Below, one piece after another: positions 1-32,188 of a stretch of DNA of 32,188 nucleotides; position 1 is the stretch's first letter; the number at the start of each line of letters is the position of its first letter. The stretch covers positions 1 through 32,188 of the IMG/VR virus record IMGVR_UViG_3300044950_000123. The stretch is one strand, 5' to 3'. The position numbers were made by a program, and so were the translations under genes. The notes beneath the pieces are model-generated. The model was not told where the DNA came from, did no database searches, and was given only the letters and a program-made list of their open reading frames with translations. Source of the stretch: a virus.

Positions 1-67
1 GTTTATACCACGCTTGTGTGCGCAACTTTATACCCGTACCCAGTATTGCCACGGGGGATGTGGTGTG

Positions 68-373
68 CTATGAGTTACCTTTGCGTGAATTGTGCATACG
101 ACAAAGAACTTTTAAGTTAGAAATTTCCAAGCGCAGATAAGGCGCTTCACTTAAAGGAATTATATGATCGACTGTTAAATCTTTATTGGTGCAACCTGGA
201 ATAGAACAGAAAGGTTGTTGCTCTCTTAGTTGCTTGCTTAACTTGTTCCAACTGTAATCGTAACCACGCTGGGTGCGGGTAGGTCTAGCTCTTTCTTTTA
301 TTCGCTGACACTCAACACATCTTGATGCTCGCACTACTCGACCACATCCTGCACACGGTCTAGGCAATACCAT
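68..373 (-). CDS. HNH endonuclease, 101 aa
   Basis: Likely metal-dependent HNH nuclease; phages with cos or headful packaging often carry one next to the terminase, where it assists the terminase. The protein has an N-terminal zinc ribbon with two CxxC-like pairs (C7/C10 and C19/C22). The HNH core follows: FCSIPGC, then VDHIIP with the DH catalytic pair, then SNLKVLC and HNSRK at the C-terminus. The start at 373 is preferred over the upstream ATG at 415 because GGAGAAG lies about 4 nt upstream and because it overlaps the previous gene by only 14 nt. If the window ends are joined it is the first gene upstream of the terminases. Family assignment is firm; the packaging role is inferred from position. 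Confidence 0.85.
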   Translation of the reverse strand: MVLPRPCAGCGRVVRASRCVECQRIKERARPTRTQRGYDYSWNKLSKQLREQQPFCSIPGCTNKDLTVDHIIPLSEAPYLRLEISNLKVLCRMHNSRKGNS

Positions 374-734
374 CGTGCTTCTCCAAGTATTCAATAGCAT
401 ACGATAAGAACACAACAGAATCTTTGAACTGACCTAATCCTAAGTTACAACTGTTGCACAACAATCCACGCACTTGATTAGTTTCGTGGTTATGGTCAAC
501 ACTTAACTTTCGTACTGTGTCGGTTTGATTGATTCCACAAATAGCGCAAGAGTTGTTTTGTTCTTCAAGCAAATCTTTTCTATGACCTGATGAAATGTTG
601 GTAACTCTTTTATGTAAGTTTCTGCAATCATTGCAAGTGGTTCTTCTTTTGTTAGGTGTTCGATTATCGTGATGAAATCTTGTTATTGGTTTTGCTGCCT
701 TACATTTTTTACAAATCTGCGTGTTAGTCATCAT
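360..734 (-). CDS. Endonuclease VII-like HNH nuclease, 124 aa
   Basis: Resembles the recombination endonuclease VII family (T4 gp49 type), which cleaves branched DNA such as Holliday junctions; the phage versions resolve DNA before packaging, though many small relatives are free-standing homing-type nucleases. Visible features are an N-terminal zinc pair (ICKKC, then CNDC), a second cysteine pair (CAIC), and the signature VDHNHETNQVRGLLCNSCN close to the C-terminus. Two adjacent ATG codons (734 and 731) could start it; both overlap the stop of the small gene upstream, suggesting coupling. Its end overlaps the start of the HNH gene at 373. Which of the two roles applies cannot be told from sequence. 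Confidence 0.85.
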   Translation of the reverse strand: MMTNTQICKKCKAAKPITRFHHDNRTPNKRRTTCNDCRNLHKRVTNISSGHRKDLLEEQNNSCAICGINQTDTVRKLSVDHNHETNQVRGLLCNSCNLGLGQFKDSVVFLSYAIEYLEKHDGIA

Positions 735-903
735 CCTCTGTTAAAGATTCCAAATCCTCATTTACAACCACATAACGATTGTAAGCATCAAGAGTTGAGT
801 TAGTCGCTCTTAACAATAATGTTTCAATTCCTTCAAATGACATTGGTTGATCTGTCACAATGTCTGTTGAAACATCACCAACTGTTACTGCAATGCTTAG
901 CAT
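724..903 (-). CDS. Small acidic protein, 59 aa, unknown
   Basis: Not recognised. It begins MLSIAVTVGDVS and ends with the acidic tail LTEDDD. There is no membrane segment, cysteine motif or obvious HTH. It is supported by tight packing: its ATG overlaps the TAA of the upstream small gene, and its own TAA overlaps the ATG pair of the endonuclease VII-like gene, so the three are probably translationally coupled. Coding use (many GAT/GAA/ACA codons) resembles the neighbours. Function unknown. Confidence 0.65.
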   Translation of the reverse strand: MLSIAVTVGDVSTDIVTDQPMSFEGIETLLLRATNSTLDAYNRYVVVNEDLESLTEDDD

Positions 904-1043
904 TTAGTCAGCTCCAATCGGCTATCAAGTAGATCGTCAATGAACTTATCAACGATGTGTTTCTTGGAATCAATTGTCTTGGCGCGAGTATCTACGGCGT
1001 GTGATAACGCCTCATCTATCTCTTGTATTGTCTCGGTATCCAT
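897..1043 (-). CDS. Small protein, 48 aa, unknown
   Basis: Not recognised. Starts MDTETIQEIDEAL and ends LELTKC; it is predicted to be mostly helical and charged, without membrane segments. The start at 1043 is preceded by GGGATAGG about 2-8 nt upstream, a usable ribosome-binding site. Its stop overlaps the start of the 59-aa gene by 7 nt. It is the first gene after the hairpin at 1065-1087, so it may head a short leftward unit of two small proteins and two nucleases. Confidence 0.6.
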   Translation of the reverse strand: MDTETIQEIDEALSHAVDTRAKTIDSKKHIVDKFIDDLLDSRLELTKC

Positions 1044-1060
1044 ACCTATCCCATAAACGA

Positions 1061-1087
1061 ATAAAGCCCAAACCTATTGGCTGGGCT
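1061..1087 (-). terminator. Possible terminator or attenuator hairpin
   Basis: On the minus strand AGCCCA (1087-1082) pairs with TGGGCT (1070-1065) around an 11-nt loop, followed by TTTATT. The stem is only 6 bp and the T-run is interrupted, so termination would be partial. It lies after the Zn/HTH gene ending at 1155 and just after a putative promoter at 1119-1151, so it could act either as terminator or as a short leader attenuator for the next genes. Confidence 0.45.
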
Positions 1088-1118
1088 AATTAAGTGGATG
1101 GCAATACCTGTTAACGAA

Positions 1119-1151
1119 AGTGTAGCAAAGCAATTAGAACTTTTCTGTCAA
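1119..1151 (-). promoter_or_regulatory. Candidate sigma70-type promoter, leftward
   Basis: A perfect TTGACA lies at 1151-1146 on the minus strand. Candidate -10 elements are TGCTAC at 1127-1122 (18-nt spacer) or TACACT at 1124-1119 (21-nt spacer). It would drive the small genes and nucleases at 1043-68. The -35 match is good but the -10 is imperfect, so this is a moderate call. Confidence 0.4.
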
Positions 1152-1154
1152 GTT

Positions 1155-1886
1155 TTATCGGTGAGCAATGACTGCTGCCAAGTCATACATCTTGCCATTC
1201 TTGGCGATGCCATTGGCTTTGATAATCTTATGCACCTGCCGTTGGCTGATGCCTAACCATAACGCTATCGCCTCTGCATCTAAAAAGAACTTACGACTTG
1301 GATTAGACATTGCTAAAGCTACAAGGCGCAACACTGTCCACGATTGCTTGCACCCGAAGCAACTCACATCGCTCATAAGGTTTTCTGCATCAATGACAAC
1401 ATACTTACCGCAATCATCTGTTGGGCAAGGAATCCGTCTAGGTTGCTCAACAAATTGCTTAGCAGCAGCCATTCCCTTTGCGTGCTGCTCTTTGATCTCA
1501 CTATAGAAATCTGCTGCCCATTCTTGGCCTAGTGTCCATTCAAGGTGAGCAAGTTGAAAGTCGCAGGCAACCTGAACTTCTTGGTCAATGCTCGGTTCCT
1601 TCTTGAGCAGCGCGGGCGGTGTCAACTGCCTAGCGCTGCGAATCTCTGACTCCCAACTATGTAAGATGCCCAGTAACTCGTTGGCCATTGAATAATCTAA
1701 TGCGTTGACATTGACACCGATACTGCGCTCGGCGCTGACTGCGCCACTGCCTGATCTGCCTGGTTCAATGTAAAAGCCTGCCTGATACTGCAACTCAGGG
1801 ATACTTGTGAGCCACACAATTATTGCCTTGTGACATCCTCGGCAGGTAATTGTCTCTGTTGGGCGCAGGCAGATGTTGCAGTTCAA
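1155..1886 (-). CDS. Zinc-ribbon and HTH DNA-binding protein, 243 aa
   Basis: Probably a phage DNA-binding protein. An N-terminal zinc knuckle (C3xxC6, C15xxC18) and a second zinc site (CPTDDC, then CFGC around residues 154-178) precede a C-terminal helix-turn-helix near residues 202-243, with an ALWLGISQRQVHKII pattern typical of an excisionase/MerR-like or sigma-like HTH. The start is the TTG at 1886: it overlaps the previous stop as TTGA and has GAGAAGGTG 7 nt upstream, a strong ribosome-binding site. Such Zn-HTH proteins are common in actinophage early regions; target and role are not known. It could be a replication or transcription regulator given the adjacent iteron array and primase. 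Confidence 0.7.
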   Translation of the reverse strand: MNCNICLRPTETITCRGCHKAIIVWLTSIPELQYQAGFYIEPGRSGSGAVSAERSIGVNVNALDYSMANELLGILHSWESEIRSARQLTPPALLKKEPSIDQEVQVACDFQLAHLEWTLGQEWAADFYSEIKEQHAKGMAAAKQFVEQPRRIPCPTDDCGKYVVIDAENLMSDVSCFGCKQSWTVLRLVALAMSNPSRKFFLDAEAIALWLGISQRQVHKIIKANGIAKNGKMYDLAAVIAHR

Positions 1887-2224
1887 AATGGCACCTTCTC
1901 ACTGGTTGTGGATAACTTTACCCGATTGAAGTAATCAGGTGCTTGCTCGGCAAATACAGTCAATGGCCTGCAGGTGTGGGTGGCAAGGACGATGGGCGCT
2001 GCCGACTTCATCCGCGTTGCCGTTCTTCGAGTTGCCTCAAATGATTGGGCAGTGCGGTGGATTTCGTAGGTGGCTAGGCCAGCAGTCAGTGCCAACACTT
2101 CTTCAGGCAGGTTGAGTCGGTTCGTATCAAGTTTGATGTCGCATCGGCTGGTTGCACTAACCCCTGCCCAAATAAGATTTCCGCAGGTTCGGCAGTTAGT
2201 AGGTTTGAAATCAAGGTAGCTCAC
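1883..2224 (-). CDS. Hypothetical zinc-binding protein, 113 aa
   Basis: Not recognised as a named family. The N-terminus has CRTCGN and further on a C near residue 28, and THTC near residue 84, which together could bind one zinc. The middle is helical and Arg/Ala-rich. The start is GTG at 2224, with only a weak GAAAG upstream. The gene lies immediately downstream of the iteron region at 2241-2374 and overlaps the Zn-HTH gene by 4 nt, so the pair probably works together, possibly in replication control. That role is inference from position only. Confidence 0.6.
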   Translation of the reverse strand: MSYLDFKPTNCRTCGNLIWAGVSATSRCDIKLDTNRLNLPEEVLALTAGLATYEIHRTAQSFEATRRTATRMKSAAPIVLATHTCRPLTVFAEQAPDYFNRVKLSTTSEKVPF

Positions 2225-2240
2225 AATAGGTATTTCTTTC

Positions 2241-2374
2241 TATCCTGCGTTTTCCAACTGTGAATCCTGCATCCTGCGTACTCTATAAGTACGCAGGATT
2301 GCAGGATAGAATCACGCTCATTGTTCCCGTATCCTGCAACCCTGCGTGCAGGATAAACGCAGGATGCAGGATAG
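2241..2374. repeat. Iteron array, candidate replication origin
   Basis: Nine exact copies of the 7-mer ATCCTGC or its complement GCAGGAT lie in 131 bp: four forward (2242, 2264, 2271, 2331) and five reverse (2293, 2301, 2348, 2359, 2366), plus the near-copy ACCCTGC at 2339. Copies are often paired head to tail in adjacent units. Two units form an 11-bp perfect inverted repeat (2271-2281 and 2289-2299) around the AT loop TCTATAA. The array sits in the only gap next to the primase-helicase gene. Iteron clusters with palindromes are typical of replication origins; an operator array is the main alternative. Confidence 0.7.
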
Positions 2375-2377
2375 GTT

Positions 2378-4504
2378 TTAACCAAGATTGTTACCGCCAA
2401 TTGCAGTAACTGATGCCAATTTTAGTTGGTATTTCTGACCACCAGCATCGGTTAAATAGAACGCAAACCCGCGACCCTTACCCTCATCAGCAATTGACCC
2501 TGTGGATAACATTGCCTCAAGTCGCTCATAAATCGTGTGATCGCCACCCTTAACACCCTTTGCAACCTCACCCTTTGTGCAGCCTGGATGAGTGGCAATA
2601 AAGGTTGCAATCGCCTTTTCCATCTTCAGTTCCTGATCTTCAATTACTTCATCTTCAGACATTGGAACGCAAATCACATACTTCATAATTGCACCCGTTG
2701 AATCAACCTCAACAATGGCAGCTTCTTGGGTACGGTCAGATTTACGCCAAATGCCTGAATTACGGCGCACCGCGCCTGGTCTATCTTTAGTAACTCGAAC
2801 AGTCAGCGCACCCGCACCGCCAGGGGCAAGGTTCTTAATTGGCTCGATTAGGTAGGCTGCACCGTCAATGGTTGCCAACTTAGCCTGGCCGCCAATGGCA
2901 AAGCGCCCGCGAGTTTCGGCGTTCTTGGTGATGTGGTCAACGAGAACTACGGCTGCACCTGACTTGGCAAGCGCTCTTGGAAACTCTCGCATCCACTTTG
3001 TAATGTCATCGTTCTCTTTTGTGGCCCCATCCCACATTGTCAAAGATTCGGTTACACCGTCAATTACAATAAGAGTTGCGCTGCCTTCCTCTAATAATGA
3101 CAACCAAGCGGGGTCATCAAGTAGGTTGCGCCGTTCAGGTCGGATATAGCGGAAATACTGCACCGCTTCAGGTTTGGTTACACCCAAGATTTTTAGGCGT
3201 TTGGCAATATCAATGGCATCAGATTCAAAATCAATATACACAACCTTTTTATAGCTCTTGAGGACTTCAGCGGCAGCGATCTGCGCCAACCACGATTTAC
3301 CCGATTCGGATTCACCGTAAAACGAGTGAACCTTGCCAGGGTAAAGCAAGCCTTGCCCATCAGTACGCTTTAAGATGGTTGCCTCTTGAATAGTAAATAA
3401 GCCATCAAAGTAATCATCTAGTGGGATTGGCTCCCAAGTAGTGACAAATGGCTCCAAATCGCCTTCAGTGGCTTGTGGTGAGGTGTTTGTGGCAGGTTTT
3501 GGCATCAGGTTCTTGCTTAAATCAAAAGAATTCAGCCCCTGCGGGCCATATCCTTTGTTTCGTAAATCTGTTGCCGCTTGCTTAAAATCGCCGTTGTGGT
3601 GAATCAACGCATAGGCTCCAAACTTGTCATAGGAACGCTCTGCCTCAAATATGGTGGATGTTGAGAACACGCGGAATTTGTCGGTTCCCTGGTAATTGGT
3701 AGTGGCACTAACACCGAAATCCTTGCCTGGTCGTGTCCACGCCGTTTTCTCACCCTGCGTGTAAGCCTTTTTCCAACCTAGCGGTATCAGGATTGAATCC
3801 CAAGTTGTGCGTTGGTTGTAGTCATCGCCAGGCGTTAAAACACCATCGGTACGCGGCTTGATCTGCTCTGCGATAATAGCTCGTTCAGGCATTTCATCAA
3901 AGATTTTGAATATGTCGTGCAATGCTTCGCGCTCACTAGCGGTAATTGTCGGGATGCTACTAGCGCTGCCAGCAATCATTTCCCACGCAGTACCTTTAGG
4001 ATGTGTGCCACCGTGACTTGGCGCAGTGATGATGTAACCGCCGCTGCTGCGCGTTTCGGCTAATACATCCACACCGCCATTTTCACCAGGGCGGCGTGCG
4101 AGTTTGGTATTGCCTGGCAACTCCATACCCTCAACGCGATACAACCAATGGATGCCACCGCCTGCAGATTGCTCTACATAGCCGTTATTGATCTTGCTCC
4201 ATAAATCGCCAAGCCCTGAAGCCTCTGCAATTTGTCGTGCTTCAATGTGAATATCGGCCTGAACTGCTCGGCCTTCAATCTCAAGAACTTCAAGATTGCC
4301 TGAAATAGCACCCGTGACAATTCCTAAGCCTTCATAACCGTTTGAGTACCACGCAATTACCTGTTCGGCAGTAGCCCGTTCAGATTGGTATTTTTTCCAT
4401 TCACCAATGGGTGCCTTTGTGCCATCTACTTTGGCTGGAACTACTGAACAACCTGCTGCGTAGAATTCCAGCGCAGCTTTAAGCATTGGGTTTAGATCAG
4501 TCAT
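2378..4504 (-). CDS. Primase-polymerase/helicase replication protein, 708 aa
   Basis: Main replication protein: an N-terminal primase-polymerase (bifunctional prim-pol, AEP superfamily) fused to a RecA-fold ATPase/helicase. Residues about 1-190 show the prim-pol pattern: VVPAKVDGTKAPIGEW, GLGIVTG, the acidic strand LEIEG, and the SGGGIHWLYR histidine motif. The ATPase has Walker A GESESGKS (residues 397-404), Walker B LIVID (478-482) and VLVDHI (519-524), as in RepA/DnaB-like helicases. A winged-helix segment lies near the C-terminus. The start at 4504 is preceded by AAGGGGGC; the longer frame from 4552 would overlap the HNH gene. The acidic pair is E-x-E where D-x-D is usual. The iteron array directly downstream supports an initiator/helicase role. 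Confidence 0.9.
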   Translation of the reverse strand: MTDLNPMLKAALEFYAAGCSVVPAKVDGTKAPIGEWKKYQSERATAEQVIAWYSNGYEGLGIVTGAISGNLEVLEIEGRAVQADIHIEARQIAEASGLGDLWSKINNGYVEQSAGGGIHWLYRVEGMELPGNTKLARRPGENGGVDVLAETRSSGGYIITAPSHGGTHPKGTAWEMIAGSASSIPTITASEREALHDIFKIFDEMPERAIIAEQIKPRTDGVLTPGDDYNQRTTWDSILIPLGWKKAYTQGEKTAWTRPGKDFGVSATTNYQGTDKFRVFSTSTIFEAERSYDKFGAYALIHHNGDFKQAATDLRNKGYGPQGLNSFDLSKNLMPKPATNTSPQATEGDLEPFVTTWEPIPLDDYFDGLFTIQEATILKRTDGQGLLYPGKVHSFYGESESGKSWLAQIAAAEVLKSYKKVVYIDFESDAIDIAKRLKILGVTKPEAVQYFRYIRPERRNLLDDPAWLSLLEEGSATLIVIDGVTESLTMWDGATKENDDITKWMREFPRALAKSGAAVVLVDHITKNAETRGRFAIGGQAKLATIDGAAYLIEPIKNLAPGGAGALTVRVTKDRPGAVRRNSGIWRKSDRTQEAAIVEVDSTGAIMKYVICVPMSEDEVIEDQELKMEKAIATFIATHPGCTKGEVAKGVKGGDHTIYERLEAMLSTGSIADEGKGRGFAFYLTDAGGQKYQLKLASVTAIGGNNLG

Positions 4505-5180
4505 TTTTTGCCCCCTTGCGTAAATTACAAATAGCGTGTGATGGTCGTACATTTTCTAATGTATCAGGCCCACCTTTTGAAATTGGAATCAAATGGTCAA
4601 TATGAAGGCCAAATTCCCAATTATCTTTTTTTGCGCTTCTTGAACATAACAAATCAATCTCAAAATTACAAATATGACATTTTGTTCCATATAAATCAAT
4701 TACTTCAAATTCCTTGTATGGTATGTAGCCGTTATTTGTTTTTTTATTGCGCCTTCTTCTTACAGATTCTGGCCCATATTGAGGATTATTTTTTCTCCAT
4801 TGTTTTTGTAATTCTTTAATTTTTTCTTTATTTTTTTCATAATACTCTTTGCTATATTTTGTCATTTTTTCGTAATTATTTGTTTGATATTCTTTGTAAT
4901 ATTCTTTTACTTTTTCAGAATTTTTAAAATCATATTGTTTTTTGTACGCTGATCTAGCATTTTTACATTCAACGCAAGATTCTTGATTTTTGTTTAAATG
5001 CGCCCTAAAACCAGCGTAAGTACCACATCTATTATCTGATGTTTCATTATTTTTTGTGTTAAAATCTGACACATTAGCTCCCTTCAATGAGCTGATCACG
5101 CCCCTGGCCGTTAGCGCGGTGCAGGGGTCTTTAATGTTCTTGAATTGTATGCTGATAATTGAAACTTTGCTGGTTCTCAT
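4497..5180 (-). CDS. AT-rich HNH homing-type endonuclease
   Basis: A C-terminal HNH nuclease: CHICNFEIDLLC, then HIDHLIPISKGG, then NVRPSHAICNLRKG. The middle is Lys/Tyr/Glu-rich coiled-coil. An upstream zinc module (CGTYAGFRAHL, then CVECKNA) is often seen with actinophage HNH proteins. The gene from about 5070 leftward is much richer in AT than its neighbours, a sign of recent acquisition. Start is ambiguous: ATG at 5180 (227 aa) overlaps the HTH stop as ATGA, while GTG at 5072 (191 aa) has AAGGGAG 5 nt upstream and coincides with the base-composition change. The 36 residues between are unlike the rest and may be remnant of an older gene. Confidence 0.8.
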   Translation of the reverse strand: MRTSKVSIISIQFKNIKDPCTALTARGVISSLKGANVSDFNTKNNETSDNRCGTYAGFRAHLNKNQESCVECKNARSAYKKQYDFKNSEKVKEYYKEYQTNNYEKMTKYSKEYYEKNKEKIKELQKQWRKNNPQYGPESVRRRRNKKTNNGYIPYKEFEVIDLYGTKCHICNFEIDLLCSRSAKKDNWEFGLHIDHLIPISKGGPDTLENVRPSHAICNLRKGAKND

Positions 5181-5368
5181 TTTTCAAGCAATCTATTTAC
5201 AATGTCGGCATATCGTTTTTCTAATAGGCCAACCTTTTCAGCTCTACGCAAACGGCGGGTTACTGAATCAATTTGAACGCCAGCATCTTTGGCAATGAAC
5301 TCTAAGTTATGGCCGCGATCTAATTGCTCAAGTATGTATTCCAATGGGTAGCTCACTTGCCACCCCAT
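5177..5368 (-). CDS. Small HTH DNA-binding protein, 63 aa
   Basis: A short helix-turn-helix protein: YILEQLDRGHNLEFIAKDAG followed by SVTRRLRRAEKVGLL fits a recognition helix with several arginines. It is like the small HTH proteins of actinophages that precede replication genes; its targets are unknown. Either ATG at 5368 (RBS AAGGGTG, 16-nt overlap with the zinc-ribbon gene) or GTG at 5356 (a GTGA 4-nt overlap with GGGGTGG upstream) could start it. Its stop overlaps the HNH gene start. Confidence 0.65.
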   Translation of the reverse strand: MGWQVSYPLEYILEQLDRGHNLEFIAKDAGVQIDSVTRRLRRAEKVGLLEKRYADIVNRLLEK

Positions 5369-5523
5369 CCGTCACCCTTGAGAATAATGCCACCCAATGA
5401 ATACTTGCGTTGCATTAACTTCTTCTTGCAGCCTTCGCAGATGATTCGCTTTTCATCATCCATTTGAAAAAATACTTCAGCGGTATGCCCACAATCACAA
5501 AAAAACTCATAAAAAGGTGCCAT
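5353..5523 (-). CDS. FmdB-type zinc ribbon protein, 56 aa
   Basis: Matches the small FmdB regulatory zinc-ribbon family: it opens MAPFYEFFCDCGH (first zinc pair CxC/CG), has a second pair CEGC in the middle, and closes with GGIILKGDGWGGK, the family's typical C-terminal GI-x-FKGSG motif. The start at 5523 has GGGGGAAC 4-11 nt upstream. These proteins are common in actinobacteria and some of their phages; function is unproved, proposed nucleic-acid or regulatory binding. It overlaps the HTH gene and follows the tRNA-like element. Confidence 0.75.
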   Translation of the reverse strand: MAPFYEFFCDCGHTAEVFFQMDDEKRIICEGCKKKLMQRKYSLGGIILKGDGWGGK

Positions 5524-5550
5524 TTGTTCCCCCGTTCGTTAAGTCTTGCG

Positions 5551-5622
5551 TGGCGTTGCAGGAATCGAACCTGCAGTTGCATCCCCCGATGCAATCCCTC
5601 ATCTGTGAACCATCACAACGCC
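5551..5622 (-). tRNA. tRNA-like element, atypical
   Basis: On the minus strand GGCGTTG (5622-5616) can pair with CAACGCC (5558-5552), followed by A. A canonical T arm is present: GCAGG, loop TTCGATT, CCTGC. There is a D-arm-like hairpin (GTGA/TCAC) and an anticodon-arm-like hairpin (TTGCAT/ATGCAA) with loop CGGGGG. But the T arm and acceptor share one base, the variable region is 2-3 nt, and U33 is missing, so no anticodon can be assigned with confidence. It may be a degenerate tRNA, a tRNA mimic, or a remnant of an attachment site. The T-arm match is the strongest evidence. Confidence 0.45.
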
Positions 5623-5661
5623 GATCTCTTGGGGTCGAAAGGACAACCACCCCAAGAAGTT

Positions 5662-6111
5662 TTAGTTAACTGGTTTTGCTCCCAGTTGTGCCAACAACGC
5701 CTGAACTGCAGGGTCATTGATGTTAGCAGATGGCACCGCCGCTGGCGCTGGCGCACCCGCGTTGCCAATAAATGCGTTTGCCTTAGCCACTGCATCGGCA
5801 TCGCCTGTGGCATCTACTAATATCCACGGCGCAGACTTTCCAGGCTTTGCCGTTCCCTGACCAATGCGAGCCAATACCTTTTGGCCGATCTTTGTTTTCA
5901 ATGCGTTCTTCAAAGCTACATTAAAGAACAGCACTGATTCGTGGCTGAGGCCAGTATCTAAATCATTGATGCGTACTTCAATTGCATCTGCATCACCGTG
6001 AACTGTTGGAATACCTGTTTTGTATTCAACCGCTTCAAGGATGAGCAAGTGTCCGTTCAAATCGGCAACTTTAACCGATTCTGTGTTACTGCTAGGTGCT
6101 GAAAAAGCCAT
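5662..6111 (-). CDS. Putative ssDNA-binding-like protein, 149 aa
   Basis: Residues 10-110 look like an OB-fold-type beta-rich domain (VADLNGHLLILEAVEYKTG, then AIEVRINDLDTG, then KVLARIGQGTA), followed by an Ala/Pro-rich linker and a short helix (VQALLAQLGA). It is not a classical SSB: I see no acidic tail. In many actinophages a protein of this shape sits beside a Cas4/RecB-like exonuclease and is suspected to bind ssDNA during recombination; that applies here by synteny with the nuclease at 6250-6990. Start at 6111 has CGGGGGAAA upstream. Function is inference. Confidence 0.55.
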   Translation of the reverse strand: MAFSAPSSNTESVKVADLNGHLLILEAVEYKTGIPTVHGDADAIEVRINDLDTGLSHESVLFFNVALKNALKTKIGQKVLARIGQGTAKPGKSAPWILVDATGDADAVAKANAFIGNAGAPAPAAVPSANINDPAVQALLAQLGAKPVN

Positions 6112-6149
6112 TTGGCTTTCCCCCGTTTCTTTTTGGTTTGAGTTGGGTG

Positions 6150-6257
6150 TTAGTTGTTTTCTAACTCTATTGGTGGTGTCAGTTCAGCCAATTCTTTGGC
6201 AATGTCATTGATTGTTTTGGCTGGCATCGTGCAGGCGCAACCGTCACGCTCACACAT
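6150..6257 (-). CDS. Small Cys-containing protein, 35 aa
   Basis: Unknown short frame beginning MCERDGCACTMPAK, with three cysteines in the first nine residues, then a helical acidic tail ending LENN. Its ATG overlaps the stop of the Cas4-like gene (ATGTGTGA), consistent with coupling. The ribosome-binding site is weak (GGTGA). It fills what would otherwise be a gap between two conserved genes. Could be a zinc-binding accessory or chance. Confidence 0.45.
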   Translation of the reverse strand: MCERDGCACTMPAKTINDIAKELAELTPPIELENN

Positions 6258-6990
6258 TAGTATCACCATTGCAGGCAACTGATAGATCGGTGCTAAAAGG
6301 TCGGTAGTAAGGGCAATACATACAAAGCCGTGATGGTGTCGCAGGAATCAATGGCCACATCGCTGGGTTTTCCTCAACATCAATAGTAGATAGCAATGAA
6401 TAGACTGAATCAAGGCGGGCGAGTGCATCTAGTGCTGCCTGCTCATCGTAATCAAATAATTCAATGTGCATATCATCAATGGAACCGCCCGTTGGCAAGA
6501 AGATAAGGCCAACCTTGTTGACTGTTACACCTTGCTGGGCTTTTCCATATCCGTAAAGCTGAACCTGAGTGATTTGTTGAGCGGTGGCACCTTCACTGCG
6601 CTTGGCTTTGACACCAGCAGGTGAAGTAGTTTTCCAGTCTAAAACATAACCTTTTTCTTTATCCCATAGGTCAATCGTGCCTGCTAGGTTGGCGCGAATC
6701 TTTACTTTCTGCTCAACCTCGTAACGATCAGGATGCTTGCTAAAAATATCCTCTAAAAATGAGTGGATGGCGGAACCGACATTAGCAGCCCAGGAACCGC
6801 CACCCGACTCATTAGCCTTATCCCAATCCAACAACTTATAGGCAAGTTTGCGTACACATTCCTGTCCTATTTCAGATGGACCGATATAAACCTGTTGGCT
6901 TCGCGGTGTCCATTTGCTTGCCTCGGTGATGATATTACTCAACTCCAGTGCAAGTTCTTTTGCTGGTGTGTTCAAAGGTACAAATGTCAT
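6250..6990 (-). CDS. Cas4/RecB-like PD-(D/E)XK nuclease, 246 aa
   Basis: A Cas4-type exonuclease for DNA end processing or recombination. Visible elements: PSEIGQEC with the first cluster cysteine C45; VGSAIH with H76; GTIDLWD with D107; LDWKTT with D118 and K120, the catalytic D-x-K; QVQLYGYG; and a C-terminal triad C223, C226, C240. Together the four cysteines fit the Fe-S cluster of Cas4/AddB-like nucleases. Length is normal. RBS GAGGAC precedes the start. There are no CRISPR repeats or other Cas genes in the window, so this is a phage recombination nuclease, acting with the 5662-6111 and 6994-7311 products by synteny. Confidence 0.85.
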   Translation of the reverse strand: MTFVPLNTPAKELALELSNIITEASKWTPRSQQVYIGPSEIGQECVRKLAYKLLDWDKANESGGGSWAANVGSAIHSFLEDIFSKHPDRYEVEQKVKIRANLAGTIDLWDKEKGYVLDWKTTSPAGVKAKRSEGATAQQITQVQLYGYGKAQQGVTVNKVGLIFLPTGGSIDDMHIELFDYDEQAALDALARLDSVYSLLSTIDVEENPAMWPLIPATPSRLCMYCPYYRPFSTDLSVACNGDTNV

Positions 6991-6993
6991 TTG

Positions 6994-7311
6994 TTAATTG
7001 TCCTCGTTCACAATAGAGAATCTGCGGGATGTAGATACTATCTCAAGAGCCTCTATAACTTGTGCAGGTAGGATTTCACGGGCGCGTTTGGTGTCAAAGC
7101 GGCGTGATTCAACAAATGAATAACGAACAACAGGGCGGTTTAAGAACATCCCAGTTTGATTATCGCCCAGTGCGCGTTCAATGTGCGCACGAGCTACATC
7201 TGCAACTTCTTGCAGTTCCTTGATCTTGGCTACGGCAGATTTATACTGCTCCAGCCAAGCGGCGGTGTTGGCATCAAAGTCAACTACGCCTGTTTCTATT
7301 TCTACGCTCAT
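6994..7311 (-). CDS. Accessory protein of the exonuclease cluster, 105 aa
   Basis: Unknown. Starting at MSVEIETG (7311), it has a helical N-terminal half with EQYKSAVAKIKELQEVADVAR, which could be coiled coil, and a basic beta-rich C-terminal half (RYSFVESRRFDTKRAREIL). Short proteins of this kind often lie just upstream of Cas4/YqaJ-like nucleases in actinophages. RBS GGGGGT lies 5-10 nt upstream of 7311; an upstream ATG at 7365 has no good site and overlaps the transglycosylase gene. Probably coexpressed with the nuclease; function inferred only from position. Confidence 0.6.
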   Translation of the reverse strand: MSVEIETGVVDFDANTAAWLEQYKSAVAKIKELQEVADVARAHIERALGDNQTGMFLNRPVVRYSFVESRRFDTKRAREILPAQVIEALEIVSTSRRFSIVNEDN

Positions 7312-7322
7312 ATTGACCCCCA

Positions 7323-7706
7323 TCAATAAAAATTGTTGCGTTTGAAATGTTCCCACGCCCCGCAAGGGCCGCTAGAACCGTACTTTCTGCCTATGTAGGC
7401 CAGTGCTGCCACGGTTTGAGCAACAGTTGATTTGCTGCGCTTTAAGCCGAGATTTTTGTAAGTGCCATCCAATAATTGTCCAACGCCCGATGCGGTGCTG
7501 GTTGGATTTTTCTTATCCATCCAAGCGCTTTCTTTTCCCATCAAGGATGAAAAACACTTGAATTGCTGTGCAGTCAGTAGCTCGCGGGCTACTTCCTTTG
7601 GATTCACCTGCATCAAAGGTGGCCGATCTTTGTAGATGACCACTTCAGGTATTGCAGGTGTTGCCGTGATTGTTTGAACTATCAATGATGTGCTGATGCT
7701 AACCAC
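7323..7706 (-). CDS. Membrane-anchored lytic transglycosylase-like protein, 127 aa
   Basis: Lysozyme-fold (SLT-like) domain from about residue 40: GKESAW with E59 as the catalytic acid, then TASGVGQLLDGTY, the family's S-x-A-x-G-x-x-Q motif. The N-terminus is hydrophobic (ISTSLIVQTITA), and the reading frame continues upstream through KRLALIVVV without a clear ATG, so the true start may lie further upstream with an unusual codon, making a full signal anchor. It would cut peptidoglycan from the outer face of the membrane. It lies outside the lysis cassette, between WhiB and the nuclease cluster, so an entry, wall-remodelling or superinfection role is possible. Confidence 0.7.
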   Translation of the reverse strand: MVSISTSLIVQTITATPAIPEVVIYKDRPPLMQVNPKEVARELLTAQQFKCFSSLMGKESAWMDKKNPTSTASGVGQLLDGTYKNLGLKRSKSTVAQTVAALAYIGRKYGSSGPCGAWEHFKRNNFY

Positions 7707-7711
7707 AACGA

Positions 7712-8179
7712 TTAACGCCAGCCTTTTGATGAGTCTTTTGTCTGTTGGTGTAATGGTGCTGCTCCTTGTTCAGTTGCTAACCACTTGCTCACAACTCGCT
7801 TTGCATAACTAGGCGATGTGTTCAATTGGCCTGCAATTTCGTTGACAGACAATCCCTTTTTATGTAATTGGATAATTCCAAGTGCCATACCTTTGAAGGT
7901 GACATTCTTATCCCTTACAACAACAGCATCTCTTTCGGTTGGCGTTGAGCCACCCCAAATGCCGTGAATTATCTGTTTTTCTAGTGCGTACTCCAAACAC
8001 TCCTTTTCGTGAATACAACTTGCGCATATTGCTTTAAGTTGGTGCAGTCTTTCTGCCTCTTGTGTGCGGTTATCAGGAAAGAATAAATCCTTATCCTCAA
8101 TCTCTGCACACTTGGCTTCAACAAATCGTGGTAGATCAACAAAGAAATCAAATGTGTTCAATGCTTTTCTGCTAACCAT
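7712..8179 (-). CDS. whiB: WhiB-family regulator with HTH tail, 155 aa
   Basis: An actinobacteria-specific Fe-S transcription factor. C24, C52, C55 and C61 are arranged as C-x27-C-x2-C-x5-C, the WhiB cluster motif, and GIWGG at 73-77 is the diagnostic turn. WhiB proteins bind the primary sigma factor and tune its promoters. Unusually, residues about 100-134 (GIIQLHKKGLSVNEIAGQ, then TSPSYAKRVVSKWL) look like an additional HTH domain; family members are usually shorter with a basic tail. The ATG at 8179 overlaps the nuclease stop by 22 nt; a TTG at 8164 (TTGA overlap) is an alternative. Phage WhiB proteins such as TM4 WhiBTM4 interfere with host WhiB2. Confidence 0.88.
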   Translation of the reverse strand: MVSRKALNTFDFFVDLPRFVEAKCAEIEDKDLFFPDNRTQEAERLHQLKAICASCIHEKECLEYALEKQIIHGIWGGSTPTERDAVVVRDKNVTFKGMALGIIQLHKKGLSVNEIAGQLNTSPSYAKRVVSKWLATEQGAAPLHQQTKDSSKGWR

Positions 8180-8508
8180 TGCTGAAGGTCCTGGATTACC
8201 CAGGCTTTTTCAATCCCAGCGTTTCGGCGCTTGAGAATGATGTAATGCAATGGAACCTCGGATAGACCGCGAGCCTTTGCATAGTTTTCTGCCTCAACTT
8301 CAGCTTCACGCCAAAATTCAGGCAAACTTATTGTTTTACGATTCTTGAGTTCAAGAATGTATGTTTTGCCAGCAACTACGGCGCACAAATCGCCTTCGTC
8401 TGCCGACCCAGCCTTCACCAATCGTTCGCACAAAGCACCAGCACTACGAAGCCAACGCATAACATCGGTTTCAAATTGTGCGCCTTTGCGCCCGTTGGGA
8501 TTGGCCAT
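8158..8508 (-). CDS. Holliday-junction-resolvase-like nuclease, 116 aa
   Basis: PD-(D/E)XK fold of the Hjc/VRR-NUC type: GRKGAQFETDVMRWL (helix with E), RLVKAGSADEGDLCAV with the conserved GD, YILELKNRKT with the E-L-K catalytic pair, and FWREAEVEA. Such phage enzymes cut branched DNA before packaging. The length fits the family. ATG start at 8508; the Shine-Dalgarno is weak. It overlaps the WhiB gene. Confidence 0.75.
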   Translation of the reverse strand: MANPNGRKGAQFETDVMRWLRSAGALCERLVKAGSADEGDLCAVVAGKTYILELKNRKTISLPEFWREAEVEAENYAKARGLSEVPLHYIILKRRNAGIEKAWVIQDLQQWLAEKH

Positions 8509-8512
8509 TAGG

Positions 8513-8878
8513 TTATTTTACCGCTTTCAATGAAGGGTAGTTGCCTTGAGCCTCGCGCCCAATGCGTGCAAACTTAACTGCTCGAATCAAATCTTCAGCC
8601 AAAATCAACGCCTCTTGCTCGCTCATATTGCAAAGCAATGGTGCGTTTTCACCTAAGTTCTCACGGGCATTATCTAGGTGTTCAAAGTAGTTTTCAGATT
8701 TAACTGAGCGATCTGCTGAATGGCGCAGTAAATCCAAATCATCTAATTCGTAGGCACCCACAACATCTTGGACTAAATCCTTTACTGCATCTTGTTCTTC
8801 AAGGTATAGGGCAATGCTGCCATCTGAATGATTATGAATTGAAAACAGCGGTTCGCGTGCTTGCTTTTCTAAGTTCAT
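8513..8878 (-). CDS. Hypothetical acidic protein, 121 aa
   Basis: Not recognised. A soluble, mostly helical, acidic protein with FSIHNHSDGSIALYLEEQ at the N-terminus and SEQEALILAEDLIRAVKFARIG near the C-terminus. Its ATG overlaps the stop of the 30-aa membrane protein as ATGA, with AGGTGAAGGCG upstream. Position between the resolvase-like gene and the small membrane protein suggests an early function. Confidence 0.7.
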   Translation of the reverse strand: MNLEKQAREPLFSIHNHSDGSIALYLEEQDAVKDLVQDVVGAYELDDLDLLRHSADRSVKSENYFEHLDNARENLGENAPLLCNMSEQEALILAEDLIRAVKFARIGREAQGNYPSLKAVK

Positions 8879-8967
8879 TCGCCTTCACCTATTTCAAAAG
8901 CTGCAACAATAATTAAATACAGGCAAATGATGCCTATAAATCCACAAACTAAACCTAACCAAAACAT
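8875..8967 (-). CDS. Single-pass membrane microprotein, 30 aa
   Basis: A short frame MFWLGLVCGFIGIICLYLII then VAAFEIGEGE: residues 2-23 are one hydrophobic helix and the tail is acidic. Support comes from a very good ribosome-binding site (GGAAAGGAAT, 5-14 nt upstream) and an ATGA overlap with the next gene. It could be a small regulator of membrane proteins or an early toxin-like factor; no family was recognised. It follows a conspicuous inverted repeat at 8983-9022. Confidence 0.7.
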   Translation of the reverse strand: MFWLGLVCGFIGIICLYLIIVAAFEIGEGE

Positions 8968-8982
8968 TTGGTATTCCTTTCC

Positions 8983-9022
8983 GTTCAAAGAGTAGGATGA
9001 CACATACTACACATCTTTGAAC
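8983..9022. promoter_or_regulatory. Inverted repeat between hydrolase and microprotein genes
   Basis: GTTCAAAGA (8983-8991) and TCTTTGAAC (9014-9022) are perfect 9-bp arms, with an inner GTAG/CTAC pair. In leftward RNA the hairpin ends 6 nt before the RBS of the microprotein. It lacks a following T-run, so an RNA regulatory hairpin, processing site or protein-binding site fits better than a classical terminator. Confidence 0.5.
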
Positions 9023-9033
9023 TGCGCGACACG

Positions 9034-9582
9034 CTAAAGGCGCTGAATTTCTATCTGAAAAGGTGGGGCGGTGTTGATGTCATATTTGCTGGCAATTTCT
9101 AGCGCTTCAAGTATTTGTGCCTGCGCCCATTGCGGTTGGGCAAGGTTGGGCAGTTGCCCCGCCAATGCGCCTAGCGCGTAGGCAGAGCCACTGCCGACCC
9201 CATAGAGTCCATCGGCAGATTGACTAATGCTTAGCTCATCGCCAATTTCAAAGACATTGCCAGCAAATGCCAGCAAGAATGAGTAACTGGCACCTTCTTT
9301 AGCGTAGTCGTAGCCATTTGCCTTAAAAATAGCAATAATGCTTGGGATGATCTTTCTGCCCATAAATTTAACAGGGTCGGTGCCATCGTAGGCTGGCGGT
9401 TTCCAATTAAAGGCAAGCAAATCCCCTGGTCTTACATCCCCTGCAACGCCTAGCAGGTATTTGTTCAGCTTTACAATCTTGGGAATTGACGGCGAGACGA
9501 TGCGTTTATCGCCGTCAGTGATCTGAGAATCTGCCCCTAGAATGGCAAAATCAGGCCCCTGAAAGGCTAGGAGAGTGGTCAT
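9034..9582 (-). CDS. Proteasome beta/HslV-like Ntn hydrolase, 182 aa
   Basis: Looks like a 20S-proteasome beta-type or HslV-type N-terminal-nucleophile hydrolase. After Met removal the protein starts TTLLAF, so Thr1 is the nucleophile without a propeptide. Catalytic positions follow with a one-residue offset: D17 in GADSQIT, K34 in PKIVKL, S130 in GVGSGSAYALGAL, D167 in KYDIN and T170. LLGVAGD matches the strand before the conserved turn. Family lengths are 170-230 aa, so it is complete. The start at 9582 is chosen from this alignment; the frame upstream to 9630 is not homologous. There is no Shine-Dalgarno, but TACACT lies 7 nt upstream, suggesting a leaderless transcript. No ATPase partner is encoded nearby. 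Confidence 0.8.
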   Translation of the reverse strand: MTTLLAFQGPDFAILGADSQITDGDKRIVSPSIPKIVKLNKYLLGVAGDVRPGDLLAFNWKPPAYDGTDPVKFMGRKIIPSIIAIFKANGYDYAKEGASYSFLLAFAGNVFEIGDELSISQSADGLYGVGSGSAYALGALAGQLPNLAQPQWAQAQILEALEIASKYDINTAPPFQIEIQRL

Positions 9583-9589
9583 AGGGGTA

Positions 9590-9595
9590 AGTGTA
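9590..9595 (-). promoter_or_regulatory. -10 element for leaderless transcript
   Basis: TACACT on the minus strand ends 7 nt before the ATG at 9582, which is where a -10 box sits if transcription starts at the A of the start codon. Leaderless genes are common in actinobacteria. The -35 zone is not a consensus hexamer but is occupied by the tandem TTTCCACGCC boxes, so an activator or repressor is likely involved. Confidence 0.5.
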
Positions 9596-9600
9596 GGGCA

Positions 9601-9659
9601 AGGCGTGGAAAGGCGTGGAAACCCTAGCAATTCCCCAATTTCTTCGAGTTTCCACGCCT
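9601..9659. repeat. Operator-like repeats in divergent control region
   Basis: AGGCGTGGAA occurs twice in tandem (9601-9610, 9611-9620), and the complement TTTCCACGCCT follows at 9649-9659, giving 11-bp arms with AGGCGTGGAAA at 9611-9621. Further CACGCC cores occur on the plus strand at 9674 and 9709. The boxes overlap the promoter region of the proteasome-like gene and approach the rightward promoter, the arrangement expected of an early genetic switch. Confidence 0.65.
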
Positions 9660-9732
9660 AGATTTGAGCCTAACACGCCCACAAACCGTTATCAAATTGT
9701 TACCAAAACACGCCACTTTGGGCTTGCGCTTG

Positions 9733-9740
9733 TATATACA
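9733..9740 (+). promoter_or_regulatory. Weak candidate -10 for rightward operon
   Basis: TATATACA (9733-9740) matches TATAAT-like -10 sequences and lies about 55 nt upstream of the first rightward gene. A matching -35 hexamer at 17 nt is not evident (the bases there are near CACGCCACT). Direction and use are inferred from the need for a promoter in the divergent gap 9583-9793. Confidence 0.3.
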
Positions 9741-9793
9741 GGGGCAGTATCTTTTACTTATTGGGGAACGGCCCCTACGGAACGGATAACAAA

Positions 9794-9946
9794 ATGCCAA
9801 CAACACAAGAGCTAGTAAGCAACCTAATGATGAAGTACGCAGAATTTTATGCACGCGCACTTGAAATGGGTTTTTCATCAGACACTTCACACTTTATTGC
9901 AGCAAGAATGATTGAAGAAGGATTAAACGGAAAGGTGGCCGCATAA
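9794..9946 (+). CDS. Small helical protein, 50 aa
   Basis: First gene of the rightward operon. MPTTQELVSNLMMKYAEFYA, then MGFSSDTSHFIAARMIEEGL: a soluble, all-helical protein with no known family. The start at 9794 is preceded by GGAACGGAT; the upstream ATG at 9761 adds an unrelated segment. Its stop overlaps the next start as TAATG. It could bind DNA or a host protein; unknown. Confidence 0.65.
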   Translation: MPTTQELVSNLMMKYAEFYARALEMGFSSDTSHFIAARMIEEGLNGKVAA

Positions 9947-10068
9947 TGTTTAGCACCAATTACAGATGCGTATGTGTCGGTTGCAAAGTCCAGTTTGAAT
10001 CAGTTGAAAAGGTAAGTATGTGCTTACTTTGTTTTGAGGCATACCTAGCGAATTTGGAGAATAACTAA
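9946..10068 (+). CDS. Zinc-ribbon microprotein, 40 aa
   Basis: Begins MFSTNYRCVCVGCKVQF and continues SMCLLCFEAYL; C8/C10/C13 and C26/C29 make one likely zinc ribbon. The ATG is coupled to the preceding TAA. Small zinc ribbons like this are frequent in phage early operons and may bind nucleic acid or host transcription factors; no specific match recognised. Confidence 0.65.
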   Translation: MFSTNYRCVCVGCKVQFESVEKVSMCLLCFEAYLANLENN

Positions 10069-10069
10069 A

Positions 10070-10246
10070 ATGGGTGCAATGAAAACATTACTAAGCGAAG
10101 CAACAACCAATATGTATCACATCAGCGTTGATCTTAATGAAGCCTCTTTATGTGGTGACCCATCAGAGATGAAACAAGCACTACGCAGAGCAATTGTTAA
10201 CTCTGCACTTGCAATTGCATACCTTGATGAATTGGAGCAGATGTAA
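10070..10246 (+). CDS. Small helical protein, 58 aa
   Basis: Unknown. MGAMKTLLSEATTNMYHISV at the N-terminus, then a helical C-terminal half with KQALRRAIVNSALAIAYLDEL. ATG 2 nt after the preceding stop; RBS TTGGAGAATAA upstream is good. It lies within a coupled run of five small genes and overlaps the next start as TAATG. Confidence 0.65.
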   Translation: MGAMKTLLSEATTNMYHISVDLNEASLCGDPSEMKQALRRAIVNSALAIAYLDELEQM

Positions 10247-10410
10247 TGATTACAAAGCGTGGTAAGCAAGTACGAGCAATAGCAATTGCAGTTGGTTTAT
10301 TTGTTGTATTGCAGGTTGCTGCAAACCTTTGGTGGGTTGGCATTGATGCCCCTAGTGCTGAGTTTCTTGGCTGGTGTTGGGGTTCAATGACTGAGTGCGT
10401 GGTTCTATGA
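10246..10410 (+). CDS. Small membrane protein, 54 aa
   Basis: MITKRGKQVR is a basic cytoplasmic N-terminus, followed by a hydrophobic helix (AIAIAVGLFVVLQVAANLWW) and an extracytoplasmic tail with two cysteines (GWCWG, TEC). The pattern fits an N-in single-pass protein, and signal-peptide cleavage is possible. Start and stop overlap the neighbours by 1 and 4 nt. Function unknown; superinfection exclusion would be one possibility for an early membrane protein. Confidence 0.65.
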   Translation: MITKRGKQVRAIAIAVGLFVVLQVAANLWWVGIDAPSAEFLGWCWGSMTECVVL

Positions 10411-10532
10411 CACCACATAGGTCAATCCGCGTGGCCACCGACCTTTGGCAATCGGTACAAGCCAAAGCAAAAGAACAAGGCACAACCGTTAGCGCAGTCA
10501 TACACAAGGCATTGCGCGATTACATCAAGTAA
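10407..10532 (+). CDS. Ribbon-helix-helix (CopG-like) regulator, 41 aa
   Basis: RSIRVATDLWQSVQAKAKE then GTTVSAVIHKALRDYIK is a classic MetJ/Arc/CopG fold: one beta strand with alternating basic residues and two helices with the GTT turn. These dimers repress promoters by inserting the strand in the major groove of short repeats. It ends the rightward operon and is the best candidate to bind the CACGCC boxes at 9601-9714, possibly autoregulating. Start overlaps the membrane gene by 4 nt (ATGA); no RBS of its own is needed. Confidence 0.8.
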   Translation: MTPHRSIRVATDLWQSVQAKAKEQGTTVSAVIHKALRDYIK

Positions 10533-10542
10533 TTGGAAAACG

Positions 10543-10578
10543 AAAAACCCCCCGCAGGAACGGCTGCAGGGGGTTTTT
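10543..10578. terminator. Bidirectional intrinsic terminator
   Basis: AAAAACCCCCCGCAG (left) pairs with CTGCAGGGGGTTTTT (right) around a short loop GAACGG, with a T-run in both directions. It sits exactly between the convergent ends of the rightward RHH gene (10532) and the leftward DUF6378-like gene (10605), so it serves both operons. Confidence 0.9.
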
Positions 10579-10604
10579 CTATGGGGGCGTTTTGCGCCTA
10601 AGTC

Positions 10605-10901
10605 TTAATCTATGTGTTGAGCAAGTTCAGCGCAAATTGCGGCATACGCTGCTAAATCCACGGCTGAATCTAAATGATTGGGCATTGCAGAAAGTCGTGC
10701 AAGTTTCATTCCAGCCATACATAAAGCTGCAACTTCAGGTGGCACTGCATCGCCTGGTTGTGCTGTCTCAACATATCGTTCTAAAATAATTCCTAAAATT
10801 ACACCAATGCGCTTATGGTTGATGCGTGGTTCATCGTAGGAAACATTGCGATCACCATAAGTTAGGCGTTTGGCCTCATCTAATACTTCGCCTCGGTTCA
10901 T
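10605..10901 (-). CDS. DUF6378-like protein, 98 aa
   Basis: Resembles small phage proteins annotated as DUF6378: RGEVLDEAKRLTYGDRNVSY at the N-terminus (nucleotide-hydrolase-like leader), then MAGMKLARLSAMPNHLDSAVDLAAYAAICAEL near the end, with HLDSAVDLAAY as the conserved motif. The family is alpha-helical and of unknown role, sometimes compared to MazG-like proteins. The start at 10901 has GGGGGATAA upstream and overlaps the GT4 stop as ATGA. Confidence 0.65.
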   Translation of the reverse strand: MNRGEVLDEAKRLTYGDRNVSYDEPRINHKRIGVILGIILERYVETAQPGDAVPPEVAALCMAGMKLARLSAMPNHLDSAVDLAAYAAICAELAQHID

Positions 10902-11965
10902 TTATCCCCCATCTCATACCAGCCATCGCCCCAAAGGGTTAAAAGGCGCTTAAAGTATGCCTCGTATTGAAGGCCGATAGTATCAAGGTTGTAGGTGTCA
11001 ACTGCACGCTGACGGATAGCGGCGCGGTCTAAATCTTTGACAGATTCAGCAGCCTGCATAAATTCTTGCAAGGTGCGGCATCTGATGCCTGAACCTGCAG
11101 GGTTATTCTCTGTGAAAGCGCCCCAATCAGTTGTGATTGTAGGTGTGCCACAGGCTTGGGATTCAATGACCACATTACCGAATGGCTCAACATAAAGGGT
11201 AGGGGCAAATGTTGCTATTGCTCCACCCATCAACTTAGCTCGTTGTTCAGGTCCAACTGAACCTACAAACTCGCCGTACCCTGATTGCTCACCAGGCCCA
11301 GCCAAGATAAGGCGCTTGCCTAAACGCTGGCAAACTTCTTGTGCAATTCTGTAACCCTTGCGATCAATAAGCCGACCAATAAACAAGTAATACTCGCCCT
11401 GCTCGTCTCCCTTGCCATCTCCCAATGGGAACATTTCAGGTTCTAAATACCCTGGAATGACCGCATCGTAGAACTGGCCATCGGCAGTTGTTGGGTTTTT
11501 CCACCCTGCATAGATTGAGTGCATCCAGGCATAAGACTCGAACACACGAAACTTGGCAAACACGCCGCCGTAGCCAACGCCAAACTCCACTGACAAATGC
11601 TGAGGAAAGGCATCGGCAATTGGCTGTTGTGCGCTGCCGCCGATGAGACAGATGAAATCTTCTTTTTCAATTCGTGAGGCGATGCCAGCAATGGCGTTGG
11701 CATTGAACTCATCCCACAATGCACCCTCAAACGGGAACTGCGTGTAGTGCGCAACAGTTGCCACCGCCTGCGCCCGCGTACTATCTGCAACGCAGGTGAT
11801 TAGCTCGGTAACTGGTGCCTCGACTGTTTCACCCGCATACAAAAATACTTCGTGGCCTAGATCGTGCATCATTATGCAGAATCGGCGCACCTTTTCAGTA
11901 AAAGCGCACCCTGCAAACTCTTTTGTTACCTGTGTGTGTGGCAATGCCACGATGTGAAAACGCAT
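10898..11965 (-). CDS. GT4-family glycosyltransferase, 355 aa
   Basis: A GT-B fold enzyme. The C-terminal half shows the nucleotide-sugar site: FIGRLIDRKGYRIA, LILAGPG, then EPFGNVVIESQACGTP, the E-x7-E signature of GT4 retaining transferases. The N-terminal acceptor domain begins MRFHIVALPHTQVTKEFAG. It may modify virion proteins, phage DNA or host glycans; its place after the fibre genes suggests glycosylation of fibres or a receptor change. RBS CGGGGGAATC lies upstream; it overlaps the next gene by 4 nt. Confidence 0.85.
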   Translation of the reverse strand: MRFHIVALPHTQVTKEFAGCAFTEKVRRFCIMMHDLGHEVFLYAGETVEAPVTELITCVADSTRAQAVATVAHYTQFPFEGALWDEFNANAIAGIASRIEKEDFICLIGGSAQQPIADAFPQHLSVEFGVGYGGVFAKFRVFESYAWMHSIYAGWKNPTTADGQFYDAVIPGYLEPEMFPLGDGKGDEQGEYYLFIGRLIDRKGYRIAQEVCQRLGKRLILAGPGEQSGYGEFVGSVGPEQRAKLMGGAIATFAPTLYVEPFGNVVIESQACGTPTITTDWGAFTENNPAGSGIRCRTLQEFMQAAESVKDLDRAAIRQRAVDTYNLDTIGLQYEAYFKRLLTLWGDGWYEMGDK

Positions 11966-11986
11966 TTGATTCCCCCGAATCTGTGT

Positions 11987-12136
11987 TTAGATGTTTGGTT
12001 GTGTACCTTGAGCTGCAATCATTTCGTCATAAGTGCTTTTTAGCATTGAAGTAAATTCCCCGTTGCCGTGGTCAATTATGGCGTGGGTTTCTGTGATTCC
12101 CATTGATTCAACTTCAATAAAAGTTACATTATCCAT
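11987..12136 (-). CDS. Small protein downstream of fibre, 49 aa
   Basis: Starts at MDNVTFIEVESMGITETHAI and ends IAAQGTQPNI; probably a small beta-alpha soluble protein. The start directly follows the fibre gene stop (12138) and has GGAG upstream; a longer frame from 12229 would overlap the fibre. Small chaperone-like or cap proteins often follow fibre genes, but no match is recognised. Confidence 0.6.
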   Translation of the reverse strand: MDNVTFIEVESMGITETHAIIDHGNGEFTSMLKSTYDEMIAAQGTQPNI

Positions 12137-12137
12137 T

Positions 12138-13175
12138 TTACAACTCCGCGCTAAATCCGAGATAAGAAGATGTACTATTATTGCCTTGCAAGGTATAAGT
12201 AGTAGTAGCAACCAAGCCAGCAGCAACATTAGAATAAAGTGTGCAAGAGTTTCTACTTGTGTAATTAGTATTTATACTCACAGAAGTTACAGCCGTTACA
12301 CCTGCTCCACCATTTTGTTGTACACCTAAAGTTGAATAATCAACTGATGAGGCTACTGCTCTCATTGTTACTGGAAAAACTATTGCGTGTGTTGATTGCG
12401 TTGTACCTGAAGCAATGCCTAAAGCAAAAAAGGGATAGAGACTATCTCCACCTTGTCGGTAGTAATACCGCTGACACAATGCCAACTCCCCGCCGATTGA
12501 GCCGCCAGCGCGGGCGAATGGGGTTGCTACGGAGCCGAGTTCTAGTTGGACGCCAGTGATTTCAAAGAAATCTGCAGCACCAGCAGTACCGCTCCACAGA
12601 GCGTTTAATTCTAAACCTAGTTGAGTGGCAGTTGATGGTACGGCTACTGTAAATGAGTAGCGAACCCAAGATGTAGTAATTGCAGTTACTGTTCCATTGA
12701 CTAAATAAACAACACCTGTAAAACCGCTAACAACATTTTGGTCAGTACCTGTTCCGTACGCTAAATAAATACGCATTGAACTTGCGCCACTACCGCTGAA
12801 GTTTGCACCTGCTCTTGCATAGAAACTTAAAGTGACAGTTTGCCCAGCGTATTTTAATGATTCAGATGTTTCTAAACTCATTGCATAACTTGCAGAGTTG
12901 GTTGCAGTTGTACCCGAGTCACGCTGCATACGGGCGCAATACTGAAACTGTGGCAAGGTTGCACCTGGTGTTTGACGGCTTGCAGTTGAACCTGTCGTGT
13001 TGCGATAAATTTGCCAACGGTCAGGACCAAAAGCCGTTGTTGTTGGCACAAAAGAAGTACCACGTTGCCAAATGTCAAACCCACCGTTAATAAAACCATT
13101 CTTGCCAGCAACAAACGGTGCCACCGCCCCGCCGAGGTTGTCTTGTGTATCGGCGGTATCTCTTGCTCTAGTCAT
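12138..13175 (-). CDS. Tail fibre/receptor-binding protein, 345 aa
   Basis: A virion surface protein with a carbohydrate-binding-like jelly-roll region. GFINGGFDIWQRGTSF and FGPDRWQIYR at residues 26-55, and YAMSLETSESLKYAGQTVTL further on, are typical of phage minor tail or fibre proteins, and LCQRYYYRQGG near residue 235 is a widespread motif that precedes C-terminal fibre domains. It starts at 13175, coupled to the preceding 55-aa gene as TAATG. Likely attaches to the collagen/C1q fibre or tail tip and contributes to host binding. Confidence 0.75.
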   Translation of the reverse strand: MTRARDTADTQDNLGGAVAPFVAGKNGFINGGFDIWQRGTSFVPTTTAFGPDRWQIYRNTTGSTASRQTPGATLPQFQYCARMQRDSGTTATNSASYAMSLETSESLKYAGQTVTLSFYARAGANFSGSGASSMRIYLAYGTGTDQNVVSGFTGVVYLVNGTVTAITTSWVRYSFTVAVPSTATQLGLELNALWSGTAGAADFFEITGVQLELGSVATPFARAGGSIGGELALCQRYYYRQGGDSLYPFFALGIASGTTQSTHAIVFPVTMRAVASSVDYSTLGVQQNGGAGVTAVTSVSINTNYTSRNSCTLYSNVAAGLVATTTYTLQGNNSTSSYLGFSAEL

Positions 13176-13342
13176 TATTTACCTACCTTCAATCCTTCAG
13201 GCAATGGTTGTGAGTATTCCCATTTTGCAAGATAAACAATTCCATCACCGTCATCTGCAAGCAAAATTGAACCGCTATGTGGAAGAAAATCTTCAGCAGT
13301 TAATTCTGTATATGTTGCAATTATTGTTTCATAAATACTCAT
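13175..13342 (-). CDS. Small fibre-associated protein, 55 aa
   Basis: Unknown. MSIYETIIATYTELTAEDF, then GSILLADDGDGIVYLAKWEYSQPLPEG: short beta-rich protein. It lies between two fibre genes, with its start directly after the collagen gene stop and its stop coupled to the next start. Sequences of this type (a DGDGIVYLAKWEY strand pattern) also occur as fibre-end or chaperone genes in actinophages; this is inference. Confidence 0.6.
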   Translation of the reverse strand: MSIYETIIATYTELTAEDFLPHSGSILLADDGDGIVYLAKWEYSQPLPEGLKVGK

Positions 13343-13343
13343 C

Positions 13344-15995
13344 TTATGCTCCTAAATAAATTGCTTGAAAACTTGTGTAAAACTGTGCAGTTCCTAAGAC
13401 TGACAAATTACCGCCTGTGTCTTGGTATGCGTGCATCTCTACATAATCCCCAGCACTTAAAGACAACACTACTGAATAACCAACATTTGATTGAAATGAG
13501 GCGTATCCTCCTTCAACTTGCAAGTTATCTATTCCTGATCCATTTTTAACCAAATAACCTACTCGTTGACCAATTGTACTTGCGCCAAATGCCCATTGAC
13601 AATTGAATAAATATTTTCCTCCCAAGCCTGCTGGAATTGTAATTCTAGAAATATTTGTTGAATTATCGTGAAACGAACTTGTGTCAAAAACTTCATATTC
13701 AAAAGTTATAGCGGTTTGTGCAGCAGTAGCAATAGTTTGATTGGTTTTGTATAAATAGCAACCAAGAGATGTAGGTCTGCCGTACTTTAACCCTGTCGCA
13801 GTTGTTGAATCTGCTACGAGAGTTTCACCATTATTGCCTATTGCTAATCTTGCAACAGTATCTGCAGCAGTAGCAGCAATTAAGTCACCCTTTGCATCAA
13901 CGATTGCATCAGGAATAAATGCTGCATCGGCTTGTGCAATTGTGTAGGTATTGGCCACATTGAAAGCGCCATAGGCAACTACAACCAAAGTGTCATTTAG
14001 GGTTGCAGCAAGTGCCAGCACAACTGATGTGCCATTGGTAGCGGTGTAGTCGGTAGTGCGTACAAGAAGCACACCGTTGAGATAAACCTGCTCGGCACCT
14101 ACTGTGTAGGCAAGAGTCAGTGAGTTTAGATCGCTGCCGCTAAATGTTGTTTGTCCAGCGGTGGCACTGTATGAGTATGAAACAGCAGCGGCGGCACCTG
14201 CAGCGCCGCTGGCGCCTGTAGCACCAGTAGCACCGACTGGTCCAGTAGCGCCCGTGGCTCCAGCGGGGCCTGTAGCTCCAGCAGGTCCAGTGGCACCTTC
14301 AGGTCCAGTAGCACCAACAGGTCCAATAGCACCCGTAGCGCCATCAACACCAGCAGGTCCAGTAGCACCTATCGGTCCAGTAGCTCCAACAGGGCCAGTA
14401 GCGCCAACAGCGCCAGTGGCACCAACAACACCAGTAGGTCCAACATCTCCAGTTACTCCCTGCGGTCCAGTAGCACCAACGGGTCCAGTAGCACCAATTG
14501 GTCCAGTGACACCAACCAAACCTTGTTCACCTTGAATTCCTTGTGGCCCAGTGGCTCCAACAGGTCCAGTAGCACCTGCAGCACCTGATGGGCCAGTGGC
14601 ACCATCAATGCCTGCAGGCCCTTGTGCGCCAGTGGCACCGATTGGGCCAGTGGCACCCGTAGCGCCATCTGCACCGTTTGCACCGCTTGCACCAGCAGGT
14701 CCAGTAGCACCAATTGGTCCAGTTGGACCTGTAGGGCCAGCAACGATTGAATCAGCACCTGATGCACCTGTAGCACCGATAGGTCCAGTTGGACCTGTAA
14801 CGCCTGTAGCACCAATTGGTCCAGTAGCACCAGTTGGGCCAGTTGGGCCGACAGGGCCTTCAACGGCTTGCAGTGAGGTAATTACATAAGAATAATGTTG
14901 TGAGCCTTCAGTGTAAAAGTTAATTGTTCGAGCAGTGCCATCATCATTGCGATTATATAATTCAACAATCATACGATCTGTTGCAGATACTGCCGAACTT
15001 GGCAACACAATCTCAAGCTGAGCAAGCATTGGGTTTGCGCCATCGTAAGGAATAAGAACTGAATCTGTATCGCCAATTGTGGCAAGAACAGTTCCTGCAT
15101 TATTTGCTAACTTCAAGCGTGCAAAAGCATAAACATCTGAACCGTTTGTTGGCTTTGAAAAGAATACTGAAAAACGCTGAGCGCCTGCAGGAATGAGCGT
15201 AAAACCAAATGGCTCGCTGATGTATTGCTGCATCAGTTCAGTTGAGTTGCCAGCAACAGAGTTTGTGACAGTTGCCATTGCAGCAGTTGTTGGTTCAGTA
15301 CCTAATTGCTTAAATCCAGCAAGTTCAGTAATTGATTCGTTGAAATAATAGTAACGGCCAGTTGTGTAACCTTGAGGACCAGTAGCACCCGTAGCACCCG
15401 TTGGACCGCTAACACCCGTTGCACCGATAGGGCCAGTAGCACCAGTAGCACCAATTGGACCTGTAACACCTGTTGGTCCAGGAACGATTGAATCAGCACC
15501 TGTTGGACCTGTAGAACCTGTTGGACCTGTTGGGCCAACTTCGCCTTGAATTCCTTGTGGGCCTGTTGCGCCAACTGGACCTGTAGCACCAATTGGGCCA
15601 GTAACACCGATTGGACCAGTAACACCGATTGGGCCAGTAACACCTACGGCGCCTGTAGCACCTACAGGGCCAGTAGCACCGATTGGACCAGTTACACCAA
15701 TTTCACCTTGAATTCCTTGAATTCCTTGTTGGCCCGTAGCCCCGATTGGACCTGTTGAACCTGTTGGACCAACTGGACCTGTAACACCAATTGGACCAGT
15801 AACACCAATAGGACCTGTTGCACCTATCGGACCTGTAACACCTATCGGACCTGTAACACCAATTGGACCAGTAACACCTGTAGCACCTACTGGACCAGTA
15901 GCACCTGCAGGCCCCGATGGACCTTGTGGGCCTTGTGCATTAGAGATGACAACATCAATATCTTCAGTGTTAATTGTTACAACGCTTGTGGCCAT
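13344..15995 (-). CDS. Collagen-stalk fibre with C1q-like head, 883 aa
   Basis: A trimeric fibre. Residues about 22-207 are Gly-X-Y repeats (GATGPIG, GVTGPIG, GPQGIQG). Residues 208-375 form a globular domain, 376-603 a second Gly-X-Y stalk, and 604 to the end beta-rich C-terminal domains. The last 140 residues resemble a C1q/TNF-like head: [13 protein letters not shown], then [44 protein letters not shown]. Collagen stalk plus C1q head is the architecture of C1q and adiponectin. The start overlaps the preceding gene by 1 nt. Gly-X-Y stretches in phage fibres are known; this head is likely to bind the host. Confidence 0.85.
14182..14868. repeat. Second collagen-coding repeat block
   Basis: A stretch of 9-nt-periodic Gly-X-Y codons (the complement of CCAGTAGCACC-like units) encoding residues about 376-604 of the fibre. 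Recombination between units could change stalk length. Open frames on the opposite strand here are repeat artefacts. Confidence 0.85.
15375..15935. repeat. First collagen-coding repeat block
   Basis: Repeats encoding Gly-X-Y residues about 20-207. Units such as GGACCTGTAACACC recur many times with near-identity, more uniform than in block two, which suggests recent expansion. Confidence 0.85.
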
Positions 15996-16336
15996 TATCG
16001 AGTCACCTCTGCAGAAATGTTAAGTTCACCTTGTAGCAAGCGGGTGACAATGCCACCGCTTGATTGTAGCTCTAAGTCATAAACATATTCACCCTTTGGC
16101 AACACGGCAGTTTGTGTTGCGGTTTGATCTAGGCTGATTGTGCCAGCGGCACCGCCAAGAGTAATGCCAGCACCTGTTGTAAGTGAAAGGATTGTGTCAG
16201 TTTCATCAACATCAATGCGTGCTTGTAGGCGGGCAGTATAACCAGTTAGGTTGACTGCAACATTGTCAATTTTCCAAGTCATAAGGAGATTGAAAGTTGC
16301 GCCTTGCTCGATTGTGAAGTTGTACTCACCTGCCAT
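15995..16336 (-). CDS. Baseplate/tail Ig-like protein, 113 aa
   Basis: Beta-rich protein beginning [21 protein letters not shown], with [18 protein letters not shown] and [20 protein letters not shown]. This is the pattern of BppU N-terminal-like or Ig-like domains that attach fibres to a baseplate in many siphoviruses. It overlaps the start of the collagen fibre by 1 nt, supporting an adaptor role. Confidence 0.65.
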
Positions 16337-16363
16337 TTATTTACTCCAAAATTTAAGGGTGGA

Positions 16364-16549
16364 TTACTTTGAGCCTTTGCCAAAATCTGTTGCTGAAGCA
16401 TCCAGCCATTTTAGGATTGGACCAGCAGCGCCAGCAATGGCAGCCATTCCAAGAGTTTCTAAATTAGTCTCGCCTGCAAGATATAGGGCAATTGCTGCCG
16501 CTGCTGCTGCGCGAAACCAAGAAAGTGAGATTTGCTTAAATTGTTCCAT
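16364..16549 (-). CDS. Putative holin-like membrane protein, 61 aa
   Basis: Short protein: MEQFKQISLSWFRAAAAAAI then ALYLAG, and GMAAIAGAAGPILKWLD, forming two Ala-rich segments that could be membrane helices, with a charged end (ASATDFGKGSK). It resembles small r1t-type holins in length and in the SWFRAA opening. It sits next to the endolysin. RBS AAGGGAG precedes the ATG at 16549. Which of the two membrane genes here is the holin is open. Confidence 0.55.
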   Translation of the reverse strand: MEQFKQISLSWFRAAAAAAIALYLAGETNLETLGMAAIAGAAGPILKWLDASATDFGKGSK

Positions 16550-16605
16550 TATGTGACTCCCTTGTTGTTTTGACCTGTAAATTGTAAAACAGGCACAAAT
16601 CGGTA

Positions 16606-17061
16606 TTAGTTTGCTTTTTTTGCAGGAACTGGAACCATTTTAGCACCAACCTGCGTAACAATGCTTGGCTTTTTCATCCACCAAAACCACGGTGAAGTGT
16701 CATTGGCAAATTCTTCTTTGATTGAAATGTGAAGGTGCTTATGGTGCTGGTTTGAACCCGTGTATTTGCGGTTGCCTTGCTTGGCCTTTTCCTTTGACCA
16801 AATAAAACCGCTGAAAATTAAGTAATCTACTCGCTTATCTTCTTTTAGCTTTTCGAAGATGTCAGCGCAATCAATACCGTGTTTAGGGTCGTGGGTAAGG
16901 TCAACGGCCAAACCTGTATTGTGATCTGAATTCGGGCTTTGAACCTGATGGGCAGCCGATGGCAATAACCCATCTGATGCCTTCTTGCGCATTGGCTTCA
17001 GGGCGGTGGCTTGGCGTAGCACTGCCACTGCCGCTGGTGTTGCTTTCTTTACTAATTTCAT
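16606..17061 (-). CDS. M15-type peptidase endolysin, 151 aa
   Basis: Likely peptidoglycan endopeptidase for host lysis. The M15 (VanY/L-alanyl-D-glutamate peptidase) zinc motif is visible: SDHNTGLAVDL (H47 and D54) and HKHLHIS (H109/H111), with HGIDCAD between. No cell-wall-binding module is present and there is no signal peptide, so it depends on a holin. The start at 17061 overlaps the membrane gene stop as ATGA with GGGGA upstream. Length fits small phage M15 lysins. Confidence 0.85.
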   Translation of the reverse strand: MKLVKKATPAAVAVLRQATALKPMRKKASDGLLPSAAHQVQSPNSDHNTGLAVDLTHDPKHGIDCADIFEKLKEDKRVDYLIFSGFIWSKEKAKQGNRKYTGSNQHHKHLHISIKEEFANDTSPWFWWMKKPSIVTQVGAKMVPVPAKKAN

Positions 17062-17252
17062 TTTTTCCCCAATAGGTCTAAGACAATTTCCATTTGCGTT
17101 TCAAGGCGATTAACCGCATCTTTGAGACTGCTGCCACCGTTGGGCTTGAGTTCGTTCAAATAGTGCTTTACAAGCCATCGAACTGCCCCTGCAAATCCAC
17201 TTACGATTGCGATGATTGAGACAATTAAGCCTGCCCAGTTTGCTGGTGTCAT
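17058..17252 (-). CDS. DUF2746-like holin-associated membrane protein, 64 aa
   Basis: From MTPANWAGLI at 17252: one transmembrane helix (AGLIVSIIAIVSGFAGAVRW), then a helical cytoplasmic tail (LKDAVNRLETQMEIVLDLL). This matches the holin-like DUF2746 proteins encoded next to actinophage lysins. RBS GGGAGAA precedes the ATG. It overlaps the endolysin start, so the two are coupled. Could be holin or a regulator. Confidence 0.7.
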   Translation of the reverse strand: MTPANWAGLIVSIIAIVSGFAGAVRWLVKHYLNELKPNGGSSLKDAVNRLETQMEIVLDLLGKK

Positions 17253-17268
17253 TTGCGCGGTTCTCCCG

Positions 17269-17382
17269 TTATGAGTTAAGTGATGTGATTTGTGCTTTAA
17301 GAACTGCGTTTTCCTGGGCAAGTACGCCGATGGTGTCACGCATATTTTTTAAGACTTCTTGAATATCTACTTCTTGTTCCAT
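17269..17382 (-). CDS. Coiled-coil microprotein in lysis cassette, 37 aa
   Basis: MEQEVDIQEVLKNMRDTIGV, then LAQENAVLKAQITSLNS: a heptad pattern predicting a short coiled coil. The ATG follows the fibre stop directly (TAAATG), with AGGGGAAG upstream. It is not a spanin (no lipobox or transmembrane segment). Probably couples fibre and lysis genes or acts as a small chaperone; inference. Confidence 0.6.
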   Translation of the reverse strand: MEQEVDIQEVLKNMRDTIGVLAQENAVLKAQITSLNS

Positions 17383-19200
17383 TTACTTCCCCTCTAGTGC
17401 TTGGATTCGTGCTTCTTGTTCTTGTGCCAGTTGTAGCAAAAAGATAGGCAATTTTTCGTAAGCAAAGTAATCAACTTGGCCTTCTTCGTTATACAGAATC
17501 AATGGCAATAAGCCTAATGCTTCAGCTTCTTCGGCAATAAATCCATACTGTTGTTCTTGCTTGTCATCAATTTCAGGCAAATACTTAAAAGTTTTAGTTT
17601 GCAATTGCAATAATTTGCTAGAATCTATTGCATAAGGTTCCACATCGTGTTTTTTGCGCAATGTTGATGCAGTTGTTCCAAAATCACCTGCACTGTTAAT
17701 TTGCATAGAACGGCCAGTAACGGCTTTGCCATAGGTAAAAGCCGAACGCAATGTTCCACTGCTAGATAAATACAGGAATTGATTAGTTATTCCAAATGTC
17801 ACTGAAGTATCAACAACTAAACCAGACCTTGATGTAATTGTGCCACCTGAAACAATAGTGCCATCAATGACCGTATCGCCACCAACTGCCAGTGTTGCAG
17901 TTCCTAATGTTGTTCCTGATGCACCGTTAAGTAGCAAACGGCGCATAATTCCGCGACCAATGGTTGAATAGGCAACGCCATCACTGCCAGGATTTGAAAA
18001 CAAAAATGTATCTGCACCGACATTTGTAAAAGAGTCTGTAGTTAGTGACCAACCTGCAATGGTTCCGCTATTTGTTGTGATTGATGTTCCTGAGATAGCG
18101 CCACCAACAATAGTTGCTGAATTAGTGCTAACAAGGCCAGTCGTGCTTATTGACCAACCATTTGAGCCAATTCCAAAGAAACCTGATTGTGCGTTAATTG
18201 TGCCAGTAATTGTGGCACCTGTTGCAGTCAAAAGGCCAGTTGAATCAATAACTGCTTTGCCCGCAATGTTGAGCGTTCCACCAATAATAGTTGAACCAGT
18301 AACGCTGCCTTGAAAGACTGCGTTACCAGTTGTGGCACTAATAGCCAAAGTTGGTGTTTGAGCTACACCGCTTGCATCGGTAAGTGTTGCTGTTGTTCCA
18401 TTGCTTACAGTAAATGAGGTACCAGCGACAACTGAAGTAATGAGAAATGTTCCGTTATAGCCATCAGGTGCTAATCCGCTAACATTTACGCTTGTTCCAA
18501 CACTATAACCGTGATTACTTGCAGTATATGTAACACTTGAGCCGTTACCTACTGCATTTGTTATGTTAACCGATCTGCCTGGACCAAAAGCAATACCACT
18601 TGCATCAGTAAGCGTTGCAGTTGTTGTATTGGCTACAGTAAATGTAGAACTTCCCGAAATTGCAGTAACTAAAAATGTTCCGTTATATCCAGCAGGTGCC
18701 AAATCACTAACGGTTACGCTTGAACCAACAGCAAAATTATGACCACTTGCTGTGTATGTAACAGTTGTTCCATTGCCAACGGCGTTTGAAATAGTATATG
18801 AATTTCCTGGACCGTAAGCGGCAAGCCCAAGAGAATTAAGAACCACGCGAGAACCAGTTGTTGTTGGGTCTGCGCCTGAATAAATAGTAATGCCATCAGA
18901 TTTTATGCTAGTAATTTGATTGCTGGCGTTGACGATTGTGTTTGCACTTGGTTGCAAAGAACCAACGGCTGCATCATAAGCAATTTCTGCCTCGGCAAGA
19001 GCTGCAGCAGCATCGGCAGCAGCAACTGCGGCTGCGGCAGCAGCCGCGTTTGCGGCATCAATTGCTGCCTGAATACTTGCATTGGTGGCTGCTAATTGTG
19101 TTGTAGTTGCAGCAACTACTGGCAAAACGCTAGAAACTGTAAAGTCTGCATTTTGAACAACTGTAATTGGCGTATTAGTAATTTGCGGGCAAAGTGGCAT
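17383..19200 (-). CDS. Tail fibre with S74 intramolecular chaperone, 605 aa
   Basis: A host-binding fibre. N-terminus: structural domain, then an Ala-rich coiled coil (about residues 35-75). The middle holds two near-identical 76-aa repeats (about residues 130-281) with the motif GYNGTFL. A long beta-helical region (IVGGAISGTSI-type repeats) follows. The C-terminal 100 residues are a peptidase S74 chaperone: STLRKKHDVEP (Ser/Lys dyad), FKYLPEID, YGFIAEEAEALGL, ending in a coiled coil. S74 domains help trimers fold and are released by self-cleavage. RBS GGGGGAACG lies before 19200. Confidence 0.85.
   Translation of the reverse strand: MPLCPQITNTPITVVQNADFTVSSVLPVVAATTTQLAATNASIQAAIDAANAAAAAAAVAAADAAAALAEAEIAYDAAVGSLQPSANTIVNASNQITSIKSDGITIYSGADPTTTGSRVVLNSLGLAAYGPGNSYTISNAVGNGTTVTYTASGHNFAVGSSVTVSDLAPAGYNGTFLVTAISGSSTFTVANTTTATLTDASGIAFGPGRSVNITNAVGNGSSVTYTASNHGYSVGTSVNVSGLAPDGYNGTFLITSVVAGTSFTVSNGTTATLTDASGVAQTPTLAISATTGNAVFQGSVTGSTIIGGTLNIAGKAVIDSTGLLTATGATITGTINAQSGFFGIGSNGWSISTTGLVSTNSATIVGGAISGTSITTNSGTIAGWSLTTDSFTNVGADTFLFSNPGSDGVAYSTIGRGIMRRLLLNGASGTTLGTATLAVGGDTVIDGTIVSGGTITSRSGLVVDTSVTFGITNQFLYLSSSGTLRSAFTYGKAVTGRSMQINSAGDFGTTASTLRKKHDVEPYAIDSSKLLQLQTKTFKYLPEIDDKQEQQYGFIAEEAEALGLLPLILYNEEGQVDYFAYEKLPIFLLQLAQEQEARIQALEGK
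18358..18813. repeat. Two 228-bp tandem units in fibre gene
   Basis: Units of 228 bp (18586-18813 and 18358-18585) encode paralogous 76-aa repeats beginning GPG-S-I/V and sharing NAVGNG, TVTYTAS, GYNGTFL and TATLTDASG. Protein identity is high by eye. This is an in-frame duplication extending the fibre. Confidence 0.8.
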
Positions 19201-19208
19201 CGTTCCCC

Positions 19209-20351
19209 CTAGATGGTAATGCTGTAAGGGTTAATGTCGGATGTATTAAAAGAAATGTTCCAGTTGCTTTGTGTAATTGTGTGCTTCATACCTTCAACCA
19301 CAAGGTTCCATTGCAAAGAACGGCCATCATAGGTTGTGCGCTGAACGCTGACCTGATCGGCTAACTCTGTTGATAAGAAGTCAGGGTAAAGCAACCCATT
19401 TTGAGCAACCACAAGGCCGTTAAAATCAATGCGCTCGATGTAGGTATCAGGCAAAGCTAGTTTGCGTGATTCATATAGAGCTAAGTTTGTCGCATTAGTG
19501 TCTGTATTTACTGGTGCAAAGATTTCTTTTTTGACCACGCCATAGGCAGTAACACTTGGGTTATAGGTTGATGTAATTTGATTGTTATACCCACGCATAA
19601 TAATTGCCTCATTGACCACATACTTTGTGCCTGGGTTTGTAATTAAATCTGAATAGGCAACTGTGTTACTTGCGCTTGAATCGCTAAAAAGCAACTGAGT
19701 TGGGCGGCTAAACTTGTCAGATAATGGCACCAAAGTAGCCACATTTGATTTTGAGATATAGAAACGGCCAGCAATAGCATCAACGCACTCTGTAACCGCT
19801 TCCATACATCCACGGTTTTGTGTAGTTGCAAGCATTGTAACTGCGCCAGTTAATGATCGGCTTGCACCTGTCGGCCAACCAGCAATAGTCAACATCCGAC
19901 CAGCGCGACTTGCTGCCGTTTCAGAGTTGGCGGCAATTGGCAGTGCTGGCGCGAAGCCATCGGCAATAAAGCCAATGCCATCATAAAAAGTCATAGTTAC
20001 ATTGGGCAAAAAGCCTTGATTGGTGAAGTTGTTTTCAAGAAAACCGTAGAACAATGGGTAAGCCGTTGAGTTCCAAGTAGCCACAATGCGCATTTGTAAG
20101 CCATCACGCAAGATGCTGTTGCCGCTGACAACCCACGGGCTAGATGCGCTTGTGTTATCAGGGTCGTAATAACCTGATTCATTGTTAAAAATTATGCTTG
20201 CAAAACCAGCCTCATCGCGTAGATCAGCACGCTCACGACCACGGCGAAAATCAATCTGCACAACATCAGAAATTGTTACCGAAGTCCAAGTTCCACTTTT
20301 AAGAAACTGCACCGCAATGCTTGGTGAGGTAACTCCATCAAATGCTGGCAT
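19209..20351 (-). CDS. Minor tail/tail-tip protein, 380 aa
   Basis: Follows the tape measure and precedes the fibre, the place of Dit/Tal-like tail-tip proteins. The N-terminal part (VVQIDFRRGRERADLRDEAG then ASIIFNNESGYYDPD) is typical of actinophage minor tail proteins. The middle has YGFLENNF and a second beta-rich domain, and the C-terminal region has FNGLVVAQNGLLYPDF. Starts at 20351, overlapping the tape measure stop by 1 nt. It probably forms the base of the tail and holds the fibres. Confidence 0.8.
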   Translation of the reverse strand: MPAFDGVTSPSIAVQFLKSGTWTSVTISDVVQIDFRRGRERADLRDEAGFASIIFNNESGYYDPDNTSASSPWVVSGNSILRDGLQMRIVATWNSTAYPLFYGFLENNFTNQGFLPNVTMTFYDGIGFIADGFAPALPIAANSETAASRAGRMLTIAGWPTGASRSLTGAVTMLATTQNRGCMEAVTECVDAIAGRFYISKSNVATLVPLSDKFSRPTQLLFSDSSASNTVAYSDLITNPGTKYVVNEAIIMRGYNNQITSTYNPSVTAYGVVKKEIFAPVNTDTNATNLALYESRKLALPDTYIERIDFNGLVVAQNGLLYPDFLSTELADQVSVQRTTYDGRSLQWNLVVEGMKHTITQSNWNISFNTSDINPYSITI

Positions 20352-21880
20352 TAGAGAGTTACCATTGCATTACGGCCGCCACCACCACTGCCACCGTTTC
20401 GGCGATTTGCAGCTTGTAGCCCTACTTGCACTGCCTGAACAAGTGCATCGGCTGAGCCAATTACATTGCCAGCATTAACAATTACATTGATGCCGCCCGC
20501 TGCATTGCGGGTGCTATAAACTTTGCTGCCACCGCCAACTGGAATTGAACTACCACCTGAAAGCGCCTTTTGGCGTGCTGCAAGTTCCTTGCGAGCATTT
20601 TCTGTTGCAATATCAAATTCGGTTTTTGTATTCTTTTTAACGGCTGTTGTGTTTTTGTTCAGGGCTGCAAGAAACGCCGAAAGTGCATCAGTTCCCCCAA
20701 TTGTTTTACCAAAATCTATATTGTTTGTATTTCCTCTTGGGCTAATTCCTTTTTTAGTTTGAACGCCAGTACCACTTTTGCCACTTGCTAAATCAAAAAG
20801 GTTTTTGGTAGTAAGTCCAAGCGCACCTATACCAAGAAGTGCAGTAACTGCAGTTCCAATGCTTACGCCGCCTGTTGCAAGGGCGGTTGCAATTGCAGCT
20901 CCAAGTGCAGTTGTTCGCAGGATTGCCATTGCTGCAGTAATTCCTTGAATCATAAGAATAAACTTGGAAATACCGCTTACTGCAAACATTGCTGCAATTA
21001 AGACTCCCATACCTTTAACCAAGCCCATATTATTTGCAATCCAATTGCTAAAATTGATGGCAGCGGTTAATAAGACAACTGCAGCGTTAGCAGCAAGAGT
21101 AAATGAAGCAACCAGTTTGGTTTGATTAGTTTCAACAAACTCGTTAATTGCAGGCAAGATTTTAGTTGTAACAACAGCAGCAAATTTCTCAAGCACTGGA
21201 ATTAAGGCATACCCTAATTTGTCGAGGATTTGATTGAAAGCAAGTTGCAACTTAATCAATCTAAACTCTAAAGTTTCAGCACGCTTTTCTGCCTGCCCCT
21301 TAAATGTTGCGGCGAGTGAAGCCAAAATTGCTTCAAGGTCTTTTGCCTTTACCGCGTTCTTATCAAGCGGAACGCCTAATTTAGTTAAAGCACCGATATT
21401 TCCACCGATGGCCTTTGCAAGCGCCAATGAAACGGTACCTAAATCTTTTGTTGAACCTGCAGAAATATCTAATGCAAGCCCCTGCAATTGCTGAGCAACA
21501 GTTACATCTTTGGTTGCCTGAGTCAAAATCTGTAAGGAAGGAATCAACTGGTTGTTATCAACACCAACCAATAATTCTAATTTGTCAAGGTAAGTAACAG
21601 TTGCTGCAATGGCTTCATCGGTTGCACCTGTTGTATTGCGCAAGGCAGTTGCCAAAGCAATTTGTTGCTTTTGATCTTCCATTGCGCCCTGAACAGCATC
21701 CTTGCCAAGTTTAATGGCAAACGCTGCAGTTGCTGCCGCTGCAACGCCAAATGCTTTTGCAGATTTGCGACCAAAAGCATCAAAACTTTTACCTAAGTTG
21801 TTGATGTCCTTTTGAGCAGCCTTTGAACCTTTATCAGAATATTGCGTGAGGATGCGGGCTACAATTGCGCCTGTTGCCAT
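20351..21880 (-). CDS. Tape measure protein, 509 aa
   Basis: Sets tail length. MATGAIVARILTQYSDKGSK then KDINNLGKSFDAFGRKSAKA: the typical helical N-terminus. The middle includes hydrophobic segments (VLIAAMFAVSGISKFILMI and AAIATALATGGVSIGTAV) as expected of tape measures that insert into host membrane. A C-terminal Gly-rich part ends in GGSGGGGRNAMVTL. At 509 residues it is short; with about 1.5 A per residue the tail would be about 75 nm, a short siphovirus tail. Lies just after the chaperone genes, as usual. Confidence 0.9.
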   Translation of the reverse strand: MATGAIVARILTQYSDKGSKAAQKDINNLGKSFDAFGRKSAKAFGVAAAATAAFAIKLGKDAVQGAMEDQKQQIALATALRNTTGATDEAIAATVTYLDKLELLVGVDNNQLIPSLQILTQATKDVTVAQQLQGLALDISAGSTKDLGTVSLALAKAIGGNIGALTKLGVPLDKNAVKAKDLEAILASLAATFKGQAEKRAETLEFRLIKLQLAFNQILDKLGYALIPVLEKFAAVVTTKILPAINEFVETNQTKLVASFTLAANAAVVLLTAAINFSNWIANNMGLVKGMGVLIAAMFAVSGISKFILMIQGITAAMAILRTTALGAAIATALATGGVSIGTAVTALLGIGALGLTTKNLFDLASGKSGTGVQTKKGISPRGNTNNIDFGKTIGGTDALSAFLAALNKNTTAVKKNTKTEFDIATENARKELAARQKALSGGSSIPVGGGSKVYSTRNAAGGINVIVNAGNVIGSADALVQAVQVGLQAANRRNGGSGGGGRNAMVTL

Positions 21881-21883
21881 TTG

Positions 21884-22447
21884 CTATGCTCGCTCTCTGT
21901 TCAAATGTATCTGTAATTCAGCTTTTGCCTGTTCCAAAGCACGATTTACATTTGCTTGGATTTTGTCTCTGTCTTTATCTACAACGCGCCATACTACACG
22001 CGAAGCCTTGCCAAATCTGTTGCCAAGAGTACGCAGAAATTGCCCACTTGAAGATTGGGCAGTCATTCGTTTTGTACCCGATGCCACACGGCCAGCAACT
22101 TCAAAGATTGAACCTGCTGCAGACTTGTTAAGCAAAGCACCAGCGCTGGTTGTATAATCGCCACGAACTTTGCCTTCGGCTTTTGTCTTTGTAATTTTGC
22201 TTTTGATTTCGCCAGCGTTCCAACCTGGCCAACCTTTACCACCACGAACGCGGCCTTTGGCAGCATCTGACTTACTCCAGCCACTCATCGGTGGTTGATC
22301 TTGAATAATATTACGAGCATCTCTTTCAGCGCCAGCAAGTTCAGTATTGATAACCTTGTTAAAGCGTCTTACTGCATCCTTATCAAATTCTTTTAGGTCT
22401 GCAATAGTTTCTTTAATTCCAGTAAAAACAATTACTTCATCAGCCAT
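21884..22447 (-). CDS. HK97 gp10-like tail completion protein, 187 aa
   Basis: Resembles HK97 gp10/tail-terminator-like proteins by its start (VIVFTGIKETIADLKEFDKDAVRR) and basic helical body, with FLRTLGNRFGKASRVVWRVVDK near the end. The position between the chaperone and tape measure is unusual; such genes normally lie before the major tail gene. ATG overlaps the end of the chaperone extension (22440). Alternative: a second chaperone or minor tail subunit. Confidence 0.6.
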   Translation of the reverse strand: MADEVIVFTGIKETIADLKEFDKDAVRRFNKVINTELAGAERDARNIIQDQPPMSGWSKSDAAKGRVRGGKGWPGWNAGEIKSKITKTKAEGKVRGDYTTSAGALLNKSAAGSIFEVAGRVASGTKRMTAQSSSGQFLRTLGNRFGKASRVVWRVVDKDRDKIQANVNRALEQAKAELQIHLNRERA

Positions 22448-22592
22448 TGGCCTTAGCTCGTTCCTTTAGATAAATCGTCATTGCTTCAAAGATACCTTCA
22501 GGGGCATCAAGTAATTCATTGGGTGAAATACCAGTTTCGCAGGCCACCGCAGCAACCGTATAAGTTAGGCTGTTGCGGTGGATTCGAAAGAA
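22440..22592 (-). CDS. Frameshifted C-terminal part of tail assembly chaperone
   Basis: In the -1 frame relative to the upstream gene an open stretch runs to the stop at 22440, without its own start, and overlaps the first frame's stop at 22565. Its sequence (ACETGISPNELLDAP, EGIFEAMTIYLKERAKANG) is the usual GT-like C-terminal module of actinophage chaperones. A TAG in this frame at 22595-22593 limits the shift to 22592-22565; a TTCTTTC heptamer at 22592-22586 is the best slippery candidate. Confidence 0.75.
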   Translation of the reverse strand, partial: FFRIHRNSLTYTVAAVACETGISPNELLDAPEGIFEAMTIYLKERAKANG

Positions 22593-22858
22593 CTATCGGC
22601 TTCCAATTCTGCGCTGACAATACTATCTAAATACTCTGGACCGAAAAGTTTGACTGGTGTTCCACCATTATTTTGAGCATTAATTTGTTGGCATTTCCAC
22701 GCCAACCAATAGATGTGTTCAACTTTTTGTTGCTCTCCGAGTAACTTAGGCATACCAGCGCCAAAGTTTTGTTCAAATGCAACAATGATGCGAGGCGTTA
22801 ACTTGTAAGAAGCCTCAACACCATCAGTTGTTTTTACTTTAACTGCTAATCCATCCAT
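22565..22858 (-). CDS. Tail assembly chaperone, short form, 97 aa
   Basis: MDGLAVKVKTTDGVEASYKL, then TPRIIVAFEQNFGAGMPKLL: the G-like chaperone that coats the tape measure during tail building. The gene ends 125 nt before the stop of the -1 extension; with a programmed -1 shift a longer form of about 140 aa would be made. RBS AAGGGGGAAAAG precedes the start. Directly upstream is the tail-tube gene pair, the canonical order. Confidence 0.85.
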   Translation of the reverse strand: MDGLAVKVKTTDGVEASYKLTPRIIVAFEQNFGAGMPKLLGEQQKVEHIYWLAWKCQQINAQNNGGTPVKLFGPEYLDSIVSAELEADSSFESTATA

Positions 22859-22876
22859 CTTTTCCCCCTTAGTAGA

Positions 22877-23308
22877 TTATGAAATTGCTTTTGCAATTTG
22901 ACCCGAAATAGGCCAAGTTGCTGAAACTGTTGCTAATTCTCCCACAGCACCTGAAACCGCCTGCCATTCTGAAACAAGCGCGTTGAAGGTAAATTTTGGA
23001 TTGCTTGCGCTAACTGTAGTGTTAACTGGGCGAATTTCCATTGCTACAACCAAACCAACAGTTCCATTTGTTGTGGTAGTTCCGTTAATTAGTTCTTCAA
23101 GTGCATTGTCTGCATAATCTTGATTGAACTCAAGAGTTACTGAGTTATCAGCAAGACCAGCAACACGGGTGCGAGCTGCGCCTGTAGTTGAAATTCCTGT
23201 GGTGTCAATAACATCGTATGATGTTGCTAACGACACTGAAGTTACATATTGGCTGATGTCATTGCTTGCAAATACAACATAAGCATTTGTTAAAACTAAG
23301 CGCGCCAT
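22877..23308 (-). CDS. Major tail protein paralogue B, 143 aa
   Basis: Tail-tube fold of the lambda gpV/phage-tube type. Begins MARLVLTNAYVVFASNDISQ, then YVTSVSLATSYDVIDTTGI, the shared motif ARTRVAGLADNSVTLEFNQD and the C-terminal SEWQAVSGAVGELATVSATW. Very similar to the adjacent copy (23311-23730). The frame opens earlier at 23398 but the first conserved residue is the ATG at 23308 with AAGGCGG upstream. Probably a product of local duplication; either may be the main tube protein. Confidence 0.8.
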   Translation of the reverse strand: MARLVLTNAYVVFASNDISQYVTSVSLATSYDVIDTTGISTTGAARTRVAGLADNSVTLEFNQDYADNALEELINGTTTTNGTVGLVVAMEIRPVNTTVSASNPKFTFNALVSEWQAVSGAVGELATVSATWPISGQIAKAIS

Positions 23309-23310
23309 AA

Positions 23311-23730
23311 TTAAACCGCCTTTGTGATTACGCCTGAGATCGGCCAAGTTGCAGAAATTGTGGCTAACTCGCCAACGGCACCTGAAAGTGCTTGCCATTC
23401 TGAAACAACCGCAGAAAAACTATAACTTGGGTTGCTTGCACCTACTGCTGCTGATGTTGGCTTTACTACACAAGTTACATTTGTTCCAACAAGTGATGAA
23501 CCAACTGCGTTGATTGTTACTTCAGGTGCAGATGTTGCATAATCTTGATTAAATTCAAATGTAACTGAGTTATCAGCAAGGCCAGCAACACGGGTACGCG
23601 CCCCTGCTGAAGCCATACCTGTAGTGTCAACAACATCTTCGCTAGTTGAAAGTGACACGCTCGTAATAAACTCGCTGAGATTGATGCCGTTGATTACAAC
23701 TGAAGCATCTGTTAGGACTATACGGGCCAT
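23311..23730 (-). CDS. Major tail protein paralogue A, 139 aa
   Basis: Same fold as 22877-23308: MARIVLTDASVVINGINLSE, FITSVSLSTSEDVVDTTGM, ARTRVAGLADNSVTFEFNQD, SEWQALSGAVGELATISATW, ending ISGVITKAV. The ATG at 23730 overlaps the stop of the small gene upstream (TAATG). In most siphoviruses one such gene encodes the tube, so a second copy is unusual; the two may form mixed or alternating rings or one may be a tail decoration protein. Confidence 0.82.
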   Translation of the reverse strand: MARIVLTDASVVINGINLSEFITSVSLSTSEDVVDTTGMASAGARTRVAGLADNSVTFEFNQDYATSAPEVTINAVGSSLVGTNVTCVVKPTSAAVGASNPSYSFSAVVSEWQALSGAVGELATISATWPISGVITKAV

Positions 23731-23897
23731 TATTTTGTTTCCTCTACTGTTGCTGGTTTAGTTGATGCTGATTTCTTTAGATGTTCGCCTGCAACTAGGG
23801 CATTTGCGTTCAGTCCTAGTTCAAGCAATTCTTTTTCGGTGATTGATTCACCCTTTTTCTTCGCCTCGAAATTGTCCGAGGTAACTGTGTAGCTCAT
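23730..23897 (-). CDS. Small neck-region protein, 55 aa
   Basis: From MSYTVTSDNFEAKKKGES at 23897 (RBS AAGGAGAAAA). Acidic-basic, helical; includes EKELLELGLNANALVAGEHL. Small proteins of this type precede the major tail gene in actinophages and resemble head-completion or connector accessories; no fold assigned. Coupled to the next gene. Confidence 0.6.
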   Translation of the reverse strand: MSYTVTSDNFEAKKKGESITEKELLELGLNANALVAGEHLKKSASTKPATVEETK

Positions 23898-23905
23898 TTT
23901 TCTCC

Positions 23906-24304
23906 TTATCCCCAAACTGTGAGACGGTAACGGTATGAAAGAAACTCAATATCGCCTGATGAGTAATTACCCGCTTCGGCAGATGTGACACGCAAAGTGT
24001 TGCAAGCGCCACCAAGAGTTAGATCAGATTCAATTGCTGCCTTGATTGAGTAATCCCCGCTACCTGCAAGGTACTTATCAAGTTCGTTTTGGCCTGAACG
24101 CTCTGTGAAGCGCTGAACCAAAACAACAACATCTAGGTTTGCCTGGTCAAGTCCACGGGCATTGTTCAAATCAAATGTAAAATCTAACTGGCCAACGATG
24201 GCCGCTGGCGCCACTGGCACTGTAGGAATTAACTCGTAAGTGCGCATACCTTTAATAGTCTCTAGGTTGGCTTTTAAGCCGTTTCTAACCTCACTGGGTA
24301 ACAT
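23906..24304 (-). CDS. Tail terminator/neck protein, 132 aa
   Basis: MLPSEVRNGLKANLETIKGM at the start and LEFLSYRYRLTVWG-like beta strand end (IEFLSYRYRLTVW). Position after the connector and before the tail tube fits a head-tail joining or tail-terminator protein of the HK97 gp9/lambda gpU class. The start is coupled to the connector stop (TAATG). Family-level evidence is position plus size. Confidence 0.65.
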   Translation of the reverse strand: MLPSEVRNGLKANLETIKGMRTYELIPTVPVAPAAIVGQLDFTFDLNNARGLDQANLDVVVLVQRFTERSGQNELDKYLAGSGDYSIKAAIESDLTLGGACNTLRVTSAEAGNYSSGDIEFLSYRYRLTVWG

Positions 24305-24912
24305 TATACGGCCAAGCCGTTGTTCTTGCGTAGGGGGCGCAGTAGTGCCTCTACATCGGCATCCAATTTGGCAGCCAAACGCACTGTTCCTAAATCTGTA
24401 TTACCAGCAATTCCAAATGGTGACTGGTTACGCAGGAACAGGCGAGAGGCTTGAATCTTTGCTGCGGTCTTTACTTCGTATGGCACCGCTGACCATCCAA
24501 ACACACCCTTAACCCGTATGGATTGAGGCAGGTTAAATGGGAAAACATAAGAGCCAACTGCCAACAGGCGAGTCATTGGCCATCCGCGAGAAGGATTATT
24601 GACTGGTTCAAACATTGCATCGCTTGCATCCCAAACAGTGCCATACAAACGATCAAAGTTATCATCGGTTGCAATCTCGTTGATGCTTACAAAGTCATCA
24701 ATCGGTGCAATGTAATAGTCGGTTGGTGTGTAATAACGAGTTGCTGGTGCCTGAGTAGTGCCATCCTTGTAAAAGAAACGACCACAATAATCATCTATTT
24801 GGCGTGAAGCGGTTGCAATTGCCATTTCAAGAGCTGCATTGTCAATTGAATCCTCAAGATTGAGTGCATCTTTGACTTCATTCAGGGTTACATACCCGTT
24901 AGTGATCGCCAC
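24304..24912 (-). CDS. Head-tail connector (gp6-like), 202 aa
   Basis: Resembles HK97 gp6-type connectors: an N-terminal helical block (YVTLNEVKDALNLEDSIDNA, then AIATASRQIDDYCGRFF) and a C-terminal block after RYYTPTDYYIAPIDD. Such proteins assemble a ring under the portal. Start GTG at 24912 (GTG GCG ATC). It overlaps the small basic gene by 14 nt. Length is larger than minimal gp6 (about 100 aa) but within actinophage homologues. Confidence 0.75.
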   Translation of the reverse strand: MAITNGYVTLNEVKDALNLEDSIDNAALEMAIATASRQIDDYCGRFFYKDGTTQAPATRYYTPTDYYIAPIDDFVSINEIATDDNFDRLYGTVWDASDAMFEPVNNPSRGWPMTRLLAVGSYVFPFNLPQSIRVKGVFGWSAVPYEVKTAAKIQASRLFLRNQSPFGIAGNTDLGTVRLAAKLDADVEALLRPLRKNNGLAV

Positions 24913-25024
24913 GCTTGGTTCTCGTTTCTACTTTGGGAAGCATTGCGCGTTCCAGTTGTGGAACGGCGGTAGCGGTTTCCTTTGATTTTACCTTAATTCT
25001 TAAAATTCTTTTTATGCGTTCCAT
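24899..25024 (-). CDS. Small basic protein, 41 aa
   Basis: MERIKRILRIKVKSKETATAV, then PQLERAMLPKVETRTKRGDH. Very basic, overlapping both neighbours (stop inside the connector start and start inside the glycosyltransferase end), with AGGCAG upstream. Position between GT2 and connector is typical of small phage head genes. Function not recognised; could bind DNA in the neck. Confidence 0.55.
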   Translation of the reverse strand: MERIKRILRIKVKSKETATAVPQLERAMLPKVETRTKRGDH

Positions 25025-25689
25025 ATATCGTGCTGCCTATCATCTAACCAGTAGCTCTTTGAGTGAGGCAGTATCGCGCCCGTGTTGACATAGATTGGAA
25101 ATCCAAGTGAACGAACACGGCGGCAAAATTGTAAATCTTCGCCAATCCATTCACCGTTGATAGGTCCGTCCCAAAACCACGGCCAATCTTTACCCTGGTG
25201 TGGGTCGGCATCTGCTCTGATTGCTTCCAACACGCTGCGGTGGATTAGCAAACATCCAGTACCTGCAGCATCTACTTGAAAAACTGAATCTTTATCGTAC
25301 TTGTTAAGTGGCAAGAAACCTTCAGGGGCATCTTGAAAAATTGTTGGCACTGGTTGCGGGTATGGATAGCCTGTTTCAAAACTTGCAAATACCAACCCTG
25401 CTACAACTGGGCGCTCTTTATCGTGTGCTGTTTCAACTAACTTATCAAATGCTTCAACAGATAATTGCTCATCTGAATCTATCATTAGTAACCAATCAGA
25501 TTTGGTTTCTAAGAATTGCTTCACCAAACGATTGCGTTGCTTTGAAAGCAAACCTGAACCCTTGATGCGAATGAATGGGCCTAGTCGTGCTGATCGTGAT
25601 TGAGCAACTTGAACCAAACTAAATGCAAACCCGCCGTTAACTGTTCCTGGGTCACAACTGCCGATTGAAACTTTGTGTGCTGACTTCAT
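25012..25689 (-). CDS. GT-A glycosyltransferase (GT2-like), 225 aa
   Basis: A Rossmann-like GT-A domain: KVSIGSCDPGTVNGGFAF, the nucleotide-sugar/metal motif WLLMIDSDEQLS (DxD-type), VDAAGTGCLLIHRSVL, and the acidic WIGEDLQFCRRV typical of a catalytic base. It probably adds sugar to a virion protein or to host surface during maturation. It stands alone inside the head-tail operon, after the capsid terminator, with its own RBS TTCGGGGGAATCT. Confidence 0.8.
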   Translation of the reverse strand: MKSAHKVSIGSCDPGTVNGGFAFSLVQVAQSRSARLGPFIRIKGSGLLSKQRNRLVKQFLETKSDWLLMIDSDEQLSVEAFDKLVETAHDKERPVVAGLVFASFETGYPYPQPVPTIFQDAPEGFLPLNKYDKDSVFQVDAAGTGCLLIHRSVLEAIRADADPHQGKDWPWFWDGPINGEWIGEDLQFCRRVRSLGFPIYVNTGAILPHSKSYWLDDRQHDIWNA

Positions 25690-25713
25690 AGATTCCCCCG
25701 AATCATTTAAGAA

Positions 25714-25755
25714 GTAAGAGGCGGGTTAGTCGGGGGAGAAAAACCCGCCTCTTAC
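25714..25755 (-). terminator. Strong hairpin after capsid gene
   Basis: GTAAGAGGCGGGTT (25714-25727) pairs perfectly with AACCCGCCTCTTAC (25742-25755) around a 14-nt loop. On the leftward transcript it lies 16 nt after the capsid stop. The T-run that follows is weak (TTCTTAAAT), so it may pass some transcription. It likely boosts capsid mRNA stability and lowers downstream expression. Confidence 0.8.
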
Positions 25756-25770
25756 AATTTTAACTTTCGA

Positions 25771-27117
25771 TTAGAAAGTTGGTGCTACCAAACCAGTGCC
25801 TGAAATAATTGAGGCTGCTAGTGGGTAACGCTCTGCTGAGAAGGCACCGAAGCCGTACACAACAGACTTGATTGTTAGTGATGAAGCACCAGTTGCATCA
25901 AATGACAATGCGAATGGTGAACCTGGCTGCTCCCAAAGGTGCATTTCAGGTGCTGCTACGCAGTAGATTTCATCCTGGTTTGTTGCTGCGCCGTATGTTG
26001 TTCCAACATTTGCATCAGCAATGATTGGCAAGCCCATCATTGAGTAACCAGTGTTTGCGTATGCTGCTGCGCCTGCGCCTGCTGCTGATGCGTTCATTGG
26101 TCCGTTAGCAGATGGAACTACTAGTGGACGGCCTGTTGTATCAACTGCTGCAAGCAAAAATGCTAGGCGGCGTGGGTGCATAATCCAGTGTGTTGGTGTC
26201 TCAAAGACATTGCTTTGAATCTGCTGAATTGCATCAGCCAACTTTGGATATAGAAGTGCAACTGTTGGTGTTGTCGCAGTAAATGTGATTGCGTTTCCAC
26301 CTGAGTTACGGATTCCCTTGAACTGGCCGTTTGAGCCTGTTCCGTTTAGAACCTGTGCATCAACTGTTGTGTGCCAAGAACGAATTAGGTCAGCAACAAC
26401 GAATGTATCGATGCCTGTTCCGCGCTCGATTGCCTGGCGTGATAAGTCCTGCTGTCCAGCGATTGTGCGTACTGGAATTGAAAGTAGTGTGTCATCAGCA
26501 TCTGTCTCTGAAACTGCAGTGTTCTGAGTTTCTTGAACTGCTGTTGATGTGCCTGTTGTCATACGGCTAATTTCCAATGACATACCAGCGACAGGCAAGG
26601 TGTGCTTGCTTGTTGCGAAGTCTGCAGTTGGACGGCCTGCGCGTGCAAATGGTGCAGCGAGGTCAACTAGGTACTGAGGAACAACTAATCCAGCGAAGTT
26701 TGATGTAGAAACATCACGGCGCTCAATTGATTCTTCCTTTGTGTGGCGAGCAAGGCGCTCTTGTGCTGAGTAATCTCCACGAATCTGAGCGTTGAAAACA
26801 TCCTTAACGAATGAAACTTCAGCTTCAGGTGCGTATGTGCGTGCTTCGCGTGTAACTGTTGCTCCACCAACGCGAGGTGTAATTACTGCTGCAACTGATG
26901 AGCGCATTTCTGCAACCTTTGCATCTGCTGCTGACTGTGTTGCGAACTTTTCAATCTTTGCATCTAGTGCGCGTGCTTCTTCTACAAGAGCATCAACCTT
27001 TTCGGTTTCCTCTGCAGTAAGGTCGGTGCGAGATTCTGCGGCTACTGCCTCAAGAACTGCATCCATTTCTGCCTTAACTGCATCGCGGCGCTCTACTACA
27101 TTGTCAAAATATGACAT
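25771..27117 (-). CDS. Major capsid protein, HK97 fold, 448 aa
   Basis: HK97-type capsid: residues about 1-90 are a charged coiled-coil delta domain (VERRDAVKAEMDAVLEAVAA, VDALVEEARALDAKIEK), which acts as an internal scaffold and is cut by the protease. The body starts near residue 110 and includes NFAGLVVPQYLVDLAAPFA and LPVAGMSLEISRM, with IRSWHTTVDAQVLNG in the middle and LWEQPGSPFALSF near the end. It has a canonical Shine-Dalgarno AGGAGATCACTAA, unlike the G-run sites of many other genes, in keeping with high expression. Confidence 0.93.
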   Translation of the reverse strand: MSYFDNVVERRDAVKAEMDAVLEAVAAESRTDLTAEETEKVDALVEEARALDAKIEKFATQSAADAKVAEMRSSVAAVITPRVGGATVTREARTYAPEAEVSFVKDVFNAQIRGDYSAQERLARHTKEESIERRDVSTSNFAGLVVPQYLVDLAAPFARAGRPTADFATSKHTLPVAGMSLEISRMTTGTSTAVQETQNTAVSETDADDTLLSIPVRTIAGQQDLSRQAIERGTGIDTFVVADLIRSWHTTVDAQVLNGTGSNGQFKGIRNSGGNAITFTATTPTVALLYPKLADAIQQIQSNVFETPTHWIMHPRRLAFLLAAVDTTGRPLVVPSANGPMNASAAGAGAAAYANTGYSMMGLPIIADANVGTTYGAATNQDEIYCVAAPEMHLWEQPGSPFALSFDATGASSLTIKSVVYGFGAFSAERYPLAASIISGTGLVAPTF

Positions 27118-27236
27118 TTAGTGATCTCCTAATGAGTTGTGTGAATGTGGTTTGAGGTGGTGGCAATGCTCTCCACGGCGCTTTAAGGGTGTGGGATTTG
27201 CTCCGACTTCGATCTGCTACTTATTGCAGCAGAAAC
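27118..27236. other. Intergenic region upstream of capsid gene
   Basis: 119 bp without a gene. It holds a small inverted repeat (TCTGCT at 27213 and AGCAGA at 27228) close to the protease stop and the capsid RBS at its left end. I see no clear promoter, but the gap in an otherwise tightly packed operon makes an internal promoter or RNA-processing site plausible. Confidence 0.4.
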
Positions 27237-28193
27237 TTATTTTGTGTTGTTAACGATTGCTTTGGCTAAGCGCAAGGAAATTGAACGGCCTGCTGCATCG
27301 GCTGGCGTACCTGTTGGCTCTAGTTCAACTTCGGGTTCTTCAATTTCAACCATTGGTTCAAGTGTGTTAAGTCCAAGAACAACCTCAAGCATTGTTTTGC
27401 CTTCTTCAAGTGAATCATAAGAATCTGAAATCTTATCAAGAACTGCTTGAACAACAATCATTGATTCGCCATCTAGTGCGCGGCCTTCTTTGATTGCATC
27501 AATTGCATTGCGCAGTACTTCACGCGCTTCAACTGTTGTTGTTGGGTAGGCAGGATAAGTAACCACTGAAACATCTCCATCTGCTAATGAAACTTCAGTA
27601 AGTGTGCGAACCGAACGGTCCTCATTCCACTTTTGGCGAATGACACGGAAAGCAAAACTCATTTGGTCAACATCTCCGCGCTCAACTAACTTGTAAAGAT
27701 CACGGCCTTCGCTGGTGTCTGCAATTTCTGCATCCATAAACAACCCACGATCATCTTCGCTTAGCGTAAGTGTGCCGTTCTTTGTGCGAGCTAGCGGCAA
27801 ACCTTCGTGGTTAATAAGCAAACGCACATCAGGTGTTTCGCTTAATGTTTTACGGAAAGCGCCAGGGGCGATAGTTTCCTTAAATGGTAATGGAACGCTT
27901 GCATCGTTAAACACTGCTGCATAACCGCGCAAACGCATTGTGCCATCTTCGGCTTGGCGTGCTTCAACATCCTGAACCGTAAATGTACGGCGTTCGATTT
28001 CTTTCACTTTACTCCTTGAGTTAACTTCCCCGCCTGGTTCCATATCTTCGGAAATTGAAATTGCAACCATCTGATCTATTGCTTCTTGCTTTGTATCGTG
28101 ACAAACCAATGTTGTATATGAACCATCTGATTCTTGCTTTACTGTTGCCCATCCTGAACAATCGGCTTGCTTATCTGAAACGAAATATGGCAT
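27237..28193 (-). CDS. Prohead protease (S78) with N-terminal extension, 318 aa
   Basis: Processes the capsid and scaffold inside the prohead. The HK97-family protease core spans residues about 64-225: RLRGYAAVFNDAS, APGAFRKTL, RLLINHEG with H129, DVDQMSFAFRV with S179 as nucleophile, and VVTYPAYPTT. The first 60 residues (VSDKQADCSGWATVKQ, then CHDTKQEAIDQM) are an added domain with two cysteines seen in some actinophages, and may be a separate fusion. The acidic C-terminal tail may act as scaffold. Start overlaps the portal stop by 1 nt. Confidence 0.88.
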   Translation of the reverse strand: MPYFVSDKQADCSGWATVKQESDGSYTTLVCHDTKQEAIDQMVAISISEDMEPGGEVNSRSKVKEIERRTFTVQDVEARQAEDGTMRLRGYAAVFNDASVPLPFKETIAPGAFRKTLSETPDVRLLINHEGLPLARTKNGTLTLSEDDRGLFMDAEIADTSEGRDLYKLVERGDVDQMSFAFRVIRQKWNEDRSVRTLTEVSLADGDVSVVTYPAYPTTTVEAREVLRNAIDAIKEGRALDGESMIVVQAVLDKISDSYDSLEEGKTMLEVVLGLNTLEPMVEIEEPEVELEPTGTPADAAGRSISLRLAKAIVNNTK

Positions 28194-29587
28194 TACTTAA
28201 CCTCATAAACTGCGGTTGGGTCGGCTGGGTCAATTGTTGAAATCTGTTGCAACTGACTTGATGGCAAACCTGTGTGCTTCATATCAGGCAAGCCAACTGC
28301 CTGTGTGACTGCTGCTGGGTCAAAGCCAACCTGAATCAATGCAGCAGCAATTTCGGTGCGTAGCTTGAGGCCAACATCCTTAGCATCTGAAGCATCAATG
28401 TTTTGTAGTGGCACACGGTACTGATCGCCAGCCTCGATTGGTGCCATATCTTCGTATGCGTGAACATCGTTGAGTGAAAGGAATCCTTCACGCAATCCCT
28501 TTGTGTAAGCATCGTAACGCTCGTTTGTTGTACCGCGTAGCAGTGCATCAAGGTTAAAGCGAATGAATCCATCAGGTTCAGGCAGCAGTGTTGATAGTGA
28601 CTGCTCAATTCGCTCCAAGATTGGGCGCAATGAATACTGAACGAATGAAAGGTTTTGTGCTTCAACTGATGCAAATGACATAGCACCCGCAACTGGATGG
28701 CCAAGAAGCGCCAATGGAACACGGTAGATGCGTGCAATTTCTTCCACACTAAAACGGCGAGTATCTAACAACTGCGCATCTTGTGCGTTGATTGTTAGCG
28801 GCTTGAAGGCTGCACCGCCTGAAAGAATACCAATCTTGCCAGCGCGGTATGGGCCAGTGTGGGTAAGGTTCCAATCGCGGCCAATGTCTGATGCCTGTTC
28901 TTCAGTTAACTCACCTGGTACTTCAATGACACCGCCAGGGTTAGCAGCATTGCCAAAGTATGAAGCGGCATAAACATCGGCTGCCATTGCTGCGCCAAGT
29001 GTGGTGCGGCAAGCGGCGATTGGTGAAAGGCCATAACGCTGACCTGGCAAACGGAAATCAGGAATGTGCAAAAGTTCTTTATCTGTTAGGCGTTCTTCAT
29101 AGACACCTTGAGTGTCACGAATCTTCACATAGTAAATGAGTGGCTCGCCTGCGCGTGGGCGCTCAATGCGTACACCTACTGGGTCAAGCACATACAGCTC
29201 TTGAACATCGCCCATATCATCGCGCACTGTCAGAATGTAAGCGTTGCCTTCAAGTTTGAATGAAGTAACAATTTGCTCGTAAAATTCAAGGCGTGTTGTT
29301 TCAGGGTTTGGTCGTGCAACCCACGCTGGTTGATCGCCATAAACAGTTGTGTAAGAAAGGCGTTCACGGCCACGGCGCACATAAGCACCGATTGGCAAAG
29401 ATGAAACCGTATCTGACAATAGGCGCACGCAGGAATAAACCGTGGACATACGAATTGCAGTTTCTGAATCTACAGTTACGCCAGCAAGAGATTGAAATTG
29501 TGGGCGCCCTGGAATCAGTGGCTCTACATATTGATTGTTAGCAGATCGCTTAGAACCTGACCCCGCCAAACGCTTTGATAAACTCAT
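28193..29587 (-). CDS. Portal protein, 464 aa
   Basis: HK97-type portal (phage_portal family), forming the dodecameric DNA channel. Recognised segments: SAIRMSTVYSCVRLLSDTVS-like helix (TAIRMSTVYSCVRLLSDTVS), SYTTVYGDQPAWVARPNPE, EGNAYILTVRD, and VEEIARIYRVPLALLGHPV. The C-terminus is a helical tail. Its length (464) is normal. ATG at 29587 overlaps the small membrane gene as TAATG. Confidence 0.92.
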   Translation of the reverse strand: MSLSKRLAGSGSKRSANNQYVEPLIPGRPQFQSLAGVTVDSETAIRMSTVYSCVRLLSDTVSSLPIGAYVRRGRERLSYTTVYGDQPAWVARPNPETTRLEFYEQIVTSFKLEGNAYILTVRDDMGDVQELYVLDPVGVRIERPRAGEPLIYYVKIRDTQGVYEERLTDKELLHIPDFRLPGQRYGLSPIAACRTTLGAAMAADVYAASYFGNAANPGGVIEVPGELTEEQASDIGRDWNLTHTGPYRAGKIGILSGGAAFKPLTINAQDAQLLDTRRFSVEEIARIYRVPLALLGHPVAGAMSFASVEAQNLSFVQYSLRPILERIEQSLSTLLPEPDGFIRFNLDALLRGTTNERYDAYTKGLREGFLSLNDVHAYEDMAPIEAGDQYRVPLQNIDASDAKDVGLKLRTEIAAALIQVGFDPAAVTQAVGLPDMKHTGLPSSQLQQISTIDPADPTAVYEVK

Positions 29588-29727
29588 TAGTTAGCCTTCT
29601 CTGTAATCCATACTAGAAAAACACCTGCAACAATTAAAGCTAATGGCACTGAAATCATTGCAAGCCCAGTTGTTGCAAGCGTTACGCCCACAACTTCAAC
29701 TGCAACTGATAGATCAATCTTCTTCAT
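29587..29727 (-). CDS. Two-helix membrane microprotein, 46 aa
   Basis: MKKIDLSVAVEVVGVTLATT then GLAMISVPLALIVAGVFLVW, ITEKAN: two hydrophobic helices with charged ends. RBS AGGGAGC precedes ATG at 29727; the stop overlaps the portal start. It is unexplained within a head gene cluster; it could aid packaging or membrane-linked assembly, but no family match is known to me. Confidence 0.65.
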   Translation of the reverse strand: MKKIDLSVAVEVVGVTLATTGLAMISVPLALIVAGVFLVWITEKAN

Positions 29728-29735
29728 TATGCTCC

Positions 29736-31265
29736 CTATACCTGAATTGAAAAGAATCTTGCAACTGGTGCTGGTGGCTCGGCTGGTTGTGTAGCGCGAT
29801 CATAGCCAAAGATTGAAGCAACGGCGGCATCCACCTTGCGGCGGCTACTTGCCTTTGCAACCATAACACCACGGCTTGATTGTTTTGTTACGCAGTTGGC
29901 AATATGGCGAGCAAGTCTTTCATCTCCATCGTGGGTAAATGATTCATTCACCACGGCTTCATAAAACTTTTGTGTTGCTGGCACCATATTCTGCGCACTG
30001 TTTGGATAAGAAACAACTGGCAAACCTTCTTCATCCAAAACCATAAATGTTCTTTGCCAGCGTGCTGGGTCAAAAACAATCTCTTTAACATTGAAGCGCT
30101 CATCGCGGTATGTGTCCACAATTGTTTGCTCAACTTCAGCAACTGGAATATGCCAGCCCTGTTCAGCATCATCGGGGCGTTCCCATAATCCAACAACCAT
30201 TAGGTGCGGCTTGTCTCCACCTAGTAACCACATTACAAGTGCAGTTGAGTCATTAGAAAAGGCACCATCAAAAGCTAAAATACATTCTTCGCCAGGTTCA
30301 GGAAATCTATCTGTGTCCTTGAGCGCTTCCCAAGCACCAGTTGGCAACCACGCAACTGAAGTATTTACAAAACAATTCAGGCGCTTGGTGCGAAACTCAG
30401 CTTCAGGTGTGCGCAAAACTGCGCTTTGCATTTCTTCTTTGTCAAGCAAATCGTCATAACCTGGGTTTGCCTCTTGCCACAATGATTCGTCACGGTGATC
30501 TGCTTCAGGTTGTGTTGGCTCCCACCACGAAAAGAAAAATGATGGGTCCTTTTTCTCGCCCTTTACAACCTGTTGGCCGTATTGGTAAAGCGAGTAACAA
30601 AGAGAATCTTGGCCGTTGCTCTGTGTCTTAACACCTGCAGTTGTGATGCCAAGAAGAAGTGAGTCAGCTCTAGCACCACCTGCAAGTGAAAGCACATTAA
30701 ACAATTCCCAAGAAGGCTGGGCGTGAACCTCATCAAAGATTACAAGCGGTGAAGGGTTAAGGCCTTCTTTTGAATAAGCCTCTGCAGACAATACGCGGTA
30801 CACGCTGCCTTTATCTTTGAACTCAATCGCATCGCGGTAAAGCGTGAACATTGAAGATAGTTCTTCATCTAGTTCAATCATTCGCTTAGCAGTTCCAAAC
30901 ACAATGCGTGCTTGGTCGCGGTCTGCCGCGCAAGAATAAATCTCTGAACCGTTGCCGCCAAGTGTTAAACCAGCCAAGCCCATTGATGCTGCTAGCGCAC
31001 TTTTGCCGTTTTTCCGACTCATCCCCACCAAAGCGGTTCTGTGACGAAATCTGCCATCTTCACGGCGAGCAAGAATATGCTTGAGCAATTCTTTCTGCCA
31101 TCCACGCAGTTCAAGTAACTTGCCTGCAGGTGAGGCTACAGAATCTTTAGTAACTCGGCAAACGGCTTCGGCAAAGTTTGCATACAACTCGCCATCACCA
31201 CGAAGTTGATCTTCAAGCGGAACTTCAGTAAGCCAACGAGGTGGCCACCCAGCAACTTCAGACAT
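29736..31265 (-). CDS. terL: Terminase large subunit, 509 aa
   Basis: ATPase and nuclease for genome packaging. Walker A GMSRKNGKS (residues 81-89), Walker B LVIFDEVH (174-181), LGITTAG coupling motif near 205; the C-terminal RNase-H-like nuclease has AFDGAFSND (D333), FDPARW (about 400) and RKVDAAVASI (about 487) acidic residues. It belongs to the HK97/terminase-1 family, related to cos-type packaging. It overlaps terS by 8 nt. Confidence 0.95.
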   Translation of the reverse strand: MSEVAGWPPRWLTEVPLEDQLRGDGELYANFAEAVCRVTKDSVASPAGKLLELRGWQKELLKHILARREDGRFRHRTALVGMSRKNGKSALAASMGLAGLTLGGNGSEIYSCAADRDQARIVFGTAKRMIELDEELSSMFTLYRDAIEFKDKGSVYRVLSAEAYSKEGLNPSPLVIFDEVHAQPSWELFNVLSLAGGARADSLLLGITTAGVKTQSNGQDSLCYSLYQYGQQVVKGEKKDPSFFFSWWEPTQPEADHRDESLWQEANPGYDDLLDKEEMQSAVLRTPEAEFRTKRLNCFVNTSVAWLPTGAWEALKDTDRFPEPGEECILAFDGAFSNDSTALVMWLLGGDKPHLMVVGLWERPDDAEQGWHIPVAEVEQTIVDTYRDERFNVKEIVFDPARWQRTFMVLDEEGLPVVSYPNSAQNMVPATQKFYEAVVNESFTHDGDERLARHIANCVTKQSSRGVMVAKASSRRKVDAAVASIFGYDRATQPAEPPAPVARFFSIQV

Positions 31266-31737
31266 TCTTTTTTTGCTGCTCTAACAACTGGGCTAACTTG
31301 CCCTTTGTCGTTACTTCAGCAACCCCCAACTTACTGCGATCAACTGGCGTTAAGCCAAGCAATGAAAGCAATTTAACAATGTCGTTTTCAACAGTGTTTA
31401 ACATTCCAAACAAAGGGTTTGCATAGGCATATCCCTTATCGGTAAAAAGCACATAGTCAGTAGCGGCTAGTTTCTCTTTTAGCTCGTACTTCTTATCCAT
31501 CTTTTCACATAGTTCAATGAGCAACTTGGCATCGGTGTTAGCAATCCACGGTGCCATTGCTCGAACATCTGCCCACATCTTTTGGCCAGCATCGCTTAAA
31601 TGAAGCGGTGCATCGCCTTTGATTTGTGGCAGTGCAATTACATTCTTGAGATCAGGCAGCGGGCGTTTGCCTGGGTTGCCTGTCTTTCGTTTTTGTTCAG
31701 TTGGCTTTGCTGGTCTGCCTGCCATTGTTTCATCCAT
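31258..31737 (-). CDS. terS: Terminase small subunit (P27-like), 159 aa
   Basis: Begins AGRPAKPTEQKRKTGNPGKRPLP, the usual P27-family opening (helix-turn-helix DNA-binding end), then ALAPWI-like helix (RAMAPWIANTDAKLLIEL) and a C-terminal helix. It recognises the packaging site. Starts at 31737, or 31725 for the M before AGRPAKP, which is more typical. It is followed directly by terL and preceded by the nuclease-like gene. Confidence 0.9.
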   Translation of the reverse strand: MDETMAGRPAKPTEQKRKTGNPGKRPLPDLKNVIALPQIKGDAPLHLSDAGQKMWADVRAMAPWIANTDAKLLIELCEKMDKKYELKEKLAATDYVLFTDKGYAYANPLFGMLNTVENDIVKLLSLLGLTPVDRSKLGVAEVTTKGKLAQLLEQQKKNV

Positions 31738-31742
31738 TCGCT

Positions 31743-32141
31743 TCAGTAATCTAACGCCCCCGTTAGTTTGATTGCCTTGCTGATTGGTAGAAAGCCAACG
31801 ACCTTTTCAATCTGCTCGCTCTTGCCAAAATCAGTTGATGCTGGCATCCAGTGTGTGTGCCATTCAATTTCTTGCAACGATAAGTTCCAAGCATAGATTC
31901 CAAGCGGTGTTGAGTTGATATACACGGCGTTGTAAAACAAGGTTTCAGCTTTAGCGATCAGCGCATCAAACTTTTTCTTTTCAATTGTCATATCGTCATA
32001 GTGCGTACGCCTGCATTTGAGTTCAATCACCAGGCGCAATTCATCGCTTACGCAATCGTGCGTGCTGAACTGGTTTGGGCTTTTTTTCAAATCGCGCAGG
32101 TAGTTAGTTTGCAAAAACTGCAACAGTTCTAATTCGGACAT
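31743..32141 (-). CDS. Possible PD-(D/E)XK-like protein, 132 aa
   Basis: Starts MSELELLQFLQTNYLRDLKK at 32141 (with a run GGGGGG upstream). Around residues 45-52 LRLVIELKCRRTHYDD has an E-x-K (IELK) strand as in PD-(D/E)XK enzymes, followed by a helix rich in K and E (EKKKFDALIAKAETLF). No partner motif is certain. The place upstream of the terminases suggests packaging or DNA processing. Could instead be a small structural protein. Confidence 0.45.
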   Translation of the reverse strand: MSELELLQFLQTNYLRDLKKSPNQFSTHDCVSDELRLVIELKCRRTHYDDMTIEKKKFDALIAKAETLFYNAVYINSTPLGIYAWNLSLQEIEWHTHWMPASTDFGKSEQIEKVVGFLPISKAIKLTGALDY

Positions 32142-32188
32142 TTGCGACAAACCCCCCAAAACCCATTTTGCGGAACTCTGCGTTTGCA

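Follow-up and report, generated by a model that had tools for sequence, protein, structure and literature searches.

The window analysed here is a whole viral contig of 32,188 bp that carries terminase, portal, major head and tail genes, with its replication genes located at 1–8 kb on the minus strand. Between the stop codon of a prim-pol/ATPase gene (724 amino acids if translated from the first ATG, although a later one may be the true start) and the first codon of a gene encoding a 113 amino acid protein lies a gap of 153 bp, which is the subject of this report (Table 1). Genes of the HNH/endonuclease VII type are found around the replication module, at 68–415, 360–734 and 4497–5180.

Table 1. 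Features of the replication locus in the window (coordinates are window positions; a dot marks features without a strand)
Feature	Position	Strand	Basis or remark
Prim-pol (PF09250) + RecA-type ATPase/helicase (PF13481) + predicted C-terminal winged helix	2378..4552	-	Pfam, models
Codons of predicted winged-helix tail, aa 633–707	2432..2656	-	model
Helix 3 of the predicted tail, aa 671–684	2501–2542	-	
Iteron array: nine ATCCTGC, both orientations, and one ACCCTGC	2242..2372	.	sequence
Half A, nearer the helicase: near copy 2339–2345 and four exact units (2331, 2348, 2359, 2366) in an inverted cluster	2331..2372	.	
Half B: four exact units in an inverted cluster around the central palindrome, at 2264, 2271, 2293 and 2301	2264..2307	.	
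Outlying single ATCCTGC unit	2242..2248	+	
Central palindrome	2271..2299	.	perfect 12-nt arms 2271–2282 / 2288–2299, 5-nt spacer CTATA
TGAGCGTGA element, in the 23-bp spacer separating the half-arrays	2312..2320	-	
113-aa downstream gene, phrog_10480	1883..2224	-	homologues mark the gap in relatives
Exact DnaA box TTATCCACA	1907..1915	-	inside 113-aa coding region
Exact DnaA box TTATCCACA	2501..2509	-	inside helicase-tail coding region

Four of the exact ATCCTGC units lie on the plus strand (at 2242, 2264, 2271 and 2331) and five on the minus strand (at 2293, 2301, 2348, 2359 and 2366). An earlier note on this DNA had counted nine exact 7-mers and a near copy within 131 bp and judged them far above chance, and both statements hold on recounting: the contig contains 12 copies in all, against a mean of 3.7 and a maximum of eight in dinucleotide shuffles, and the chance of finding nine in 131 bp is ~1e-22 by a simple Poisson estimate. 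The inverted repeat that it described is also present, but its arms are 12 nt long around CTATA rather than 11 bp around TCTATAA. Two further features emerge. In order of transcription there is an inverted cluster of units (2372–2331), then a second inverted cluster (2307–2264) and an outlier (2248–2242), and the gap folds strongly as single-stranded DNA (–41.2 kcal/mol compared to –15.7 for shuffles, z = –9), with half A forming a stem-loop of its own.

The protein encoded upstream of the array has Pfam matches to Prim-Pol and AAA_25, and its full-length model resembles RecA/KaiC proteins, with the pRN1 primase also among the fold matches. A separate domain is made up of the last ~90 residues. 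For this tail, an AlphaFold model built on a 33-sequence alignment has the order helix–helix–helix–strand–strand with pLDDT ~90, and VIA-align scores it at Z up to 11.6 against MarR-type proteins and 10.3–10.6 against the centromere protein AspA, with TubR also matched among many winged helices. A profile search with the tail returned BlaI and MecI (E 0.0015–0.002). The tail is predicted on this basis to be a generic winged helix, a fold that alone is no proof of DNA binding. The 113 amino acid protein on the other side of the array had been labelled Zn-HTH, a label that finds no support here: neither an HTH nor a Zn domain was detected in it, Pfam returned nothing and it matches phrog_10480.

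Relatives were collected by homology scans of viral contigs and phage records and by a bacterial genome scan, giving 144 distinct loci at which a helicase relative is followed by sufficient DNA. A significant array, defined as a 6-mer repeated more often than in nearly all shuffles and located no more than 250 bp from the helicase stop, is found 3' of the helicase in 115 of the 144. The remainder includes loci where an inserted gene separates helicase and array (L007 and L014, the latter with an HNH-like ORF at 5374–5862) and loci of the L006 type, which have few, longer repeats (AAGGTAA); these are individually non-significant by k-mer count but were retained in the class set for their evident palindromes and shared position. 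Clustering on common k-mers gave 28 unit classes among 125 loci, including GTGTACC, GTGTTCC, AACCGATCCGC, CACAACGC and GACCTCGTCCC (single-linkage clustering merged CCGTTCC with GTGTTCC loci, and recoding these left the close-pair AUC values given below unchanged). Within any one array all the copies are of one kind, and they switch together. The motif TGAGCGT is found in the gap of several otherwise unlike unit classes.

Hairpins are widespread: a stem with a score of 8 or more (pairs less a mismatch penalty) is present in 86% of the 125 arrays, compared to 1.9% of shuffles. In the GTACC/GTTCC group, four of the ten stem pairs have changed on both sides, with 100% of cells paired, and on this comparison of sequences the hairpin is preserved through compensated stem changes. 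The earlier note had called for a comparison of the same gap in related phages; the array is there, usually with a hairpin, and the loss of repeats from close relatives that it named as a counter-argument does not apply, the unit being replaced and not lost.

The unit itself is a poor guide to such loci. When all viral contigs were searched for three copies of ATCCTGC, the only matches besides L003, a close relative of the window, were repeats with no helicase relative in the DNA examined, most of them simple TGCATCC repeats, and ATCCTGC alone is therefore not diagnostic. A contig (L268, 9667–9690) has ATCCTGC repeats beside TATCCACA, again with no helicase relative detected in the DNA examined. 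Different unit classes also occur in the same metagenome, as among the contigs of samples 3300042691 and 3300042549 (e.g. L010, L020, L033; L006, L046, L097). A further contig, IMGVR_UViG_3300044971_001158, has the helicase gene at both ends (L098 and L113), which suggests that it is terminally redundant.

Several relatives are isolates or prophages. Arthrobacter phages Peas and Karkharias have the same prim-pol domain, together with a helicase that by eye looks like an SF3-type enzyme, and carry AGTGACAC arrays underneath an annotated ORF (Peas gene 61, L052 6475–6816; Karkharias gene 59, L258 5996–6337); both of these genes may be mis-annotated. Streptomyces phage Dagobah, which grows on S. 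coelicolor M600, has a hairpin and a CGGTTCA array whose start lies within the 3' end of the coding sequence, and Streptomyces phage KimJongPhill has no array. In phages Bridgette, RootBeer, Judy and Eileen (L255, L256, L257 and L259) an extra stretch, apparently a small opposite-strand gene, lies between helicase and array. Microcystis phage MinS1 (L320, MZ923504.1) has ten GGGACGA units behind its ATPase gene; it encodes Lsr2 and DUF3263 proteins and an actinobacterial-type initiator, and its host label may be wrong. Among 40 prophage relatives, the interval scanned contains a significant array in 20 and none in the other 20. Janibacter terrae NBRC 107853 carries the module twice on one chromosome, the tails being identical (L299 and L300). 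Since the genome-scan matches are nearly all labelled as Actinomycetota genera (L304 is an uncultured bacterium), the host of the window phage is probably an actinobacterium.

Which protein reads the unit? We compared close pairs of loci, in which the RecA domains are at least 85% identical, 634 pairs having the same unit and 565 having different units. Identity in the tail separates the two groups with an AUC of 0.913, compared to 0.71–0.76 for the prim-pol, linker and RecA domains and the 113 amino acid protein (0.73 for the last of these), and when the loci were bootstrapped 300 times the tail was the best predictor every time; the pairs are non-independent and are dominated by the GTACC/GTTCC contrast. 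Counted per alignment column, different-unit pairs show their largest surplus of differences in helix 3 (0.34); the value is 0.29 in helix 2 and 0.03 in the RecA domain, and position 672 differs in 84% of different-unit but only 8% of same-unit pairs.

L181 (unit GACTAGTTCCC) and L225 (unit GACCTCGTCCC) differ at 23 of 726 positions, 13 of which are in the last 76, and, apart from the tail and a ragged N-terminus, L180 (unit GACCCTTTCCC) resembles L181 to a similar degree. In window numbering, changes at 668, 670 and 671 are common to both comparisons, with further changes at 663, 664 and 675 (L181 versus L225) and at 676 and 680 (L181 versus L180). In distant phages and in prophages of Actinomycetota, A/S671 combined with R675 is paired with CGTCC (L225, L004, MinS1, the Nocardioides prophage L295, L303 and L304) or TGTCC (L282) in seven of seven cases, R671 with R675 is paired with CGC in four of four (L188, L189, L297 and L307), and L675 is paired with TTCC in three freshwater loci (L181, L180 and L184), an exception being L273 (T671, L675), with GAGTCAG/CCCTGAC. 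This pattern was seen before it was counted and involves few loci, and we offer it as a prediction, not an established result.

The 113 amino acid protein adjoins the array and has homologues at 112 of the 125 classified loci, and it could in principle be the reader in place of the helicase. Its divergence, however, does not track the repeat unit across relatives. Between the window and L006 it is 97% identical, whilst the helicase domains are 13% and the tails 7% identical and the units are unrelated; between the window and L003 it is only 65% identical, yet the helicases are near-identical and both loci have the ATCCTGC unit. Because its identity is decoupled from the unit in this way, and with the lower AUC among close helicases and the lack of a detectable HTH also against it, we rejected the 113 amino acid protein as reader and give that reading hardly any credence. 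The likely reader, judged from these covariations, is the C-terminal winged helix of the helicase. L006 and its relatives (L010, L012, L031 and L128–L130) have the prim-pol domain in common with the window, with the ATPase at 13% identity, another tail and another unit; this is whole-module replacement beside a near-identical 113 amino acid gene.

Exact DnaA boxes provide a separate line of evidence. The window contains exactly two, compared to 0.22 expected in the whole contig, one on each side of the array. In a smaller set of loci, 94 are found in the 135 kb between –400 and +700 bp of the helicase stop but only two in the other 795 kb of those loci, counts that common ancestry inflates. 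With the gap excluded, the DnaA box fills ten separate 20-bp bins across the larger set of 144 loci, in both orientations, ranking first among its 1,680 anagrams. At least one exact box is present at 53% of the 144 loci and none is found near about half the arrays. Because their positions and orientations vary across classes, these sequences argue for repeated recruitment of DnaA boxes. The two boxes flanking the window array, and the strong enrichment around arrays generally, are what is seen at DnaA-assisted iteron origins, and host DnaA probably assists here too. Iteron plasmids likewise have iterons and DnaA boxes at one locus, but their initiator is a Rep protein without a helicase, where here it would be a primase-helicase.

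The earlier note had proposed a replication origin or its control array, and this remains the best-supported reading given the location, the conserved array, the tail–unit covariation and the clustering of DnaA boxes. An operator, through which the tail or another phage protein would regulate the 113 and 243 amino acid genes with no direct role in replication, would fit the position of the array between co-directional genes, just upstream of the 113 amino acid start, and the fact that MarR/BlaI-type winged helices are usually repressors. The co-varying reader, however, is fused to a primase and a helicase, DnaA boxes cluster on both sides, no promoter-like site was found in the gap, and an array of at least eight sites, arranged as two inverted clusters and accompanied by a hairpin, goes beyond an ordinary operator, so that we regard this reading as improbable; auto-regulation may nonetheless be a second role of the array. 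Iterons are typical of centromeres as well, and the matches of the tail model to AspA and TubR (among many winged helices) could point to a partition site made of iterated sites bound by such a protein. That the reader belongs to a primase-helicase, that terminase, portal and tail genes mark the window as a phage, that no ParA or TubZ match was found among the 20 ORFs scanned and that the DnaA boxes point to initiation together make this very improbable indeed. Two other candidates were discarded: a transcription terminator, the palindrome being without a T-run, and a tRNA or att site, there being no tRNA in the window. The sole terminator-like site in 1800–2700 is at 2390–2410, within the 3' end of the helicase coding sequence, and does not exceed chance expectation.

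We are thus fairly confident that the array is the replication origin of the phage and that its initiator is the upstream prim-pol/helicase, reading the 7-bp unit with its winged-helix tail and acting according to the full ring-loading model set out here. The anatomy, the conserved location, the tail–unit covariation, the conserved hairpin and the clustered DnaA boxes were read directly from the DNA. We infer DNA binding, ring loading, strand opening and priming by analogy with known systems, and also a part for DnaA. The winged-helix tail would bind both inverted iteron clusters, each of which would collect a set of subunits and load one helicase ring, giving two rings in all. The DNA would open at the spacer or the palindrome, possibly helped by host DnaA on the flanking boxes, and the prim-pol domain would prime on the exposed strand. 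Tail and iterons would form a matched pair, with helix 2/helix 3 and all the iterons changing together; alternatively, the whole helicase–tail–array module would be swapped whilst the neighbouring genes stay. In the window, in four relatives and in MinS1, the GC skew that the earlier note had suggested as a check runs monotonically past the array without switching; coding there is nearly one-sided, and skew is uninformative either way.

The principle is already known. In SaPI Rep and SCCmec Cch2 the C-terminal domain recognises sequences directly 3' of its own gene (PMC7581432), and PICI origins have two iteron sets (PMC6092414). The present array is built like these Rep–ori units but on an unrelated helicase: short iterons in two sets lie directly 3' of the gene of an initiator helicase with C-terminal DNA recognition, predicted here from covariation and fold. 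The SaPI/PICI helicases are, however, of the D5/DUF927 type and belong to satellites, whereas here an AEP prim-pol is joined to a RecA-type ATPase, the carriers are complete tailed phages (virion genes being present on the window contig) and Actinomycetota prophages, and exact DnaA boxes surround the array. Where the SaPI/PICI origins have an AT-rich region between iteron sets, the spacer between the two inverted clusters of the window is 52% AT. The pRN1 protein ORF904 also combines prim-pol, helicase and C-terminal winged helix (here PF09250 and a winged-helix model) and needs a stem-loop 3' of its gene (PMC4234260), comparable in position to the palindrome described above, but its helicase is SF3 and it has no iterons, whilst here the helicase is RecA-type and iterons dominate. 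Phage P4 alpha is likewise a primase-helicase recognising repeats at its origin (as described in PMC4234260), though with a TOPRIM primase instead of an AEP prim-pol. In the Vibrio satellite PLE, origin iterons change under selection by an origin-directed nuclease, with swapping of replication modules (PMC8263062); changed iterons and module swaps are seen here too, but the PLE initiator is RepA_N, whereas here many specificities are built on the same initiator scaffold. What is new, as far as we found in a search of openly available papers, is that complete phages carry an initiator of RecA-type prim-pol design, that DnaA boxes surround it and that one scaffold bears many matched tail–iteron switches.

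On balance we lean towards a broader view, in which actinophages share one conserved module whose origin address has been rewritten repeatedly, tail and iterons diverging into at least two dozen specificities with a partly readable residue–base code, probably avoiding cross-talk with or attack by co-infecting phages, satellites and origin-targeting nucleases. Interference between co-infecting phages is one possible cause of the divergence; origin-targeting nucleases, by analogy, are another. If correct, this would predict the origin and the initiator in a large set of actinophages and prophages, among them phages isolated on laboratory hosts, and would supply a natural library of matched initiator–origin pairs, some only a few residues and a few bases apart. 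It would become testable how a winged-helix initiator shifts its DNA address yet keeps its function, and whether phages with a common host escape interference through divergent origin addresses, much as plasmid incompatibility groups do. The position of the array and the class of the tail could also help to annotate origins in uncultured phages.

Follow-up and report, generated by a model that had tools for sequence, protein, structure and literature searches.

IMGVR_UViG_3300044950_000123 is a 32188-base virus contig, and the window analysed here is that whole record. Its terminase is nearest to that of Pontimonas phage phiPsal1 (48.7%) and it carries WhiB, primase/polymerase, exonuclease and structural genes, suggesting that the host is likely to be actinobacterial. 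A host search found no peptidase relative among genome contigs, and a loop search with the same aim also returned none.

Positions 9580-9794 would form an early-promoter region with three promoters, P1, P2 and P3. P3 is predicted to drive a small rightward operon and P2 to yield a leaderless mRNA for a peptidase gene. P1 would point the same way as P2, with its expected start about 80 nt upstream of that of P2. Around 9.6 kb the skew shows no turn and DnaA boxes are not in excess, giving no sign of a replication origin. The features of the locus are as follows.

7712-8179: WhiB-like gene
9034-9582, minus strand: HslV/proteasome-like peptidase gene, start codon 9582-9580, protein beginning MTT
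9590-9595, minus strand: putative P2 -10 element TACACT, with 7 nt between it and the ATG at 9582-9580
9601-9610, plus strand: distal tandem copy of AGGCGTGGAA, reading TTCCACGCCT on the minus strand; poorly conserved
9611-9659, minus strand: predicted RNA hairpin, 5' arm 9659-9646, loop 9645-9625 and 3' arm 9624-9611, with an inner mini-stem AAUU-GGGG-AAUU
9631-9638, minus strand: loop core UUGGGGAA
9667-9675, minus strand: putative P1 TGT extension and -10 element TAGGCT, overlapping the CACGCC core at 9674-9679
9690-9695, minus strand: putative P1 -35 element TTGATA, followed by a spacer of 17
9724-9753, plus strand: putative rightward promoter P3, TTGCGC, spacer of 18 and TATCTT (9748-9753), assigned by eye from aligned relatives
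9762-9777, plus strand: predicted second 5' hairpin, in the rightward leader, UGGGG-AACGGC-CCCUA
10407-10532, plus strand: RHH (Arc-like) gene, last in the small rightward operon (PHROG Arc-like repressor, E 5e-10)
10548-10573, both strands: bidirectional intrinsic terminator dividing the late leftward unit from the small rightward unit

The peptidase gene and its predicted leaderless promoter

The peptidase gene matches Pfam Proteasome (E 3.8e-6) and the PHROG 'peptidase HslV family' (E 3.5e-24), and its MTT and further positions are invariant in 9/9 aligned relatives. Close relatives of the peptidase lie on 70 contigs, 69 of which include DNA upstream of the gene; together with the window these give 70 regions. 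All 70 have a TAnnnT element, mostly TACACT, 6 nt (49 regions) or 7 nt (21 regions) ahead of the start codon. A more distant group of peptidases (46-50% identical) provided 54 regions scored for the element, 4 of 58 loci having been excluded where the reported start does not resemble the true one, and 53 of the 54 keep it at 5-8 nt. The first-pass annotation had proposed a leaderless promoter for the proteasome-like gene, with TACACT exactly 7 nt before the ATG. That spacing is confirmed, and because TAnnnT stands at 6-7 nt in every one of the close regions, the predicted leaderless promoter P2 is well supported.

The start of the peptidase is also pinned by its invariant Met-Thr-Thr, which we take to be the proteasome-type nucleophile, a catalytic-type motif that has to be N-terminal. 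A short leader peptide or a longer peptidase was rejected, because the distance from hairpin to ATG ranges from 14 to 43 nt, reading frames are not kept and the MTT must be N-terminal. In one relative (L080, 2636-3199) the N-terminal part of the peptidase differs (MTTIIACQTPAGVVLGAD) and the P1-hairpin-P2 region is the same, an arrangement common to L081 and L098.

A covarying RNA hairpin tied to the putative promoter P1

Exact copies of AGGCGTGGAA occur at 9601-9610 and 9611-9620 on the plus strand and at 9650-9659 on the minus strand, and nowhere else in the record. Matches with up to 2 mismatches are not in excess (26 against 24.9 expected), so that it is the clustering and inverted pairing of the boxes that are unusual. 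The inverted pair has perfect 12-nt arms, which fold on the minus strand as AGGCGUGGAAACUC-loop-GGGUUUCCACGCCU, with an RNA folding z of -4.09.

In relatives both arms of this A-type hairpin change together. When 47 distinct A-type rows are aligned, standard pairs make up 99.6% of the paired cells and four pairs are changed on both sides; the covariation score was reached by 0/500 shuffles, and sliding lowers pairing to 36-59%. The loop core is invariant (GGGGAA in all 47 rows), whereas distal stem pairs vary, and one relative (L047) has a compensated change in the inner stem, AUUU-GGGG-AAAU. This covariation shows the inverted pair to be a conserved hairpin at the level of predicted RNA structure. 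Among 33 distinct A-type hairpins, included when at least 12/14 positions pair, the 462 cells comprise 414 Watson-Crick, 47 G.U and 1 A.C; the G.U and A.C cells share ancestry and their ratio is descriptive. A C-to-T substitution within a G-C pair appears as G.U when one strand is read and as A.C when the opposite one is, and the asymmetry therefore marks the minus strand as the one predicted to fold.

Searches of 10 whole records found no further copies of the hairpin, weak second matches being that hairpin read on the other strand, with the sole exception of one weak hit in one record. The window has no Rfam 15 match at gathering scores, and 9560-9800 has none at E<=10; the literature searches turned up no paper whose title or abstract dealt with a P1-linked hairpin element. 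A pseudoknot between the loop GGGG and a CCC beside P2 was rejected by eye, because L047 and L057 have the loop without the CCC and L052, L054 and L066 have the CCC without the hairpin.

The hairpin has a fixed relation to P1, which in the window reads TTGATA-17-TAGGCT (9695-9667) and is the single P1-like match there. Its general pattern is TTGATA (rarely TTGGTA), a spacer of 17 or 18 and TAnnnT; 47 of 49 distinct hairpins have TTGATA with 17, one has TTGGTA with 17 and one TTGATA with 18. A search with P1 alone retrieved 68 stretches, all 68 with a hairpin, and a search with the loop alone retrieved 57, of which 56 have P1 and the exception (L038) reads TTCATA. The stem starts 4-9 nt past the -10 element in 49/49 distinct hairpins, and in 45 of them at 5-7 nt, the distance at which transcription would be expected to begin. 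In L035, L043 and L044 a minisatellite parts the hairpin from P2, and P1 and hairpin remain together. These inserts and the coincidence of the reciprocal searches indicate that hairpin and P1 are one unit. All 71 distinct cores precede an MTT-starting peptidase gene, the residue after MTT being I/L/V in 59 (by script) and A in the other 12 (by eye). We infer that P1 is active and that its transcript starts at the hairpin base.

B-type hairpins were found in 16/68 stretches from the P1 search, giving 11 distinct rows. Their stems (GCCACCU, CCCAGCC and CCCGCCUA, among others) are unrelated to those of A-type, and the loop holds GGGG in 11/11 rows and GGGGA in 10. Here 97.4% of cells are paired and five pairs are doubly changed in the 11 rows. 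Further variants with longer, compensating stems occur in L195 and L201. No GGGG hairpin is present in seven divergent regions (L026, L027, L028, L052, L154, L194 and L067), and in four others (L054, L192, L193 and L066) it is replaced by an inverted DnaA-box-like pair, TTATCCACA-ACC-TGTGGATAA, slightly altered in L066. These 11 regions suggest that the GGGG hairpin is dispensable in the wider family.

A G/C-rich minisatellite lies between hairpin and P2 in L035, L043, L044, L086 and L124, and in L043 its length differs from that in L035 and L044. Many members of the distant group (L225-L282) have a TATTGT-like -10 element, 11-13 nt on GTGTCG..CGACACGCCG, and then the leaderless TAnnnT, an arrangement that possibly parallels P1-hairpin-P2.

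The putative sister promoter P3, whose spacer contains the palindrome TGTATATACA (9731-9740), also has a hairpin near its predicted start, followed by the start codon. The AACGG-loop hairpin was collected in 67 distinct rows (selected on the AACGG motif) with many different, covarying stems. As the P3 leader thus has a varying hairpin too, start-near hairpins appear to mark both early promoters. The rightward leader, followed to 9796, has a second GAACGGAT directly before the start codon, and the leader of L061 and L063 is without either AACGG copy. The first gene of the rightward operon (9794-9946) is swapped among relatives, with a similar one in 3/64; the leader stays.

Possible roles of the hairpin and of the boxes

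In the three-promoter model, the first ~50 nt of the P1 transcript would fold into a stable hairpin that displays UUGGGGAA in its loop. The most likely reading, which we hold to be somewhat probable, is that the hairpin works in cis within the 5' leader of P1 transcripts, and that these continue into the leftward early (replication) unit. The peptidase would be made mainly from the P2 mRNA, the likelier message because P1 RNA has no Shine-Dalgarno at the ATG and carries a stable hairpin 14-43 nt upstream of it. Terminator scores bear on this reading; a value above zero denotes an intrinsic terminator, that is, a stable hairpin followed by a U-run. All A-type (46/46) and B-type (13/13) hairpins score below zero, and the only positive scores in the window are those of the operon-end terminator at 10548-10573 (+22.5 for one strand, +34.8 for the other). 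The negative scores make read-through into the leftward early unit likelier, least so for B-type hairpins, whose UUUUC tails come near to terminators (best score -0.7) and suggest that some B-type P1 RNAs may end at the hairpin.

A tentative and rather unlikely alternative is that P1 drives a small-RNA gene whose ~50-nt product consists of the hairpin only, ended by termination or processing and acting in trans through its GGGGAA loop. Such an RNA would begin at the stem base, B-type hairpins share the A-tract/U-tract design of the phage's own terminator, and an invariant loop core above varying distal stem pairs would suit a molecule of this kind; however, 0/59 hairpins have a positive terminator score. 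A loop acting in trans could compete for a factor that binds ribosome-binding sites, because GGGGGA is the ribosome-binding motif of the phage family: in 19 sequences, some overlapping, 58/108 GGGGGA sites stand 2-9 nt ahead of an ATG that opens a reading frame of 60 aa or more. The loop UUGGGGAA resembles this G-run motif and, judged by eye, lacks a start codon at the customary distance of 4-6 nt. Against action in trans, 10 whole records searched with 1 mismatch allowed over 11 nt show no consistent complementary site, and only 2 ribosome-binding sites in the window form a hairpin with GGGG in the loop and a stem of 5 bp. It is very unlikely, on our estimate, that the ~50-nt P1 hairpin represents a new phage RNA family in which the UUGGGGAA loop would be a trans decoy for a G-run-RBS factor or the ribosome, shifting the balance between leaderless and leadered translation.

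An antisense target in the phage was sought with CAATTCCCCAA at 1 mismatch in 10 whole records and rejected, no shared, rightly oriented site being found beyond the hairpin. GGGG(G)A precedes many minus-strand genes (for example at 25699, 22868, 19209, 17070, 11976, 10910, 6124 and 5533), and at 25699 and 11976 it is set in GAUUC-GGGG-GAAUC hairpins.

We regard it as improbable that the hairpin is a promoter-proximal terminator, either insulating P2 from P1 or gating the leftward unit through an antiterminator in the style of lambda-type late leaders. The position of the hairpin, right after a promoter and ahead of an early unit, and the U-runs of B-type would fit such a role, but the terminator scores are negative, the U-run is just 2 long in short A-type forms and termination alone would not need a conserved 20-21-nt loop. 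We found no intrinsic terminator within the leftward early unit, which leaves an antitermination role without a visible target.

The remaining reading is that the boxes are DNA operators, CACGCC/GGCGTG at P2 being bound by a repressor or activator and the inverted copies forming a protein-binding dyad. The first-pass annotation had described tandem boxes, an inverted copy and two extra CACGCC cores in the divergent region, and all are present (the extra cores at 9674-9679 and 9709-9714). It had placed the boxes in the -35 zone, which holds for the proximal copy, whose CACGCC core begins at -35 from the ATG, but not for the distal copy, whose core begins at -25. In relatives, where it had proposed to look for the boxes, the inverted pair is kept as hairpin arms (GGCGTG in the 5' arm in 46 and the proximal CACGCC in 41 of 47 A-type rows); by contrast, only 13 rows retain CACGCC at the distal copy and 2 the 9709 core. 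The core in the P1 spacer is kept in 34.

Its suggestion that a factor such as the RHH protein or WhiB could regulate the gene through the boxes is mostly unsupported, given an inverted pair that covaries as an RNA hairpin and poorly kept distal and 9709 copies. An RHH gene lies within 1.5 kb in 52/64 regions, in 41/49 with A-type boxes versus 11/15 without (split by hand). Because RHH presence does not track the boxes, an RHH operator is rejected as the main reading.

For operators in general, the GGCGTG/CACGCC cores of the arms barely vary, and CACGCC is found in the 16 nt preceding the P2 -10 element in 14/29 distinct A-type and 4/13 'other' regions and in 29/32 distinct distant-group regions, mostly 8-10 nt before it. 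In B-type regions, however, this sequence is lost (0/10 distinct regions) and other complementary stems are gained, the G.U/A.C asymmetry points to RNA, and neither the distal copy nor the 9709 core is conserved. On this balance DNA operators seem quite unlikely, and the AGGCGTGGAA boxes are probably mainly hairpin arms plus one local duplication. A separate role of CACGCC in promoter DNA, at about -25, may nevertheless exist, because the A-type stem base GGCGUG/CACGCC hardly varies, as pure structure would not demand, and the distant group keeps CACGCC there. In that group it belongs to an inverted repeat, GTGTCG...CGACAC, and inspection by eye shows no covariation between the arms.

Known systems and what the element means

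Short structured RNAs right after a phage promoter are known from lambda-type leaders, with their promoter-proximal terminators, and from small phage leader RNAs. The P1 hairpin is likewise placed after a promoter; unlike those terminators, no hairpin here scores as one. CsrA-type proteins bind RNAs with GGA loops, and the P1 hairpin resembles these in a loop predicted to expose GGGGA, similar to the ribosome-binding sites of the same genome. It differs in having one loop only, and no CsrA-like gene was identified.

In HK022, put RNAs of ~70 nt with two stem-loops lie on both early transcripts, putL just downstream of PL (PMC9378689). The present phages would be alike in carrying a structured RNA at the start of an early transcript, and on both early transcripts. 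They differ from the put RNAs in that the two-stem-loop anatomy was not found, a single predicted ~50-nt hairpin being present, and in that the loops differ between left (GGGGA) and right (AACGG). Put RNAs suppress terminators downstream of them in cis, and no terminator to be overcome was found within the leftward early unit here. For Mycobacterium smegmatis, 24% of transcripts are reported as leaderless, with leaderless transcripts from 1,099 genes, 155 of which are in addition transcribed from a separate promoter as leadered mRNAs (PMC6448022). As at actinobacterial leaderless promoters, TAnnnT at P2 stands a few nt ahead of a start codon that is the predicted transcription start; P2 itself is a prediction from conservation, in a phage with a likely actinobacterial host.

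What began as a guess at an operator becomes a testable RNA element common to many phages of environmental metagenomes, probably actinobacterial. Hairpins near both divergent early starts would provide two defined RNAs with conserved loops, and at the P1/P2 pair a single gene would naturally be transcribed in both leadered and leaderless form.
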